From contig NZ_LAPT01000036.1 of assembly GCF_003194385.1 (NCBI RefSeq), positions 1 through 64,000 on the forward strand: a stretch of 64,000 nucleotides of DNA, written 5' to 3'. The translations under genes were made by a program, and so were the position numbers. Of the stretch, positions 1-64,000 are shown in pieces (position 1 is the first letter of the stretch; the number at the start of each line of letters is the position of its first letter). This stretch comes from Pokkaliibacter plantistimulans. GTDB lineage: Bacteria; Pseudomonadota; Gammaproteobacteria; Pseudomonadales; Balneatricaceae. The notes under the pieces are model-generated. The model saw only the letters and a list, made by a program, of their open reading frames with translations, had not been told where the DNA came from and did not search any database.

Positions 1-33
1 GAGTAGGTCATCGCCAGGCATGAAATACAGCAC

Positions 34-66
34 CCCCTGATCGGTAACGGTCAGGGGTTTTGCTTT
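34..66 (+). terminator. Rho-independent terminator of an upstream gene
   Basis: A 7-bp stem (CCCCTGA paired with TCAGGGG) around a 10-nt loop is followed by a T-rich run. It probably ends a gene lying left of the window. Nothing else is recognisable between here and the cysE start. Confidence 0.75.
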
Positions 67-232
67 TGGGGATCATAAAAATAATATGTGAATAGTGCTT
101 ACAGCTCGATGTGCTGCTGATTCCGATTAGAGTTCTGTAACTTTTACTTGTCCGCGTATGGGTACTTGAAAAAACTGTGTACCATCCCCAGTCTGTATTC
201 CTCTTACTATAAGTACCATTCGAGATCTATCG

Positions 233-1033
233 ATGTCAGAGTTTACCCAACAGGTATGGCATATCGTTCGTGAAGAAGCCCTTGCGCAGTCTGTTCAGGA
301 GCCGATGCTTGCCAGCTTCTTTCATTCGACCATTTTGAATCACGATAACATCGGATGTGCACTGAGCTTCCATTTGGCAAATAAACTCGACTGTCCTACT
401 GTTCCGGCGATTACTATTCGGGAAATCATCCAGCAGGCGTTCCGGGGTGAACCTGCTTTGCTTGAGTCTGCCTGTGCAGATATTAAAGCCACTGTCGAGC
501 GTGATCCTGCGGTATGCGAGTACCTCACTCCTCTGCTTTATCTCAAAGGTTTTCATGCTCTACAGGCTTATCGCGTAGCCAATTGGCTGTGGCGTCAGGG
601 ACGGCGTACTCTGGCGATCTTTATGCAGAATCAGATTTCTGTTGTATTTGGTGTTGATATACATCCAGCGGCACGAATCGGTAAGGGAATCATGCTCGAC
701 CACGCAACAGGTATTGTCATTGGAGAAACCTCTGTTGTTGGCGACAACGTTTCCATTCTTCAGTCAGTCACTTTGGGGGGGACTGGTAAGGAGAGTGGAG
801 ACCGGCATCCCAAGATACGTGATGGCGTTCTGATTGCGGCAGGTGCAAAGGTGCTAGGTAATATCGAGGTTGGAGAGGGAGCGAAGGTTGGCGCAGGGAG
901 TGTCGTGTTGAGACCTGTTCCGCCTCATACAACGGTTGCAGGGGTGCCCGCCAAGATTGTCGGACGTCCAGAATGTACTATGCCTGCGCTGGACATGAAT
1001 CAGGTATTCGAGCCTGAGGTGGAGGAAGGTTGA
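233..1033 (+). CDS. cysE: Serine O-acetyltransferase CysE
   Basis: This enzyme transfers acetyl from acetyl-CoA to L-serine, the first step of cysteine synthesis in the cytoplasm. The 266 residues match the usual CysE length (about 270). The N-terminal alpha-helical domain covers roughly residues 1-138. A left-handed beta-helix of hexapeptide repeats follows (about 140-230) and contains the LDHATG motif with catalytic Asp156 and His157. The C-terminal tail after residue 240 is divergent, as is normal for the family; I did not check the feedback-inhibition residues. The gene stands alone, ending in a strong bidirectional terminator shared with the convergent crc. The ATG start is the first in frame. 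Confidence 0.96.
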   Translation: MSEFTQQVWHIVREEALAQSVQEPMLASFFHSTILNHDNIGCALSFHLANKLDCPTVPAITIREIIQQAFRGEPALLESACADIKATVERDPAVCEYLTPLLYLKGFHALQAYRVANWLWRQGRRTLAIFMQNQISVVFGVDIHPAARIGKGIMLDHATGIVIGETSVVGDNVSILQSVTLGGTGKESGDRHPKIRDGVLIAAGAKVLGNIEVGEGAKVGAGSVVLRPVPPHTTVAGVPAKIVGRPECTMPALDMNQVFEPEVEEG

Positions 1034-1064
1034 GAGTGCATGTTCTGTAGTTGATTTCTTCACC

Positions 1065-1100
1065 AAAAAAGAAGCCTGCTTGATAGCAGGCTTCTTTTTT
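1065..1100. terminator. Bidirectional terminator between cysE and crc
   Basis: A perfect 16-bp inverted repeat with a TGAT loop has an A tract on its left arm and a T tract on its right arm. It can therefore terminate both cysE (+) and crc (-). Confidence 0.92.
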
Positions 1101-1122
1101 ATAAGCGGGACAGAAAGCCCGA

Positions 1123-1896
1123 TTACAGATCATGATCGTATTCAATCATCAGTGCCGCGTGATTAGAGAAGCGAGGCTCTTTGATAATCTTTGCTGCACG
1201 CACTTTTTTGCCAAAATCTGCAGTGGCAATCTGGTAGTCCAGACGCGCACCTTCATTAAGCTCAAAGGCGCGATTGTAACTGGGCCACCAGGTGAACTGA
1301 CGATCGGCCTGGTTCACCTGACGGAACGTGTCGACAAAACCCATCTCGTCAAACACATCACGGAAAAATGCCCGCTCTTCTGGCAGAAAGCCGGAGTTCT
1401 TTTGGTTTACATACCAGTTACTTACATCTCGTGGCTCTCGAGCAATGTTCCAGGTACCACAGAAGATGAACTGACGACGCTTGCGCAGGGTCTTTTTGAA
1501 GAACGCATGCATGTGCTCCATGAATTCATTCTTAACGGCCTGCTTTTGCAAGTCATTCTCCCCAGAGGGAAGCAGAATCGAGCCAATGCTGATTTTGTCA
1601 TAATCGGCCTGAATATAGCGGCCATGGAAATCACACAGTTCAAAGCCAAGGCCAGACATGATGGCCTTTGGTTGGTGTTTGCAATAAATGGCGACGCCAC
1701 TGTAGTTGTCTTCTGGTGCATCGAAGAAGTGGGCCTGATAGCCGGCAGGATGATAGATAGCATCGTCCAGCTGGTAGGCTTTGGCACGCAGATCCTGCAG
1801 GCAATACAGATCAGCGTCTTGCTGGACCATCCAGTCAAACAGTCCGCGCTCAGCTGCTTGCTGGATGCCTTGCACGTTGAGGGTGATGACACGCAT
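1123..1896 (-). CDS. crc: Catabolite repression control protein Crc (exonuclease III fold)
   Basis: In pseudomonads Crc works with Hfq to block translation of mRNAs carrying A-rich motifs when preferred carbon sources are present. The 257-residue protein has the endonuclease/exonuclease/phosphatase fold. Compared with exonuclease III, Asn7 is kept, the metal-binding Glu is Asp35, the catalytic Asp of the G-D-x-N motif is Thr148 (GTWN, Asn150 kept), Asp220 is kept, and the S-D-H motif is S-N-H (residues 244-246). These losses point to a Crc protein, not an active nuclease. Its position next to pyrE is the same as in Pseudomonas. An exonuclease III paralogue is the alternative but is less likely. 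Confidence 0.85.
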   Translation of the reverse strand: MRVITLNVQGIQQAAERGLFDWMVQQDADLYCLQDLRAKAYQLDDAIYHPAGYQAHFFDAPEDNYSGVAIYCKHQPKAIMSGLGFELCDFHGRYIQADYDKISIGSILLPSGENDLQKQAVKNEFMEHMHAFFKKTLRKRRQFIFCGTWNIAREPRDVSNWYVNQKNSGFLPEERAFFRDVFDEMGFVDTFRQVNQADRQFTWWPSYNRAFELNEGARLDYQIATADFGKKVRAAKIIKEPRFSNHAALMIEYDHDL

Positions 1897-2338
1897 CAGT
1901 AATGGAGTCCTTTAGAGTCTTGCTAACAGGTCTGTGAAGAAACACATACATTCTTGGGGCAGATTCTGTAAGTTGGCGGCACCGCATTGACTGGGCATGC
2001 AAAAATCTGGGAGTAGCAAGTATAGAAATTTTAATCGGCTACTACGACGGCGTGCTGCCTAAAAGCTACTTACTTATTAGCTGCCTCTAAGTCCGCGAAT
2101 TATAACACCTTTTGGGAGTTCATGCGGATGTCAAGTGTGTTCAGCCCGGCATAGTGTAACTGCACACTCCCTGTCGAGGCTAGCGTCTATAGCACTTTTG
2201 GCTATTAATGCCATGGTTGTGTGGCGAATTTGCTTGATATTGCGTGTATGAATCAAATCCATGCAAAGCGGATGCTGCGCTGGGAGTGCTGAGTTAAAAT
2301 GCGCGCACTGTTTCAACCCATCACGCAGAGGACAAAGC
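1897..2338. other. Intergenic region between divergent crc and pyrE
   Basis: About 440 bases contain the promoters of both divergent genes. On the minus strand an extended -10 element (TGTTATAAT, 2099-2107) is the best promoter candidate for crc. Upstream of pyrE there is a weak TAAAAT at 2294-2299. I see no additional gene, repeat or known RNA here. Confidence 0.4.
2099..2107 (-). promoter_or_regulatory. Extended -10 promoter element, crc
   Basis: The minus strand reads TGTTATAAT, a consensus TATAAT with an upstream TGn. No good -35 sits at 17 bp, which is tolerated for extended -10 promoters. It lies about 200 bases before the crc start, implying a long leader. Confidence 0.45.
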
Positions 2339-2980
2339 ATGCATGCCTATCAACGCGAGTTTATTGAGTTCGCTATTCAGCAACAGGTACTGCGTTTTGG
2401 TGAGTTTACCCTGAAATCGGGCAGAACCAGCCCTTACTTCTTCAATGCGGGTCTGTTCAATAGTGGTTTGGCGCTGGCCAGATTAGGAAAGTGCTATGCC
2501 GAAGCTATCCTGCAAAGTGGCATCGAGTTTGATGTCATTCTTGGGCCTGCTTACAAAGGAATTCCTCTGGCTGCGGCTACTGCCGTCGCGCTGGCTGAGC
2601 ATCATGGTCGTGACGTGCCCTACGTGTTTAATCGTAAGGAAGCCAAGGATCATGGTGAAGGAGGCAACCTGGTAGGAGCGCCTTTACAGGGTCGTGTGCT
2701 CATTATTGATGACGTAATCACTGCGGGTACGGCTATTCGTGAGGTGATGGCACTGATCGAGCAGCACGGTGCAACACCGGCAGGTGTCGTCATTGCCCTG
2801 AACCGTCAGGAGAAAGGCAAGGGTGAGTTGTCAGCCATTCAGGAAGTTGAGCGTGACTACAACATGCCTGTTGCCAGCATTATCAGTCTGGAGCAGATCG
2901 TCGAGTTTCTGGCTGAGCAGGGTGACAAGGAAGCAGAGCTTGCTGCCATTCGCCAGTATCGCCAAAGCTACGGCGTATAA
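2339..2980 (+). CDS. pyrE: Orotate phosphoribosyltransferase
   Basis: PyrE joins orotate to PRPP to give orotidine 5'-phosphate in pyrimidine synthesis. The 213 residues match the family length. The PRPP-binding motif ([12 protein letters not shown]) lies near residues 121-134. A longer frame reaches 2261, but the ATG at 2339 is preceded by AGAGGA and gives the family's normal N-terminus ([12 protein letters not shown]), so I place the start there. The gene is divergent from crc, as in pseudomonads, and convergent with hisA, from which it is separated by a short hairpin. Confidence 0.95.
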
Positions 2981-2991
2981 CGTGAAGTACA

Positions 2992-3014
2992 GGAGCCAGA
3001 AGGAATCTGGCTCC
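2992..3014. terminator. Hairpin between convergent pyrE and hisA
   Basis: A perfect 9-bp stem (GGAGCCAGA with TCTGGCTCC) and a 5-nt loop occupy the gap between the two stop codons. It lacks a clean T run, so termination efficiency is uncertain. Confidence 0.5.
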
Positions 3015-3032
3015 GTATTACAACTTAACTAC

Positions 3033-3767
3033 TTATTTTCTCTGGTCACACAGGGCTTGCGCTGTGCGAAGGTCCAGCGTGCCTTCGTAGATGGCACGGC
3101 CGGTGATGGCGCCAGCAATACCCTGATCGGCCACTTTCGCTAGTGCCTCGATATCACGCATGTCAGTAACGCCACCAGAGGCGATAACCGGTAATCCTGA
3201 CTGCTGTGCCAGGGCGACTGTCGCTTCCACATTCACACCCTGCATCATGCCGTCACGACTGATATCGGTGTAAACAATGCTGCCGACACCGTCATCGCGG
3301 AACCGTTTGGCCAGCTCTACAGCGGTAACGCTGGTCACTTCCGCCCAGCCATCAATGGCAACCATGCCATCCTTCGCATCCAGACCCACGATGATGTGAC
3401 CCGGGAAACGCTTGCACATATCAGTCACGAATTCGGGCTCTTTCACTGCCTTGGTGCCGATAATGACGTACTGCACGCCAGCAGCAAGATAGGCTTCAAT
3501 GATCTCCTGGCTGCGGATGCCGCCACCAATCTGGATCGGCAGGTTGGGGAAGGCCTTGGCAATGCGCTGGACGATATCACCATTGACTGGCTTACCGGCA
3601 AAGGCGCCATTCAGGTCGACCAGATGCAGGCGACGTGCGCCTTGTTCCACCCAACGTCCAGCCATATCGACGGGGTCACTGGAGAACACGGTGGAGTCAT
3701 CCATGCGGCCCTGACGTAAACGTACGCACTGGCCATCTTTAAGATCTATTGCGGGAATTACCAGCAT
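3033..3767 (-). CDS. hisA: ProFAR isomerase HisA
   Basis: HisA isomerises 5'-ProFAR to PRFAR, the fourth step of histidine synthesis. It is a 244-residue (beta-alpha)8 barrel; the N-terminal half has the catalytic Asp in AIDLKDG (residue 8) and the C-terminal half has the matching Asp in the GLDAKDG segment and the phosphate-binding SGGV motif. It is the third gene of hisB-hisH-hisA on the minus strand, 63 bases after hisH. hisF, expected next in many pseudomonads, is not present in this window. Confidence 0.96.
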
Positions 3768-3830
3768 GATGTTCTCTTCACAAACTTGCTATCTTCACAG
3801 GTAAGCGGCCGGTTGCCGTATACCTTCACG

Positions 3831-4481
3831 TTATGCGGGTTGGCCATTCCAGTGCAGGAAGTTCTTCAGCAACTGCAACCCTGCACTGTGGCTCTTCTCG
3901 GGATGAAACTGCACCGCGAATACATTATCGCGGAACAGCGCGACGTCGAAATCCAGGCCGTAGTGACAGCGTCCGGCAACCAGCTCAGGCTGCTGAGCCT
4001 GAATATGGTAGCTGTGGACAAAGTAGAACCGGCTGTTTTGCTCAATGCCCTGCCACAGAGGATGGTCGACGGTCTGTTTGACCTCGTTCCAGCCCATGTG
4101 AGGCACCTTCAGCTTTTCGCCGTTCTCATCCTGCAGATGGTCGCCAAAGAAGTGAGCCTTGCCGGGGAATACACCCAGACAGTCATGGCCACCATTCTCT
4201 TCGCTGAACTCCATCAACAGCTGCACGCCCACGCAGATACCCAGCAACGGTTTGCCTGAGGCGGCAACCTGGTGTACCACCTGGTCCAGCCCAAGGCGAG
4301 TCAGTTCGCCCATGCAGTCACGAATGGCTCCGACGCCAGGCAGAATCACCCGGTCGGCACTCTCAATCACTGCTTTGTCGCTGGATACCAGCACTTGCTC
4401 ACCGGGCTTGACGTGCTCCAGCGCTTTGGCAACCGAGTGAAGGTTGCCCATGCCATAGTCAATAACTGCAACCGAACTCAT
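3831..4481 (-). CDS. hisH: Imidazole glycerol phosphate synthase, glutaminase subunit HisH
   Basis: HisH is a class I glutamine amidotransferase that supplies ammonia to HisF. The 216 residues are normal. The nucleophile Cys83 is in GICVGVQ, and the His-Glu pair is in the FHPEKS motif near residue 195. The gene starts 9 bases after the hisB stop, so the two are co-transcribed. It must pair with a HisF encoded outside the window. Confidence 0.96.
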
Positions 4482-4490
4482 GATGGCTCC

Positions 4491-5084
4491 TTACAGACAG
4501 CCTTTGGTGGAAGGCATGATGCCCTGCATGCGCTCGTCGGCAGTCAGAGCCATGCGCAAGGCGCGGCCAAAGGCTTTGAATACTGTTTCTGCCTGATGAT
4601 GGCTGTTGTGGCCCTTGAGGTTATCGATATGCAGGGTCACCAGAGCGTGGTTGACGAACCCCTGGAAGAATTCAAAGAACAGCTCGGTATCCAGACCATT
4701 GATGCTTGCCCGGGTAAAGGGCACAGCAAAGTGCAGGCCTGGACGGCCAGAGAAATCAATAACGACACGCGACAGGGCTTCATCCAGAGGAACGTAGGAA
4801 TGACCGTAGCGGGTGATGCCTTTCTTGTCACCAAGCGCTTTGCTGATGGCCTGGCCCATGGTGATGCCCAGATCTTCGACGGTGTGATGGGCATCAATAT
4901 GCAGGTCGCCATTGGCATGGATGTCCAGGTCAATCAGTCCGTGTCGTGCCACCTGCTCAAGCATGTGGTCAAGAAAAGGAATGCCGGTAACTGATTTAAA
5001 CTGTCCGCTGCCATCCAGGTTCACCGTTACGGTGATCTGGGTTTCCAGCGTATTGCGCGTCACACTGGCGGTACGCTCTGCCAT
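4491..5084 (-). CDS. hisB: Imidazoleglycerol-phosphate dehydratase HisB (monofunctional)
   Basis: This enzyme dehydrates imidazole glycerol phosphate. The frame extends upstream to 5219, but the extension is not family-like; the ATG at 5084 follows GGGGAG and gives the standard 197-residue protein ([12 protein letters not shown]). Metal-binding His motifs HHTVED and HNSHHQAE are present. There is no N-terminal HAD domain, so the histidinol-phosphate phosphatase activity of enteric HisB must come from another protein; the HAD gene at 48519-49181 is a candidate. It is the first gene of hisBHA. Confidence 0.95.
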
Positions 5085-5290
5085 GCCAGGCTCCCCTAGT
5101 ATTGATCGTGAGTCGAGGTCAAATAAGCAAAAACAACATCGTCCGTCTGGAATTACCGCTGATTTTGCGAGGATGAAAGTATAAAGCCTTGTGCTTCGGG
5201 TTAGAACCGTTACTAACAAAAGCTATACGGCTTGGTAGATGCTTTGGCGTTGCGACAAGTGTGGCTGTCGATGCAATTGAGTGAGGGAAC

Positions 5291-7486
5291 ATGAAGGCAA
5301 CAAAAATAATCCTGTGGCTGCTTGGGGCGCTGTTTGGCTTGCTGGCACTGGTGGTGATCTATCTGCTGGTCGCTTTTGATCCGAACGATTATCGCCAGCG
5401 CATCGGTGAGATGGTGCAGGAGAAAACGGGACTGCAGCTCGAAATTAAAGGTCCGATGAGCTGGAGCCTGTTTCCGCAGTTTGCCATTACGCTGGAGGAT
5501 GTACAGGCGGGCTATCCTGATCGCCCTACCGTGGCTACCTTGCAGCATGCCAGTGTCGCTATGGATGTGCCTGCACTCATCAGCGGGCGTTTGAGCCTGT
5601 CCGGCCTGATGGTGGATGGTCTGGTGCTGGACCTGAATCGCGACAAGACAGGTGCAAATAACTGGGACCGGCCTTCTGCAGCATCCTCACCTGCTGCCCG
5701 TTCCACCGCTGAGCCGGGCAGTCAACCGGCATCCTCCGCCAGCCGCTCCATGGCTTTGGCCATTGATGATATCGATCTGCAGAATGTGCAGGTCAACTAT
5801 CATGACCTGCAAGCCAACCAGAATATTGCGTTGGGCCCTGTCAACCTGCGTGCCAGTGCGATCCGCCTGGGGCAGGCCTTCCCTTTAACGCTTACCTTGC
5901 CGCTGTCTGTGCAGGCGGATGGCAAGCAGGCCATCCAGCTCGGCAACAAACTGCAGGCTTCGATGCTGCTGGACCCTGAGCGACAACTGTATCAGCTGCA
6001 TGATATGGATCTGCTCAGCACCATCGACGGTGTGACCAGACAGTCACTGTTACTGGAGATAAAGGGTGATGTGGATGCCGATATGCAGCAACAGCAGGTG
6101 CGCCTACCCAACCTAAAACTGGCACTGAACGGCATGCAGGGTCAGCTTGACGCCACGGTCAAGGACTTGCAGAAGGCGCCGGCCCTGCAGGGCTCGCTGC
6201 AGATTGCTGAGCTGAATCTGCGCAAATGGCTGTCAGATATTGGTATGTCTGTTTCTCTGCCTGATGAGAAAGCGTTGACGGCGGCTTCTATGACGACTGC
6301 GCTGATGGTGGACCGCCAACAGTTGTCACTGACTAATCTGACGGCCCGGCTGGATGAGAGCAAAATCAGTGGCAGCTTCCAGCAGCCATTGAACAAGGGG
6401 CAAACCGAGTTCAAGCTGGGCATTGATCAGCTCAATCTGGATCGCTATGTCGCCAGCTCAGCAACGCCAGCCACCAAACTCGAGGCATCGAGCTCGACCA
6501 CAGCAGCAGCGACCGCCAAGACTACAAGTGACGCAGGTTATTCAAAGGCTCCCATGCTGCCCGTTGAGGCACTGCAAGGGCTGAATCTGCGTGGCTCGGT
6601 GCAGCTGGGTAAACTGACCTATCAGCAAGTTGCGATGTCGCAGGTCAAGTTCAATGTGGCAGCAGCAGCTGGAAAGCTGGTGGTTGATCAGGCCAGTGCG
6701 CAGATTGCCGAAGGCAAGGTTGTGCTTAAGGCACAGGTCGATGCGCAGAAGGCGCCACTACGCAATCAACTGCAGTTCAATGTTGATCATCTGGCACTGG
6801 AGCAGGTGCAGACCCTGCTGGGCAGCACACAGCCTGCGGTCAACGGCATCGGCTCGATGAGTGGCAGCCTGAGCATGAGCGGGAACTCGGTTTTTGACTG
6901 GGTTAACAGTCTCAACGGCTCGGCCAAGGCCAATGTCACGGATGGACGACTGAACAATATCAACCTTACCCAACAAATCTGTGAGGGCATTGCCTTTGCC
7001 AATCAGGAAACACTGACGGCAGCAGCAGACAGTGAGCACACCAGACTGACCAACGCAAGCCTGCAGGCGCAATTCAACAATGGTGTCGCCCATATCGACT
7101 CGGCGCAGGGGCAGCTGGTGGGGGCCAGTGCCAAAGGCTCAGGACAGATCAATCTGCCACAGCGGCAGCTGGATATGGGGGTGGGCGTCACCATTGAGGG
7201 TGACACCAGCCGTGAAGCCTGCACCATCAATCCTAAATTTCAGGGGCTGGAATGGCCCCTGCGTTGCCAGGGTAGTCTGGATGGTGATCCTGCCAAATGG
7301 TGCCGTCCCGACAAGGAAGGGTTTGCCAAGACGCTGACTTCCCTTGCCAGCAACGAAGCTAAACGCAAGGCGCAGAAAGAATTGAACCGTGCACTGGATA
7401 AACAATCCGATAAACTGAGCGAAAAGCTCGGTGGAGACAACGCCGAAGCAGTCAAAGGTTTGCTCCAAGGATTATTCAAGAAGTGA
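5291..7486 (+). CDS. asmA: AsmA family protein
   Basis: AsmA-type proteins are anchored in the inner membrane and span the periplasm; the wider family is linked to lipid transport to the outer membrane. One N-terminal membrane segment (about residues 7-28) is followed by a long beta-rich periplasmic part with low-complexity Ser/Thr/Ala linkers near residues 137-155 and 396-420. A conserved C-terminal AsmA region around 540-680 contains a Cys pair (ACTINP and LRCQG). The 731 residues are typical. The stop overlaps the GTG start of mutY by four bases, suggesting coupling. The same asmA-mutY-yggX order occurs in pseudomonads. The molecular role of this copy is not established. Confidence 0.85.
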
Positions 7487-8532
7487 CCCCAGAGGTATTT
7501 CAGCGCGCTGTATTTGACTGGTTCGATCAGCATGGTCGTACCAGTCTGCCGTGGCAGCAGGACAAGACGCCCTATCGGGTGTGGGTATCGGAAATCATGC
7601 TGCAGCAGACGCAGGTAGCGACCGTTATCCCTTATTACCAACGCTTCATGGAGCGTTTTCCCGCCTTGCAGGATCTGGCTGAGGCTGAGCAGGACGAAGT
7701 GCTGCATTTCTGGACTGGTCTCGGTTACTACAGTCGTGCCCGTAACCTGCATAAAGCCGCTCAGATTCTCTGGCAACAGCACCATGGTGAATTTCCGGCA
7801 ACGGTAGAAGCAGTACAGGAGTTGCCGGGTATTGGTCGTTCGACTGCAGGAGCGATTCTGTCGATCAGTCGTGGTGTGCGTGCACCGATTCTCGATGGCA
7901 ACGTCAAGCGTGTGCTTACCCGTCTGCACGGTGTTGAAGGCTGGCCCGGCAGCAAACCGGTAGAGGATTTGCTCTGGCGGCTGGCGGATTACTACACGCC
8001 TGACCGGCGTCTGCCGGACTACACCCAGGTGATGATGGATCTGGGGGCGACGCTCTGTACCCGTAGCAAGCCTGCCTGTTTGCTATGCCCCTTAAAAGAC
8101 CACTGCAAAGCCTATGGCATGGGCACTCCTACTGCCTTTCCCCATGCCAAACCGCGAAAAACGATACCGGAAAAGCACACTTACATGTTGCTGGTACACG
8201 ATCGCCAGCAGCACAAGGTGTTGCTGGAAAAGCGTCCGGCCAGCGGGATCTGGGGGGGGTTGTGGAGTCTGCCCGAGATGGTGTCCACAGAACAGGCGGA
8301 GCAGTTTTGCGCGAGCTGGCAGGCGGAGCTGCATCAGCAGTCGTTACCTGCTGTGAAGCATACCTTCAGCCACTTCCATCTGCACATCACACCTTTGCTG
8401 GCACAGGGGGGCTCTGACAGTAAGCTCATGGAACCTGAGCGCTGGCTTTGGTATAACCTCGACGCCCCGGAGTCGGTAGGTTTGGCTGCTCCAGTCAAAC
8501 GTCTGCTGGCACAACTGGATGCACAGCGTTGA
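7483..8532 (+). CDS. mutY: A/G-specific adenine DNA glycosylase MutY
   Basis: MutY removes adenine mispaired with 8-oxoguanine. The HhH-GPD domain has the catalytic Glu37 ([10 protein letters not shown]) and Asp138 (LDGNVKR). The 4Fe-4S loop ligands are Cys192, Cys199, Cys202 and Cys208, and a Nudix-like domain that reads 8-oxoG covers about residues 228-345. Length is 349. The start is GTG overlapping the asmA stop (GTGA), with AAGGA about 12 bases upstream, so translation is probably coupled. yggX follows after 24 bases. Confidence 0.95.
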
Positions 8533-8556
8533 ACTTTATCTGTAGAAGAGACTGAT

Positions 8557-8832
8557 ATGACTAGAACCGTATTCTGCCGTAAGTATCAAAAGGACATGGA
8601 CGGCATGGAACGCCCACCTTTTCCTGGCCCCAAAGGGCAGGATCTGTATGAGCATATTTCCAGACAAGCCTGGCAGGACTGGCTGGCGCATCAGACCATG
8701 CTGATCAATGAGAAGCGTCTGAACATGATGGACATGCAGTCACGCAAGTTACTGCAGGAAGAAATGGACAAGTTCTTTGCCGGTGAAGACGTGACCAAGA
8801 TTGAAGGCTACGTACCACCGAGCGAGAAATAG
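8557..8832 (+). CDS. yggX: Fe(2+)-trafficking / oxidative damage protection protein YggX
   Basis: A 91-residue member of the YggX family, which protects iron-sulfur enzymes (including MutY in other bacteria) from oxidants. It has the conserved N-terminal [10 protein letters not shown] with Cys7, the PFPGPKGQ loop and the C-terminal GYVPP motif. It is the last gene of asmA-mutY-yggX. A tRNA promoter begins about 30 bases downstream. Confidence 0.93.
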
Positions 8833-8862
8833 CCGTTGATGCGGAATAAATTATTGAATTGC

Positions 8863-8891
8863 TTGACAACTTTTGGAGAGGCGAGTAAATT
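8863..8891 (+). promoter_or_regulatory. Upstream promoter of the tRNA-Phe operon
   Basis: TTGACA (8863-8868), a 17-bp spacer and TAAATT (8886-8891). It stands in tandem with the stronger promoter that follows. Confidence 0.55.
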
Positions 8892-8921
8892 CCTGCGGCG
8901 TTCGCTTGATGCGCTTAGGGA

Positions 8922-8949
8922 TTGACACTCAGTGTTTTGTCCTTATAAT
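8922..8949 (+). promoter_or_regulatory. Main promoter of tRNA-Phe/Leu/Phe
   Basis: Consensus TTGACA (8922-8927), 16-bp spacer and TATAAT (8944-8949), followed by the GC-rich CGCGCC. A GC-rich discriminator is the hallmark of stable-RNA promoters under stringent control. Confidence 0.85.
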
Positions 8950-8961
8950 ACGCGCCTCGTT

Positions 8962-9037
8962 GCCCAGATAGCTCAGTCGGTAGAGCAGGGGATTGAAAAT
9001 CCCCGTGTCGGTGGTTCGATTCCGCCTCTGGGCACCA
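8962..9037 (+). tRNA. tRNA-Phe (GAA), copy 1
   Basis: A 76-nt cloverleaf with a 7-bp acceptor stem (GCCCAGA/TCTGGGC), anticodon loop TTGAAAA giving GAA, T loop TTCGATT and encoded CCA. It is identical to the copy at 9139-9214. Confidence 0.97.
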
Positions 9038-9039
9038 CT

Positions 9040-9124
9040 GCGGGAGTGGTGGAATTGGTAGACACACTGGATTTAGGTTCCAGCGCCGCAAGGCGTGAGA
9101 GTTCGAGTCTCTCCTCCCGCACCA
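9040..9124 (+). tRNA. tRNA-Leu (UAG)
   Basis: An 85-nt class II tRNA with a long variable arm. Acceptor stem is GCGGGAG/CTCCCGC, the anticodon loop TTTAGGT gives UAG, and CCA is encoded. It sits two bases after the first tRNA-Phe, so both come from one transcript. Confidence 0.97.
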
Positions 9125-9138
9125 AGTGAACAGATGTA

Positions 9139-9214
9139 GCCCAGATAGCTCAGTCGGTAGAGCAGGGGATTGAAAATCCCCGTGTCGGTGGTTCGATTCC
9201 GCCTCTGGGCACCA
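9139..9214 (+). tRNA. tRNA-Phe (GAA), copy 2
   Basis: Identical over 76 nt to copy 1. It is probably in the same transcript and arose by local duplication. Confidence 0.97.
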
Positions 9215-9256
9215 CTTAAAGTCATCTGTAAGTGGTAAAACATCAGCGTCTTGTGC

Positions 9257-9284
9257 TTGACAAGTTAAAAAGTTTAAGTATGAT
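9257..9284 (+). promoter_or_regulatory. Promoter of the tRNA-Leu (CAG) pair
   Basis: TTGACA (9257-9262), 16-bp spacer, TATGAT (9279-9284), followed closely by the first tRNA-Leu (CAG). Confidence 0.8.
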
Positions 9285-9307
9285 ACGCACCACTTTTCGA
9301 GCTGCAT

Positions 9308-9394
9308 GCAGATGTGGCGGAATTGGTAGACGCGCTAGCTTCAGGTGCTAGTGTTCGAAAGGACGTGAGAGTTCGAGTCTCTCCATCTGCACCA
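9308..9394 (+). tRNA. tRNA-Leu (CAG), copy 1
   Basis: An 87-nt class II tRNA with acceptor GCAGATG/CATCTGC, anticodon loop TTCAGGT giving CAG, a long variable arm and encoded CCA. Confidence 0.97.
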
Positions 9395-9434
9395 ATGCTC
9401 TCGTTAAGTGATTACAATCAGGTAGCTTCACATT

Positions 9435-9521
9435 GCAGATGTGGCGGAATTGGTAGACGCGCTAGCTTCAGGTGCTAGTGTTCGAAAGGACGTGAGAGTT
9501 CGAGTCTCTCCATCTGCACCA
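9435..9521 (+). tRNA. tRNA-Leu (CAG), copy 2
   Basis: Identical over 87 nt to the copy at 9308-9394, with a 40-nt spacer between them. An intrinsic terminator lies 31 nt downstream. Confidence 0.97.
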
Positions 9522-9552
9522 CCTGATAAAGGTGTCAGTGAAGTATAAAAGG

Positions 9553-9576
9553 AAGTCGCGAAAGCGGCTTTTTTTG
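9553..9576 (+). terminator. Terminator of the tRNA cluster
   Basis: Stem AAGTCGC/GCGGCTT with a GAAA tetraloop, followed by seven T residues. Confidence 0.88.
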
Positions 9577-9679
9577 TTTCTGCCCCCCCTCATATTTCCT
9601 GTGCCAGCTGTGCTCTGTAGCGACAGCACTGCATCTGATCCACTTCCCCCTCCCTCTGATTTAGTCCTGCTAGTCTTTC

Positions 9680-9707
9680 TTGCGTTTGTGTGAAAAAAGC
9701 GTATAAA
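9680..9707 (+). promoter_or_regulatory. Candidate speE promoter
   Basis: TTGCGT, 16-bp spacer, TATAAA. It matches sigma-70 moderately and implies a leader of roughly 250 nt before speE. Confidence 0.4.
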
Positions 9708-9964
9708 ACGCAATTTCTTGCAGAAGCAGCGACAGGTTTTTATGCAAATTCGACTTTAGATGTACAACAGGCCCTCTCAGTAAGTACGCTGCCTGTTGTG
9801 TATTCCGTGGAAGGAAGACAGGTTAGTGGAGCTGGCAGGGTTATTCCCATCCTTTCTCCCGCCTTATCTCACTTCCCCTCGTCGAACTGTCATTGTGCTG
9901 TCATCCATTGTCGATGTCATAACAGCATGTCATCTGGTTTTTATTGTGAGCGAGGAAGGAACAC

Positions 9965-10825
9965 GTGACTCAGCCGCAACGCTATATCGAGACCCTCTAC
10001 GCAGGCTACGGTCAGTCTTTCACTATTGATAAGGTGCTGTTCGAGAGCAAAACCGAGCATCAGCACCTGATCATCTTCGAAAACCGCGATTTTGGTCGTG
10101 TCATGGCGCTGGATGGTGTCATCCAGACCACCGAACGTGATGAGTTCATCTACCACGAAATGCTGACGCATGTACCGCTGTTTGCTCATGGCAAAGCCCG
10201 ACGAGTGCTGATCATTGGTGGTGGTGATGGCGGCATTCTGCGTGAAGTGCTGCGTCATCCTGAAGTGGAGCAGGTGACCATGGTAGAGATCGATGCTCAG
10301 GTCATCGAGATGTGCAAAACCTACCTGCCGGGCCACTCTGACGGTGCTTTTGATGATCCTCGTGCGACTATCGTCATCAACGATGGGGTTGAGTTCGTCA
10401 ACACGACCGAAGAGCGCTACGACGTCATTATCTCTGACTCCACCGACCCGATGGGCCCAGGTGAAGTGCTGTTCTCCTCGCGCTTCTACAATGGTTGCAA
10501 GCGCTGCCTGAACGCAGGCGGCGTCATGGTTGCCCAGAATGGCGTGTGCTTTATGCAGCTGGGTGAAGTCTCGACTACCCGCAAGCGTATGGGGCTGGAT
10601 TTCGCTGATCAGCAGTTCTATGCCGCCCCGGTGCCCACCTATGTCGGTGGCATCATGACCCTGGCCTGGGGCAGTGATGATGCCTCCCTGCGTCAGCTTC
10701 CCGTGGACGTTATCGCCGAGCGCGTCGCGCAGGCAGGTTTTAAAACCCGTTACTACACCCCAAGTATCCATGTGGGCGCGTTTGCTTTGCCCCAGTATGT
10801 AGTGGATGCCCTGGCGGGGTGTTGA
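9965..10825 (+). CDS. speE: Spermidine synthase (polyamine aminopropyltransferase)
   Basis: SpeE transfers aminopropyl from decarboxylated SAM to putrescine. The 286 residues show the Rossmann motif [13 protein letters not shown] (about 78-90), the acidic VEID and the catalytic Asp in [11 protein letters not shown] (about 159-169). The start is GTG preceded by AGGAAGGA. It lies 144 bases before speA in the same direction; SpeA makes agmatine, a precursor of putrescine, so the two form a polyamine unit. Confidence 0.95.
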
Positions 10826-10969
10826 TAGCGGGTGTTACCCCTGAGGGAGAGCCGGTCTGTGTTTTCCCTGTCGCTCTTTATTTATCCGAGTTATCCGAAC
10901 ATTCCGGCTCCCTGAGCCGGTTGCTCCAGCCAGGTGCTGGCCGCCATCTAGAGAAAGGCAACGAATGCA

Positions 10970-12883
10970 ATGAGCGCGTGGAACAGCCGCGATGCACTGA
11001 AACTTTACAACATCCCCTACTGGGGCAATGGATACTTTGACGTGAATGAAAGCGGTGAGGTGTTCGTCAAACCTCGTCGCGACAAGGCAGCTACGATAAA
11101 TCTGCCGGAACTGTGCAAGCATTTAAGCGAGCAAGGGGTAGCGTTGCCTACTCTGGTGCGTTTTACCGACATATTGCATGATCGGGTGTCCTCGTTGTGT
11201 CAGGCTTTTCAGGAAGCCATTCAGTACTACAAGTATCGTGCGCAGTACACGGCCGTCTATCCGATCAAGGTCAACCAGCAGCAACAGGTGGTTGAAGGCA
11301 TTCTGGCCGGGCAGAAGAAAGACCCCAGCGTAACCCGTGTGGGTCTTGAGGCGGGCTCCAAGCCTGAGCTGATGGCAGTGCTGGCGCTGTCGGAGAACAC
11401 CAATTCCTCCGTCATCATCTGTAACGGCTACAAGGATCGTGAATATATCCGTCTGGCTCTGATTGGTGAGGCGCTGGGCCATCAGGTTTACATCGTTATC
11501 GAGAAGGTGTCCGAGCTGGATGTGGTGCTGGAAGAGGCACGTCGTCTGCAGGTGACGCCGCGTCTGGGTTTGCGTGCCCGTCTGGCGTCACAGAGCAAAG
11601 GCAAATGGCAAACCTCCGGTGGTGAGAAGTCCAAGTTTGGCCTGTCTGCCCACCAGATTCTGCAGGTAGTCGAACGTCTGCGTAAGGAAGAGGCACTGGA
11701 CTCCCTGCAGCTGCTGCATTTCCATCTGGGGTCACAGGTTGCCAACATTCGCGACATTCAGACGGGTCTGCGTGAGTGCGCCCGTTTCTACGCCGAGCTG
11801 CGTCAGCTGGGTGCGCCCATCAGCGTGGTGGACGTCGGTGGTGGCCTGGGTGTGGACTACGAAGGTACCCGCTCACAGAGCACCTGCTCCATCAACTACT
11901 CCATGTCGGAATACGCCAGCAATGTGGTGTACGCCATGGCGGAAGTCTGTGCTGAACGCAACCTGCCGCATCCCAACATCGTCAGTGAGTCCGGACGGGC
12001 GCTGACAGCGCACCACGCGGTGCTGCTGGCCAACGTTATTGACGTGGAATCGCCCAAGGAACTGCAGCCACCGCGCCCCGGTGCGGCGGATCCGAAGATT
12101 CTGCACGCGCTGTGGGAGTCCTATCAGGAAGCCCTGCACAGTGCTGACGAACGTAACGTGGTGGAGATCTATCACGACACTATTTATGACGTGGCCGAAG
12201 TGCAGTCGCTGTATACCCACGGCTTGTTGTCACTGACCGAGCGCGCCAAGGCGGAGCAGATCTATCAGGCCATCTGCATGCAGATCCGGCCACTGCTGAG
12301 CCACAAGAACCGCGCACACCGCGAGATCATTGATGAGCTGCACGCCAAGCTGGCGGACAAGCTGTTCGTCAACTTCTCGGTGTTCCAGTCACTGCCCGAC
12401 GTCTGGGGTATCGATCAGGTGTTTCCTGTGCTGCCTATTAGTGGTCTGGACAAGGAGCCGACCTTCCGTGCAGTGGTGCAGGACATCACCTGTGACTCGG
12501 ACGGTACCATTGACCAGTATGTGGATGGTCAGGGGATCGAGACCACCCTGCCGGTACCGGAGTTCGACCCGGCCAATCCTTATGTGATGGGCTTCTTCCT
12601 GGTGGGTGCCTATCAGGAAATTCTGGGCGACATGCACAACCTGTTCGGTGACACCCACTCTGTTGACGTGTCTGTCGATGAAGCGGGTGAATGGGAAGTC
12701 AGCAAGGTGCTGATGGGCGATACCGTGGATCAGATTCTGGCCTACGTGAACTTCGACTCCCGCACCTTTGTTGAGGCCTACCGTCGTCAGCTGACCCGGT
12801 CCAGCCTCAGTAGCGAGACGCAGGCGGAATGTCTGGCCTTCCTCGAAGAGGGTCTGGCGGGTTATACCTATCTGGAAGAGTAA
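10970..12883 (+). CDS. speA: Biosynthetic arginine decarboxylase
   Basis: SpeA decarboxylates arginine to agmatine. It is a fold-type III PLP enzyme of 637 residues, normal for the family. PIKVNQQ (about residues 100-106) holds the PLP lysine. The glycine-rich [13 protein letters not shown]-type segment (near 285-300) and the [12 protein letters not shown] segment follow. The gene is downstream of speE and ends in a strong hairpin terminator shared with the convergent exporter gene. Confidence 0.96.
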
Positions 12884-12937
12884 TCGCTACCCGCGATCAG
12901 CTCAGAAGCTGACCAGCGATAAGCTCAGATGTTAAAA

Positions 12938-12970
12938 AATCCGGCTCCCTGAAAAGAGCCGGATTTTTTT
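12938..12970. terminator. Bidirectional terminator after speA
   Basis: A 10-bp GC-rich stem (AATCCGGCTC with GAGCCGGATT), with an A run on the left and T run on the right, lies between speA (+) and the LysE-type gene (-). Confidence 0.9.
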
Positions 12971-13015
12971 ATCTGTGTTCAGCCCCTGTCACAGGGTTGG
13001 CGGGTGTTCAGGCTT

Positions 13016-13636
13016 TCAGGCCAGCGCGGTGACAAACACCCTGACCGCCAGCAGGATCAGTACCACACCGCTCAGGCGGTCAATCAGTCGGGAGCGGGCG
13101 CGCAGTTTCTCCAGCACGGCGGGGTGTACCAGTAACAGGGTAACCAGGGTGTACCACAACCCGTCGATCACGAAGGGAGTGGCGACCAGTGTGAAGTGGG
13201 CCAGGGTATCACTGCCCGGCTGCACAAACTGACTGAATAGCGCGATAAAAAACAGCGCCAGCTTGGGATTCAGCAGCGAGATCATCAGTCCGTCCCGTGC
13301 GGCCTGCGCCGCGCTCTCCGGATTGCCAGCTTCCAGCGTCTGGGCAATACCGCCCTGTGACATAAGGGCGCGCAACCCTAGATAGGTCAGATAGGCTGCG
13401 CCCAGCAAGGTCAGCACCATGAACAGACGGGGTGACTGATGCAGCAGCACGGCCAGCCCAAACATCGTCAACAGTGCATACATACCGACCCCGGCAGCGT
13501 GAGCCCAGGCAATGGCAAAACCATTCCGCTTACCGCCTGCCAGCGCATGACGGGTCACCATCGCGAGACTCGGGCCGGGTGACATGGCGCCCAGCAGACA
13601 AATCAGCAGCAAACCGCTCCAGTTACTCCAGCTCAT
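13016..13636 (-). CDS. LysE/RhtB family amino-acid exporter
   Basis: An inner-membrane exporter of the LysE/RhtB type, usually moving amino acids or their analogues out of the cell. The 206-residue form has about six membrane segments and the family N-terminal signature LLGAMSPGPSLAMV (GxxPGP). Two adjacent ATG codons exist (13639 and 13636); GAGGAA is well spaced only for the second. The frame could reach 13666, but without a ribosome site. It lies downstream of a LysR gene on the same strand and may be co-transcribed. Substrate unknown. Confidence 0.85.
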   Translation of the reverse strand: MSWSNWSGLLLICLLGAMSPGPSLAMVTRHALAGGKRNGFAIAWAHAAGVGMYALLTMFGLAVLLHQSPRLFMVLTLLGAAYLTYLGLRALMSQGGIAQTLEAGNPESAAQAARDGLMISLLNPKLALFFIALFSQFVQPGSDTLAHFTLVATPFVIDGLWYTLVTLLLVHPAVLEKLRARSRLIDRLSGVVLILLAVRVFVTALA

Positions 13637-13759
13637 CATGTTCCTCACAGGTAAGAACGTGTTCACGCGAGATCGTGAGCATGTTCCAGGGGGATAAGCC
13701 TGTTAGCCTACGAGACCTGGCTGATAAGGTGAAATCATAATTCGGAATACAGCTGATGA

Positions 13760-14707
13760 TCAGGAATCATGGCCGATTCTGTGTGCTGTGGACTTTGATG
13801 CCATGGAATAGAGCGAGGCTTCAAAACACTGGAATACCACCTTACGCAGCCAGGTATGGCTGACATCATCGTGGTACTTGGGGTGCCACAGTAGCCAGTA
13901 GCGATGAGTGGGGCAGGGCAGATCGAAAGGGCGATAGGTAATGGCATAGTCTGCCTGCATATTGCGGGCGATGTGCTCAGGGATGATCAGCAACAGCTCA
14001 CTGCGGCTGATGATACGCAGTGCCGAGGTAAAGAAGGGGACATGCAGACGGATACGGCGTGGCTGGCCCAGCTCTGCCAGAGCCAGATCGACAAAGCTGT
14101 CCTTGTCGCCACCCCCACTCAGGGACAGATGCTCACAGGCCAGCAGATCATCGACCGTCAACCGCTGCTGCTGCGCCAGTGGGTGGTCCTGCCGCATGAC
14201 ACACACCGGCCCGTCTTCACCGAGTGCCAGCCCTTCTAGCCCCGGCGGAATGGCCTCCAGCATGGTCGCCACCAGCTCCAGTGGCAGGTCGGCCAGTTGT
14301 GACAGCTGCTGGGGCAGCCACAGCTGATAAGTCAGTTGCAGTTGCGGTGCCGCACCGGCCAGCGTGCTGACAATATCGGGCAGGATGTAATGGGCAGCAT
14401 AGTCTGATGACGCCATGCGGACGTGGCCCTGCCACTGTTGCGGATCAAACTGCTGCGGGCTGAACAGCGCATCGCATTGCTGCAGCAACGGACGCAGTTG
14501 TGCCTGCAAGGCCAGGGCACGGGGTGTCGGTAGCAGGCGGTTGCCATCACGCACCAGCAACGGGTCTGCCAGCGCCTGACGCAACTGCAGCAGCTGGCGG
14601 CTGACGGCCGACTGGGTCAGGCAGAGCCGCTCTGCCGCGCGGGTGACATGCTGTTCTTCCAGCAAGACTGCCAGAGTGCGCAACAGATTGAGATTGGCAG
14701 GGAGCAT
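13760..14707 (-). CDS. LysR-type transcriptional regulator
   Basis: A 315-residue LysR regulator. An N-terminal winged helix-turn-helix (about 10-65, AAERLCLTQSAVSRQL) is followed by an effector-binding domain. I choose the ATG at 14707, preceded by AGGA at suitable spacing, over the upstream start at 14737. It diverges from the ABC transporter operon at 15078, so it may control that operon. A perfect 8-bp inverted repeat at 14859-14879 lies in the shared intergenic region. The co-inducer cannot be told from sequence. Confidence 0.88.
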   Translation of the reverse strand: MLPANLNLLRTLAVLLEEQHVTRAAERLCLTQSAVSRQLLQLRQALADPLLVRDGNRLLPTPRALALQAQLRPLLQQCDALFSPQQFDPQQWQGHVRMASSDYAAHYILPDIVSTLAGAAPQLQLTYQLWLPQQLSQLADLPLELVATMLEAIPPGLEGLALGEDGPVCVMRQDHPLAQQQRLTVDDLLACEHLSLSGGGDKDSFVDLALAELGQPRRIRLHVPFFTSALRIISRSELLLIIPEHIARNMQADYAITYRPFDLPCPTHRYWLLWHPKYHDDVSHTWLRKVVFQCFEASLYSMASKSTAHRIGHDS

Positions 14708-14858
14708 GGGCAGTCCTGTAACGGCGGGCGGGAGCAATCGGCAGTGTAGCGGTCGGGTTCGCTGCCGTCATGGTGCATGTGCAAAAAACAGGCACCGAGG
14801 GTATCCGGCGTACCGGGTTGGTGCGCCGGTTGCCAGTCTGATTCTGCTGCTCAGGGCT

Positions 14859-14879
14859 AACCCTATGTTAAATAGGGTT
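14859..14879. promoter_or_regulatory. Candidate LysR operator (inverted repeat)
   Basis: AACCCTAT, a 5-nt spacer and ATAGGGTT form a perfect palindrome. Its place between a LysR gene and a divergent transport operon suits a regulator-binding site. Confidence 0.45.
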
Positions 14880-14926
14880 TTCTCATTTATGGCATGGTAA
14901 GTGCTTTTAGCTTCCTCACAGACTGA

Positions 14927-15059
14927 GCCGACAGTGATCGTCGGCAGAGCAAAGTGAAGAACCCGAAACGTCTGCCCGGCAGCGTTTCGACAATCTGAGA
15001 GCACGGTAAAGGCGCCGTTCCACTTCGGAAATATTCCGGAGGGAGCGGCGCCTTTTTTT
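14927..15059 (+). ncRNA. Attenuator-like leader upstream of the ABC importer
   Basis: Three hairpins follow one another. HP1 is GCCGAC/GTCGGC (14927-14945, loop AGTGATC). HP2 is CGAAACG-CTGC/GCAG-CGTTTCG (14964-14989). HP3 is AAAGGCGCCG/CGGCGCCTTT (15008-15055) followed by a run of T. HP3 is an intrinsic terminator placed only 18 bases before the first gene, so read-through must be controlled. Leaders read by ANTAR proteins (NasR/NasT) precede nitrate-type ABC operons in other bacteria, but the diagnostic pair of A1-G4 hexaloops is not clear here. Confidence 0.5.
15008..15059 (+). terminator. Intrinsic terminator inside the leader
   Basis: A 10-bp outer stem, an inner CTTCGG/CCGGAG stem and seven T residues end shortly before the ribosome-binding site of the next gene. 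Confidence 0.8.
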
Positions 15060-15077
15060 ATTTCCGAGGGAGCAAAA

Positions 15078-16454
15078 ATGCTGACCAGACGTTCCTTGTG
15101 TAACAAAGCCCTGCTGGCGGTGGCCATCGCCTCTTTCTCTTTCAGTGCGCTGGTGCAGGCCGAAGTGGGCGCACCGGAAAAGGAGGAGCTGAAGTTCGGC
15201 TTCATCAAGCTGACCGACATGGCGCCGCTGGCAGTTGCCTATGAAAAAGGCTACTTCGAGGACGAAGGCCTGTATGTCACGCTGGAAGCGCAGGCCAACT
15301 GGAAAGTGCTGCTTGACCGGGTCATCGATGGCGAGCTGGACGGTGCCCACATGCTGGCCGGACAGCCGCTGGGGGCGACCATCGGTTTTGGCACCCAGGC
15401 GCATATCATCACGGCCTTCAGCATGGACCTGAACGGCAACGGCATCACCGTTGCCAACGATATCTGGCAGCAGATGAAAGCGAACATTCCTGTCGGTGCT
15501 GATGGCAAGCCGGTCCACCCGATCAAGGCCGATGCCCTCAAGCCGGTCATCGACAAGTACCGTGCCGAAGGCAAACCCTTCAACATGGGCATGGTGTTCC
15601 CGGTTTCCACCCATAACTACGAGCTGCGCTACTGGCTGGCCGCGGGCGGCATCAACCCCGGTTACTATGCGCCGCTGAAAGGCGACAGCAGTGGCCAGAT
15701 CAATGCTGACGCGCTGCTGTCCGTTACCCCGCCACCGCAGATGCCTGCCACGCTGGAAGCGGGCACCATTTATGGCTACTGCGTCGGTGAGCCATGGAAC
15801 CAGCAGGCGGTGTTCAAGGGGATCGGCGTCCCCGTCATCACCGACTATGAAATCTGGCAGAACAACCCGGAGAAAGTCTTCGGGGTCTCCAGCGACTGGG
15901 CAGAGAAGTACCCCAACACCCATATCCATGTCATCAAGGCCCTGATTCGTGCGGCCAAATGGCTGGATGAAAACAACAACGCCAACCGCAATGAAGCGGT
16001 GGATATGCTGTCTCGCCCTGAGTACGTCGGCGCTGACCGCAACGTCATCGCCAACTCCATGACTGGCACCTTCGAGTACGAAAAAGGCGACAAGCGTGAG
16101 ATTCCCGACTTCAACGTGTTCTTCCGCCATAACGCTACCTATCCCTATTACTCCGATGCCATCTGGTATCTGACGCAGATGCGCCGCTGGGGACAGATCC
16201 CCGAGGCCAAGCCTGACAGCTGGTACATGGACACCGCGAAAAAGGTCTACCGCCCGGATATCTACGCCATTGCTGCCAAAGAGCTGATCGACCAGGGGCT
16301 GATGCAGGCGTCCGACTTCCCTGACTTTGGCAAGGAGGACGGCTTCAAGGCGCCGCAGACCCAGTTCATCGACGGCGTGACCTACGATGGCCACAAACCC
16401 AACGACTATCTCAACAAGTTCAAGATCGGCCTGAAAGGCGACGACAAGATCTGA
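15078..16454 (+). CDS. ABC transporter substrate-binding protein, NrtA/CmpA/NasF family
   Basis: This is the periplasmic binding protein of an importer for nitrate, bicarbonate, sulfonate or a similar small anion. The N-terminus has a twin-arginine-like TRRSL followed by a hydrophobic stretch and a cleavage site after VQA (about residue 28). The rest (458 residues in total) is the long NrtA-type fold, with motifs such as [19 protein letters not shown]. It is the first gene of a three-gene operon and lies directly after an attenuator-like leader. The exact substrate is uncertain; nitrate is favoured by family and leader, but no nitrate reductase gene is in the window. Confidence 0.8.
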
Positions 16455-16503
16455 TCTGCAGCAGGCCGTGCTCCCGACGGGGCACGGTCAGGAGGGTTAT
16501 CTC

Positions 16504-17487
16504 ATGAACAGCGTCTCTACACTCTTCAACAGCCGTGCCCGCGGCTCCGTGAACAGCTGGCTGAAGCGTCTGACTCAGGCGCTGGGCATGCCGCTACTGG
16601 GGCTGGTGGTGTTTCTGTTCATCTGGCAGACCGGCGCCCAGCATATCGATACCTCGCTGGGCAAGTTTCCCGGGCCTGCACAGGTCTATACCCAGGCTCA
16701 GTCACTGCTGGCGGAACATCAGCGTGAGCGAGACAAGGAAGCGGATTTCTATGCTCGTCAGGAACAGCGCAATGCCGAAAAACTGGCCAAAGACCCTCAG
16801 GCTGAGGTGAAGATACGCGAGTACACCGGCAAGCCGACGTTCTTTGATCAGATCGGCACCAGTCTGGTGACGGTGCTGTCGGGCTTTATCATTGCCGCGC
16901 TGATCGCCATTCCGCTGGGCATCTGCATTGGCCTCAACGCATCGCTCTATGCGGCACTCAATCCGCTGATCCAGCTGTTCAAACCGGTGTCGCCGCTGGC
17001 CTGGCTGCCGCTGGTCACCATGGTGGTCAGTGCGGTGTACACCTCGGCAGACCCGCTGTTCGCTAAGTCCTTCCTGACCTCCCTGTTTACCGTGTCGCTG
17101 TGCTGCCTGTGGCCGACACTGATCAACACCGCGGTGGGCGTATCGAGCATCAGCAGTGATCTGCAGAACGTCAGCAAGGTGCTGCGGCTGGGCTGGCTGA
17201 CCCATGTCCGCAAGATCGTGCTGCCCTCATCAGTGCCGATGATCTTCACCGGGCTGCGCCTGTCACTGGGGATTGCCTGGATGGTGCTGATTGCCGCCGA
17301 AATGCTGGCGCAGAACCCTGGCCTCGGCAAGTTCGTCTGGGATGAGTTCCAGAACGGCAGTTCCGACTCGCTCGGGCGCATCATGGTGGCGGTGCTGGTG
17401 ATTGGCCTGATCGGCTTTATGCTCGACCGCGTCATGCTGCTGATCCAGCGCGCGGTTTCCTGGGACAAAAACGCAATTACCCGCTGA
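16504..17487 (+). CDS. ABC transporter permease, NrtB/SsuC/TauC family
   Basis: The inner-membrane permease of the importer. The 327 residues include an N-terminal cytoplasmic segment, a first membrane helix (about 28-45), a charged periplasmic loop with many Lys/Glu (about 70-110), and five more helices carrying the BPD-transport signature near residues 250-290. The frame opens at 16468, but the ATG at 16504 follows AGGAGGG, so I start there. It is 49 bases after the binding protein and 13 bases before the ATPase. Confidence 0.87.
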   Translation: MNSVSTLFNSRARGSVNSWLKRLTQALGMPLLGLVVFLFIWQTGAQHIDTSLGKFPGPAQVYTQAQSLLAEHQRERDKEADFYARQEQRNAEKLAKDPQAEVKIREYTGKPTFFDQIGTSLVTVLSGFIIAALIAIPLGICIGLNASLYAALNPLIQLFKPVSPLAWLPLVTMVVSAVYTSADPLFAKSFLTSLFTVSLCCLWPTLINTAVGVSSISSDLQNVSKVLRLGWLTHVRKIVLPSSVPMIFTGLRLSLGIAWMVLIAAEMLAQNPGLGKFVWDEFQNGSSDSLGRIMVAVLVIGLIGFMLDRVMLLIQRAVSWDKNAITR

Positions 17488-17500
17488 GGGAGGCAACATC

Positions 17501-18352
17501 ATGGCTGCACATCTTGAACTGACCGGCGTCTCCATCGAGTTCCCCACCGCCAGGGGCACCTTCAAGGCACTGGACAACGTCAATCTGAAAATTGCCCAGG
17601 GCGAGTTTGTTTCGCTGATCGGCCATTCCGGCTGTGGCAAGTCCACCGTACTTAATATCGTTGCCGGGTTGCATCAGGCGACCACCGGCGGGGTGGTGCT
17701 GGACGGACGGGAAGTCAATGAGCCGGGGCCGGAGCGCGCCGTGGTCTTCCAGAACCACTCACTGCTGCCGTGGCTGAGCGCGTTTCAGAATGTCGAGCTG
17801 GCGGTGCGTCAGGTCTTCAGGGGGCGCAAGAGCAAGGCGGAAATGAAGGAGTGGATTGAGCACAATCTTGAGCTGGTGCACATGACGCACGCCATGCACA
17901 AACGCCCGGACGAGATTTCCGGCGGGATGAAGCAGCGCGTGGGTATTGCCCGGGCACTGGCGATGGAGCCCAAGGTACTGCTGATGGATGAACCCTTCGG
18001 TGCTCTGGATGCCCTGACCCGTGCCCATCTGCAGGACTCGCTGATGGAGATCCAGAAGGATCTCAACAACACCGTGATCATGATTACTCACGATGTGGAC
18101 GAGGCGGTACTGCTGTCAGACCGGATTGTCATGATGACCAATGGCCCGGCAGCGACCGTCGGTGAGATTCTGCAGGTGGAGCTGGAGCGGCCACGTAATC
18201 GTATCGCCCTGGCGGATGACCCACGCTACAACCACTATCGCCATCAGGTGCTGAGTTTCCTCTATGAGAAGCAGCGCAAGGTGGAGGATATGGACCAGCA
18301 TCGCTCTGCCCGCAGCAAGAAGGATGTGACAGCGGTCAAGGCACAGGCCTGA
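17501..18352 (+). CDS. ABC transporter ATP-binding protein, NrtD/SsuB/TauB family
   Basis: The ATPase of the importer, 283 residues. Walker A GHSGCGKST is at 41-49, the signature SGGMKQRVG near 140-148, Walker B LLMDEP at about 160-165, and the H-loop in ITHDVDEA. It is closely coupled to the permease. No fused binding-protein domain (as in NrtC) is present. Confidence 0.9.
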   Translation: MAAHLELTGVSIEFPTARGTFKALDNVNLKIAQGEFVSLIGHSGCGKSTVLNIVAGLHQATTGGVVLDGREVNEPGPERAVVFQNHSLLPWLSAFQNVELAVRQVFRGRKSKAEMKEWIEHNLELVHMTHAMHKRPDEISGGMKQRVGIARALAMEPKVLLMDEPFGALDALTRAHLQDSLMEIQKDLNNTVIMITHDVDEAVLLSDRIVMMTNGPAATVGEILQVELERPRNRIALADDPRYNHYRHQVLSFLYEKQRKVEDMDQHRSARSKKDVTAVKAQA

Positions 18353-18419
18353 CGTACAGAGAGAGGCCGTGCACCTGTTTATGGCGGTTGAACAGACGCA
18401 GGCAGCGGGCTGTTAGCGG

Positions 18420-18448
18420 CAAAAAAGAGGCCGGAGTTTGCTCCGGCC
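18420..18448 (-). terminator. Terminator of pobA
   Basis: GGCCGGAG and CTCCGGCC form an 8-bp stem with a 4-nt loop. On the minus strand it is followed by CTCTTTTTT, so it ends pobA. Confidence 0.8.
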
Positions 18449-18526
18449 AAGGTGTGAAAAACCTGTCAGTGTGAAACACGTGCACAACGCGGTATTCGGC
18501 AACGCAGATAGATTTTCAACGACCTG

Positions 18527-19735
<1,209 letters not shown>

Positions 19736-19746
19736 TCATATCCTCG

Positions 19747-19886
19747 GCTGACCCGGCTACGTGGCCCGGTCATTGTTAGAGTTGTTCTGAGGTTGCTCAT
19801 TACCCTAGCGATGACCCATGCGGATTCAAATGGACAGAGCTGACCAGTATTTGTATTTTTCGAACATTGTGAATCACGCTGACCCG
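19747..19886. repeat. Direct repeat GCTGACCCG in the pobA-pobR interval
   Basis: The 9-mer occurs at 19747-19755 and 19878-19886 on the plus strand, one copy near each gene start. AraC proteins often bind direct repeats, so it could be a PobR site, but 9 bases is short. Confidence 0.3.
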
Positions 19887-19888
19887 AT

Positions 19889-19896
19889 AACAACAA
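19889..19896 (+). promoter_or_regulatory. Catabolite-activity (Crc/Hfq) motif before pobR
   Basis: AACAACAA fits AAnAANAA exactly and lies just upstream of the GGGAG ribosome site of pobR. In pseudomonads such motifs bind Hfq-Crc and block translation during catabolite repression. Confidence 0.55.
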
Positions 19897-19912
19897 GAGC
19901 GGGAGCCACCCT

Positions 19913-20857
19913 ATGTCGATGGAAGACTGGCTGCGAAATGTGCCCAGTTATGCGCTATATGGCGAGGAAATTGATGAAATTATCCCCGAACGCATGCATT
20001 GCGAGTCGATTGCCGAGCGCAGCGAGCTGTACGAGTGGGAAATTCGCCCTCACCGTCATGAAGTTTTTTTTCAAATTCTGTACGTGGAACAGGGGCAGGG
20101 GGTAGCTCTGGTGGATCAGCAGCGGTTTGATCTGACGGGGCCCTGCGCGCTGTGGATTCCGCCGTTACTGACCCATGGTTTTCAGTTCAGTCAGGGCATC
20201 AGGGGTTACGTACTGACCATTGAAGATGGCCTGCTGCCAAGTCTGCTGGGCGAGTCGCTGCTGCAGTCCACCCTGGCCTATCCGCAGCGTCTGCTGTTTG
20301 CCGTCGACGAGGCGGAGTATCAGCATTTCCATCAGGTGATGGCCGCCATTCTGCTGGAATACAAACACTCCTCCTGGGGACGGCTGCAGGCGTTGCATGC
20401 CAACCTGTCACTGCTGCTGGTGCATCTGGGCCGGGCGCTGATGCAGCAGCAGGACACCCTGACTGTCACTCAGGACAATCGGGCCGGGCGTCATGTGCGC
20501 AAATATCTGGCACTGGTGGACCGGCATTATCGCCAGCACCGGCCGGTGCAGTTCTATGCCGAGCGACTGGGGATCACCCCGACCCAGCTCAACCGGGTCT
20601 GCCAGCAGGTGCTGGGGAAGACCGCTCTGACGGTCATTCATCAGCGGCTGTTGCTGGAAGGCAAGCGTGATCTGCTGTATGCCAACCTGAGTATCAACGA
20701 GGTGGCGCAGTCACTGGGTTTTGCCGATCAGGCCTACTTTTCGCGGTTCTTTACCCGGCACAGCGGTACGACACCCAGTGAGTTTCGTCAGCAGGCACGG
20801 CAGCAGTTGGTCAGCGGTCGGGCGACGCCGCTACAGCGAAATGCAGATATTGTCTGA
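19913..20857 (+). CDS. pobR: AraC-family regulator of pobA (PobR type)
   Basis: A 314-residue AraC/XylS regulator. The N-terminal cupin-like sensor domain covers about residues 40-130 (RPHRHEVFFQILYVEQG). Two helix-turn-helix motifs lie in the last 100 residues (YAERLGITPTQLNRVC and INEVAQSLGFADQAYFSRFF). It is divergent from pobA, as AraC-type PobR is in Pseudomonas and Azotobacter, and probably activates pobA with 4-hydroxybenzoate. GGGAG precedes the ATG. An AACAACAA motif upstream suggests control by Crc-Hfq. Confidence 0.87.
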   Translation: MSMEDWLRNVPSYALYGEEIDEIIPERMHCESIAERSELYEWEIRPHRHEVFFQILYVEQGQGVALVDQQRFDLTGPCALWIPPLLTHGFQFSQGIRGYVLTIEDGLLPSLLGESLLQSTLAYPQRLLFAVDEAEYQHFHQVMAAILLEYKHSSWGRLQALHANLSLLLVHLGRALMQQQDTLTVTQDNRAGRHVRKYLALVDRHYRQHRPVQFYAERLGITPTQLNRVCQQVLGKTALTVIHQRLLLEGKRDLLYANLSINEVAQSLGFADQAYFSRFFTRHSGTTPSEFRQQARQQLVSGRATPLQRNADIV

Positions 20858-20861
20858 ATTG

Positions 20862-20893
20862 TTCGCATGGCGTATAAGTGTCCGCCATGCGAA
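20862..20893. terminator. Hairpin between convergent pobR and the IclR gene
   Basis: TTCGCATGGCG (20862-20872) and CGCCATGCGAA (20883-20893) make a perfect 11-bp stem with a 10-nt loop. There is no T run. It may be a terminator, or a regulator site, since its TGTTCGC-like edge resembles the repeat at the pcaI promoter. Confidence 0.45.
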
Positions 20894-20949
20894 TTGTGTC
20901 GAGGGCTGGATGCCGTAGCCGCTCATACCGGTTGCGGCACAACGGCAGG

Positions 20950-21759
20950 TCAGTTGAGGTACTGCGACATTTCTTTGATGCGCGCCTGCAGATAGGGCAG
21001 AAACTCGCGGGTCAGGGTATCGATACTGATGCGGGCGGCGTTGGTGCTGACGTTCAGTGCGCCGACCAGTTTGCCCTTGTTGTCGAAGACCGGCAGCGCC
21101 AGTGAACGCAGGGCCGAGTCCAGCTCCTGATCGACAATGCAGTACCCCTGCAGGCGGACCTGCTGGATCAGCTGCCTGAGGATGGTTTTGTCGGTGATGG
21201 TCTTGTCGGTATAACGCACCGGCTCGATGTGTTCGAGGAAGGCATCCAGCTGGGCATCGCTTTTCTGCGCCAGCAGTACCCGGCCCATGGAAGTGACGAT
21301 GGCTGGCAGATGCGTGCCGACCGACAGGGTGATCGACATCAGCCGGTGTTTGGCGGCGGCCCGCGCAACATAGACCACATCTTCACCGTCCAGCACCCCC
21401 AGCGAGCTGGATTCGCCCAGATTCTGCGAAATATTCTCCAGATACTGCTGGATCACCGAGTGGAAGTTGTTGGAGGACAGGTAGGCGTACCCCAAAGACA
21501 GAATCTTGGGCGTCAGCTCGAAATTACGCTGGTTCTTGCGGACGTAGCCCAGTGCCTCCAGTGTCAGCAGGAAACGCCGGGCCTTGGCGCGGTTCATGCC
21601 GGTGCGGGCGGTGACTTCACTGAGCGTCATCTGCCGGTTGTTCTGGTCAAACGCCAGGATGACCTCAAGACCACTGGCCAGGGCGCTGACAAAGTCACGG
21701 CTGTCCTCGGTCAGCGTGCTTTCATAGCCATCGTCAAAGGTGCCTGGGGTTTTGCTCAT
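20950..21759 (-). CDS. pcaR: IclR-family regulator of pca genes (PcaR/PcaU type)
   Basis: A 269-residue IclR regulator. The N-terminal winged helix (about 25-85, LSEVTARTGMNRAKARRFL) is followed by an IclR effector domain. The frame extends to 21885, but ATG 21759 follows GGAG and gives the usual N-terminus. It is divergent from pcaB. PcaR of Pseudomonas and PcaU of Acinetobacter bind beta-ketoadipate or protocatechuate and control pca operons, so it probably acts on pcaB and the pcaIJF-type genes. Whether it is closer to PcaR, PcaU or an IclR-type PobR cannot be settled by eye. Confidence 0.82.
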   Translation of the reverse strand: MSKTPGTFDDGYESTLTEDSRDFVSALASGLEVILAFDQNNRQMTLSEVTARTGMNRAKARRFLLTLEALGYVRKNQRNFELTPKILSLGYAYLSSNNFHSVIQQYLENISQNLGESSSLGVLDGEDVVYVARAAAKHRLMSITLSVGTHLPAIVTSMGRVLLAQKSDAQLDAFLEHIEPVRYTDKTITDKTILRQLIQQVRLQGYCIVDQELDSALRSLALPVFDNKGKLVGALNVSTNAARISIDTLTREFLPYLQARIKEMSQYLN

Positions 21760-21912
21760 GGGGGTCTCCACATTACGGCATGGACTGCCAGACATCGCGG
21801 CAGTGAACTGAACTTTACCGATTGAAACGGTCTGGATTCTACACAAATAAAATTCGCCAACGATAGACCTTTGCTTGTGGCGCACCGTTTACCTTCAGAT
21901 GGATGACAGTCT

Positions 21913-23244
21913 ATGTATACACGTCTCTTTCAGGATCCTTTCACCTCTCCGGCCCTGCGGCAGCTGCTGTCGGCGGAAAGTTATATGCGCAGCATGCTGG
22001 AAGTGGAGCTGCAGCTGGTTCGGGTGCAGGAGGAGGACGGGCAGTGGCCACAGGGCACCGCGCAGCAGCTGCGGGAGGCACTGGAAGGCGTACCGCTGCT
22101 GGATTACGAAGTGCTGGCGGGGATTGGTCTGGGCGGCAATGTCGCCATCCCCTTCGTCAAACATATTCGTGAGTGTCTGCCGGCCGGGCTGAAGCGCTGT
22201 CTGCACTACGGCCCTACCAGTCAGGACATCGTCGATACCGCGCTGATGCTGGAGCTGCGCAAGGCGCTGCTCTGGTTTGAGCGCAAGGGCGAAGCGCTGG
22301 AGGGGCATCTGCGCCAGCTGGTGGAACAGCACCGTCATACCCTGATGATTGGCCGCACCCTGATGCAGCAGGCGCTGCCGATTACCTTTGGCCTCAAGGC
22401 CGCGGGCTGGCTGCAGGCCGTGCGGCAGGCCAATCGGCGTCTGCAGGGTCTGAAGGCTGAGCTGTTACAGCTGCAGTTCGGTGGTGCGGCAGGTACGCTG
22501 GCGGCGCTGGGAGCGGACGGGCTCAGCACCTATGACCGTCTGGCTCAGGCGCTGGATCTGGCGGCCCCGGCCATGCCCTGGCACACCAACCGGCAAAGCA
22601 TGCATGCGCTGTTCACTGCCCTTGATGCACAGGCCGTCAGTGTGGAGAAGATCGCCGGTGACATTGCCCTGATGGCACAGACCGAAGTCGGTGAAGTGGC
22701 GGAGCCTGCCGGTGAGGGCATGGGCGAATCCTCCTCCATGCCGCATAAACGCAACCCGGTGCGCTGTGCGCTGATTCATGGCGCCACCCGGCAGATTCAC
22801 GGTCTGGTGACCACCCACCTGAACAATGCGGCGCACCCCCATGAGCGCGCGCTTGGCGGCTGGCATACCGAATGGTCAACCCTTTATGAAGCCATGCTGC
22901 TGCTGGGCGGCGCGCTGGAGCAGGCGGAAATCCTGCTGGCCGGGCTGGAAGTGTTCCCGGCCCGCATGCGCGCCAATCTCTACACCACGCAGGGCGTGAT
23001 CATGGCCGAGCCGGTCAGCCTGGAACTGGCCCAGCGCATGCCGCGTGATCTGGCCATGGCGGCCGTGAAGAAGGCCACCAAAGTGGCGCTGACGGAGCAG
23101 ATCGGCTTCACCGAGGCGCTGTATCGCGATGAGCTGATTCAGGCCGCCCTGAGTCGTGACGAGCTGGAACAACTGGCCGCACCGGAGAGCTATCTGGGAG
23201 CGACGCAAGGGTTTATTGATCGGGTACTGGCACAGACCAGCTAA
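21913..23244 (+). CDS. pcaB: 3-carboxy-cis,cis-muconate cycloisomerase PcaB
   Basis: PcaB closes 3-carboxy-cis,cis-muconate to 4-carboxymuconolactone, step two of protocatechuate breakdown. It belongs to the fumarase/aspartase superfamily; the signature GESSSMPHKRNPV near residues 272-284 is the mobile catalytic loop. The 443 residues are normal. It stands as a single transcription unit ending in a strong terminator, while the preceding enzyme (pcaHG) and the following ones (pcaC, pcaD) are 20 kb away. Confidence 0.94.
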   Translation: MYTRLFQDPFTSPALRQLLSAESYMRSMLEVELQLVRVQEEDGQWPQGTAQQLREALEGVPLLDYEVLAGIGLGGNVAIPFVKHIRECLPAGLKRCLHYGPTSQDIVDTALMLELRKALLWFERKGEALEGHLRQLVEQHRHTLMIGRTLMQQALPITFGLKAAGWLQAVRQANRRLQGLKAELLQLQFGGAAGTLAALGADGLSTYDRLAQALDLAAPAMPWHTNRQSMHALFTALDAQAVSVEKIAGDIALMAQTEVGEVAEPAGEGMGESSSMPHKRNPVRCALIHGATRQIHGLVTTHLNNAAHPHERALGGWHTEWSTLYEAMLLLGGALEQAEILLAGLEVFPARMRANLYTTQGVIMAEPVSLELAQRMPRDLAMAAVKKATKVALTEQIGFTEALYRDELIQAALSRDELEQLAAPESYLGATQGFIDRVLAQTS

Positions 23245-23342
23245 CACTCCATCTGTTTTCTAACTCTCCATCGGTTTTGTTGCACTGAGTCAGCCCGACA
23301 GGCTGCTCACCTGCACTTTTTTGTTTCAATACCGTCCTGCAC

Positions 23343-23376
23343 AGGGCGTGGTGGCAACACCACGCCCTTTTTGTTT
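23343..23376 (+). terminator. Terminator of pcaB
   Basis: An 11-bp perfect stem (AGGGCGTGGTG with CACCACGCCCT), GCAA tetraloop and T-rich tail. Confidence 0.92.
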
Positions 23377-23476
23377 TCGGGATAAGTGGTTGAAGTGCTT
23401 GATTTTGCTGCGTCGCAGCGGGAAACAGGCCGGGTTTTGGCCGCAGTGAGAAGGGCTTTTTACCCCCAAAGGTGAG

Positions 23477-23505
23477 TTGACAGGCACCCGGCGCAGGTCT
23501 ATTTT
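23477..23505 (+). promoter_or_regulatory. Promoter of the pcaIJF-type operon
   Basis: TTGACA (23477-23482), 17-bp spacer and TATTTT (23500-23505). Transcription would begin inside the adjacent inverted repeat. Confidence 0.6.
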
Positions 23506-23541
23506 TGTTCGCGATACGAATTAATGTTTGCAGAGCGAACA
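23506..23541. promoter_or_regulatory. Candidate PcaR operator at the pcaI promoter
   Basis: TGTTCGC (23506-23512) and GCGAACA (23535-23541) are perfect inverted repeats flanking the predicted start of transcription. Within the left half, TTCG-N5-CGAA is a smaller palindrome. IclR-type Pca regulators bind palindromes with TTCG-like ends in related bacteria. Confidence 0.45.
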
Positions 23542-23673
23542 TTTTCGCAAGCGCTGCAGCCTACTGCTCGCGGTTTTTATCAGCAGACTGTTTCATCAAC
23601 AGACGGCTGTTGAAGACCGAGCCACGACCAGCGCTGACTTCCAGAAAAATGATAAATCTTGAAGGTATGCCCT

Positions 23674-24486
23674 ATGGCCAAGTTCATGTCGCTCCATGAC
23701 GCCATCAGCACCTACGTAAAGGATGGCGACACCGTTGCCCTCGAAGGTTTTACCCACCTGATTCCTTTCGCTGCTGGCCACGAAATCATCCGTCAGCAGA
23801 AGAAAGATCTGACGCTGGTCCGTATGACCCCCGACCTGATCTACGATCAGATGATCGGTATGGGCTGCGCCAGCAAGCTGATCTTCTCCTGGGGCGGCAA
23901 CCCCGGTGTAGGTTCACTGCACCGCCTGCGTGATGCACTGGAGCACAACTGGCCCCATTCACTGGAAACCATCGAGCACAGCCACGCGGCCATGGCCAAC
24001 GCCTATGAAGCGGGCGCAGCCGGTCTGCCTCTGGCGGTACTGCGCGGTTATCAGGGCAGTGAGCTGCCGAAGATCAACCCTTACATCCGTTCCATCACCT
24101 GCCCCTTCACCGGTGAAGAGCTGGCAGCGATTCCTTCCATCCGTGTCGATGTCGGTATCGTGCATGCGCAGAAAGCTGACCGTCAGGGTAACGTGCTGAT
24201 CGAAGGCATCGTCGGGGTACAGAAAGAAGTGGTACTGGGTGCCAAGCACGCCATCGTCACCGTTGAAGAGATCGTTGACGACCTGAACAACCACCCCAAC
24301 GCGACCGTGCTGCCCGCCTGGGTGATCGATGCGGTGGTGGAAGCTCCCCGTGGTGCCTACCCTTCCTATGCGTACGGCTACTACGAGCGTGATAACAGCT
24401 TCTACAAGGAGTGGGATGCGATCGCCCGTGATCGCGAGGCCTTCCTGGCCTGGATCAACGACAACGTGCTGAACGTGCAAGGCTGA
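23674..24486 (+). CDS. pcaI: 3-oxoadipate CoA-transferase, subunit A (CatI/PcaI type)
   Basis: With subunit B it moves CoA from succinyl-CoA to 3-oxoadipate. The 270-residue sequence resembles the longer CatI type (VALEGFTHLIP, MTPDLIYD, SWGGNPGVGSLHRLRD, HAQKADRQGNVL), not the shorter PcaI of P. putida. The frame opens at 23659; ATG 23674 follows GAAGG at good spacing. The subunit B gene follows after 10 bases and pcaF after that, forming one operon. Confidence 0.93.
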   Translation: MAKFMSLHDAISTYVKDGDTVALEGFTHLIPFAAGHEIIRQQKKDLTLVRMTPDLIYDQMIGMGCASKLIFSWGGNPGVGSLHRLRDALEHNWPHSLETIEHSHAAMANAYEAGAAGLPLAVLRGYQGSELPKINPYIRSITCPFTGEELAAIPSIRVDVGIVHAQKADRQGNVLIEGIVGVQKEVVLGAKHAIVTVEEIVDDLNNHPNATVLPAWVIDAVVEAPRGAYPSYAYGYYERDNSFYKEWDAIARDREAFLAWINDNVLNVQG

Positions 24487-24496
24487 GGTGACGACC

Positions 24497-25276
24497 ATGA
24501 CTGCTACCTACACTCCCAGTGAAATGATGACCGTCACCGCCGCCCGTTCGCTGCCCAATGGCGCCGTCTGCTTCGTCGGCATCGGTCTGCCCAGCGAAGC
24601 GGCCAACCTGGCCCGTCTGACCCATGCCCCTGACGTGGTGCTGATCTATGAATCAGGCACCATCCAGACCAAGCCCAATGTGCTGCCGCTGTCCATCGGT
24701 GACGGCGAGCTGTGCGAAACCGCACTGACCACCGTGTCAGTACCGGAAATGTTCCGCTACTGGCTGCAGGGTGGCAAAGTCGACGTCGGCTTCCTCGGCG
24801 CGGCGCAGGTTGACCGTTTCGGCAACCTTAATACCACCGTGATCGGCCCTTACGATGCACCCAAGACCCGTCTGCCCGGCGGCGGCGGTGCACCGGAGAT
24901 TGCCACCTCCTCCAAGGAAGTGTTCATCACCCTCAAGCATTCCAAGCGCACCTTCGTCGATAACCCTGACTTCGTTACTTCCGTGGGTTACGGCCGTGAT
25001 GGCAAGGCGCGGGAAAAATACAAGGTCATCGGTAAGGGCCCGACCCGCGTCATCACTGACCTGTGCATCATGGCGCCGGAAGAAGGCACTAACGAGCTGA
25101 TCGTGACCTCCATTCACCCCGGCGTCAGCCGTGAACAGATCATCGAAGCGACCGGCTGGGCCATCCGCTTTGCCGACAGCGTGGCGGAAACTGCCGAACC
25201 CAGCGAGCAGGAGCTGAGCATCCTGCGTGAGCTGAAAGCCCGCACCGCTGCCTTCCACGCTGCTTCCGGAGCCTGA
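24497..25276 (+). CDS. pcaJ: 3-oxoadipate CoA-transferase, subunit B (CatJ/PcaJ type)
   Basis: The subunit carrying the catalytic glutamate: LIYESG near residues 49-54 matches the family's Glu-Ser-Gly motif. The 259 residues resemble CatJ. I use the ATG at 24497, which follows GAGGTG by six bases; an in-frame GTG at 24488 lies within that ribosome site. It is two bases upstream of pcaF. Confidence 0.93.
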   Translation: MTATYTPSEMMTVTAARSLPNGAVCFVGIGLPSEAANLARLTHAPDVVLIYESGTIQTKPNVLPLSIGDGELCETALTTVSVPEMFRYWLQGGKVDVGFLGAAQVDRFGNLNTTVIGPYDAPKTRLPGGGGAPEIATSSKEVFITLKHSKRTFVDNPDFVTSVGYGRDGKAREKYKVIGKGPTRVITDLCIMAPEEGTNELIVTSIHPGVSREQIIEATGWAIRFADSVAETAEPSEQELSILRELKARTAAFHAASGA

Positions 25277-25278
25277 TA

Positions 25279-26481
25279 ATGAACAACGTATACATTGCCC
25301 AGCCTCTGCGTACTGCCATCGGCAGCTACGGCGGCACCCTGTCCAGCGTGCGTCCTGACGACATGCTGGCGCAGGTCATCAAGGCGGTGGTAAACCGCTC
25401 AGGTATTGATGCCGCGGCCATTGAAGAAGTCATCATGGGCTGTGCCAATCAGGCCGGTGAAGACAACCGCAACGTCGCCCGTATGTCGTCACTGCTGGCT
25501 GGGCTGCCGTTCTCGGTGCCCGGCACCACCATGAACCGCCTGTGCGGCTCGGGTCTGGATGCTGTCGGCACCGCTGCACGCGCGGTGGCAGCCGGTGAGC
25601 TGGAGCTGGTACTGGCCGGGGGCGTGGAATCCATGTCCCGTGCGCCCTTCGTCATGGGCAAGGCCGACAGCGCCTTCAGCCGTAATCAGGCGATCGAAGA
25701 TACCACCATCGGCTGGCGCTTCGTCAACCCGCTGATGAAGGCGCAGTACGGCGTCGACACCATGCCGGAGACCGCCGAAAACGTCGCCGAGCAGTTCAGC
25801 ATCAGCCGCGAAGATCAGGATCTGTTTGCCTATCGTTCACAGCAGAAAACCGCTCGTGCCCAGGCCGAAGGACGCTTCAAACAGGAAATCGTCGCCATTG
25901 AGATCCCCCGCAAGAAGCAGGATCCGCTGGTGTTCGATACCGATGAGCATCCGCGCCCACAGAGCACACTGGACAAGCTGGCAACCCTGCCTACGCCTTT
26001 CCGCAAAGGCGGTTCCATCACTGCCGGTAACGCCAGCGGTGTCAACGACGGCGCCTGCGCCATGTTGATTGCCTCTGAAGCCGCCGTGCAGCAACACGGT
26101 CTGCAGCCCATTGCCCGCATCGTCGGCATGGCGACCGCCGGGGTGGAGCCACGCATCATGGGGATCGGCCCGATTGCCGCCACCCAGAAGCTGATGAAAC
26201 GTCTGGGCATGACCCTTGATCAGATGGATGTGATGGAGTTCAACGAAGCATTTGCCGCTCAGGCGCTGGCCTGCACCCGTGGTCTGGGTCTGGCTGACGA
26301 TGATGCCCGGGTCAACCCCAACGGTGGCGCTATTGCCCTTGGCCATCCGCTGGGCATGTCCGGCGCCCGTCTGGTGACGACCGCCGCCAATCAGTTGCAG
26401 CTGATCGGTGGACGCTATGCCCTGTGCACCATGTGTATCGGTGTTGGTCAGGGGATCGCCATGGTGATCGAGCGCGTCTGA
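25279..26481 (+). CDS. pcaF: 3-oxoadipyl-CoA thiolase PcaF
   Basis: PcaF cleaves 3-oxoadipyl-CoA to succinyl-CoA and acetyl-CoA, the last step of the pathway. It is a 400-residue thiolase: acyl-accepting Cys89 in NRLCGSG, His356 in ALGHPLG and the acid/base Cys386 in [10 protein letters not shown]. It is the third gene of the pcaIJF operon. No clear terminator follows. Confidence 0.95.
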
Positions 26482-26810
26482 TTAAGACAGTGAACGTGCG
26501 GTGAGCTCGGCTCGCAGCGCGAAAAAGACATGGCTCCGGTGGCCCGGCAACGAGCACCGGCGCCAGAATCCTGACCGGGTTATGCGAACACACGTTGATG
26601 TTAGCGCTAGCCTTGACGGGGTTTTTCATCACAGTGGTGCGCGGAAGTGCCACTGTGGCTGGGCGGTGACTGCACCGCCCGCCAGTTCTGCCTGACGACG
26701 CCGGTTAGCGATCACACAGAGGATGGCGGCAAGCGATGTAAGGGCAGGCGTTAGGGATGACGCCCGCAGATGTGACACTTCAAAAAAATACAAAACACAG
26801 GTGTGAATAA
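26482..26810 (+). other. Intergenic region before the tripartite importer
   Basis: A gap of about 330 bases. It has a small GGCGGTG/CACCGCC hairpin without a T run and, at its end, an A-rich leader (CAAAAAAATACAAAACACAGG) before the ATG of the next gene. No strong promoter or gene can be supported. Confidence 0.35.
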
Positions 26811-27839
26811 ATGCGTACAACCAAGAAGACCTCGCTGACCACTCTTTTGAAAGGCGCTGCCGCTGCCCTGCTGGCTGGTTCCCTGTCCCTGAGTTCTGCC
26901 TTTGCCGCGGATTTCCCCGATAAGGATCTGCAGGGTGTGATCATGTGGGGGGCCGGTGGCGCCACCGACAACGTCGCCCGCGCCCTGACGCCTCATGTGG
27001 AAAAATACCTCGGCAAGAAAATCGTCCTGACCAACAAATCAGGCGGTGCCGGTGCGATCTCCACCAACTATGTCTTCAGCCGCCCTGCCAATGGCTACAC
27101 CGTCCTGTACGGTGCCGAGAACCCACAGATTCATGGCGTGCTGGGCCTGTCCAAACTGGACTACAGCAGCTTTATTCCGGTCAACATCATTGCCAGTGGC
27201 ACCACGGTGATCGTTACCCGTGCCGACAAGGAATGGAAGACCGTTAAGGACATCGTCGATGACGTCAAGGCGCATCCCGATACCATCAAGATGGGCACCG
27301 CCGGCCCCGGCTCACTGCCCTTCGTCGTCAGCTCAATGCTGAAAACCACCACGGAGATGCCCGTGCTGACCGTGCCCTTCGACGGTGAAGGCCCCGGTAT
27401 GACGGCGCTGGAAGGTGGCCATATCGACTTTATGGCCGTCGGCCTGACCGCTGCCCGTGAACAGCTGAAAGCCGGTCGCCTGAAAGCGCTGGCCGTGGTG
27501 TCTGACACCGCCGTGCCCGGCATGGAAAACGTGCCGCTGATCACTGAAGACTTCCCGGCGTTCAAGAAATTCCTGCCCTGGGGACCGTTCTACGGCATCT
27601 TCGTCAAGCAGGGTACACCTGAAGAAGCGGTCAAAGCACTGACCGATGCCTTTGCCAAAGCCGTTGCTGAGCCTCAGTTCCAGGACTTCATCAAGGACTT
27701 CGGTGCGACGCCGCTGAACATCCATGGTGATGAAGCCGTCCAGTACCTGAAGCACAACCAGTCCGTCAGCGCCTGGCTGCTGCAGGATGCCGGTGCGGCC
27801 AAGATATCTCCTGAAGAACTGGGCATTCCACGCCCCTGA
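26811..27839 (+). CDS. tctC: Tripartite tricarboxylate transporter binding protein (TctC/Bug family)
   Basis: A periplasmic binding protein, 342 residues, with an N-terminal signal peptide (hydrophobic core about 15-28, cleavage after AFA). The Bug fold motifs are present (VIMWGAGGATDNVARAL, KSGGAGAIST, TAGPGSLPF). Bug proteins usually bind carboxylates or aromatic acids. It begins a tctC-tctB-tctA unit between pcaF and a dehydroshikimate dehydratase, so an aromatic or hydroaromatic acid is a plausible ligand. Its start site shares ACACAGGTGT with that of the TRAP binding protein at 32092. Confidence 0.88.
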   Translation: MRTTKKTSLTTLLKGAAAALLAGSLSLSSAFAADFPDKDLQGVIMWGAGGATDNVARALTPHVEKYLGKKIVLTNKSGGAGAISTNYVFSRPANGYTVLYGAENPQIHGVLGLSKLDYSSFIPVNIIASGTTVIVTRADKEWKTVKDIVDDVKAHPDTIKMGTAGPGSLPFVVSSMLKTTTEMPVLTVPFDGEGPGMTALEGGHIDFMAVGLTAAREQLKAGRLKALAVVSDTAVPGMENVPLITEDFPAFKKFLPWGPFYGIFVKQGTPEEAVKALTDAFAKAVAEPQFQDFIKDFGATPLNIHGDEAVQYLKHNQSVSAWLLQDAGAAKISPEELGIPRP

Positions 27840-27856
27840 GATTGAGTAGTAACTCA

Positions 27857-27883
27857 CCTCCCTGATGTCTGACATCAGGGAGG
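27857..27883 (+). repeat. Strong hairpin between tctC and tctB
   Basis: CCTCCCTGATGT and ACATCAGGGAGG form a perfect 12-bp stem with a 3-nt loop and no T run. Such intercistronic stems often stabilise the upstream binding-protein mRNA so it exceeds the membrane genes. Confidence 0.6.
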
Positions 27884-27898
27884 GTCGGGAGATTGATG

Positions 27899-28375
27899 AT
27901 GAAAGCAACCACTCATGTGCGTGCCGGTGAGGTGATCTTCACCCTGCTGTTGCTGGCGGTTTCCGCCTTTCTGCTGTTTGAGGCCTATGGCATCGCTGCG
28001 CTCTCTTCCTGGAGTTCGCCCGGTGCCATGCCGCTGTTTTCCACCGGCATCATGGTCGTGACCGGTATTTACCTGGTGTTCAATGGCGCCCAGCGCGGGG
28101 AAGGCCGTGAGGCATCGGTATCACTGGCCCACCATCTGGGAGCCGCTGTGGCGCATCTGTTCCGTCCGGTGGTGCTCAGTTACTGCGTACTGCTGGTGCT
28201 GTATCTGCTGGCCTTGTCCTATATCGGCTTCTTCTACAGCTCTGCGGTGTTCCTGTTTGTCTCCTTCATGGTGCTGTGGCAACAGGGCGTGGTGAAAGCG
28301 GCCGGTATCACGGTCATCAGCCTTGGCGCGGTGTACGTGATTTTTCAGTATCTGTTCAGCGTTGTGCTGCCATAA
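27899..28375 (+). CDS. tctB: Tripartite tricarboxylate transporter small membrane subunit (TctB)
   Basis: A small inner-membrane protein of 158 residues with four predicted membrane helices (roughly 10-30, 42-60, 82-105, 115-150). Two tandem ATG codons occur (27896, 27899); GGGAG is better spaced for the second. It lies between tctC and tctA. Sequence conservation in this subunit is low, so the call rests partly on context. Confidence 0.82.
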   Translation: MKATTHVRAGEVIFTLLLLAVSAFLLFEAYGIAALSSWSSPGAMPLFSTGIMVVTGIYLVFNGAQRGEGREASVSLAHHLGAAVAHLFRPVVLSYCVLLVLYLLALSYIGFFYSSAVFLFVSFMVLWQQGVVKAAGITVISLGAVYVIFQYLFSVVLP

Positions 28376-28389
28376 GGGGAAGGTGAGTG

Positions 28390-29901
28390 ATGAGTACTGA
28401 TCTGTCCTACTTCCTGATGCCCTGGCTGGATCCGTCGCTGATGATGCTGACGGCGCTGGGCACCTTTGCCGGTATCTATATCGGCGCCATTCCCGGCCTG
28501 TCGGTGACCATGGCTGTTTCCATCCTGATTTCCTTCACCTTCTCCTGGGAGGTCAACGACGCGCTGGCGCTGATGGTCGGGGTCTACATGGGCGGCGTCT
28601 ATGGTGGCTCGCGCACGGCCATTCTGCTCAATATTCCCGGCGCGCCATCGGCCATTGCCACCAGCTTTGATGGCTTCCCGCTGGCCAAGCTGGGGGAGGC
28701 GGGCAAGGCCATCGGCGTGACCACCGTGGTGTCCTTTATCGGCGGTATGGTCGGTATCGTGGTACTGGCGCTGGCAGCCCCGATGGTGGCGGATTTCGCC
28801 CTGATGTTCGCCCCCCGTGATTACCTGCTGCTGGCGGTGATGGGGCTGCTGCTGGTGGGCAGCATGTCGGGTGAATCACTGGCCAAGGGGCTGTTCTCCG
28901 GCGCGCTGGGGATCACCATCGGCATGGTGGGAATGGACCCGCTGACAGCCGAAGGCCGCTTCACCTTTGACAGTGTGACCCTGCTTGGCGGCATTCCTTA
29001 TGTGGTGGTGATGATCGGCATGTTCGGTATCTCCGAAGCCATCAGCCAGCTGCATCATCTGAAAGATGTGGTGATTCGTCAGGACGTGTCGAAGATCCTG
29101 CCGTCGTGGAGCACGGTGGTGAAGTACATTCCACTGTCCATCCGTACCTCTTTTATCGGTGTGATCATCGGGGCCCTGCCGGGGACCGGCGGTGACATTG
29201 CCGCGCTGTTTGCCTATGACCACGCCAAGCGTTCGGTGAAGAAGCCTTCCCGGCCGTTCGGACAGGGGGCCTATGAAGGGCTGGTAGCGCCGGAAGCGGC
29301 CAACAATGCCGCCGTCGGTGGTGCTTATATTCCGATGCTGACCCTTGGTATTCCGGGCGATGCGGTGACGGCCGTGATGATCGGCGCGCTCTATATCCAC
29401 GGCCTCAAACCCGGCCCGATGTTGATGATCGAAACGCCCCATCTGTTCTGGTTCAGTGTCGGCAACCTGACGCTGGCCAATATCTTCATGCTGATCTTCG
29501 GTCTGATGGGCATCCGCCTGTTCGCCAAGATCGTGGAGATTCCCAAGGGCGTGCTGATTCCCCTGATCGTGCTGTTGTCGGTGGTGGGGGCCTATGCCAT
29601 CAACAACAACGTGGTCGACATCTACTGGATGCTGGGCTTCGGTATCTTCGGTTATCTGCTGAAGATGTACGGTTTCCAGATCGGCCCGGTGATTCTCGGC
29701 GTGATTCTGGGGCCGCTGATGGATGTGTCTTACCGGCGCGCCATGATGTCGGTGAACAACACCCCTGACGCCTTCTTCATGGACCTGCTGACCAACCCGA
29801 TTTCCCTGGTGCTGACCCTGGCCATCCTGTTCATGCTGATCGGCCAGACACCATTGTGGACTAAGCTGAAAGCGGGTTTAGCTAAGGCCAAGGCGGCGTA
29901 A
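28390..29901 (+). CDS. tctA: Tripartite tricarboxylate transporter large membrane subunit (TctA)
   Basis: The 503-residue permease, with about 11-12 membrane segments and the TctA signatures GAIPGLSVTMAVSIL (near 31-45) and GALPGTGGDIAALFAYDHAKR (near 260-280). The ATG at 28390 has a purine-rich GGGGAAGGTGAG upstream. Together with tctB and tctC it makes a complete secondary importer. The next gene, quiC, starts 26 bases later and is probably in the same transcript. Confidence 0.92.
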   Translation: MSTDLSYFLMPWLDPSLMMLTALGTFAGIYIGAIPGLSVTMAVSILISFTFSWEVNDALALMVGVYMGGVYGGSRTAILLNIPGAPSAIATSFDGFPLAKLGEAGKAIGVTTVVSFIGGMVGIVVLALAAPMVADFALMFAPRDYLLLAVMGLLLVGSMSGESLAKGLFSGALGITIGMVGMDPLTAEGRFTFDSVTLLGGIPYVVVMIGMFGISEAISQLHHLKDVVIRQDVSKILPSWSTVVKYIPLSIRTSFIGVIIGALPGTGGDIAALFAYDHAKRSVKKPSRPFGQGAYEGLVAPEAANNAAVGGAYIPMLTLGIPGDAVTAVMIGALYIHGLKPGPMLMIETPHLFWFSVGNLTLANIFMLIFGLMGIRLFAKIVEIPKGVLIPLIVLLSVVGAYAINNNVVDIYWMLGFGIFGYLLKMYGFQIGPVILGVILGPLMDVSYRRAMMSVNNTPDAFFMDLLTNPISLVLTLAILFMLIGQTPLWTKLKAGLAKAKAA

Positions 29902-29927
29902 CAGGCCGGGGCGCGAGGAGTCTGGAT

Positions 29928-31838
29928 ATGAGAAAGGCCATTGCCACCGTCACCCTCTCCGGTGACCTGTATGAAAAGTTCGAAGCCTGTGCGGCAGCAG
30001 GCTATCAGGGCGTGGAAATCTTTGAAAACGACCTGATGCTGTTTGACCGAACGCCGGAAGAGGTGCGGGAACTGGCCCGTTCCTTTTCCCTCGATATCCT
30101 CTCCTTGCAGCCCCTGCGTGATTTCGAGGCGCTGCCCGAGGAGACCATGAAGAAGAACCTGCTGCGCGCGGCGCGCAAGTTCGAGCTGATGCAGCGCCTG
30201 GGGGCGCAGCATCTGCTGGTCTGCAGTAATACCTCGGCGCAGGCGCAGGACAATAACGAACAGGCGGCCGCTGATCTGGCCCGTCTGGCGGAAATGGGCA
30301 AGGCCCACGGTATTGCGGTGGGCTACAGCGCGCTGGCCTGGGGTCGGCACGTCAACCGTTATGAACAGGCCTGGGAGATCGTCCGCATGGCGGATCACTC
30401 CCATCTGGGTCTGGTAGTGAATTCCTTCCATCTGTTTGCCGCAGGCAGTGATCTGGCCCTGTTGCAGCAGTTACCGCTCAACAAGCTGAGCTATGTGCAG
30501 CTGGCCGATGCGCCCCGCCTGCAAATGGAAACCCTGCAGCTGAGCCGGCATTTCCGCTGCTTTCCCGGTCAGGGCGACATGCCGGTGCTTGAGCTGATGG
30601 CCTGTCTGCAGCAGCGTGGCTACCGCGGTTATATTTCCCATGAAATCTTCAACGATGACTTCCGCGCGGCACCGCCCAAACCCAAGGCAGTGGACGGCAT
30701 GCGCTCCATGCTGTGGATGGATGAGCAGCTGGCCCGTCAGTCCGAACAGGCCAGTGTGCTGGCCGAGCAGGAGGAAGTGGGTGTGCTGCCACCGCAGGCG
30801 TCGGTGGATGATCTGGAGTTTATCGAGTTTGCCATTGACGGTGAGGAAGCCGCCGAACTGACGGCGCTGCTGACAGGGCTGGGCTTCGAGGAAAGCCACC
30901 GGCATCGCTCCAAAGACGTCAGCCTGTGGCGGCAGGGGCAGATCAATCTGGTGCTGAACCACGAAATGGAAAGCATGGCGCACTCGCATTTCCTGCTGCA
31001 CGGGGTGTCCGTTTGTGCGCTAGGCTTCTCCACCCGCGATCTGGGCGCCATGCTCAGGCGTGCCGAATACTTCCTGTGCCCGCGCATGGGCAACAAGATC
31101 GGCCCCGGTGAGCTGAACATCCCGGCGGTGCGTGGGGTCGGCGACAGCGTGGTGTACTTTGTCGAGCACAGTGAGCGGCTGAAGTTCTACGACGTCGACT
31201 TCTTCCCGCTGAAACAGGCCAGCACCGCAGCACTCGGCCTGACGCGCATCGACCATATCGCCCAGACCGTCAATCCGGGGGATTTTCTCTCGGCGTCCTT
31301 CTTCTACAAGAGCGTGTTCGGGTTCGAGGTGGAGTCCAATCAGGACCTGTTTGACCTCTACGGCACGGTGGTCAGCCGCACCATTACCAATGCCGACAAG
31401 CGGGTGCGTATCCCGCTCAACATGTCAGCCAACCAGCAGTCGTCGTCCCAGCGCTTCCTGCGGCAGGCCAAGGGCTCGGGTATTCAGCAAATTGCTTTTG
31501 CCTGCGATGACATTTTCCACGCCGCCGAAGCCGTCGACCGCCGTTATGTGCTGCCGATTCCGGCCAACTATTACACCGAACTGGCGATCAAGTACGACCT
31601 CGACGAGGCGCTGGTCAGCCGTATGCAGGCGCTCAATATTCTCTATGACCGCAATGATGACGGTGAGTTTTTCCACCTCTATACCCGCGAGGTACACGGG
31701 GTGTTCTTCGAGATCCTGCAGCGGGCAGGGGGGTATGACCGCTACGGCGAAGTGAACTCCCATGTGCGCATGGGCTGCCAGTCGCGTGAGTACCGCGACA
31801 AGCAGCGCCGACTGGAAAGCCTGCTGGCCCTGTATTGA
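29928..31838 (+). CDS. quiC: 3-dehydroshikimate dehydratase QuiC (TIM barrel fused to HPPD-like domain)
   Basis: This enzyme dehydrates 3-dehydroshikimate to protocatechuate and so links quinate/shikimate use to the pca pathway. The 636 residues comprise an N-terminal xylose-isomerase-like TIM barrel (about 1-275) and a C-terminal pair of VOC modules like 4-hydroxyphenylpyruvate dioxygenase (about 295-620). This is the architecture of QuiC1 of Pseudomonas putida. The VOC part keeps the ligand-like RIDHIAQTV and the FFEILQR segment near 594-600. GAGGAG precedes the ATG. It follows tctA closely and precedes the TRAP genes. Quinate/shikimate dehydrogenase is not in the window. Confidence 0.88.
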   Translation: MRKAIATVTLSGDLYEKFEACAAAGYQGVEIFENDLMLFDRTPEEVRELARSFSLDILSLQPLRDFEALPEETMKKNLLRAARKFELMQRLGAQHLLVCSNTSAQAQDNNEQAAADLARLAEMGKAHGIAVGYSALAWGRHVNRYEQAWEIVRMADHSHLGLVVNSFHLFAAGSDLALLQQLPLNKLSYVQLADAPRLQMETLQLSRHFRCFPGQGDMPVLELMACLQQRGYRGYISHEIFNDDFRAAPPKPKAVDGMRSMLWMDEQLARQSEQASVLAEQEEVGVLPPQASVDDLEFIEFAIDGEEAAELTALLTGLGFEESHRHRSKDVSLWRQGQINLVLNHEMESMAHSHFLLHGVSVCALGFSTRDLGAMLRRAEYFLCPRMGNKIGPGELNIPAVRGVGDSVVYFVEHSERLKFYDVDFFPLKQASTAALGLTRIDHIAQTVNPGDFLSASFFYKSVFGFEVESNQDLFDLYGTVVSRTITNADKRVRIPLNMSANQQSSSQRFLRQAKGSGIQQIAFACDDIFHAAEAVDRRYVLPIPANYYTELAIKYDLDEALVSRMQALNILYDRNDDGEFFHLYTREVHGVFFEILQRAGGYDRYGEVNSHVRMGCQSREYRDKQRRLESLLALY

Positions 31839-32091
31839 TACGGGGCTCAGTACATAACAAAACAGCCTTGGCCGGTGTATCTGCCAGAGCACGTGACCTT
31901 TTTGACAGGGTGTCAGACCGGTCGCGCGCCACATCGATACAGCGGCAACTGTAAAAGCGCAGCCGGAAAACACCCCGGATCTGTGCCATAACACCCCGCA
32001 CGAGCCTATCAGGTACAGCTGGCCGGGCGGGGTGTAACGGGAGAATGAACAGGGACGTAAACCAACTAAAAACTACAACACAGGTGTATAT

Positions 32092-33096
32092 ATGAATCAC
32101 AAGCTCCTGACCAAGGCAGCCCTCGCGGCCGCCCTGTCCCTGACCACCGCTTATGCCAGTGCCACCACCACCCTGCGCTTCTCGCACTTCTGGCCGGCCA
32201 CCTCGGCCATTCACAAGGAGGTCTTCCAGGCCTGGGCCGATGATGTGGAAAAAGCCTCCAATGGCGAACTCAAGGTGCAGCTGTTCCCCTCCCAGACTCT
32301 GACCAAAGCGGATGCAGCCTATCAGGGCGCCGTCAACGGTATCTCTGATATCGCTGCCACTGCGCAAGGCTACACCGCCGGTCGTTTCCCGCTGACTCAG
32401 GTGGTAGAGCTGCCCGGCGTGTCACTCAGCGCCACTCAGGGTGGCTGCATCACCCAGTCGCTGTATGACAAGGGCATGCTGGCGGACGAGTACAAAGACT
32501 CCCATGTACTGTTCATGTTCTCCACCGGCCCCGGCTACATTCATACCACCGACAAGGAAGTGAAGGTGCCGGATGACCTCAAGGGTCTGCGTATCCGTCG
32601 CCCCAGCGCCGTGGTCGGCAAGATTCTCACTGAGCTGGGTGCACAGCCCATCGGTATGCCCGCACCGGAAATCTACTCTTCCATGCAGCGTGGTCTGCTC
32701 GATGGCGTCAGCCTGCCGTGGGAAGGCATGAAAACCTTCCGTCTCAATGAGCTGTCCAATCAGCACACCCAGGTGCCTTTCTACTCGCTGGTGTTCGTCG
32801 CCACCATGAACAAGAAGACCTATGACCGTCTGCCCGACAATCTGAAAAAGGTGATCGATGAGCATTCGGGTCTGGCCTGGTCGAAGAAAGCCGGTGAAGT
32901 CTTCGATGCCGAAGACAAGGCCGGTCGCGCCGAAGCCAAGGGCAATATCGTCGAGATCAACGATCCGCTGAACGATCCCAGCTGGGGTGGTCCGCTGAAC
33001 GCGGCCATCAAGGACTATCTGGGTGATCTGAAAGCGAAGAACGGTCAGGCGGTGTATGACGAGGCGCTGGCACTGCGCAGCCAGTGCGCGATGTAA
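32092..33096 (+). CDS. TRAP transporter binding protein (DctP family), copy 1
   Basis: A periplasmic solute-binding protein of 334 residues with a signal peptide cleaved after AYASA (about residue 22). DctP-family motifs include FSHFWPATSAIHKEVFQAWAD and the substrate-carboxylate-binding region RIRRPSAVVGKIL. It closely resembles the second binding protein at 35199, by eye about two thirds identical; both share an internal Cys (GCITQSLYD) and a C-terminal Cys, possibly a disulfide. It is followed by the two membrane genes. The ligand may be quinate, shikimate or dehydroshikimate, judging from quiC. Confidence 0.88.
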   Translation: MNHKLLTKAALAAALSLTTAYASATTTLRFSHFWPATSAIHKEVFQAWADDVEKASNGELKVQLFPSQTLTKADAAYQGAVNGISDIAATAQGYTAGRFPLTQVVELPGVSLSATQGGCITQSLYDKGMLADEYKDSHVLFMFSTGPGYIHTTDKEVKVPDDLKGLRIRRPSAVVGKILTELGAQPIGMPAPEIYSSMQRGLLDGVSLPWEGMKTFRLNELSNQHTQVPFYSLVFVATMNKKTYDRLPDNLKKVIDEHSGLAWSKKAGEVFDAEDKAGRAEAKGNIVEINDPLNDPSWGGPLNAAIKDYLGDLKAKNGQAVYDEALALRSQCAM

Positions 33097-33231
33097 CGAC
33101 CTGAATACGTTCTGACTCTGTCAGACGGACAGGCAGGGCCGCCGGGCCCTGCCCGCAGGTGATGCACTCTACCGGGGCAGTTGTTGCGGGCGTCAGCCCG
33201 AAGCCCGGGTAGTCAAGCGGGAGAAGAGGTT

Positions 33232-33759
33232 ATGTTCAAGTTGTTGCAGCTGTCGAAAGGGATGTCGTGGCTGTGTCTGGGTTTTGCCGGAATTGCCCTG
33301 GTTGGATTGATGGGGGTTACCGTCGTCGATGTGATTACCCGCTGGCTGTACAAGCTCACCTCGGGGGGTTTTGGTTTCACCATTGTCGGCAGTGTCGAGA
33401 TGGTGAAGTACCTGCTGTATTTTGCCCTGCTGTCTGCCATGGCTGCTTCGGTGGAGCGCGGGCAGGTGGTTGTTGAGCTGTTCACTCAGGCGCTGCCGGC
33501 ACGGGTCAAGGCGCTGATGGGCAGCTGCTATCTGATCGGTTTTACCGTCCTCGGTGCGGCGCTGGCCTACGGCTCCTGGGAGGAAGGCTTCAATTCGCTG
33601 GAATACGGCGAAGTAACGCAGGATCTGGCCCTGCCCATTGGTCCGGTGTATTTCGTCGCTGCCATCATGTTTGCGGTGATGGCCATTCGTACTCTGATTC
33701 ACACCCTGGCCGGACTGGCAGGGGTCGAGACCGGGCAGGAGGAACAGCATGAGCTCTGA
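33232..33759 (+). CDS. TRAP transporter small permease (DctQ)
   Basis: A 175-residue four-helix membrane subunit (helices near 15-35, 50-75, 95-115, 140-160). The frame opens at 33181, but ATG 33232 follows AGAGGT. Its end overlaps the DctM start by 11 bases, a sign of translational coupling. Confidence 0.87.
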   Translation: MFKLLQLSKGMSWLCLGFAGIALVGLMGVTVVDVITRWLYKLTSGGFGFTIVGSVEMVKYLLYFALLSAMAASVERGQVVVELFTQALPARVKALMGSCYLIGFTVLGAALAYGSWEEGFNSLEYGEVTQDLALPIGPVYFVAAIMFAVMAIRTLIHTLAGLAGVETGQEEQHEL

Positions 33760-35035
33760 GATGATCGGCGGTATGAGCATGGGTATCCTGCTGCTTCTGC
33801 TGGTGTTGCGTGTGCCCATTGCCCTCAGCATGCTGCTGGTGGGCTTTTTCGGTTTTGCGGCGGTGACCAGCATGGATGCAGCGATTTCCATGCTCAAGTC
33901 GGTGCCGCAGGAAGTGCTGGCCAACTATGACTACAGCGCGATTCCCATGTTTATCTTCATGGGCGTGCTGGCTTCTCACTCCGGTATGGCCAAGCAGCTG
34001 TTCAATGCGGCGCGCAGCATGTTCGGTGGCTGGCGCGGCGGTATGGCGCTGGCAGCGGTGAGTGCCTGCGGTGTGTTTTCCGCGATTTCCGGCTCTTCGC
34101 TGGCCACCGCCAGTACCATGAGCCGGGTTGCGCTGCCGGAGATGGAGCGCAGCGGTTATGCTCCCGGTCTGGCGGCTGGCACGCTGGCCGCCGGTGGCAC
34201 TCTGGGGATCATGATCCCACCCAGTATCGCCCTGCTGCTGTATGCCATCATCACCGAGCAGTCGGTGGGTGACATGTTCATGGCCGGTATCCTGCCCGGT
34301 CTGGCGGGTCTGCTGTTCTACATCATCACCGTTGCGGTGGTGGTCAAGTTCTGGCCGCATCTGGCGGGTGAAGCGGCGTCCACCACCTGGGCGGAGAAGT
34401 TCAGGGCCGTGCTCGGCATGGTGCCCTTTGCGCTGGTGTTCCTGATGATCATCGGCGGCATCTACGGCGGTATCTTCACGCCGACCGAGGCTGCCGCGGT
34501 CGGCGCCTTTATCACGCTGCTGTATGCCATCAGCCAGCATATCGGCTGGCAGGGCTTCATGCAGGCGGTGAAGGAAACCCTGATCCTTTCCAGCGTGATC
34601 TTCTTCATGCTGTTGGGTGCCACGGTATTCGGCTACCTGATCTCGGCATCGCGGATTTCCTTCTCCATCGTCGACTATGTGGTCAGTCTGAACATGACCA
34701 CTTTCGGCGTGATGGCCTGCATCCTGCTGATGTACTTCGTGCTGGGCTGCTTTATGGACTCCATCGCCATGCTGCTGCTGACCGTGCCGGTGGTGTTCCC
34801 CATCGTCGTCGGCATGGGCATTGATCCGGTGTGGTTCGGGGTGGTGACGGTACTGACGGTCGAGCTGGGGCTGATCACGCCGCCGGTGGGGATGAACGTC
34901 TTCGTCATTCAGGCCATGGCGCCGCACATTGCTATCAACAAGATATTCCGTGGGGTTACGCCGTTCATCATCTCGGACTTTGTGCGTCTTGGGGTGTTGC
35001 TGGCGTTTCCGATCATGGCTACGGCCTTTCTGTAA
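33749..35035 (+). CDS. TRAP transporter large permease (DctM)
   Basis: A 428-residue inner-membrane protein with about 12 helices and the DctM signatures IPMFIFMGVLASHSGMAKQ and GGTLGIMIPPSIALL. The start has an excellent AGGAGGA upstream within dctQ. It drives sodium-coupled uptake with DctQ and either of the two flanking binding proteins. Confidence 0.92.
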   Translation: MSSEMIGGMSMGILLLLLVLRVPIALSMLLVGFFGFAAVTSMDAAISMLKSVPQEVLANYDYSAIPMFIFMGVLASHSGMAKQLFNAARSMFGGWRGGMALAAVSACGVFSAISGSSLATASTMSRVALPEMERSGYAPGLAAGTLAAGGTLGIMIPPSIALLLYAIITEQSVGDMFMAGILPGLAGLLFYIITVAVVVKFWPHLAGEAASTTWAEKFRAVLGMVPFALVFLMIIGGIYGGIFTPTEAAAVGAFITLLYAISQHIGWQGFMQAVKETLILSSVIFFMLLGATVFGYLISASRISFSIVDYVVSLNMTTFGVMACILLMYFVLGCFMDSIAMLLLTVPVVFPIVVGMGIDPVWFGVVTVLTVELGLITPPVGMNVFVIQAMAPHIAINKIFRGVTPFIISDFVRLGVLLAFPIMATAFL

Positions 35036-35175
35036 CTGACAGGCACTGGCTCACGGGTGGTGAGCCTGTGCCATAAACCTGTTCGTTCCGTCCGTAGCGG
35101 GCGGGGGCGAATACCCGGAGTCTTTGTTCAGGTAACACCAACCGCAGTACTCACCGTCCGTCAAGCAACCGCAGT

Positions 35176-35186
35176 AACAACAACAA
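35176..35186 (+). promoter_or_regulatory. Catabolite-activity (Crc/Hfq) motif before TRAP binding protein 2
   Basis: AACAACAACAA fits AAnAAnAA with an extra repeat and ends four bases before AGAGG, the ribosome site. The placement matches known Hfq-Crc targets in pseudomonads. Confidence 0.55.
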
Positions 35187-35198
35187 TCAGAGGTGCTT

Positions 35199-36242
35199 AT
35201 GTCATTGAATTCTCGTTCCGTCGTTGCATCACGTCCTGCCCGCGCCTGGAAACGCGCCGCTCTCGGACTAGCACTGGCCTGTGCCGCTGGCTCCGCCAGT
35301 GCCACCACCACCCTGCGCTTTGCCCATATCTGGCCAACCACTGCCGCTATTCACAAAGAGGTGTTTCAGGCCTGGGCGGACACCGTGGAGAAAGAGTCCA
35401 ACGGTGAACTCAAGGTGCAGATCTTCCCGGCCCAGACCCTGACCAAATCCGACACCGCCTATCAGGGAGTGGTCAACGGTATCGCCGATATCACCGCCAT
35501 TGTGCAGGGCTATACCGCTGGTCGCTTCCCGCTGTCACAGGTAGTGGAACTGCCGGGGGTATCGATGAGTGCCAAGCAGGGCAGCTGTATCACCCAGTCA
35601 CTGTATGACGAAGGCAAGATCGCCAGTGAATACGCCGACAGCCATGTGCTGTACCTGTTTGCTTCCGGTCCGGGTTATATCCATACCAACGACAAGGTAG
35701 TGAAAACCCCGGAAGATCTGCAGGGCCTGCGTATCCGTCGTCCTACCGCGGTGGTGGGCAAGCTGCTGAGCGAGATGGGCGCACAGCCTGTCGGTCTGCC
35801 TGCACCGGAGATTTATTCTTCCATGCAGCGTGGCCTGCTGGATGGGGTGGCGATCAACTGGGAAGGGCTGAAAACCTTCCGTGTGTCCGAGCTGTCTAAC
35901 GAGCACACCGAAGTGCCGTTCTACTCGCTGGTGTTTGTCACCACTATGAACAAGAAAACCTATGATCGCCTGCCGGACAACCTGAAGAAGGTGATCGATG
36001 ACAACTCCGGCATGAAGTGGGCGATGAAGGCCGGAACGGTGTTTGCCGCGCAGGATGCCGAAGGCCGTGCCGAAGCCAAGGGCTCGATTCTTGAAGTGAA
36101 GGATCCGCTGGCCAGTGGCCCCTGGGCTGCGCCGCTGAAAAAGGCGACCGAAGGTTATCTGGATGAACTCAATGCCAGTGGCAAGAACGCCACCGAAGTC
36201 TATGACGAAGCCAAACGCCTGCAGGGTGAATGTGCTATCTGA
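35199..36242 (+). CDS. TRAP transporter binding protein (DctP family), copy 2
   Basis: A 347-residue periplasmic binding protein with a longer, Arg-rich N-terminal signal (RPARAWKRAALGLALA, cleavage after GSASA). It is a close paralogue of the gene at 32092. Differences cluster around the pocket (SAVV/TAVV, SLPWEG/AINWEG), so ligand range may differ. ATG 35199 follows AGAGG; a GTG at 35193 is in frame but lies inside it. It sits downstream of dctM and is followed by a clear terminator. The leader carries a Crc/Hfq-like motif. Confidence 0.88.
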   Translation: MSLNSRSVVASRPARAWKRAALGLALACAAGSASATTTLRFAHIWPTTAAIHKEVFQAWADTVEKESNGELKVQIFPAQTLTKSDTAYQGVVNGIADITAIVQGYTAGRFPLSQVVELPGVSMSAKQGSCITQSLYDEGKIASEYADSHVLYLFASGPGYIHTNDKVVKTPEDLQGLRIRRPTAVVGKLLSEMGAQPVGLPAPEIYSSMQRGLLDGVAINWEGLKTFRVSELSNEHTEVPFYSLVFVTTMNKKTYDRLPDNLKKVIDDNSGMKWAMKAGTVFAAQDAEGRAEAKGSILEVKDPLASGPWAAPLKKATEGYLDELNASGKNATEVYDEAKRLQGECAI

Positions 36243-36263
36243 TAGCTGGACTGTTAGATCACC

Positions 36264-36297
36264 AAAACGGCTCCCTTGATGAGCCGTTTTGCTTTTT
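36264..36297 (+). terminator. Terminator of the TRAP operon
   Basis: AAAACGGCTC and GAGCCGTTTT form a 10-bp stem, followed by GCTTTTTG. Confidence 0.88.
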
Positions 36298-36492
36298 GCT
36301 GGCCGCGTTAATGAATGTGGTGATGTTGTCCGTCGTCACTGGCAGCCCTTCCTCGGATACTTCTATACTGCATTGCACAAACCGAATTGAACCAGGCCAG
36401 CAGCCTGTCGCACTTGACCCGCGTTGAGTGCCGGGGTGGCTGGCGGCTGGGCGCCGTGTGCTACTGCGCCCGCATGACACAGGAGTGGCAGG

Positions 36493-37272
36493 ATGGCATT
36501 GGCAGTGGATTTGAAAGGTAAGGTCGGGTTGGTGCTGGGCATTGCCAACGAGCAGAGTATCGCCTTTGGCTGTGCGCAGGCATTGCGGCAGGCCGGTGCC
36601 GCGCTGTGCGTCACCTATCTGAATGACAAGGCCCGGCCCCATGTTGAACCGCTGGCGCAGCGGCTGCAGGCTGAGCTGCTGCTGCCCTGCGATGTGCGTC
36701 AGCCGGGGCAGCTGGAAGCGGTGTTTGCCGCCATGGCCGAACACTGGGGCAAGCTCGATTTTGTGGTGCATTCCATTGCCTGGTCGCCGCTGGATGAACT
36801 CCATGGGCGCCTGCTGGATTCCACTGCCGAGGGCTTTGCCCAGGCTATGGATGTGTCCTGCCATTCCTTTGTCCGCGCCGCCCGACTGGCCGAGCCGCTG
36901 ATGCAACAGGCAGGTGGCGGCACCTTACTGACCATGAGTTATTACGGCGCTGACAAGGTGGTGGCGCACTACAACCTGATGGGGCCGGTCAAAGCCGCGC
37001 TGGAAAGTGCCAGCCGCTATCTGGCTGCAGAGCTGGGCAGCAGCGGCATTCGTGTGCATGCTCTGTCGCCTGGGCCGATGCCGACCCGCGCAGCTTCAGG
37101 CATTGAGCAGTTTGACCAGCTGCTCGACAAGGGGCGTCATCATTCGCCGCTGCAACGTCTGGGTACGCCTGAGGATGTCGGTCATCTGGCCGCATTTCTG
37201 GTCAGTGATCTGGGTGCCCACCTCACCGGCAGCACGCTGTTTGTCGATGCCGGGCTGAATATCATGTCCTGA
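36493..37272 (+). CDS. Enoyl-ACP reductase, FabI-like SDR
   Basis: A 259-residue short-chain reductase of the FabI type, which reduces enoyl-ACP in fatty acid synthesis. Glycine-rich NAD site GIANEQSIAFG lies near 16-26, the SYYGAD segment near 148-153, and the Tyr-x6-Lys pair in YNLMGPVK (about 160-167). The TRAASG and FVDAGLNI motifs also fit. It is alone, not beside other fab genes, and is probably a secondary FabI; a paralogue elsewhere is expected but not seen. Its role in this catabolic neighbourhood is unknown. Confidence 0.82.
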   Translation: MALAVDLKGKVGLVLGIANEQSIAFGCAQALRQAGAALCVTYLNDKARPHVEPLAQRLQAELLLPCDVRQPGQLEAVFAAMAEHWGKLDFVVHSIAWSPLDELHGRLLDSTAEGFAQAMDVSCHSFVRAARLAEPLMQQAGGGTLLTMSYYGADKVVAHYNLMGPVKAALESASRYLAAELGSSGIRVHALSPGPMPTRAASGIEQFDQLLDKGRHHSPLQRLGTPEDVGHLAAFLVSDLGAHLTGSTLFVDAGLNIMS

Positions 37273-37282
37273 AATCGTGCGC

Positions 37283-40200
37283 CTATGGCTGGCGTCTGGC
37301 TGCCAGCTGGCGTAAGTAGTCCAGTCGCTCCTGCTGGCCGAGGGTGGCGATCTGCCCCGGGGCGCTGGTCTGGCTGAATGTCTCCGGCTTCAGTGCACCA
37401 CGGTCGAGGCTCTGCTCGGCCGCAGTGAGGCAATGTTCTGCCAGCTGGTGCTTGCCCCATGCCAGCAGATTGCCGATCACACTGAGGCGCGTCGGCATAT
37501 CAGCAGGCAGCAGCAGGGTGTTGATAACGTGCTCTTGGGTGGCTTTGTCAGCCTCGGTAAACACCTGCTCCGGTATGGCCAGCAGACTGTCAACCTGCTG
37601 TGGCAGACCGGGCAACCGGTTGCTGGCATCCAGTAACCGCTTCAGTCCTGCCTGCTGCCGGGCCGGATCCTCGCTGCTCATGTCGGCCCGGCACAGGAAG
37701 GTATGCAGCGCCATGATGTTGGTCCGGCCGAGGTTGGAAACCCCCGGTAACCCGGACTGAATCAGCGGGGGGAGCAATTCATCCAGTAACTGACGGTCAG
37801 GGCCACGTTGCCAGTCTTCCGGCACGCCCATTTTACGGGTGAAGTTACCCAGAAAATTGACCACCGAAGTGATCTTGTTCAGGGTGAAGCCGCTGCGCTG
37901 GTTTGTTTCCTGCTGCTGACGCTGTGCCAGCACGCCTGTCTGTGCAGAAGGGCTGGCGGGGAGTTCCTGACGGCCGATATGGTTCAGCTTCTGTGCCAGG
38001 GTAGACGGACGGTTGCTGGCCATGGGGTGTTGCCGCAAGCCCTCGTTGACCAGCGCGTCAATCAACTGCCGTGCCTGCGGCCAGCCCCACTGGCAATGGG
38101 GCTGCTGCATCATTTTGCTTGCCAGATAGAAGGCTTCCGTCAGCTCCGCATGGCTTTCCTGACCGATAAAGAGGCGATCAGCATTCTGATCGTTCAGGGG
38201 GGCGGACGAGATAGTGGTGTCGGCGTAGCCGAAACCGGCGCGCGGATTGACGTAGTTGTGATTGATATAGGCCGCCATGCCGATATCCACTTTGACCTCA
38301 CCAGATTGATCTGTCAGATGCAGGGTGTGTTTGGTCTGGTCATCACGCAGTAAGACGGCATAGGGCATGGCCGGATCATGGGCATCGAAGCGGGCGTGAC
38401 CGGCCAGACCGTGGAAACAGGTGCGGGCAACGAAGTCCAGATTCTGTTTGGCGTGATCAAGCAAATCAAACTCGTGCTCATGCTGTTTAAGCAGATGGGT
38501 CAGCAGCTGCGCTTCATTGCCTGCCATCCAGTTCACATCCCGTTCTGCCAGTTGCAGGCTTTGTCTGGCCCGCTGCGCGGCCTGATCATTGACCGAGACC
38601 AGCGCCACGGTGCCACCCATGGCTTTGCCGCAGCCGAGGTTGGCGTACTTTTGCAGGCTCTTGCACAGGATCAGCCGCAGCTTGCCCTGTTGCAGGGGCT
38701 TGGCCAGCTGATGGAGCAGGCTGTCGACTTCACCGCGTTGCTCCAGTGTGGTGTCCAGCATCACCACCATCGGTTTGCTGAAGCGCGAGGCCGCGGCCAG
38801 TTTGCTGTTGATGGCGCCGACCAGGGTGTCCACCGTAATGTCAGGGCGATGACCCTTCTGGCTGGGGATGCTGTCATGCAGGGTGGCGCTGAACGCCCCA
38901 CCACTCATTCCGGGCAGGTGCAGCCCGGCTCTCAGACTGTGTTTGGCACGACTCAGCAGCGATGCCTGCTGCGGGTAATCGCGGACGGTATTGGTCTCGT
39001 AGTAGCTGGGGATCTTCTCCCCCGACGGTTTCAGCAGGTCGTCCACCTTGCTGCTGCCTGCCAGCTTGCGGCACAGATTGAGGCCGGTCGACAGCGCTGC
39101 CATCCCTGAGCTGAACAGCCGTACTTCGCTGTCCTGACGCAGTGCGGGTGGCAGCAGGTGATGCCCTCCGGTCGAGGCCGCGGCCTGATGAAAGTCGTGC
39201 AGGGTATAGGGGCGGCTGGCGCTCAGGCAAACCTGCATTTCCTCCATCAGGATGTTGTAGGCATTGATGAACTGCGCACTGTTACGGCTGAGCGCGGGCA
39301 TGCTGTCAGCCACCGCGTGCAGCGCCTGCAGCCCACTGGCTAACAGCGGATTGTGCCGGTGCCGCTGGTCCAGCCCTTTTTCTTCCAGTGTGGTCACCAG
39401 CGAGTCGATCAGGGCGGCAGCCGTCCCGGCCAGTGCTGACATGGCATGGTCAGCCGGGATGGCGCGCAGGGCGGTGCTGACCGAATCGGCCTGCTGTGGT
39501 TTGAGTCGCTGCAGCAGCTGGAGGTTGTCGACGGTGCGGTCGCTGGCGACGGGGCCACTGTTCACGCCGCTGGTCGCATAGAGAGAAGGTGCGCCGCCAA
39601 AATGCTCGCAGTAGCGCTTGCCATACTCAACGGCCAGACCGTTCTCCAGATTCAGGGCAAACAGCCCTGGCTGTAATGGCTTGAGGTGCTGGTTCAGATA
39701 ATCGGCCGTGGTGGTGAACTGCTCAGGCGTCTTACCATCGTGGCACAGCTGTTTGACGATCTGCTTGGCTGCATGGCGGCTATTCACAAAGATGATGTTG
39801 TTATCGTTCTGACCTCCGCTGGCGTGATACAGCGCCAGACAGCGGTCGAGCTGAGCGGTGGAGGGTTTGGTCCTGACGTAGTCGGTATCCAGCGGGTGGC
39901 GCAGGGCTATTTTGCTGCCCTGGCGGATGTCGGCGGTACGAGGGGGCATACCTTCCTGGGCGAAGTGCAGGCCATACTGACTGGCGATCTGTTCACCGCC
40001 TTTGATACTGGCCAGCTGCTGTCGGCGCAGTGCGGCAAAATCGCTGCCGTGGCTCGATTGCTGCTGGGTACGCTGATACAGCCAGGATTGCGCCAGCAGG
40101 TGCTGCAACTCCTGCTGTACGCCGCTGTGGCTGCTGCGCTGCAGCGATGCCAGCCGGTCGGTCAGCCGAGCCTGCTGAGCGGCGGCGCCTGCACCGGAGG

Positions 40201-40294
40201 CCGGTAGCGACTGCGAGCGCTGTAAGGTGGATGGCTGGCCCGCCGCGGCCAGCAGCGATGTCTGCGGCAGTCCGGCATGAGTGACCCGTGTCAT
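37283..40294 (-). CDS. Large uncharacterised protein with Cys/Met-type PLP-enzyme signatures
   Basis: I do not recognise this 1003-residue protein as a named family. Residues 1-100 are Ser/Gln/Ala-rich with no signal peptide. Residues about 385-715 contain, in order, marks of fold-type I PLP enzymes of the cystathionine synthase group: FSSGMAALS (394-402), a beta-strand ending VVMLDTT (509-515), SLQKY-N-G-KAMGG with candidate Schiff-base Lys549, and DRLFIGQES (706-714) matching the C-terminal L-R-x-S-x-G-x-E motif. YVRTKPST near 139 resembles that group's N-terminal Y-x-R motif, which would imply an insertion of about 230 residues. The C-terminal 250 residues are helical. ATG 40294 follows AGGAGG. 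It is single-gene, divergent from a PhoD-like phosphatase. A secreted effector is possible but unproven. Confidence 0.6.
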   Translation of the reverse strand: MTRVTHAGLPQTSLLAAAGQPSTLQRSQSLPASGAGAAAQQARLTDRLASLQRSSHSGVQQELQHLLAQSWLYQRTQQQSSHGSDFAALRRQQLASIKGGEQIASQYGLHFAQEGMPPRTADIRQGSKIALRHPLDTDYVRTKPSTAQLDRCLALYHASGGQNDNNIIFVNSRHAAKQIVKQLCHDGKTPEQFTTTADYLNQHLKPLQPGLFALNLENGLAVEYGKRYCEHFGGAPSLYATSGVNSGPVASDRTVDNLQLLQRLKPQQADSVSTALRAIPADHAMSALAGTAAALIDSLVTTLEEKGLDQRHRHNPLLASGLQALHAVADSMPALSRNSAQFINAYNILMEEMQVCLSASRPYTLHDFHQAAASTGGHHLLPPALRQDSEVRLFSSGMAALSTGLNLCRKLAGSSKVDDLLKPSGEKIPSYYETNTVRDYPQQASLLSRAKHSLRAGLHLPGMSGGAFSATLHDSIPSQKGHRPDITVDTLVGAINSKLAAASRFSKPMVVMLDTTLEQRGEVDSLLHQLAKPLQQGKLRLILCKSLQKYANLGCGKAMGGTVALVSVNDQAAQRARQSLQLAERDVNWMAGNEAQLLTHLLKQHEHEFDLLDHAKQNLDFVARTCFHGLAGHARFDAHDPAMPYAVLLRDDQTKHTLHLTDQSGEVKVDIGMAAYINHNYVNPRAGFGYADTTISSAPLNDQNADRLFIGQESHAELTEAFYLASKMMQQPHCQWGWPQARQLIDALVNEGLRQHPMASNRPSTLAQKLNHIGRQELPASPSAQTGVLAQRQQQETNQRSGFTLNKITSVVNFLGNFTRKMGVPEDWQRGPDRQLLDELLPPLIQSGLPGVSNLGRTNIMALHTFLCRADMSSEDPARQQAGLKRLLDASNRLPGLPQQVDSLLAIPEQVFTEADKATQEHVINTLLLPADMPTRLSVIGNLLAWGKHQLAEHCLTAAEQSLDRGALKPETFSQTSAPGQIATLGQQERLDYLRQLAARRQP

Positions 40295-40455
40295 GGCGCC
40301 TCCTGAGACTTCAAGCATTCTATGTGAGTCGCTTTCCAGCGGGATTGGTTGCAGAACACACCGACAGTGATGTCATTCCATGCAGCAGACTGAAGCAGCT
40401 GTTGACTGGCAAGGGGACGGTGACGTCATCACTATGGACAAATTTAGACAGCAGT

Positions 40456-42429
40456 ATGGATGCCGTTATGGATCACCCTGACCTCGCCACCGCCTCTTCC
40501 GGCTTGCCTGACATTGTTGCCGGTCCGCTGTTGCGGCGTGCCGAAGCGAACCGGCTGGTGTTCTGGCTGGTAAGCACTTGCCCACTGCACTGGCAGCTGA
40601 AACTCAGCGTCGGTGACGGTGCGGAGCAGGCCGGGCAGCGTCCGGCCGGAACCTCTCAGGCCCTGCAGGTGGGGCTGCGCTGCTGGATTCACCTGCTCGA
40701 TTTCCAGCTGGAGCAGCCACTGCCTGATGATCAGCCGGTCAGCTATGACCTGCAGTATCAGCACGCTGATCAGCCTGAGGCGGACTGGCTGGGGATACGC
40801 CAGTGGGCGCCCGAGCTGTGTTATGACAATGAAGCGCTGCCACGCATTCTGGTGCGTCAGCAGCTGACCCAGCTGTTGCATGGCTCTTGCCGTAAGCCGC
40901 ATTTCCCCGCTGGCGATGGTCTGGTGCGGGCCGATCAGTGGCTGGCCGAACATCGCCAGCAGAATGATCACTGGCCCAGCCTGATGATGCTCTCCGGTGA
41001 TCAGATTTATGCCGATGATGTAGCTGGCCCGATGCTGGTTGCCATTCATCAGGTGATGGCACTGCTGGGGCTGTGGCCGGAGCAGTTGCAGGGGGCCAGG
41101 GTCAGCAACACCGCTGAGCTGCTGGGCAGCGAGCATTGTTACTACGACCGTCAGCACCTGCTGCCGGACACGGCGCTGGCAGAAGAGGTCAGACGGCGTT
41201 TCTTTCGCGGCGTGCGCAAACCGATCTTTACCTCCGACTCGGCACACAACCATCTGATCACCTTTGCTGAAGTGGTAGCCATGTACTGTCTGGTCTGGTC
41301 ACCGCTGCTGTGGCGTCAGCTGCAGCTGGCGTGCCCGGCGCGGCTGACGGCCGAGGCCCGGCAGTGCTTTGAGCGGGAGCGGGAGCATATTGAGGCCTTT
41401 GCTGGTGGGCTTACCGCGGTGAGGCGAGTCCTTGCTCACCTGCCAAGCTATATGATCTTTGATGATCACGATGTCACCGATGACTGGAATCTGAATGCCG
41501 AGTGGGAAGAGGCCGCTTATGGCAATGCCTTTTCCCGCCGCATTATTGGCAATGCACTGCTGGGTTATCTGCTGTGTCAGGGCTGGGGTAACCAGCCTGA
41601 ACGCTTTGCCGCGGTGATGCCGGAACTACAGCAATGGTTGCTGCAGGCGCAGCAGGGTGAGGCTGCGCAGCGCCATGATGAACTGATCACACATCTGCTC
41701 GGCAGTCGTTACTGGCACTACGCGCTGGCTACCGAACCGGCACTGGTGGTGCTGGATACCCGCACCCAGCGCTGGCGCTCCGAGCGCAGTCTGGCCCGGC
41801 CGTCAGGGCTGATGGACTGGGAGGCGCTGGTGGAGCTGCAACAGACGCTGATGGACCGTCAGGCTGTCGTACTGGTGTCGCCGGCACCGGTATTCGGGGT
41901 CAAGCTGATCGAGGCGATACAGCGGTTGTTCACCTGGTTCGGCAAACCGCTGATGGTGGACGCCGAGAACTGGATGGCCCATCCGGGAGCGGCCAACGTG
42001 ATGCTGAATATCTTCCGTCATCCACGCACCCCGCAGCATTTCGTCATCCTGTCCGGCGACGTGCATTACTCCTTTGTCTACGACATTCATCTGCGTTTTC
42101 GCCGGCAGGGGCCGACAATCTGGCAAATCACCAGCAGCGGTCTGAAGAATGAGTTCCCGCACCGTCTGCTCGACAGCTTCGACCGTCTCAATCGCTGGCT
42201 GTATGCCCCCTGGTCGCCGTTGAACTGGCTGACCAAACGGCGGCGGATGCGGGTTCACCCCCGTCGGCCACAGCAGGCTTCGCGCGGTGAACGGCTGATC
42301 AATGGGGCGGGGATGGGGTATGTGCGGCTGGATCCGGCCGGTGAGCCGCTGGAAGTGGTACAGCTGATGGTGGACGGACGCAAACTGGCCTTTGAAGTAC
42401 ACGAAGGGGAAGAGGAGCACTGGGCCTGA
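40456..42429 (+). CDS. PhoD-like metallophosphatase family protein
   Basis: This belongs to the alkaline phosphatase D-type superfamily, cytoplasmic by lack of a signal peptide. The metal-binding motifs are all present: SGDQIYADD, IFDDHDVTDDWN and LSGDVHYSF. The start is uncertain: the frame runs back to 40288, overlapping the divergent gene; ATG 40456 or 40468 are likely (658 or 654 residues), neither with a strong ribosome site. The N-terminal 150 residues form an extra domain before the catalytic part. Substrate unknown. It is divergent from the giant PLP-like gene. Confidence 0.72.
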   Translation: MDAVMDHPDLATASSGLPDIVAGPLLRRAEANRLVFWLVSTCPLHWQLKLSVGDGAEQAGQRPAGTSQALQVGLRCWIHLLDFQLEQPLPDDQPVSYDLQYQHADQPEADWLGIRQWAPELCYDNEALPRILVRQQLTQLLHGSCRKPHFPAGDGLVRADQWLAEHRQQNDHWPSLMMLSGDQIYADDVAGPMLVAIHQVMALLGLWPEQLQGARVSNTAELLGSEHCYYDRQHLLPDTALAEEVRRRFFRGVRKPIFTSDSAHNHLITFAEVVAMYCLVWSPLLWRQLQLACPARLTAEARQCFEREREHIEAFAGGLTAVRRVLAHLPSYMIFDDHDVTDDWNLNAEWEEAAYGNAFSRRIIGNALLGYLLCQGWGNQPERFAAVMPELQQWLLQAQQGEAAQRHDELITHLLGSRYWHYALATEPALVVLDTRTQRWRSERSLARPSGLMDWEALVELQQTLMDRQAVVLVSPAPVFGVKLIEAIQRLFTWFGKPLMVDAENWMAHPGAANVMLNIFRHPRTPQHFVILSGDVHYSFVYDIHLRFRRQGPTIWQITSSGLKNEFPHRLLDSFDRLNRWLYAPWSPLNWLTKRRRMRVHPRRPQQASRGERLINGAGMGYVRLDPAGEPLEVVQLMVDGRKLAFEVHEGEEEHWA

Positions 42430-42454
42430 TCAGCGTCGTTCTGTGCGGATCCAT

Positions 42455-42482
42455 AAAGAAAAAAGGACCCGCAAAGGTCCTT
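42455..42482 (-). terminator. Terminator of pcaDCHG
   Basis: AAGGACC/GGTCCTT stem with a 6-nt loop. On the minus strand it is followed by TTTTTCTTT, ending the pca operon about 150 bases after pcaG. Confidence 0.78.
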
Positions 42483-42628
42483 GAAAGGGGCTGTACCTGC
42501 CCGTCCAGACACGACAGGGCCTGTCAGACAGGCACCGGGGCAGGAGCAGCGGTTGGCATCGTAAGGGTAACGTTGCACAACTCGGGAGCGGCCAGCAGCA
42601 GGCTGTGCTGCTGGCCTTCAGGCGTTAC

Positions 42629-43237
42629 TCAGTAATCGAAGAACACCGTGGCGTTGTCGCCCTGCATACGGATATCAAAGCGATAACGCACGCCATAGGG
42701 GCTGTCGACACGCTTGGCCACCAGCGTATGGCGACGGCCTTCCGGCACCTGATTGAGGATCGGGTCCTGGGCGTTGGCCGCCGCTTCATCCTCGAAATAC
42801 AGACGGGTGTAGGAGTGAATCAGCAGGCCACGCATAAAGACGATGACGTTGATAAAGGGCGCATGGCCGTCTTCGATACTGCCGGGTTTGATGGTCTCAA
42901 ACTGGAAGTGGTTACCGGGCAGGGTGCCGGTGCCCATGCGACCGAAACCGTTGAACTCGGGGTCCAGTGCGCGCTCTTCACGCTGATCCGCAGGGTGGGC
43001 GAAGCGACCGCTGCTGTTGGCCTGCCAGATTTCAATCATGGCGTCATCAACGGTGTTACCGGCACCGTCAAACACCTGTCCGACGATCTCGATGTAATCC
43101 CCCTTGGTCTTGTCGCTGGCCAGCTTGCCGGAGGTAATGGGGGGCAGCGGATAGCCGTACTGACGCGGAGTCAGGCCGTAGGCGAAGTAAGGGCCAACGG
43201 TTTGGCTTGGGGTTTCCTTGAGCTTGTTGTCTGCCAT
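42629..43237 (-). CDS. pcaG: Protocatechuate 3,4-dioxygenase alpha subunit
   Basis: PcaG pairs with PcaH to open the ring of protocatechuate between the two hydroxyls. The alpha subunit (202 residues) has the dioxygenase beta-sandwich (SQTVGPYFAYGL, EIWQANSSGRFAHP, FQFETIKPG) but not the iron ligands. GGAGGG precedes the ATG and lies at the pcaH end; the genes are two bases apart. Confidence 0.96.
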   Translation of the reverse strand: MADNKLKETPSQTVGPYFAYGLTPRQYGYPLPPITSGKLASDKTKGDYIEIVGQVFDGAGNTVDDAMIEIWQANSSGRFAHPADQREERALDPEFNGFGRMGTGTLPGNHFQFETIKPGSIEDGHAPFINVIVFMRGLLIHSYTRLYFEDEAAANAQDPILNQVPEGRRHTLVAKRVDSPYGVRYRFDIRMQGDNATVFFDY

Positions 43238-43239
43238 GA

Positions 43240-43956
43240 TCAGCCCTCCAGCGGGGTGGCGTTGGGGCCACGCAGGACGATATCGAAGATGTAACCCAGC
43301 GCGAAGTTTTCCTCGGTGACATCAATGGAGAAGGTGCTTACCAGACGGCTGCGTGCCGTTTCGGGAATGCCCTTGTAAATCGGGTCGAGGTCGAGCAGGG
43401 GGTCGCCGGGGAAATACATCTGGGTGACCAGACGGGTGCGAATGGTCGGCCCGAACAATGAAAAGTGAATATGGTTCGGACGCCAGGCGTTGGGGTGGTT
43501 GCCCCAGGGATAGGCACCGGGCTTGATGGTGTAGAACTTGTAACGACCTTCGCTGTCAGTGACGCAACGGCCTGAACCCTGGAAGTTGGGGTCCAGCGGG
43601 GCATCGTGCTGATCACGCTTGTGTACATAGCGACCGGCGGCATTGGCCTGCCAGACTTCGATCAGGGTATTGGGGACCGGGTTGCCATGTTCGTCCAGTA
43701 CACGACCGGTAACGATGATGCGCTCGCCCAGTGGCTCGCCATTGACCTGACCGTTCTTGGTCAGATCGCTGTCCAGCGGACCGACGTGCTCGGCACCGAA
43801 CACCGGGCCGGTGTCTTCCGCCAGGGTGGTGCTCACTTCTACCAGAGCCTGATCCACGCCGCGCAGACGGGTGGACTTGTAACCTTCATCGATGTAGCCG
43901 GGATGGCTGCTCCAGTCGCGCTGGCCGTAGGCGGCCTTGTAATCACGGGCGCTCAT
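43240..43956 (-). CDS. pcaH: Protocatechuate 3,4-dioxygenase beta subunit
   Basis: The iron-bearing subunit, 238 residues. The non-heme Fe(III) ligands are visible: Tyr in GRYVHKRDQ (about 110), Tyr in GAYPWGN (about 149), and the two His in RPNHIHFSLFG (about 162 and 164). AGGAGA precedes the ATG. It is the third gene of pcaD-pcaC-pcaH-pcaG. Confidence 0.96.
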   Translation of the reverse strand: MSARDYKAAYGQRDWSSHPGYIDEGYKSTRLRGVDQALVEVSTTLAEDTGPVFGAEHVGPLDSDLTKNGQVNGEPLGERIIVTGRVLDEHGNPVPNTLIEVWQANAAGRYVHKRDQHDAPLDPNFQGSGRCVTDSEGRYKFYTIKPGAYPWGNHPNAWRPNHIHFSLFGPTIRTRLVTQMYFPGDPLLDLDPIYKGIPETARSRLVSTFSIDVTEENFALGYIFDIVLRGPNATPLEG

Positions 43957-44010
43957 AGGAATCTCCTGAATGCTTGTTCTTGTCGTCAGGCAGTAATAAC
44001 GCTTCGCTGC

Positions 44011-44397
44011 CTATACAGGATTGTTCGCCAGGCTGGCATAGGCCTCTTTGGCGATCTTGATCGCGGTGTTGGCTGCCGGTACGCCGGCGTAAAGGCCGAC
44101 CTGCAGTAACACTTCCTTCACTTCCTCCACGGTGGCACCGGTATTCACGGTGGCGCGGATGTGCATCGCCAGTTCATCGTGATGGCCGAGCGCGGCCATC
44201 AGGGCGATGGTGATCAGGCTGCGATCACGTTTGCTCAGGCCATCGCGGCTCCAGACGCTGCCCCAAGCGGCTTCAGTGATAAAGCGCTGAAAGTCTTTAT
44301 CAAAGTCGGTGATATTGGCACTGGCACGGTCGACGTGCTTGTCACCCAATACCGAGCGGCGCACTTGCATGCCGCTTTCATAACGTTCATCAGACAA
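44011..44397 (-). CDS. pcaC: 4-carboxymuconolactone decarboxylase PcaC
   Basis: PcaC decarboxylates 4-carboxymuconolactone to 3-oxoadipate enol-lactone. The 128 residues fit (about 130 is usual), with MQVRRSVLGDKHVDR, WGSVWSRDGL and EVKEVLLQVGLYAGVPAAN. The frame is open further upstream, but the family N-terminus LSDERYESGMQVRR begins at a TTG (44397) preceded by AAGGAG at seven bases. TTG shares an 8-base overlap, TTGTCTGA, with the pcaD stop, so its translation is likely coupled to pcaD. It is separate from PcaD, not the fused PcaL. Confidence 0.92.
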   Translation of the reverse strand: MSDERYESGMQVRRSVLGDKHVDRASANITDFDKDFQRFITEAAWGSVWSRDGLSKRDRSLITIALMAALGHHDELAMHIRATVNTGATVEEVKEVLLQVGLYAGVPAANTAIKIAKEAYASLANNPV

Positions 44398-45202
44398 GGC
44401 CGTTCTCCTTGAAGAAGGTGGCAATATGGCCTGCCAGCGCCTCAGGCTGTTCCGCACAGGGAATGTGGGCGGCATCGGGCAGGGTGACAAAACGGGATCC
44501 CTTGATCAGCTGCGCCATGGATTCCACCAGAGCGGGCGGTGTGGAACCGTCTTCCTCGCCGACCACGCACAGGGTGGGCAGGGTCAGCTGACTGGTTGAC
44601 GCGGTCAGATCATTGTCACGCAGCGCCGCGCAGGTGCCGACGTAACCTTCGACCGGTGAGTTGATCAGCATGTTTTTCCACAGCTGCAACTTGTCCTGAT
44701 GGTTGGCGTGGTAATCCCTGGCGAACCACACCTTCATGATGTTGTCGGCGATGGTGGCCAGACCCTGTTCCCTGACCAGACTGATGCGGGTGTTCCAGCC
44801 GTCTTCGGTGCCGATCTTGTGAGCGGTATCACAGAGCACCAGTGCCTTGACCAGATCGGGGCGCTGTGCCGCCACGCCCTGAGCGATCACCCCCCCCACC
44901 GACAGTCCGCACAGCAGCACCTGATTCAGTTGCAGGCTGTCGAGCAGCACCACGAGGTCGTCGATATGGCGTTGCATGCGGTAGGGAGCAGGGGTGGCTG
45001 TCGACAGGCCGTGGCCGCGTTTGTCATAGCGGAGGAAGCGAATACCGGGGATGGCGGCGCTCAGGTAAGGCAACAGCGGATTCCAGACGCGGAAGTCAGT
45101 CCCCAGGGAGTTGGCAAATACCATGATCGGGCCACTGGCATCCTGGCTGGTGGATTCCAGGCTGTAGTGGATGCGGCAACCGTCGATATTCAACACGTTC
45201 AT
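44390..45202 (-). CDS. pcaD: 3-oxoadipate enol-lactonase PcaD
   Basis: PcaD hydrolyses the enol-lactone to 3-oxoadipate. It is a 270-residue alpha/beta hydrolase with the oxyanion segment ANSLGTDFRVW, nucleophile elbow GLSVGG (Ser about 103), and catalytic His in DAAHIP near 248. ATG 45202 follows AGGAGA; an upstream TTG at 45205 is less likely. It is the first gene of pcaDCHG. Its leader has a long hairpin and a separate palindrome upstream (listed separately), suitable for control by PcaQ. Confidence 0.94.
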   Translation of the reverse strand: MNVLNIDGCRIHYSLESTSQDASGPIMVFANSLGTDFRVWNPLLPYLSAAIPGIRFLRYDKRGHGLSTATPAPYRMQRHIDDLVVLLDSLQLNQVLLCGLSVGGVIAQGVAAQRPDLVKALVLCDTAHKIGTEDGWNTRISLVREQGLATIADNIMKVWFARDYHANHQDKLQLWKNMLINSPVEGYVGTCAALRDNDLTASTSQLTLPTLCVVGEEDGSTPPALVESMAQLIKGSRFVTLPDAAHIPCAEQPEALAGHIATFFKENGLV

Positions 45203-45219
45203 CAATCAGATCTCCTGTC

Positions 45220-45275
45220 AGGATAAAGACAGGCGTAAGCGCGAAGGCTTCGCCGTGGGTGTTTGTCTTTATCCT
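45220..45275 (-). promoter_or_regulatory. Long hairpin in the pcaD leader
   Basis: AGGATAAAGACA (45220-45231) and TGTCTTTATCCT (45264-45275) are perfect 12-bp complements. Between them is a small GCGAA/TTCGC hairpin. The structure ends directly before the ribosome site of pcaD. It may affect translation, or be a regulator site. Confidence 0.5.
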
Positions 45276-45334
45276 TATATCAGCGAATGGTTTAAAAATA
45301 CGCTCCATTTTCTGCATGTAAAATGAGGTTTTGT

Positions 45335-45356
45335 CCGTTTTATATATCGAAAACGG
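45335..45356. promoter_or_regulatory. Palindrome upstream of pcaDCHG, candidate PcaQ operator
   Basis: CCGTTTT, 8-nt spacer, AAAACGG. This perfect 22-bp inverted repeat 130 bases before pcaD is a candidate operator. It does not match the rhizobial PcaQ consensus (ATAACC-N4-GGTTAA) closely, so the binding protein is open. Apart from this and the leader hairpin, the 332-base gap 45203-45534 holds nothing obvious. Confidence 0.4.
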
Positions 45357-45534
45357 AATGAATGCGTTTGAGTTGCTGCAATAGTGAGCAGCCATCAGGG
45401 GGCAAGACGCAGTGTTGCCGCAGGCGTCAGGCGCAGGACTCAGGTTGCAGGGGGAGTACGACAGGGAAAGAAGGGGGAGGCGATGTGGACAGAGTGCCGG
45501 TGGGCCGCAGGAGACGGCTCACCGGCAGTACCGT

Positions 45535-45930
45535 TCAGCGATCTCTGGCAACGATATTTTTGCTCAGGGTCTTCAGCTCGGCACTGGTGTACAGGTCAAG
45601 ACACTTTTTGGTTTTGAACTGGCCCTGCACCGGGCCGCTGTAGCTGCGACGCAGGTACTTGTCCACCATGGCGTCGAGCTTCTGCATGGATTCCGCGCTG
45701 GCCTTGCTGTGCTCCAGCGCAATGCTGGCGGTGATGGAGGCATCCCGCCCGGCTGCGGTTTCAGTGCCGTAGGCTTTGGCCAGACAGTGGCTCAGTGCCC
45801 AGTTGCGCAGTTTATCCTGAGCCGAATACTGGGGGCCGGTATCGGCCCGGGCTGACGAGAGCCACAGGCCAGACAGCGTTAACGCGGACAGTGACAGGCT
45901 GAGGGCAAGGCTGACAGATTTTCGTCCCAT
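45535..45930 (-). CDS. Tai4-like (T6SS amidase immunity) small secreted protein
   Basis: A 131-residue protein with a signal peptide (MGRKSVSLALSLSLSALTLS, cleavage after ARA). The mature part resembles Tai4/Rap1a immunity proteins: WALSHCLAKAY, DASITASIALEHS and TKKCLDLYTSAELKTL, with two Cys that could pair. Tai4 proteins bind Tae4 peptidoglycan amidases in the periplasm. No Tae4 or other T6SS gene is adjacent, so it is an orphan. ATG 45930 follows GGAG. Function as an immunity protein is inferred only from similarity recalled by eye. Confidence 0.65.
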   Translation of the reverse strand: MGRKSVSLALSLSLSALTLSGLWLSSARADTGPQYSAQDKLRNWALSHCLAKAYGTETAAGRDASITASIALEHSKASAESMQKLDAMVDKYLRRSYSGPVQGQFKTKKCLDLYTSAELKTLSKNIVARDR

Positions 45931-45946
45931 GGTCTCCACTCGTTGG

Positions 45947-46105
45947 TTAGCGGCGTGCAATGATCCACACAGCATGCACGATACCGGGGATATAGCCCAG
46001 CAGCGTCAGCAGAATGTTGAGCCAGAAGGCTCCGCCAAAGCCTACCTGCAGAAAGACGCCCAGTGGTGGCAGCAAGATAGCGAAGATGATGCGAATCAGA
46101 TCCAT
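45947..46105 (-). CDS. Pmp3/YqaE family small membrane protein
   Basis: A 52-residue hydrophobic protein with two membrane helices and the family motif ILLPPLGVFLQVG near residues 9-21, ending HAVWIIARR. The family is stress-linked and thought to influence membrane potential. ATG 46105 follows AGGAG; 16 bases separate its stop from the Tai4-like start, so the two may share a transcript. Confidence 0.85.
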   Translation of the reverse strand: MDLIRIIFAILLPPLGVFLQVGFGGAFWLNILLTLLGYIPGIVHAVWIIARR

Positions 46106-46204
46106 GACAGCAAACTCCTGTTTCAGCACAAAAGGGGGTATCCCTGTGTTTGGCTGCCATGAGGTGCGCAGGCAAGTCGCGGTGACGGGATCGAAACAGG
46201 CTGT

Positions 46205-47128
46205 TCACGCCTGGATACCTTCTGCAACCTGACGGATACAGTCGATCAGCATTTCCAGCGAGGCACTGGCCTGCAGGTCGGTGCGGGTCGTGATACCCAC
46301 CGGCCCCATGGTGTCACGGGTATCCATATCCAGCTCGATCAGGATGCCTTCTTCAATATCCTTGGCCACCACGCCGTGGGAAATGATCCAGATGGCATCC
46401 GAGTGACGCACATAGTCGCGGCCAAACTCGGTGGAAATGGTTTCAATACGATCCGGTAAATGGCCGATGCCATGGGTGATCAGCAGTTTGTCTACGGTGC
46501 TGCGGATGATGGAGTCATCCGAGGGCAGCAGCACGGTGAAGTCCTGGATACGGTCCAGACGGGTGATATGGTCCTGCTGCAGCGGATGGCCGGGGCGGGT
46601 CACCAGTGCCACCCGCTCGGAATACAGATGACTGAAGCTGAGGCCAGTCATCTGCTCGGGGGCGGCCAGCCGGCCAACCACGACATCCAGCTCACCCAGA
46701 CGCAGTTGCTCAAGCAGCAGGGCATTGGGGCCGGTCTGGACGCTGACGGTGGCATCAGCCCCGCTGGCTTTGAACTTGCGTACCGTGTCGGGCATGATGC
46801 GCGCCGATACCGTGGGCAGAGCGCCGATGCGCAGCAGCAGATCGCCACGGCGTGCCTGCAGGATGCTGTCGACACCCTCACGCAGGGCCGCCACACTGGC
46901 ACCGGCATGACGCAGGAAGACTTCACCGAAGGCGGTCAGGGTGACGCCTTTCTTGCTGCGTTCAAACAGCTGCACGCCCAGCATGTCTTCCAGCTCTGCC
47001 AGCTTTTTGGAGACGGCAGGCTGAGTCAGGGCCAGCACCTGCGCGGCTTTACCGACACTGCCCTGGCGTGCGACTTCGAGGAAGCACTGCAGATGGCGAA
47101 ACTTGATACGGTTATCCAGGGCTGACAT
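46205..47128 (-). CDS. pcaQ: LysR-type activator PcaQ
   Basis: A 307-residue LysR regulator that matches PcaQ, the activator of pcaDCHG in rhizobia and others. The DNA-binding helix-turn-helix is in residues about 8-67 (FRHLQCFLEVARQGSVGKAAQVL). PcaQ senses beta-carboxymuconate and gamma-carboxymuconolactone in Agrobacterium. Here it lies upstream of pcaDCHG on the same strand, separated by the Pmp3 and Tai4-like genes; it is usually divergent. Confidence 0.85.
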   Translation of the reverse strand: MSALDNRIKFRHLQCFLEVARQGSVGKAAQVLALTQPAVSKKLAELEDMLGVQLFERSKKGVTLTAFGEVFLRHAGASVAALREGVDSILQARRGDLLLRIGALPTVSARIMPDTVRKFKASGADATVSVQTGPNALLLEQLRLGELDVVVGRLAAPEQMTGLSFSHLYSERVALVTRPGHPLQQDHITRLDRIQDFTVLLPSDDSIIRSTVDKLLITHGIGHLPDRIETISTEFGRDYVRHSDAIWIISHGVVAKDIEEGILIELDMDTRDTMGPVGITTRTDLQASASLEMLIDCIRQVAEGIQA

Positions 47129-47218
47129 CGACGACTCCGGTCAGGAAGACTGTGGGGGCGAGTGTAGGAGCCACTCTGCAACAGGACAAGTCGCGCGCTG
47201 AGTTTGAGGAGAGCGATG

Positions 47219-47869
47219 ATGAATGATCGTGAGATGTTTCTGCCGCTGCTACGTCAGGCCATGGTGGAAGATGCCGCCCATGACCTGGCCCATATCGAAC
47301 GTGTCGTTGCCAATGCGCGGCGGCTGGCAGACGCGGAAGGGGCTGAGCTGGGGGTGGTATTACCTGCTGCCTGGCTGCATGACTGCGTCAATGTAGCCAA
47401 GGATTCACCACTGCGCAGTCAGAGTTCACGCCTGAGTGCTGACAGGGCGGTAGTGCTGTTGCAGCAGATTGCTTACCCCTCCCGCTGGCTGGAGGCGATT
47501 CATCACGCTATCTGTGCTCACAGTTTCAGCGCGGCCATCACACCGCGTACGCTGGAAGCGGCAGTGGTGCAGGATGCGGATCGTCTGGATGCTCTGGGCG
47601 CCATTGGCATCGCCAGAACTTTCATGGTCGGTGGCCAGTTGCAGCGGACGCTGTACAGTCTGGATGACCCGTTCTGTGTGGAGCGTGAACCTGATGACCA
47701 TCGCTTTGGTCTGGACCACTTCCATACCAAGCTGCTCAGGCTCGAACAGTCTTTCACGACGGCTGCAGGGCGTGCAGAGGCTGTCCAGCGGACCAGCTTC
47801 ATGCGTTGCTATCTGGCCCAGTTACGGCAGGAAATTGTGTACCTGGACGCAGCCGATAAGTGTCGTTAG
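47219..47869 (+). CDS. HD-domain phosphohydrolase
   Basis: A 216-residue metal-dependent phosphohydrolase with HD motifs: HDLAHIERV (21-29), WLHDC (52-56), HHAICAHSF and QDADRLDALGAIG. It resembles the YedJ-like group of HD proteins; the substrate is not known. ATG codons at 47216 and 47219 are both possible after GAGGAG; spacing favours 47219. It diverges from pcaQ. Confidence 0.85.
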   Translation: MNDREMFLPLLRQAMVEDAAHDLAHIERVVANARRLADAEGAELGVVLPAAWLHDCVNVAKDSPLRSQSSRLSADRAVVLLQQIAYPSRWLEAIHHAICAHSFSAAITPRTLEAAVVQDADRLDALGAIGIARTFMVGGQLQRTLYSLDDPFCVEREPDDHRFGLDHFHTKLLRLEQSFTTAAGRAEAVQRTSFMRCYLAQLRQEIVYLDAADKCR

Positions 47870-48155
47870 TAAATAACCCTGCAATAAATAAAGAGTGCAA
47901 ATGCGGGGAAAGAAGCATACTGTAGCGACCGGATTGCACACTTTTCAGTCACTCTTCAGGCTCGTTGCAGTAATGACGGTCTTGTCCTGACTCCTCAGTG
48001 GATGTTGTCGGATAAGTGCCCTATACCGGCAGTTATCAGGCTGTCAGCCTTCCTTCCCCTCTGCCTTCGGCAGCTTTAAGCAGGTTATTTGTGCGCTTGG
48101 TAACCTGATTGATGATCTCGCGAACAACGCATACCTCCGCTAAGAGTGATATTTA

Positions 48156-48428
48156 ATGAATCTATATGTCGGCAACCTTCCCTACACTGTCACAGAAGCC
48201 GATTTACGCGACGCTTTTTCAGCCTTTGGCACCGTAGAGAGCGTATCCCTTGCAACTGACAAATTTTCAGGTGAATCCAAAGGTTTTGGCTTTGTCGAGA
48301 TGCCCAGTAATTCTGAAGCTGATCAGGCCATCAAGGCCTTAAATGACAAGCCGCTGAAGGGTCGCAACATCAAAGTCAATCAGGCACAGCCCCGCAGTGA
48401 ACGGCCTCAGCGTCGCCCGCGCTACTGA
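48156..48428 (+). CDS. Single-RRM RNA-binding protein
   Basis: A 90-residue protein with one RNA recognition motif: RNP2 LYVGNL (3-8) and RNP1 KGFGFVEM (42-49), plus a short basic Arg/Pro tail. Similar small RRM proteins in gammaproteobacteria and cyanobacteria are often cold-induced. The 286-base gap before it could hold a long leader, as cold-shock genes have, but I see no defined motif. Confidence 0.92.
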   Translation: MNLYVGNLPYTVTEADLRDAFSAFGTVESVSLATDKFSGESKGFGFVEMPSNSEADQAIKALNDKPLKGRNIKVNQAQPRSERPQRRPRY

Positions 48429-48446
48429 TCTTCAGTATATGCTGTG

Positions 48447-48483
48447 AAGCAACAACGGGAAGCTTAGCTTCCCGTTGTTGCTT
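48447..48483. terminator. Long hairpin after the RRM gene
   Basis: A perfect 17-bp stem (AAGCAACAACGGGAAGC and its complement) with a 3-nt loop lies between the RRM gene (+) and the HAD gene (-). There is no long T run, yet the position and strength suit a bidirectional terminator. Confidence 0.75.
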
Positions 48484-48518
48484 GTGTTAATAGCTGGTTT
48501 ACCTGAGCGTTCAGTGAT

Positions 48519-49181
48519 TTATGAGTTGCGCAGGCTAACAATCTCCCAGCCGCGCTCGGTGGCTACCTGCTTCAGTACGTCGTCCGGATCGACAGCGACA
48601 GGCTGTGAGGCCAGCTCCAGCAAGGGCAGATCATTGTGGGAGTCGCTGTAGAAGTAGCTGCCTTCAAGGCTGAGTTCGGGGTGTTGCCTGAGCCAATCCT
48701 GCAAACGCGTCACCTTGCCTTCGCGATAGCTGGGAACACCGGTGGGACGGCCGGTATAACGGTTGTCGATAATCTCGGCTTCACAGGCAATCAGATCGTC
48801 CACCCCCAGGTATTCGGCAATGGGGGCAGTGATAAAGCGGTTGGTTGCGGTGATGATCAGCAGATAGTGGCCCTGCTGACGGTGCCATTGCAACAGCTGG
48901 TGCGCCTTGGGTTGCAGCAGTGGCAGCACTTTCTGGGCAAAGTAGTCACGATGCAGTGAATCCAGCTCTGCCATGCTGAAGCGGCTCAACGGTGCCAGTG
49001 AGTGACTGAGGTGGGCATGGATGTCCAGCGTGCCAGCCATGTAGTCCTGATAGAAAGCACTGACCTGGGCCTTGTAGGCATCGCCGTCCACCAGGCCGGA
49101 TTCTGCCAGAAAATCACCCCAGACCTGATCGCTGTCGCCGCCAATCAGGGTATGGTCAAGGTCAAAAATGGCCAGTCTCAA
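48519..49181 (-). CDS. HAD superfamily phosphatase, subfamily IB (possible histidinol-phosphatase)
   Basis: A SerB-like HAD phosphatase with motif I FDLDHTL (5-11), motif II in the IITATN stretch, and motif IV SDSHNDLPLLE. The Pseudomonas orthologue next to rppH and ptsP has, as I recall, been assigned histidinol-phosphate phosphatase activity; this fits the lack of that domain in the local HisB. The frame has an ATG at 49205, but GGGAG precedes a TTG at 49181 that gives MRLAIFDLDHTL, the usual N-terminus (220 residues), so I prefer the TTG. Confidence 0.8.
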   Translation of the reverse strand: MRLAIFDLDHTLIGGDSDQVWGDFLAESGLVDGDAYKAQVSAFYQDYMAGTLDIHAHLSHSLAPLSRFSMAELDSLHRDYFAQKVLPLLQPKAHQLLQWHRQQGHYLLIITATNRFITAPIAEYLGVDDLIACEAEIIDNRYTGRPTGVPSYREGKVTRLQDWLRQHPELSLEGSYFYSDSHNDLPLLELASQPVAVDPDDVLKQVATERGWEIVSLRNS

Positions 49182-49328
49182 GGTCGTTTCTCCCGGTTTT
49201 TGCATGCCCCGTCACAAGGCGGGGCTAAGCTGCTGTTTCCAAAAAGTTTTGTATTTGCACCAGCCCTTGGTGAATCTGGGCAGTTGTGGAAGAATAAGGC
49301 TAATTCAAAGTTATGACAGGGTGATTCC

Positions 49329-49826
49329 GTGATCGACGAAGACGGATTCCGGCCCAATGTGGGCATCATCCTGGCGAATGGACAAGGGCAGGTACTCTGG
49401 GCAAGGCGCATCGGACAAGATGCGTGGCAGTTTCCTCAAGGTGGCATAAAAGAATGCGAAACCCCTGAGCAGGCGCTATTTCGTGAACTCAAGGAAGAAG
49501 TGGGGTTAAACCCGGAACACGTCGAGATTCTTGCCTGTACCCGTGGCTGGTTACGTTACCGTTTGCCCAAGCGCATGGTACGTTACCACAGCCAGCCTGT
49601 CTGCATCGGTCAGAAACAGAAATGGTTTTTGTTGCGTCTGCTGGCTGAAGACGAGCGGGTGTGTATTGATGCGGGTCCGTCGCCGGAATTTGACCACTGG
49701 CGCTGGGTAAGTTACTGGTATCCGCTGGGCCAGGTTGTATCGTTCAAGCGTGAGGTCTACCGCCGCGCCATGCGGGAGTTGTCCACACGCCATATGCGTC
49801 TTTGCTATGGACGCGACATGGGGTAA
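49329..49826 (+). CDS. rppH: RNA pyrophosphohydrolase RppH
   Basis: RppH removes pyrophosphate from the 5' end of mRNA and so starts decay. The 165-residue protein has the Nudix box [20 protein letters not shown] from residue 38 and the early FRPNVGIIL. The start is GTG. It is 65 bases before ptsP, a conserved pairing in gammaproteobacteria. Confidence 0.95.
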
Positions 49827-49891
49827 TTGCATACGGGTAAACAGATGGCTCGCAGCACTGCTGGCCGGGCCAACTTTGAGGGAGCGGCATC

Positions 49892-52189
49892 ATGCCTAAA
49901 CTGGAGACGTTACGCAAGATAGTGCAGGAGGTGGACAGCGCCGAGACGCTGGACGACGCTCTGGTGCTTATTGTGAAACGTATCCGCAGTGCCATGAGCA
50001 CGCACGTTTGCTCCGTTTACCTGTTTGACAAAGATCTGCAGGCCTTCGTACTGATGGCCACCGAGGGTTTGCATCAGAAGTCCGTCGGACAGGTCAGCAT
50101 CCCTCTGCATGAAGGTCTGGTGGGTCTGGTTGGTCAGCGGGCAGAGCCCCTTAACCTGGATGACGCCGCCCAGCATCCTCAATTCCGCTATTTCGAAGAA
50201 ACCGGTGAAGAGCGCTTCAAGTCCTTCCTCGGTGTGCCCATCATTCATCAGCGCCGGGTACTCGGTGTGCTGATCGTCCAGCAGCGTGAGCAGCGCAAGT
50301 TCGATGAAGGTGATGAAGCCTTTCTGGTAACCATGTCGGCCCAGCTGGCGGGCATCATTGCTCACGCTGAAGCCACCGTTGGTATCTACTCCTCTACCAA
50401 TCAGACGGAAACCGTCGGTTCGGAAAGCAAGTACGACGGTATTGCCGCTTCTCCCGGTGTGGCTATCGGTGTGGGTGTGGTGATGGCGCCCCCGGCCGAT
50501 CTCACCACGGTGCCGCAGAAGACGATCAGTGAAGACAAGATTGCACTGGAAATCGAACGCTTTCAGGCGGCCCTGAAGCAGGTCCGGCGCGATATCCGGG
50601 CGGTAGGCCGGACGCTGTCGAAGCGCCTGCGCAAGGACGAGGCTGCGCTTTTTGACGTCTATCTGCGCATGCTGGATGACAATGCCCTGCCCGGCGAAGT
50701 TATCAGTCTGATTGAAGACGGCCAGTGGGCGCAGGGTGCGCTCTGCGCCGTGGCGATGGAGCATATTCGCCAGTTTTCCCTGATGGATGACCCCTACCTG
50801 CGTGAACGGGCCACGGATATTCGTGACCTTGGCCGCCGGGTATTGTCCTACCTGCAGGAAGAAGCCAGTGCGGAGCCCAAACAGTTTCCGCCGCACACGA
50901 TTCTGATTGCTGAAGAAGTGACCCCTGCCATGCTGGGGGAAGTGCCACCGGAATCGCTGGTGGGGTTGGTATCCGTATTAGGTTCATCCAACTCCCATGC
51001 GGCCATTCTGGCGCGCTCCATGGGGATTCCTACCCTGATGGGGGCCGTCGATCTGCCGATGACCCAGCTGGACGGACAGGATCTGGTGCTGGATGGCTAC
51101 ATGGGACGGGTCTTCGTCAATGCATCCAAGGACCTGCGTCATTACTACGAGCTGATTATCGCTGAGGAGCGGCAATTGGTAGTGGGGCTGGAGGCGATCC
51201 GCGATCTGCCAGCGGAGACGCTTGATGGGCGCAGCATTCCCCTGTGGGTGAATACTGCCATGGGCGCAGATGTTAACCGCTCACTGGAGCGGGGTGCTGA
51301 AGGTATCGGTCTGTACCGTACCGAAGTGCCCTTCATGATTCGCGAGTCTTTCCCCACCGAAGCCGAACAGGTACAGAGTTACCGGGTGCAGCTGGAGTCC
51401 TTTGCGCCGCGCTCCGTGACGATGCGTACGCTGGATATCGGCGGGGATAAGGCGCTGCCGTATTTCCCCATTGAGGAAGATAACCCCTTTCTTGGCTGGC
51501 GCGGTATCCGGGTCACGCTGGATCATCCCGAGATTTTCAAGGTGCAGGTACGCGCCATGCTGAAAGCCAGCATCGGCCTCGACAACCTGCGCATCATGCT
51601 GCCGATGGTGTCCTATGTCGGTGAAGTCATCGAAGCCAAACGCCTGATCAACGATGCGCTCAACGAGCTGCGTGATGAAGGCCTGCCGATTGCACGCCCC
51701 GCCCTCGGCGTGATGATCGAAGTACCTGCGGCGGTGTATCAGGCACGGGATATTGCCCGTCATGTTGACTTCCTGTCGGTGGGCAGCAACGACCTGACGC
51801 AGTATCTGCTGGCGGTGGATCGCAACAATCCGCGGGTCGCCGGACTTTATCATTCCTATCATCCGGCGGTGTTGCAGGCGCTGCGCTGCGTGGTTGAGGA
51901 AGGGCATAAGGAAGGGGTGCAGGTCAGCATCTGTGGTGAAATGGCAGGCGACCCCGGCGGTGCCGTGCTGCTGATGGCCATGGGCTACGATGTGCTGTCC
52001 ATGAGCCCGATCCATCTGCCCAAGGTCAAGGCGGCGATCCGTGCGGTCAAGTATGCCGAAGCCTGTGCCATGCTCGATAACGTCATGCAGCTGCTCGATC
52101 CCAAAGCGGTGGAAGAGGCTATCTATACCCTGCTGTATGATGCGGGCGTCGGCCGGCTGGGTAACCGTCGTAACCTTGAGGCGGGCTAA
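49892..52189 (+). CDS. ptsP: PTS enzyme I-Ntr (PtsP), GAF-domain PEP-protein phosphotransferase
   Basis: PtsP starts the nitrogen PTS phosphorelay by passing phosphate from PEP to NPr (PtsO). The 765 residues hold an N-terminal GAF domain (about 15-160), the N-terminal enzyme I domain with phospho-His369 (SNSHAAILARSMGIP), and the PEP-binding barrel with GAEGIGLYRTEVPF and the signature DFLSVGSNDLTQY. The catalytic Cys is in VSICGEMAGDP. The TauE-like, lgt and thyA genes downstream follow the pseudomonad order, but two kinase genes are inserted. Confidence 0.95.
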   Translation: MPKLETLRKIVQEVDSAETLDDALVLIVKRIRSAMSTHVCSVYLFDKDLQAFVLMATEGLHQKSVGQVSIPLHEGLVGLVGQRAEPLNLDDAAQHPQFRYFEETGEERFKSFLGVPIIHQRRVLGVLIVQQREQRKFDEGDEAFLVTMSAQLAGIIAHAEATVGIYSSTNQTETVGSESKYDGIAASPGVAIGVGVVMAPPADLTTVPQKTISEDKIALEIERFQAALKQVRRDIRAVGRTLSKRLRKDEAALFDVYLRMLDDNALPGEVISLIEDGQWAQGALCAVAMEHIRQFSLMDDPYLRERATDIRDLGRRVLSYLQEEASAEPKQFPPHTILIAEEVTPAMLGEVPPESLVGLVSVLGSSNSHAAILARSMGIPTLMGAVDLPMTQLDGQDLVLDGYMGRVFVNASKDLRHYYELIIAEERQLVVGLEAIRDLPAETLDGRSIPLWVNTAMGADVNRSLERGAEGIGLYRTEVPFMIRESFPTEAEQVQSYRVQLESFAPRSVTMRTLDIGGDKALPYFPIEEDNPFLGWRGIRVTLDHPEIFKVQVRAMLKASIGLDNLRIMLPMVSYVGEVIEAKRLINDALNELRDEGLPIARPALGVMIEVPAAVYQARDIARHVDFLSVGSNDLTQYLLAVDRNNPRVAGLYHSYHPAVLQALRCVVEEGHKEGVQVSICGEMAGDPGGAVLLMAMGYDVLSMSPIHLPKVKAAIRAVKYAEACAMLDNVMQLLDPKAVEEAIYTLLYDAGVGRLGNRRNLEAG

Positions 52190-52222
52190 ACCCCACTCGT
52201 GCGACAGACTGATGTGATTACG

Positions 52223-52244
52223 GAAGGCCGCTAATGCGGCCTTC
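52223..52244. terminator. Hairpin after ptsP
   Basis: GAAGGCCGC and GCGGCCTTC make a 9-bp stem with a TAAT loop between ptsP (+) and the kinase-like gene (-). The T run is weak. Confidence 0.6.
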
Positions 52245-52249
52245 AGCGT

Positions 52250-54433
52250 TTATTGCTCAGGGGCTGAGGTTGCATTCTGGGGCGGGCGAGGCTGCAGCGG
52301 CAGGCGCAAACGCAGGCTGAACCCCTTCTGTTGCGGGCCAAACACGCCAAAGACCAGCTGTGCCTGCAGCTGCTGCACCAACTCATTGATCATCAGGCTG
52401 CGGATCGGATTGCTGCCGCTATCAGCGGTCATGCTCTGCCACTGGCTGGTGGCGTCGCCGTCGGCATCTTCCAGTTCAATCTGGATATCCTCTTCCTCCT
52501 GGCGCGTGCGTATGCGCAGACGCCCGTTGCCCTGCAGCGACTCTTCCGCCTGAATCAGCAGATGGATCATCAGCTGGCTCAGTTGCAGGACATTGCCCTG
52601 ATAAGGCGGCAGCTCGGCGAAGTCCTGCTGAATCAGGATGTGTTCACTGATCTCGGTGCGCAGCACTTCCAGCACGCTGGTGATCAGGCCATTGACCTCC
52701 ATGGGGATATGCCCCCCTTGTTCAGCTTCGGCCAGATGCTGCAGCTCCTTGACGGTTTGTTCTACCTGATTGAGGCCTGCCAGCGTCGTGGTCAGATGCT
52801 GGTCAAGCATATCCATCTCGGTATTGCAGACCTGACTGAGCTCCGGCAGCAACGGTGAATCAGGCTGCTCGACGCTGATACGCTGATAGATGTTGTCCAG
52901 CTTCTGCATGGTCTGCTGACCATTGCTTTGCAGCTGCTGCAATTGATACAGGGCAAAGGCCAGCGGTGCGTGAATTTCGCTGATCACGCCGGAGGTGACC
53001 TGTCCCAGTGCCACCAGTTTTTCCTGTTGCAGCAGCTGTGCCTGGGCCTGCTGCCAGTGCTGGATCAGCTGCTGCTGGCTGCGTCGTTCTTCCTCCAGCG
53101 CCGCGGCAGTGCTTTGCAGCTGCTGGTTGGCATCCTGCAGCGCCTGGGTTCGCTCATTGACGCGCAGCTCCAGCTCGCTGTTGAGCTGCTCCATCTTGCG
53201 CAAGAATTCGGATTTGATCTGTGATGAGGCCAATGCCTGATCGCGGGCTTCTGCCAGAGTCATTTCCAGTGTCTTCTGTTCGCTGATATCGCGGATGACC
53301 ACCACGTAAAGCGCGGGCTGCGAGTTGGCCACCTTGTTGATCTGCAGCATGACCGGGAAGCTGGAGCCATCAGGGCGTAACCCCTGCAGTTCCTTGGGAA
53401 CGTTGCCGGTGGGCAGCCAGTGGTCGGGTGGTGTGCTGAGGGCATTGAAGTACTGGGTCAGCGGTTGCTGCCGCAGTTGCTCCCAGTTGCTGCGCAACAG
53501 CTGGCAGCCTGCCGGGTTGCTTTGCTGGATACGCCATTGCTGGTCAACCAGCATCAGGCTGTCGGCCACGCTGTAGACGATGGCCTGATTCTTGGCGGCG
53601 GTCAGGCGCAGCTCCTGTTCGGCTTCGCTGCGTTGCTGAATCTCGCTCTGCAGGCGTTTGTTGACGTCGAGGGTCTTGTCATTCAGCGCTTCGGCATGGC
53701 GCAGGGATTTATGCAGCCGTGACATGCTGTACCACAGCAGTCCCAGCGCCAGCACGCTAAACAGGGTCTGCACGAAGGTCAGTGACCAGAAGAAGCTGGG
53801 GCCGGTGCCGGTGCTGATATTGCGGGTCACGCTCATGACGCCACGCACGTCGCCGGCTTTCCAGTCGCGCTTGGGGGTGCCGGGATAGGAGTTATGGCAG
53901 GCCACGCAGCTGGGGGAGAGAATGTCGGCACGGGCGTAGCGCAGGGTCAGCTGATCGTTCTTGTCGTCAAACTGATAGAACGGTTCGAAGGAGTTGGAGT
54001 GCAGCGCCCTTAACGCATCATTCTCGAAGGTATCCTGAGGGCCGCCGGACTTGTTCCACGGGAAGGGCAGCTCGCTGAACAGACGAATCCGCAGGCCGGT
54101 ATTCTCGGCCATCAGGTTGCGGGCAAAGTCCATGGTGAAGGAGGTGGGTAGCGGCAGCATGTCATTGTGGAAGGCGTAATCATGGCCAATCCGCATCCCG
54201 GCGTCTTTCGCTTTGGGGACAATCTCCCGCGAGTAAAAAGCGCGAATCTGCATCATCAGCTGCAGGTATTCATCGGCCTGTTGAATGGCCTCCTGCTCCA
54301 GATGATTCCGGTTCTGTTCGTAACTCCACCAGCTGATCGACAGGCTGGCGACGATCAGGACCACGATAAAGGCCGAGAACCAGGTACTGGAAAAGTGGCT
54401 GGCAGACGGTGCTCCTGACTCCTTGGTTGTCAC
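52250..54433 (-). CDS. Heme-binding (DUF3365) sensor kinase-like protein, probable pseudokinase
   Basis: A membrane sensor of 727 residues: helix 1 (about 16-36), a periplasmic DUF3365/Tll0287-like domain (about 50-205) with a heme-c motif CVACH (176-180), helix 2 (about 215-236), a PAS domain (about 280-395), a coiled coil (400-475) and a kinase-like C-terminus. The usual phospho-His in G-V-A-H-E-I-N-N-P is Ser485 here (GVISEIHAP), the N-box N is Q (LLIQAEESL), and the ATP-lid D-x-G-x-G is D-A-D-G-D. Kinase activity is therefore doubtful. The start is GTG. It follows a canonical kinase gene on the same strand. Confidence 0.8.
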   Translation of the reverse strand: MTTKESGAPSASHFSSTWFSAFIVVLIVASLSISWWSYEQNRNHLEQEAIQQADEYLQLMMQIRAFYSREIVPKAKDAGMRIGHDYAFHNDMLPLPTSFTMDFARNLMAENTGLRIRLFSELPFPWNKSGGPQDTFENDALRALHSNSFEPFYQFDDKNDQLTLRYARADILSPSCVACHNSYPGTPKRDWKAGDVRGVMSVTRNISTGTGPSFFWSLTFVQTLFSVLALGLLWYSMSRLHKSLRHAEALNDKTLDVNKRLQSEIQQRSEAEQELRLTAAKNQAIVYSVADSLMLVDQQWRIQQSNPAGCQLLRSNWEQLRQQPLTQYFNALSTPPDHWLPTGNVPKELQGLRPDGSSFPVMLQINKVANSQPALYVVVIRDISEQKTLEMTLAEARDQALASSQIKSEFLRKMEQLNSELELRVNERTQALQDANQQLQSTAAALEEERRSQQQLIQHWQQAQAQLLQQEKLVALGQVTSGVISEIHAPLAFALYQLQQLQSNGQQTMQKLDNIYQRISVEQPDSPLLPELSQVCNTEMDMLDQHLTTTLAGLNQVEQTVKELQHLAEAEQGGHIPMEVNGLITSVLEVLRTEISEHILIQQDFAELPPYQGNVLQLSQLMIHLLIQAEESLQGNGRLRIRTRQEEEDIQIELEDADGDATSQWQSMTADSGSNPIRSLMINELVQQLQAQLVFGVFGPQQKGFSLRLRLPLQPRPPQNATSAPEQ

Positions 54434-54454
54434 TGCATGGTTCCCGATAGCAAG

Positions 54455-54504
54455 GGGCAGCCCCTGATCCGCCGTGACGATTCATGGTGGATCTGGGGCT
54501 GCCC
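54455..54504 (-). repeat. Hairpin between the two kinase genes
   Basis: GGGCAGCCCCTGATCC (54455-54470) and GGATCTGGGGCTGCCC (54489-54504) pair over 16 bp with one mismatch. There is no T run on the minus strand. It may partly separate expression of the two tandem genes. Confidence 0.55.
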
Positions 54505-54545
54505 GAAAAATGAGTAAGGGGCTCGATGAGGCAAGCGACCGTCGA

Positions 54546-56906
54546 TCAGGAGCGGTGATCGACCTCCAGACTGACCGGTTGCTTGATAGGTAGCCACAGC
54601 GTAAAGCAGGTTCCCTGGCCTTTGACACTGGTCACATCGATGCGCCCGTGATGTTTTTCCATAATATTGTAACTCATGGCCAGACCCAAGCCCGTGCCCT
54701 TGCCCACCGGCTTGGTGGTGAAGAAGGGGTTGAAGATCTGGCCCAGATGCTTCTCATCAATGCCGCTGCCGGTGTCTTCCACCTGAATATAGACCTGATC
54801 ATCTTTCTGGCCGGTGCGCACGGTGACCCTGCCAAACTGCTCGATCGCCTGGGCGGCGTTGATCAGCAGGTTGAGCAGCACCTGATTGATCTGTGAGGGG
54901 ATGCACTCCACGGCGGGCAGATTGCCGTACTCACGGACGACTTCGGCTTTGTACTTGAGCTCGTTGTGGGCGATGTTGAGGGTGCTTTCCAGACCTTTGT
55001 GCACATCGGTCCAGGCCCAGTCGCTATCGCCCCCGTGTGAGAATTCACGCAGATCTTCAATGATCTTCTTCACCCGTCGCGTGCCTTCGCGCGACTCTTC
55101 CACCAGTGCCTGCAGGTCATTGATGAGAAAGTCGTAATCCAGCTGGATCTTGAGCTCGTCGAGAGACTGACGGGCCGGGTCACTGCTGGGCAGCAGGGCA
55201 TGTTCATAGGCCTGATTGAGGCTGAGCAGATCGCCGACGTAATCTCCCATGGCTTCGATATTGGCAGAGATGTAAGCCATGGGATTGTTGATCTCATGGG
55301 CCACACCGGCTGCCAGCTGGCCAATGGAGGCCATTTTTTCTGACTGCACCAGCTGCGCCTGCGTTTGTCTCAGCTCATCAATCAGCTGCGCCTTGGCGGT
55401 ATTTTCCTGATTGAGCTGGTGATTGAGGTCCTGCAGCTCCTGAGTGCGTGTGGTCACCCGCGCTTCCAGCTCCTGATTAAGGTTTTCCAGATTGGTCTTG
55501 GCTTCTTCCAGCGCCTGGGTGTATTGTCCCAGCGCCTTACCCATCTGGATCAGGCCGGTGGCGGTCTCCTGGGCCTCACGTACGACAAAGGGTTCCAGAT
55601 TCTGGTAGTAGTCGCCTTCCCCGATTCGCTTCATGGTGGCCGACAGCGCCTGCAGGGGCATGGCGACCGACTGACTAAGGGTGAATGCCTTGCGATAGAG
55701 ATAAACAAAGAAGCACAGATAGAACAGTACCAGTACACCGATCATCAGATAGCCAATGCGATTGAAGCGGGCGTTGAGCACCATGGCATCGGTGTAGATA
55801 TTGTCATCATCGACCAGCAGCAGGAGCGACCAGTTGGTGCCACGAATGGTATGCCAGCTGACCAGCATCAGATCGTTGTTAAGGTTGAGTTCGGTGATGC
55901 CACTGTTGGCTTTCTGCATCGCCTGACTGAGCGCCTGCGTATCAGCACGCTTGTGGAGGTTGAATTCATCGGGTTTGAAAGTGTCCTGCCGAATGGCATC
56001 GGCATACGACTGATTGGTCAGCTCTTTCAGGCCCCAGGCCTCTTCACCTTGCGGCGGCAGGGCCATGATGGTGCCGCTCTTGTCCACCAGAATGCCGTAG
56101 CCCTGCCAGGGCACATCAAGATGAAGTATCTGTTTGATCAGTTGTTCCAGGGTGATGTCCAGCCCAACCACGGCTTCCGGTCCTTTGGCCGGATCACTGC
56201 CGGGCAGGTACACCGGGGCGATGCAGGACGTCATCCAGCCCTGTCCGGCCGGATCGATGTAGACATCCGTCCAGACCGGCCCCTTGCCGGGGTTGTGCTT
56301 GATGTCGGCATCGTAGAAGAAGTTGTACTCGGTGATCTTCATGTCGTGGGGATACTGATCAATGACATCGAAGTAGGGATAGATGCGATTCATCGAGTCC
56401 CGGGTGTTGATGTAGGCCTGCGTCACCAGTGGCTGGGCATCGACCACATCACGCATCACGTTATCGAGCTGACCGAGCTGCAGGGCCTTGTCACGCTGCG
56501 TCTGGCCAATGGTGTTGATGTTGGAATAAAACAGTGCCGCCCGTCCCGGCAATTCACGGGTGGTATGCAGCACGCCGTCGGTCACTGAATAGCGCTGCTG
56601 TTCTTCACTGCTGGCCTGATACGGGGTCTGGTAGGCTACCTCGGTCTGACGCTGGAGCAGTCGGGTCATATGCGCCACACTGTCGAGCTGGTCAGAAATA
56701 CGCCCGGCCTCAAGATTGGCCACGCCCTGCAGCTGGTCTTTGGCCAGCCGTTGCAGAGTCTGAATATTCTCGTCGCGGATGATGGCATTGGTCAGCAAGT
56801 AGGCTACCACCAGTGCCAGTTCGATCAGAATGATCGGGAGCAGGGCGCTGCGCAGATAGGAGCGCCACACCAGGCTGAAGAAGGACTGAGAGCGGGGTGT
56901 AGTCAT
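54546..56906 (-). CDS. Sensor histidine kinase with periplasmic Cache domain
   Basis: A 786-residue kinase with two membrane helices (about 20-42 and 385-405) that enclose a large dCache sensor (about 60-370). A HAMP-like region, coiled coil (450-525) and HisKA domain with phospho-His537 (GVAHEINNPMAY) follow. The HATPase_c domain has N-box LLINAAQAI, VEDTGSGI and FFTTKPVGKGTGLGLA. The ATG at 56906 is the best start; the frame is open to 56990. No response regulator gene is adjacent. It is directly upstream of the degenerate kinase-like gene. Confidence 0.87.
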   Translation of the reverse strand: MTTPRSQSFFSLVWRSYLRSALLPIILIELALVVAYLLTNAIIRDENIQTLQRLAKDQLQGVANLEAGRISDQLDSVAHMTRLLQRQTEVAYQTPYQASSEEQQRYSVTDGVLHTTRELPGRAALFYSNINTIGQTQRDKALQLGQLDNVMRDVVDAQPLVTQAYINTRDSMNRIYPYFDVIDQYPHDMKITEYNFFYDADIKHNPGKGPVWTDVYIDPAGQGWMTSCIAPVYLPGSDPAKGPEAVVGLDITLEQLIKQILHLDVPWQGYGILVDKSGTIMALPPQGEEAWGLKELTNQSYADAIRQDTFKPDEFNLHKRADTQALSQAMQKANSGITELNLNNDLMLVSWHTIRGTNWSLLLLVDDDNIYTDAMVLNARFNRIGYLMIGVLVLFYLCFFVYLYRKAFTLSQSVAMPLQALSATMKRIGEGDYYQNLEPFVVREAQETATGLIQMGKALGQYTQALEEAKTNLENLNQELEARVTTRTQELQDLNHQLNQENTAKAQLIDELRQTQAQLVQSEKMASIGQLAAGVAHEINNPMAYISANIEAMGDYVGDLLSLNQAYEHALLPSSDPARQSLDELKIQLDYDFLINDLQALVEESREGTRRVKKIIEDLREFSHGGDSDWAWTDVHKGLESTLNIAHNELKYKAEVVREYGNLPAVECIPSQINQVLLNLLINAAQAIEQFGRVTVRTGQKDDQVYIQVEDTGSGIDEKHLGQIFNPFFTTKPVGKGTGLGLAMSYNIMEKHHGRIDVTSVKGQGTCFTLWLPIKQPVSLEVDHRS

Positions 56907-57057
56907 GACCGTGATCCAATAGGCATGCAACAGAGGACCTGCCTGACCGCCATTGAGAACTGCCGGATGACATAGAGGCGGGTGTGGCAAATCACATTTC
57001 TACCTGATGCGCGTCAAACAGCAGCAGGCCTTAAGGTGTCTTTTGAGACACTTATAA

Positions 57058-57882
57058 CTAAGCGGCAAATCCATTTCTGCCCCGAACGTGCCAGCTTTCA
57101 CAGGTTTGCTGAAAAGCATAGCCGCCGGGGGAAAAACTGCACTCCCGCACGCTGATCAGCCCTGCCTGATCGCGGCTGAGGCCGAGACTGGAGCGGGTCC
57201 CGTAACCGGGGCTGGCAATAAAACAGGAAGACAGACGCTGCTCCCACTCCACGCTGATGCCGGTATCGGGCAACTCTGCAGTGGGCGCCTGCTGACGGCT
57301 GCCAAGCAAACGTGGCAACGAGGGCAGATCGCGTCCGGCCGCGAGCCAGTGTTGCATGGCCTGACGGGCCTGCTGTGTTTTCGGCCAGTGGCTGTGCAGC
57401 CGGGCGTTGGACAGCGTATACAGGCCCGGTTGCAGACGTTCGGGCCAGGGCAGACGGTTACTGCAATAGATCACTTCATCCGGGCTGCCGAGCAGCAGGT
57501 TGAAACCGGCGTAGTGGTGGCCCTGTTCCAGCACCTGCAGTGCATAGTCAAAGGCCGACAGGCTGTAGGGGGAGCGGCTGTCCTCATGCTCGGTATCCAT
57601 CTCCAGCTGGCGCAGATAGCCGCTCACCAGTTCGCCCCGGCTGCGCAGGTGATCCGCCTTGCCACTGCCTTCACGGACGTTGGTCAGTGCGGCCCAGTAA
57701 CCGGCGCGATTGATGACGAACCAGCTCCCGCCTGCCTGCAGGTCCTGTCCGCCCCAACATTGAGGAAATTCCGGCCACCAGCGCCCACTGCGGGTCGGAC
57801 GCTGATAGAATTCGTCGCGATTGGCGGCCAGCAGCAGTGGATAGTCAGGATCATGCTGCCAGGCCAGAACCAGCAAACACAT
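57058..57882 (-). CDS. NRDE/TANGO2 family protein
   Basis: A 274-residue protein with the family N-terminus MCLLVLAWQHDPDYPL and the diagnostic NRDEF motif (about 21-25). TANGO2 proteins are linked to heme or acyl-CoA handling in eukaryotes; the bacterial role is unclear. The N-terminal Cys2 after Met may be exposed as a nucleophile, as in related Ntn-type enzymes (inference). AAGGAG precedes ATG 57882; the frame runs back to 58335 only as antisense to the next gene. Confidence 0.85.
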   Translation of the reverse strand: MCLLVLAWQHDPDYPLLLAANRDEFYQRPTRSGRWWPEFPQCWGGQDLQAGGSWFVINRAGYWAALTNVREGSGKADHLRSRGELVSGYLRQLEMDTEHEDSRSPYSLSAFDYALQVLEQGHHYAGFNLLLGSPDEVIYCSNRLPWPERLQPGLYTLSNARLHSHWPKTQQARQAMQHWLAAGRDLPSLPRLLGSRQQAPTAELPDTGISVEWEQRLSSCFIASPGYGTRSSLGLSRDQAGLISVRECSFSPGGYAFQQTCESWHVRGRNGFAA

Positions 57883-57972
57883 GGTGGGCTCCTTGTCTGC
57901 CGTGTCATGCCTTGCGTGAGCTATGACACGGAGGAATGGATGGGAGGCCAGTATGCCGAGTGAGCGAATTTG

Positions 57973-58758
57973 ATGTCTATTTTTTTGCTGTATCTGCTGT
58001 TGGGAGCGGTGGCGGGAGTGCTGGCCGGGTTGTTTGGCATCGGCGGTGGCATGGTGGTTGTACCGGCACTGATCTTTGCTTTCGGTGCCCAGCATCTGCC
58101 GGTGGACGTCCTGACCCATCTGGCCGTGGGGACCTCGCTGGCGTGCATTATCGGCACCGCGATCAGTTCCATCATCGCCCATCATCAGAAGGGCGGGGTG
58201 CTGTGGCCGATTTTTACCAGCTGTACGCTGGGCATTCTGCTCGGCGCGGCACTGGGGGTGAAAACAGCGGTGCTGCTGCCGGGTGCCTTGCTGCAAAAAC
58301 TGATTGGTATCTTTGCTATCTGTGTGGCTCTGCAAATGGCGTTGAATCTCAAGCCCAAAGCCAGCCGCGGACTGCCCGGCAAGCCCGGTCTGGTGGGCGC
58401 GGGCGGGGTTATTGGCTGGGCATCGGCGATTTTTGGTATCGGTGGCGGCACCCTGACTGTGCCGTTTCTCACCTGGTGCAATGTCAGTATGCAGCAGGCT
58501 GTGGGCACCTCAGCGGCGCTGGGGTTGCCGATTGCCATCGTCGGTGCGGCGACCAATATCGTCGCTGGCTGGGATGCGCCGGGTCTGCCGCAGTGGAGTC
58601 TGGGTTATGTTTATCTGCCCGCCGTGCTGGGAATTGTGATCGCCAGCACGCCATTCGCCCGTGTGGGCGCCAGACTGGCGCATCGTCTGCCCGGTCATAT
58701 TTTGAAACGGGCCTTTGCTTTATTGTTGGTGATTGTCGGCATACGGTTCCTGCTTTGA
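57973..58758 (+). CDS. TSUP family (TauE/SafE) membrane exporter
   Basis: A 261-residue membrane protein with about eight helices and the duplicated family motif GIGGGMVVVP (near 23-32) and GIGGGTLTVPFL (near 158-169). TSUP proteins move sulfite, sulfoacetate or similar organosulfur anions. It precedes lgt by 68 bases, the order found in Pseudomonas. The start is ATG 57973; a TTG three bases earlier is unlikely. Confidence 0.88.
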   Translation: MSIFLLYLLLGAVAGVLAGLFGIGGGMVVVPALIFAFGAQHLPVDVLTHLAVGTSLACIIGTAISSIIAHHQKGGVLWPIFTSCTLGILLGAALGVKTAVLLPGALLQKLIGIFAICVALQMALNLKPKASRGLPGKPGLVGAGGVIGWASAIFGIGGGTLTVPFLTWCNVSMQQAVGTSAALGLPIAIVGAATNIVAGWDAPGLPQWSLGYVYLPAVLGIVIASTPFARVGARLAHRLPGHILKRAFALLLVIVGIRFLL

Positions 58759-58826
58759 TGATCGAGTGCGTAACCGCAGCCAGGGTTCTTGGCCAGCCGC
58801 CATGTTAAGGGTGCCACGGAAAAACT

Positions 58827-59612
58827 ATGCTTACCTATCCTCAGATTGACCCCATTGCCATTGAGCTTGGGCCCCTCAAGGTTCACTGGTACGGACTGAT
58901 GTATCTGGTCGGCTTTTCTGCCGCCTGGTTACTGGGCCAGCAACGCCGTGAACGTTTTGGTCTCAGCAAGGAGCAGTTATCTGATCTGATCTTCTATGGT
59001 GCGCTCGGCGTGGTGCTGGGCGGGCGGATCGGCTATGTGCTGTTCTACAACTTTGACCGCTTTCTGGCCGACCCTAAATGGCTGTTTTATGTCTGGGAAG
59101 GCGGCATGTCGTTCCATGGTGGCCTGCTTGGTGTGACCGCGGTGACACTGTGGCAGTCGCGTAAACTGGGTCTGTCACTGCTCAGTCTGGGGGACTTTGT
59201 CGCACCGCTGGTGCCCATCGGTCTGGGGGCGGGTCGTATTGGCAACTTTATCGGTGGCGAGCTGTGGGGGCGGCCGACGGATGTGCCCTGGGCTATGGTG
59301 TTTCCCCGCGCTGACAACCTGCCACGCCATCCGTCCCAGCTGTACGAATTTGTACTGGAAGGCATCGTACTCTTTACCGTACTCTGGCTGTTTTCGCGCA
59401 AGCCGCGTCCGGCAGGGGCGGTGTCAGGGTTATTCCTGATTGGCTATGGCCTCAGCCGTATCATTGTTGAATTCTTCCGTCAGCCGGATGAACAGCTGGG
59501 CTACATTGCCTGGGGCTGGCTGACGCAGGGACAGCTACTGAGCCTGCCGATGCTGGCCGTCGGTGCCGGCTTTATTGTTTACGCGTATCAGAGCAAACGC
59601 GCCATCCACTGA
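58827..59612 (+). CDS. lgt: Prolipoprotein diacylglyceryl transferase
   Basis: Lgt attaches diacylglyceryl from phosphatidylglycerol to the lipobox Cys of prolipoproteins at the inner membrane. The 261 residues have seven predicted helices, the HGGLLG motif near residue 96 and the signature [14 protein letters not shown] near 137-150. It is followed by thyA after 53 bases. Confidence 0.96.
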
Positions 59613-59665
59613 TGGCGCAGGCGCCGTCACTGAGGCAGCTGGCGGCGTGACGACAAGGTGTATCT

Positions 59666-60517
59666 ATGAAGCAATATCTGCAACTCTGCCAGCGCATCAT
59701 TGATGAAGGCGTATGGGTTGAGAATGAGCGTACCGGCAAGCGCTGCCTGACGGTGATCAACGCTGACCTCAACTACCGTGTCGGCGCCAATGAGTTTCCG
59801 CTGATCACCACCCGCAAGAGCTACTGGAAGGCAGCCATTGCCGAACTGCTGGGCTATCTGCGGGGGTATAGCAGCGCCGCTGATTTCCGTGCACTGGGCA
59901 CCCGAACCTGGGATGCCAATGCCAACGACAACGGCGCCTGGCTGAACAACCCCTACCGTACCGGTGAGGATGATATGGGCCGGGTCTACGGTGTGCAGGG
60001 ACGCAGTTGGGCCAAGCCTGACGGCGGCCATCTGGATCAGGTGCGCAAGGTGGTGGATAACCTGAGCCGTGGTCTCGATGACCGTGGCGAAATCATCACC
60101 TTCTATAACCCCGGCGAGTTCCACATGGGTTGCCTGCGGCCGTGCATGCACACTCATACCTTCTCGCTGCTGGGCGATACGCTGCATCTGACTTCCTATC
60201 AGCGTTCCTGTGATGTGCCGCTGGGGCTGAACTTCAATCAGGTGCAGGTGTTCACCTTCCTGGCCCTGATGGCGCAGATCACTGGCCATAAGGCCGGGAT
60301 GGCCTATCACAAGATCGTCAATGCCCATATCTATGAGGATCAGCTGGCGCTGATGCGCGATGTACAGCTCAAGCGGGAACCCTTCCCGGCACCGCAGCTG
60401 CGTATCAACCCGTCGATTCGCCGTCTGGAAGATCTGGAAACCTGGGTGACGCTGGATGACTTCGAGGTGGAGGGTTACCGCTGCCACGATCCCATTCAGT
60501 ATCCGTTCTCGGTGTAG
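59666..60517 (+). CDS. thyA: Thymidylate synthase
   Basis: ThyA methylates dUMP to dTMP with methylene-tetrahydrofolate. The catalytic Cys160 lies in [24 protein letters not shown] binds dUMP. The 283 residues exceed E. coli's 264 by a small insertion around residues 84-103 ([20 protein letters not shown]), seen in other family members. lgt-thyA-folA is a conserved cluster. Confidence 0.96.
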
Positions 60518-60565
60518 GCTGCGCCTGCACCACCCCTGATCTGCCCTGCAATCGGAAATACGCTC

Positions 60566-61072
60566 ATGAAACTTGCTGCCATCGTCGCCGCCAGTCAGAA
60601 CAATGTCATCGGTATCGACAATAAACTGCCGTGGTATCTGCCGGAGGATCTCAAGTACTTCAAGCAGGTGACCATGGGCAAGCCCATCCTGATGGGCCGC
60701 AAGACCTTCGACTCCATCGGCCGGCCGTTACCCGGACGCACTAACATCGTTATTACCCGTCAGACTGACTGGCAGCATGACGGCGTCAAGGTGGTGCACA
60801 GCCTGCCGCAGGCCATTGCTCTGGCTGAGGCAGAATGCCTGATCGGTGGCAGTGATGAGTGCATGATTATCGGTGGTGCCCAGCTCTACAACGAGGCGCT
60901 GCCACACTGTCAGCGGCTCTATCTGACCCGGGTCTGGGCCGATATTGAGGGAGATGCCTTCTTCCCCGTGCTGAATGATGCCGACTGGCAGGAGCAGGGG
61001 CGTATCGATCATCAGCCCACCGAACGTAATCCCCATGCCTACAGCTTTCTGGTGCTTGATCGCCGGTATTAA
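60566..61072 (+). CDS. folA: Dihydrofolate reductase
   Basis: FolA regenerates tetrahydrofolate oxidised by ThyA. The 168-residue protein has the catalytic acid Asp28 (LPEDLKYFK), the substrate loop MGRKTFDSIGRPLPGR and the C-terminal ISEVEGDAFFP-like segment (DIEGDAFFPVL). It lies 48 bases after thyA and probably shares its transcript. Confidence 0.96.
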   Translation: MKLAAIVAASQNNVIGIDNKLPWYLPEDLKYFKQVTMGKPILMGRKTFDSIGRPLPGRTNIVITRQTDWQHDGVKVVHSLPQAIALAEAECLIGGSDECMIIGGAQLYNEALPHCQRLYLTRVWADIEGDAFFPVLNDADWQEQGRIDHQPTERNPHAYSFLVLDRRY

Positions 61073-61268
61073 AGCTGTTCAACGAAAGCGCATATCTCCC
61101 TTTTGGCAGACCGTACCAACGCCAATTCTGCCGATCTTGTACTAAGCTTCCAGCACGGGCTGCCGACATCCCGCAGGGGTTCAACCTGACGGTCTGTCGG
61201 TGCGGCCTGTAGTCGTTCCCATCATCTGTTCGTTGTCCTGCATTGGGAATACCACAAGAGGATGTTGT

Positions 61269-63164
61269 ATGAATCTGTCACTGCGTGCGCGCCTGCTGGG
61301 CGTCAGTATCGTTGCCGTGTGCGTGATCGTGCTGGCGCTGGTGTGGGAAACCAACATCACCATGCGTCAGCAGATGCTGGACCAGTTGCTGAAGGATGCC
61401 CAGCATTTCGCCGGTGCTTATGGTGAGGGAGTGGGGCAGTGGCTGCATGACCGCCAGCAGGCCATGACGTCCCTCAAGAAGCAGATCGAAGACCATCCGC
61501 AGGACAGCCCCTACGCCGCCATTCTGCAAACACACAATGCCGCGGGTTTTGCCCTGACCTACTACGGCAATGAGCAGGGGCAGATGTTCCGCCAGGATCC
61601 GGCGCTGGACAAGAACAACGCCAGCTATGATCCGCGCAAGCGTGACTGGTATCAGCAGGCGCTGAAAGAGAACCGGGCGATTGTCACCGCACCTTACATC
61701 AGCGCCACCCTCAAGCAGCTGGTCGTGACGCTGGCGGAGCCGGTAAAGGCCAGTGGCGCAGTCATCGGTGCGGTCGGTGCCAACCTGACGCTGGAGCAGC
61801 TGACCAAACGTACCAATGCACTGGATGTGCCGGGCAAGGGCTACGCCATTCTGGTGGATCGCAGCGACCAGATCATCACCCATCCGCATACCGACTTGCA
61901 GACCAAGTCTGCCGGTGAGCTGAGTCCGCTGTTTGACAGCAGCCACCTGCCTCAGCTGATCAGTGATAACCGCCTGTTTGAAACGTCACTGGATCAGCGT
62001 GAGCGCTTTGTCTATGCCCAGGCTATTCCGCAGACCAACTGGGCGCTGATCTTCGTGATGGACAAAGCCACCCTGATGGCACCGATCTATGACCTGCTGA
62101 TCACCCAGATCGGTATCGCCGTGGTGCTGCTGGCCCTCTTTACCCTGGCGCTGATCTACCTGTTCAAGGTGCTGTTCCGCAATCTGGAGCGTGTCGCCGT
62201 CGCGCTGGAAGACATCGCCGAAGGGGAAGGCGACCTGACCGTGCGCATTCAGGTCAGCAGCAAGGATGAGATTGGCCGTCTGGCCGGTGGTTTCAATCGC
62301 TTTGTTGAACGTATGCAGGGCATTATCAGCCGTCTGCATGGCACCTCGGTGCAGCTGACTGGCGAAGCCGATGGGGTTGCTGGTGCTGCTCACAACCGCA
62401 GCCAGCGGGTGCAGCTGCAGCAGGATGAAATTCATATGGTAGCCACGGCGGTCACCGAGATGGCCATGGCGACTCAGGAAATCGCCGGCAATGCTGAGCG
62501 CACTGCCTCTGCCGCGCAGGATTCGGTCAGCCTCAGCCATGAAGGCCGGGTGCAGGTGGAAAAAAGCCAGGGCTCAATTCGCAGCCTGGCGGATGAAGTG
62601 GAGCAGGCCACCAGCACCATTGCCGAACTGAATCAGCACGCGCAGCAGATCAGTGGCATTCTGGCCACCATCAGCGGTATTGCCGAGCAGACCAATCTGC
62701 TGGCGCTGAATGCGGCCATTGAAGCGGCCCGCGCCGGTGAGCAGGGCCGGGGCTTTGCCGTGGTGGCCGATGAAGTCCGCGTGCTGTCACAGCGGACCCA
62801 TGCCTCCACTGCGGAGATCCAGACCATGATCGAGACCCTGCAGCAGACCACTGCCCGGGCGGTGACGATCATGGAGCGTGGGCATCGGCTGGCCCGTACC
62901 AGCGTGGGTGATGCCGATGCGGCGCATCAGCGTCTGGGGCAGATCACTGAAGCCATCTCCAGTATTGCCGACATGGCCACCCAGATTGCGTCGGCAGCGG
63001 AGGAGCAAACCTCCGTCACTAATGAAATCAATCGCAATACTGAAGCCATTCGCGGCGTGGCCAGTGACATGGCAGAAGAAAGCGAGCAGGCGGCAGCGCA
63101 GGCCAGGGTGCTGCATCAGCTGGCCCGTCAGGTCGAGCAGGAAGTCGGGCGCTTCCGTCTCTGA
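61269..63164 (+). CDS. Methyl-accepting chemotaxis protein with Cache sensor
   Basis: A 631-residue chemoreceptor: helix 1 (about 8-30), periplasmic dCache domain (about 35-275, with the WYQQAL and [12 protein letters not shown] segments of amino-acid or carboxylate sensors), helix 2 (about 285-305), HAMP (310-360) and a signalling domain with the conserved hairpin tip [23 protein letters not shown] 61269 follows AGAGGA; the longer frame to 61200 has no such site. The ligand is unknown. It is monocistronic. Confidence 0.93.
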
Positions 63165-63288
63165 TTTTTGTCTCGGTTGTAGTGCTGAGAAACGGTCGCG
63201 CGATCACCGTAAGGTGACAAGAGCTGGGGAGGGGTGAACAGACACCGCTGCTTCAGCGTCTTGTCCGGATCAGCGGACTAGGCACTGT

Positions 63289-63315
63289 ATCTGGCCTGTA
63301 TCAGTCAGGCCAGAT
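63289..63315. terminator. Hairpin between the chemoreceptor and Kef genes
   Basis: ATCTGGCCTG and CAGGCCAGAT form a 10-bp stem with a 7-nt loop between convergent genes. There is no T run. Confidence 0.5.
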
Positions 63316-63349
63316 GCGACGTTGCAGGGCATGCATGGGGCGGACACGC

Positions 63350-64000
63350 TCAGTGCTCGTGCTGCCAGCTTTCCGCCTGTGGTGACGTGGCTTTACTCAG
63401 ACGTTTGGCTTCCAGCTGGGCCAGATCGGTTTCACGGAATTCGAGAATCCACTGCCGCGCTTTATCTGCCGGGACACCCAGTGCCTGCAGCGCCTCCAGA
63501 CTCACGCCCAGACTGGTGTCGTAGGTTTCCAGAAATACGTGATCGAGATCCAGCTCCAGCAGATGCAGGGCATTCTCACTGTTGCGGGCACGGGCAAACA
63601 ACTTGGCCCGGGGGAAGTGTTCACGTATCTGCAGTGCCGCTTTCTCGGAAATATCCGGGTTGTTGATGGCCAGAATGATCAGTCGTGCCTTTTCAGCGCC
63701 TGCTGCTTCCAGCACGTCGTTGCGCAGGGCATCTCCGTAATACACTTCATAACCCAGACGCCGGGCAAACCGGATATGCGCTGGGTTGGCATCAATGGCG
63801 GTAAAGGCAATATTGCGTGCCTGCAGCACACGGGCGATGGTCAGACCGATGCGGCCAAAGCCGATGATCAGCACTTCCGGGTTGTGTTCAGGGAAGGTCT
63901 CATGTTCCAGGGCCTGGGTATCCTCGTCATCACTCTGGCGTTTTTGCTGACGGCCAAGGTAGCTGTCAGCGGCCTTGACCACCAGCGGCGTGAAGGCCAT
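63350..64000 (-). CDS. Kef-type K+/H+ antiporter, C-terminal part (partial)
   Basis: The gene is cut by the window end, so its N-terminal membrane domain is missing and the ATG at the edge is not the real start. The visible 216 residues are a short membrane-end segment, an acidic linker and an RCK/TrkA-N domain with NAD motif IIGFGRIGLTIA. KefB/KefC-type antiporters export K+ when glutathione adducts bind this domain. It is convergent with the chemoreceptor gene. Confidence 0.85.
   Translation of the reverse strand: MAFTPLVVKAADSYLGRQQKRQSDDEDTQALEHETFPEHNPEVLIIGFGRIGLTIARVLQARNIAFTAIDANPAHIRFARRLGYEVYYGDALRNDVLEAAGAEKARLIILAINNPDISEKAALQIREHFPRAKLFARARNSENALHLLELDLDHVFLETYDTSLGVSLEALQALGVPADKARQWILEFRETDLAQLEAKRLSKATSPQAESWQHEH

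Follow-up and report, generated by a model that had tools for sequence, protein, structure and literature searches.

A predicted heme-c sensor protein with a degenerate histidine kinase core is encoded beside an intact Cache-HAMP kinase in Pokkaliibacter plantistimulans

Several kinases and kinase-like sensor proteins are known to act through protein contact or beside an intact kinase. The pseudo-histidine kinase DivL of Caulobacter carries a Tyr at the His site and acts by protein contact, whilst RetS modulates GacS by direct contact between the kinase regions of the two proteins. Subfamily-2 plant ethylene receptors, which sense a gas at a membrane, have degenerate kinase domains and work beside receptors with intact ones. 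In the sections of a study of ChrS drawn on here, this protein is described as a dead kinase that heterodimerises with the intact kinase HrrS, the defect being a laboratory-evolved frameshift in the CA domain (PMC9491836). On the sensory side, the closest described proteins are those with an sCache_heme domain (i.e. DUF3365/Tll0287, PF11845). According to the portions of a preprint used here (PMC12889525), none of the sCache_heme proteins formed a stable oxygen complex; a stand-alone protein with a Cys released NO rapidly, the stand-alone proteins being thought to be redox proteins, and a signalling-type protein without an axial Cys (Target 2) released NO slowly, with a koff of 6.25 x 10^-4 per second. 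The word 'pseudokinase' is absent from the main text of that preprint (PMC12889525), and the titles and abstract openings of open-licence literature on Tll0287, DUF3365, sCache_heme and histidine pseudokinases describe no heme-Cache pseudokinase. Pseudo-histidine kinases as such are already known; for the locus described below the parts are known and the arrangement is new.

The gene (52250..54433, minus strand, as are its parts, the neighbouring kinase gene and the hairpin described below) lies in a 64,000-nucleotide stretch of the Pokkaliibacter plantistimulans genome (i.e. the window) and encodes, from a GTG start, a protein of 727 aa. An sCache_heme-PAS-coil-pseudokinase architecture was assigned from the open reading frame, Pfam and an ortholog in Balneatrix alpica. 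The Tll0287-like/sCache_heme domain (PF11845; residues 43-203, 53825..54307) scored 67 bits against a curated Pfam cut-off of 24.1 and was the sole match to this family in the genome. It contains the heme-c motif CVACH (residues 176-180, 53894..53908; CVNCH in the ortholog), and a PAS domain follows at residues 291-385 (53279..53563; PF13426, PAS_9, 28.3 bits against a cut-off of 27), as anticipated by an earlier note, made from the sequence alone, in which the heme-c motif and PAS were described as intact. Beyond the PAS domain is a signalling coil (residues 386-450, 53084..53278), recognised by its conservation and by a helix spanning residues 384-522 of a structural model. The remainder consists of a degenerate DHp-like region (residues 451-575, 52709..53083), assigned by alignment and low ortholog identity, and a degenerate ATPase-like region (residues 576-727, 52253..52708), assigned by alignment, ortholog comparison and a kinase-like fold in the model. 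This AlphaFold2 model, made with eight sequences, was of moderate confidence (mean pLDDT 71.0, pTM 0.33) and a kinase-like helix pair and an ATPase-like domain were still visible. Structural matches to the model included chains of ZraS, DivL and RetS (structure 7n0e), with a poor global superposition that is expected for a long multi-domain model.

The state of the kinase core was examined with profiles and alignments. With a Pfam limit of E 0.1, the entire protein matched Tll0287-like and PAS_9 and gave no match to HisKA or HATPase_c; the latter two profiles also gave none when residues 386-727 were searched by themselves and the limit was raised to E 10. Weak kinase similarity was detected with NCBIfam (best T2SS_HK, 66.6 bits against a cut-off of 450), making the descent of the protein from a kinase clear. 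Residues 413-666 were aligned with 17 other kinases, i.e. the neighbouring kinase, its Balneatrix alpica counterpart, 13 matching sequences from genomes of the family and two more from the same genome. All 17 carried His in the column occupied by Ser485 (codon AGC, 52979..52981). The N-box of the window protein reads HLLIQAEES, with Gln628 in place of the Asn present in 16 of the 16 other kinases having a residue there, and neither the F-box nor the G2 motif (GTGLGL) of the neighbouring kinase had a counterpart in the aligned window protein. The alignment of H-boxes that the earlier note had proposed thus supported its claims that the phospho-accepting His is replaced by Ser485 and that the N-box and ATP-lid motifs are degraded. 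A frameshift or sequencing error behind the lost His was rejected, because at least two base changes separate AGC from CAC or CAT and a one-base error cannot explain the loss. No intact H-box was seen by eye in the three frames of the C-terminus of the Balneatrix alpica ortholog. Codons of the C-terminal part of the window gene kept a coding pattern (GC3 of 0.71 and 0.77), indicating that the tail is open, is probably translated and has an unbroken reading frame. As judged from sequence, the window protein therefore has none of the marks of a catalytic histidine kinase (i.e. H-box His, N-box Asn, F-box, G2 and profile matches). It is predicted to be a membrane-anchored heme-c sensor subunit that has lost catalysis, with both the loss and the retained sensor being well supported. 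Its dead kinase tail is unlike those of the sCache_heme kinases, as the H-box His was present in all nine that were examined (L072-L074, L076, L023, L024, L027, L084 and L085).

Only one ortholog was found, at the equivalent locus of Balneatrix alpica DSM 16621 (G018), which belongs to a different genus. In a scan of 116 genomes of the family, this protein shared 46% identity over window residues 9-468 with an E of 1.4e-127, as compared to 0 for the window genome and 2.5e-49 for the next best; no other genome fell below 1e-120. Matches at E up to 1e-20 were obtained in 42 of these genomes, most of them restricted to either the heme domain or the transmitter. In five more genomes (G080, G081, G082, G085 and G114) the match extended beyond half of the query, with 25-29% identity, and was in each case a hybrid kinase with an H-box His; inspection by eye indicated a PAS domain in four and a GAF-like part instead in the fifth. 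Wider sets of genomes were searched as samples. In the order sample, four of 390 genomes matched at E up to 1e-45 (i.e. the window genome, Balneatrix alpica and two matching residues 19-278 only), and in the class sample the window genome was the single match among 369 at E up to 1e-60. No ortholog was recovered from genome contigs with the single window sequence, whilst a two-row alignment found six loci, i.e. the Balneatrix alpica ortholog (L071) and five from Burkholderiales/Comamonadaceae MAGs, of which four encode live hybrid kinases (L072-L074 and L076) and one is cut by the contig end (L075). Viral contigs contained no match to the window protein, and none of the 24 matching plasmid records was covered over 80% of the query. 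Other relatives of the heme domain appeared by eye to be fused to GGDEF domains or to a chemoreceptor module; the close relatives in L008, L009 and L037 are fused to apparent GGDEF diguanylate cyclases.

The Balneatrix alpica ortholog has the CVNCH motif, PAS and coil, matches PF11845 with 50.1 bits, lacks an H-box His and has a Pro aligned at the position of Ser485. Identity between the two proteins was highest, of seven regions compared, in the coil (63%, 41/65) and reached 52% (84/161) in the heme domain and 37% (35/95) in the PAS domain. Identities of 22% (27/125) and 12% (19/152) were observed for the DHp and CA regions, respectively, with 88 of the 152 positions of the latter being gaps. 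In the neighbouring kinase of the same two genomes, the corresponding values were 56% (64/114) for DHp and 54% (90/167) for CA, and its own coil was 49% identical (24/49). Judged by these values, the heme domain and coil are conserved about as well as the intact neighbouring kinase and the PAS domain less so, whereas the pseudokinase half looks freed from constraint; as two orthologs are known, this argument, coil included, rests on a single pair with the neighbouring kinase as an internal control. The kinase core is predicted to be dead in both bacteria and to have decayed further in Balneatrix alpica.

An unconstrained kinase end could also mark a gene on its way out, in which the sensor end is a relic due to follow. 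The C-terminal module of the pseudokinase is shortened in Balneatrix alpica and has a branch of 8.67 against a median of 0.46 in a 17-row tree (built without L003, which at 110 aa is too short), and the confinement of matches below 1e-120 to two genomes of the family also agrees with decay. Both open reading frames are, however, intact, the gene has been kept beside the kinase in two genera, and the heme domain and coil have changed about as little as the neighbouring kinase, making such a fate doubtful. A second possibility is that the dead kinase domain is itself the working part and, in the manner of DivL, uses DHp and CA to bind a receiver or a kinase. The window protein resembles DivL in being kinase-like without the phospho-His, and the kinase-like fold of the model, with DivL and RetS chains among its structural matches, is in keeping with this idea. 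Unlike DivL, it has also lost the N-box and ATP-lid motifs, and its ortholog is without most of the kinase core. The DHp and CA regions are the least conserved parts and, in the one pair compared, do not have the appearance of a kinase domain kept as a binding surface; as they are largely gone in the ortholog, a DivL-like role could apply to the window protein only and is improbable.

A sensor subunit devoid of catalysis would still require an input, and the heme domain provides a candidate. The window protein resembles the sCache_heme signallers in having an above-cut-off domain, a CXXCH motif, long helices flanking the domain, a PAS domain and a kinase-derived tail, and residues 43-203 contain no Cys besides the CVACH pair at 176 and 179. 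This lack of an axial Cys, as in Target 2 within the portions of PMC12889525 used here, makes NO sensing likelier than electron carrying, so that the 'redox or a gas' of the earlier note can be narrowed by analogy toward NO. If the heme domain served electron transfer or redox chemistry independently of the kinase, with the cytoplasmic part as a mere anchor, this would match what is thought of stand-alone sCache_heme proteins in the same portions of that preprint (PMC12889525). Such a role is quite improbable for a protein whose heme domain is flanked by long helices and accompanied by PAS and a conserved coil, and the absence of a candidate axial-ligand Cys fits the signalling group. For the favoured reading as a heme-c sensor subunit, the genomic setting was also surveyed. 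CcmH, which belongs to the heme-c maturation system, is encoded in the window genome. The nosZ family tested (PF18764) was not matched there and cytochrome d1 only once, just above its cut-off (26.6 against 25.5 bits), whereas the two families were strongly matched in Balneatrix alpica; an internal source of NO would thus be hypothetical for the window genome.

The origin of the protein was considered from the extent of its matches to live kinases. Seven live hybrid kinases of the sCache_heme-PAS type, three of them encoded in Burkholderiales MAGs and the other four in genomes of the family, match the front (i.e. helix, Tll0287, helix and PAS), and all of these matches end at residues 409-416. 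Those to the MAG hybrids stop at residue 416, and those to the family hybrids G080, G081, G082 and G085 stop at residues 414, 415, 414 and 409, respectively. Complete sCache_heme-PAS-kinase-REC hybrids (L072 7941-10760, L073 192-3032 and L074 7944-10751; also L023, L024, L027 and L085) are likely to picture the ancestral architecture of the front half. At the proposed junction (FLRKME, residues 410-415, 53189..53206), which aligns with FLANMS(H) of the live hybrid kinases, the window protein ARDQALASSQIKSEFLRKMEQLNSELELRV tracks these kinases to the Met before their Ser-His and then follows the neighbouring kinase NLENLNQELEARVTTRTQELQ. From coil to H-box (residues 413-493), identity to the neighbouring kinase is 46% (37/81). 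These matches suggest a real fusion between a hybrid-kinase front and a rear from the subfamily of the neighbour, as opposed to divergence of one ancestral kinase. This interpretation is strengthened by the five further family matches, four of which are of the proposed front-donor type and all of which are live kinases. The window protein would then hold two ruined H-boxes, one severed at the junction and one bearing Ser485. The junction appears alike by eye in the Balneatrix alpica protein, indicating that the fusion would predate the split of the two lineages.

Recent tandem duplication of the neighbouring kinase was disfavoured as a source of the rear half. Trees in which the pseudokinase was held with the neighbouring kinase, or with both neighbours, were worse (p-AU of 0.012 and 0.020, respectively); given the long branches, this evidence is a hint only, and the placement of the pseudokinase in the 17-row tree was weak (38/68). 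The donor of the rear half probably lay within the transmitter subfamily of the neighbour, with the neighbour itself being unsupported by the tree. Phosphorylation in trans of another residue, e.g. His488, which follows Ser485 by three positions, is very improbable, as the His488-Ala-Pro that aligns with His-Ala-Pro in the ortholog lies there in a context (PTPTSHAP) that is not an H-box, regional identity is 22% and the 17 other aligned kinases have Asn at this position.

The likely partner of the heme protein is the product of the adjoining gene (54546..56906), a Cache-HAMP-HisKA-HATPase_c histidine kinase of 786 aa. HisKA and HATPase_c exceeded the Pfam cut-offs, whilst dCache_1 (40.3 against 45 bits) and HAMP (20.3 against 25) fell below them. 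All catalytic motifs are complete (HEINNP with His537, NLLINAAQA, DTGSGI and GTGLGL), in agreement with the earlier note, which had placed a canonical kinase directly upstream. This kinase also adjoins the Balneatrix alpica ortholog, and gene order is equal in both genomes, i.e. ptsP, then on the other strand the heme protein, the Cache kinase and TANGO2, followed by one open reading frame and lgt. The ortholog starts 1 nt past the kinase gene in Balneatrix alpica, and the two genes are separated by 112 nt in the window genome. This gap contains a strong hairpin (GGGCAGCCCC...GGGGCTGCCC; 54455..54504) that lacks a T-run, is present in a single copy in the genome and has minimum and centroid energies of -49.2 and -43 kcal/mol, respectively (z -3.51). 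The hairpin is impossible in the 1-nt gap of Balneatrix alpica; in the window genome it might change the expression of the heme protein gene or uncouple it from that of the kinase gene. No Rfam family was matched at gathering scores in 52000-58400. A dCache chemoreceptor gene is located near the locus (61200-63164).

Whether relatives of the neighbouring kinase have companions was examined in selected flanking open reading frames of the best 11 loci with full-length relatives besides the two described here (L059-L069). A second kinase or kinase fragment adjoins the relative in five of the 11 (L059, L061, L067, L068 and L069), with the companion in L069 matching HATPase_c only; the His was present in the companion sequences examined (L059, L061 and L067). 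A REC-HDOD protein is encoded beside the relative in at least six of the 11 loci (L059, L060, L062, L063, L067 and L068) and an HD-domain protein in two (L064 and L066). Distant matches to REC-HDOD, at best 28% in the window genome and 37% in Balneatrix alpica, were on contigs other than that of the locus. Companion kinases thus appear to be a recurrent theme for the family of the neighbouring kinase, with the companion in the window lineage having lost catalysis. Two further features were recorded among these relatives, namely one in-frame TGA in that of L045 (G040) and an IS66-type transposase gene (L069 7075-8805) that lies downstream of the G022 Cache kinase.

The earlier note had suggested that a pseudokinase could form heterodimers with its neighbour or gate it. 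The pseudokinase status stands, with both the phospho-acceptor and the ATP site lost, whereas a heterodimer formed through a kinase-type DHp is weakened because the DHp and ATPase domains are largely eroded in the ortholog. Gating of the neighbouring kinase, if it happens, is not weakened in this way and, as the sensor and coil are conserved, would more likely proceed via the coil. Since the window protein is without catalysis of its own, its coil is the best-kept part and the coil of the neighbour is alike, contact with the adjoining kinase would be the simplest output. There is perhaps an even chance that the protein is a catalysis-free heme-c sensor subunit, for NO or redox, that acts through its coil on the Cache kinase of the operon. 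Such a protein would have arisen when an sCache_heme-PAS hybrid kinase was severed at its H-box and its front part was joined to a coil and transmitter of the neighbour's subfamily. The periplasmic heme would bind NO or report the redox state, the signal would travel through PAS and coil, and pairing of this coil with the similar coil of the intact Cache-HAMP kinase would alter kinase activity, giving that kinase a second input.

Comparison with the described systems helps to define this proposal. A coil contact differs from that of RetS with GacS, which is between kinase regions. As would be expected of a heterodimerising pseudokinase of the ChrS and HrrS type (PMC9491836, in the sections drawn on here), the window pseudokinase has an intact kinase as its genomic neighbour, and so has its ortholog; unlike that of ChrS, its loss is natural and includes the H-box, and the DHp is eroded in the ortholog. 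The logic is similar to that of the subfamily-2 ethylene receptors, with an unrelated sensor domain and organism. More tentatively, and with less than even chances, the two genes may specify the parts of a single sensor kinase, namely an intact Cache-HAMP kinase and a dead heme-c subunit, paired by matching coils so that one kinase core would read the heme ligand (e.g. NO) and simultaneously a second periplasmic ligand. The subunit would be a hybrid kinase severed at its H-box and given a grafted partner-type coil, after which the rest of its core would have become dispensable.

This locus appears to offer an example from nature of a heme sensor whose sensory half and coil persist and whose kinase half decays, next to an intact kinase that has not decayed. 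If coil contact is true, the pair would exemplify, in a testable form, a bacterial histidine kinase that receives a sensor subunit in trans. The case also cautions against taking every annotated sCache_heme 'kinase' for a kinase.
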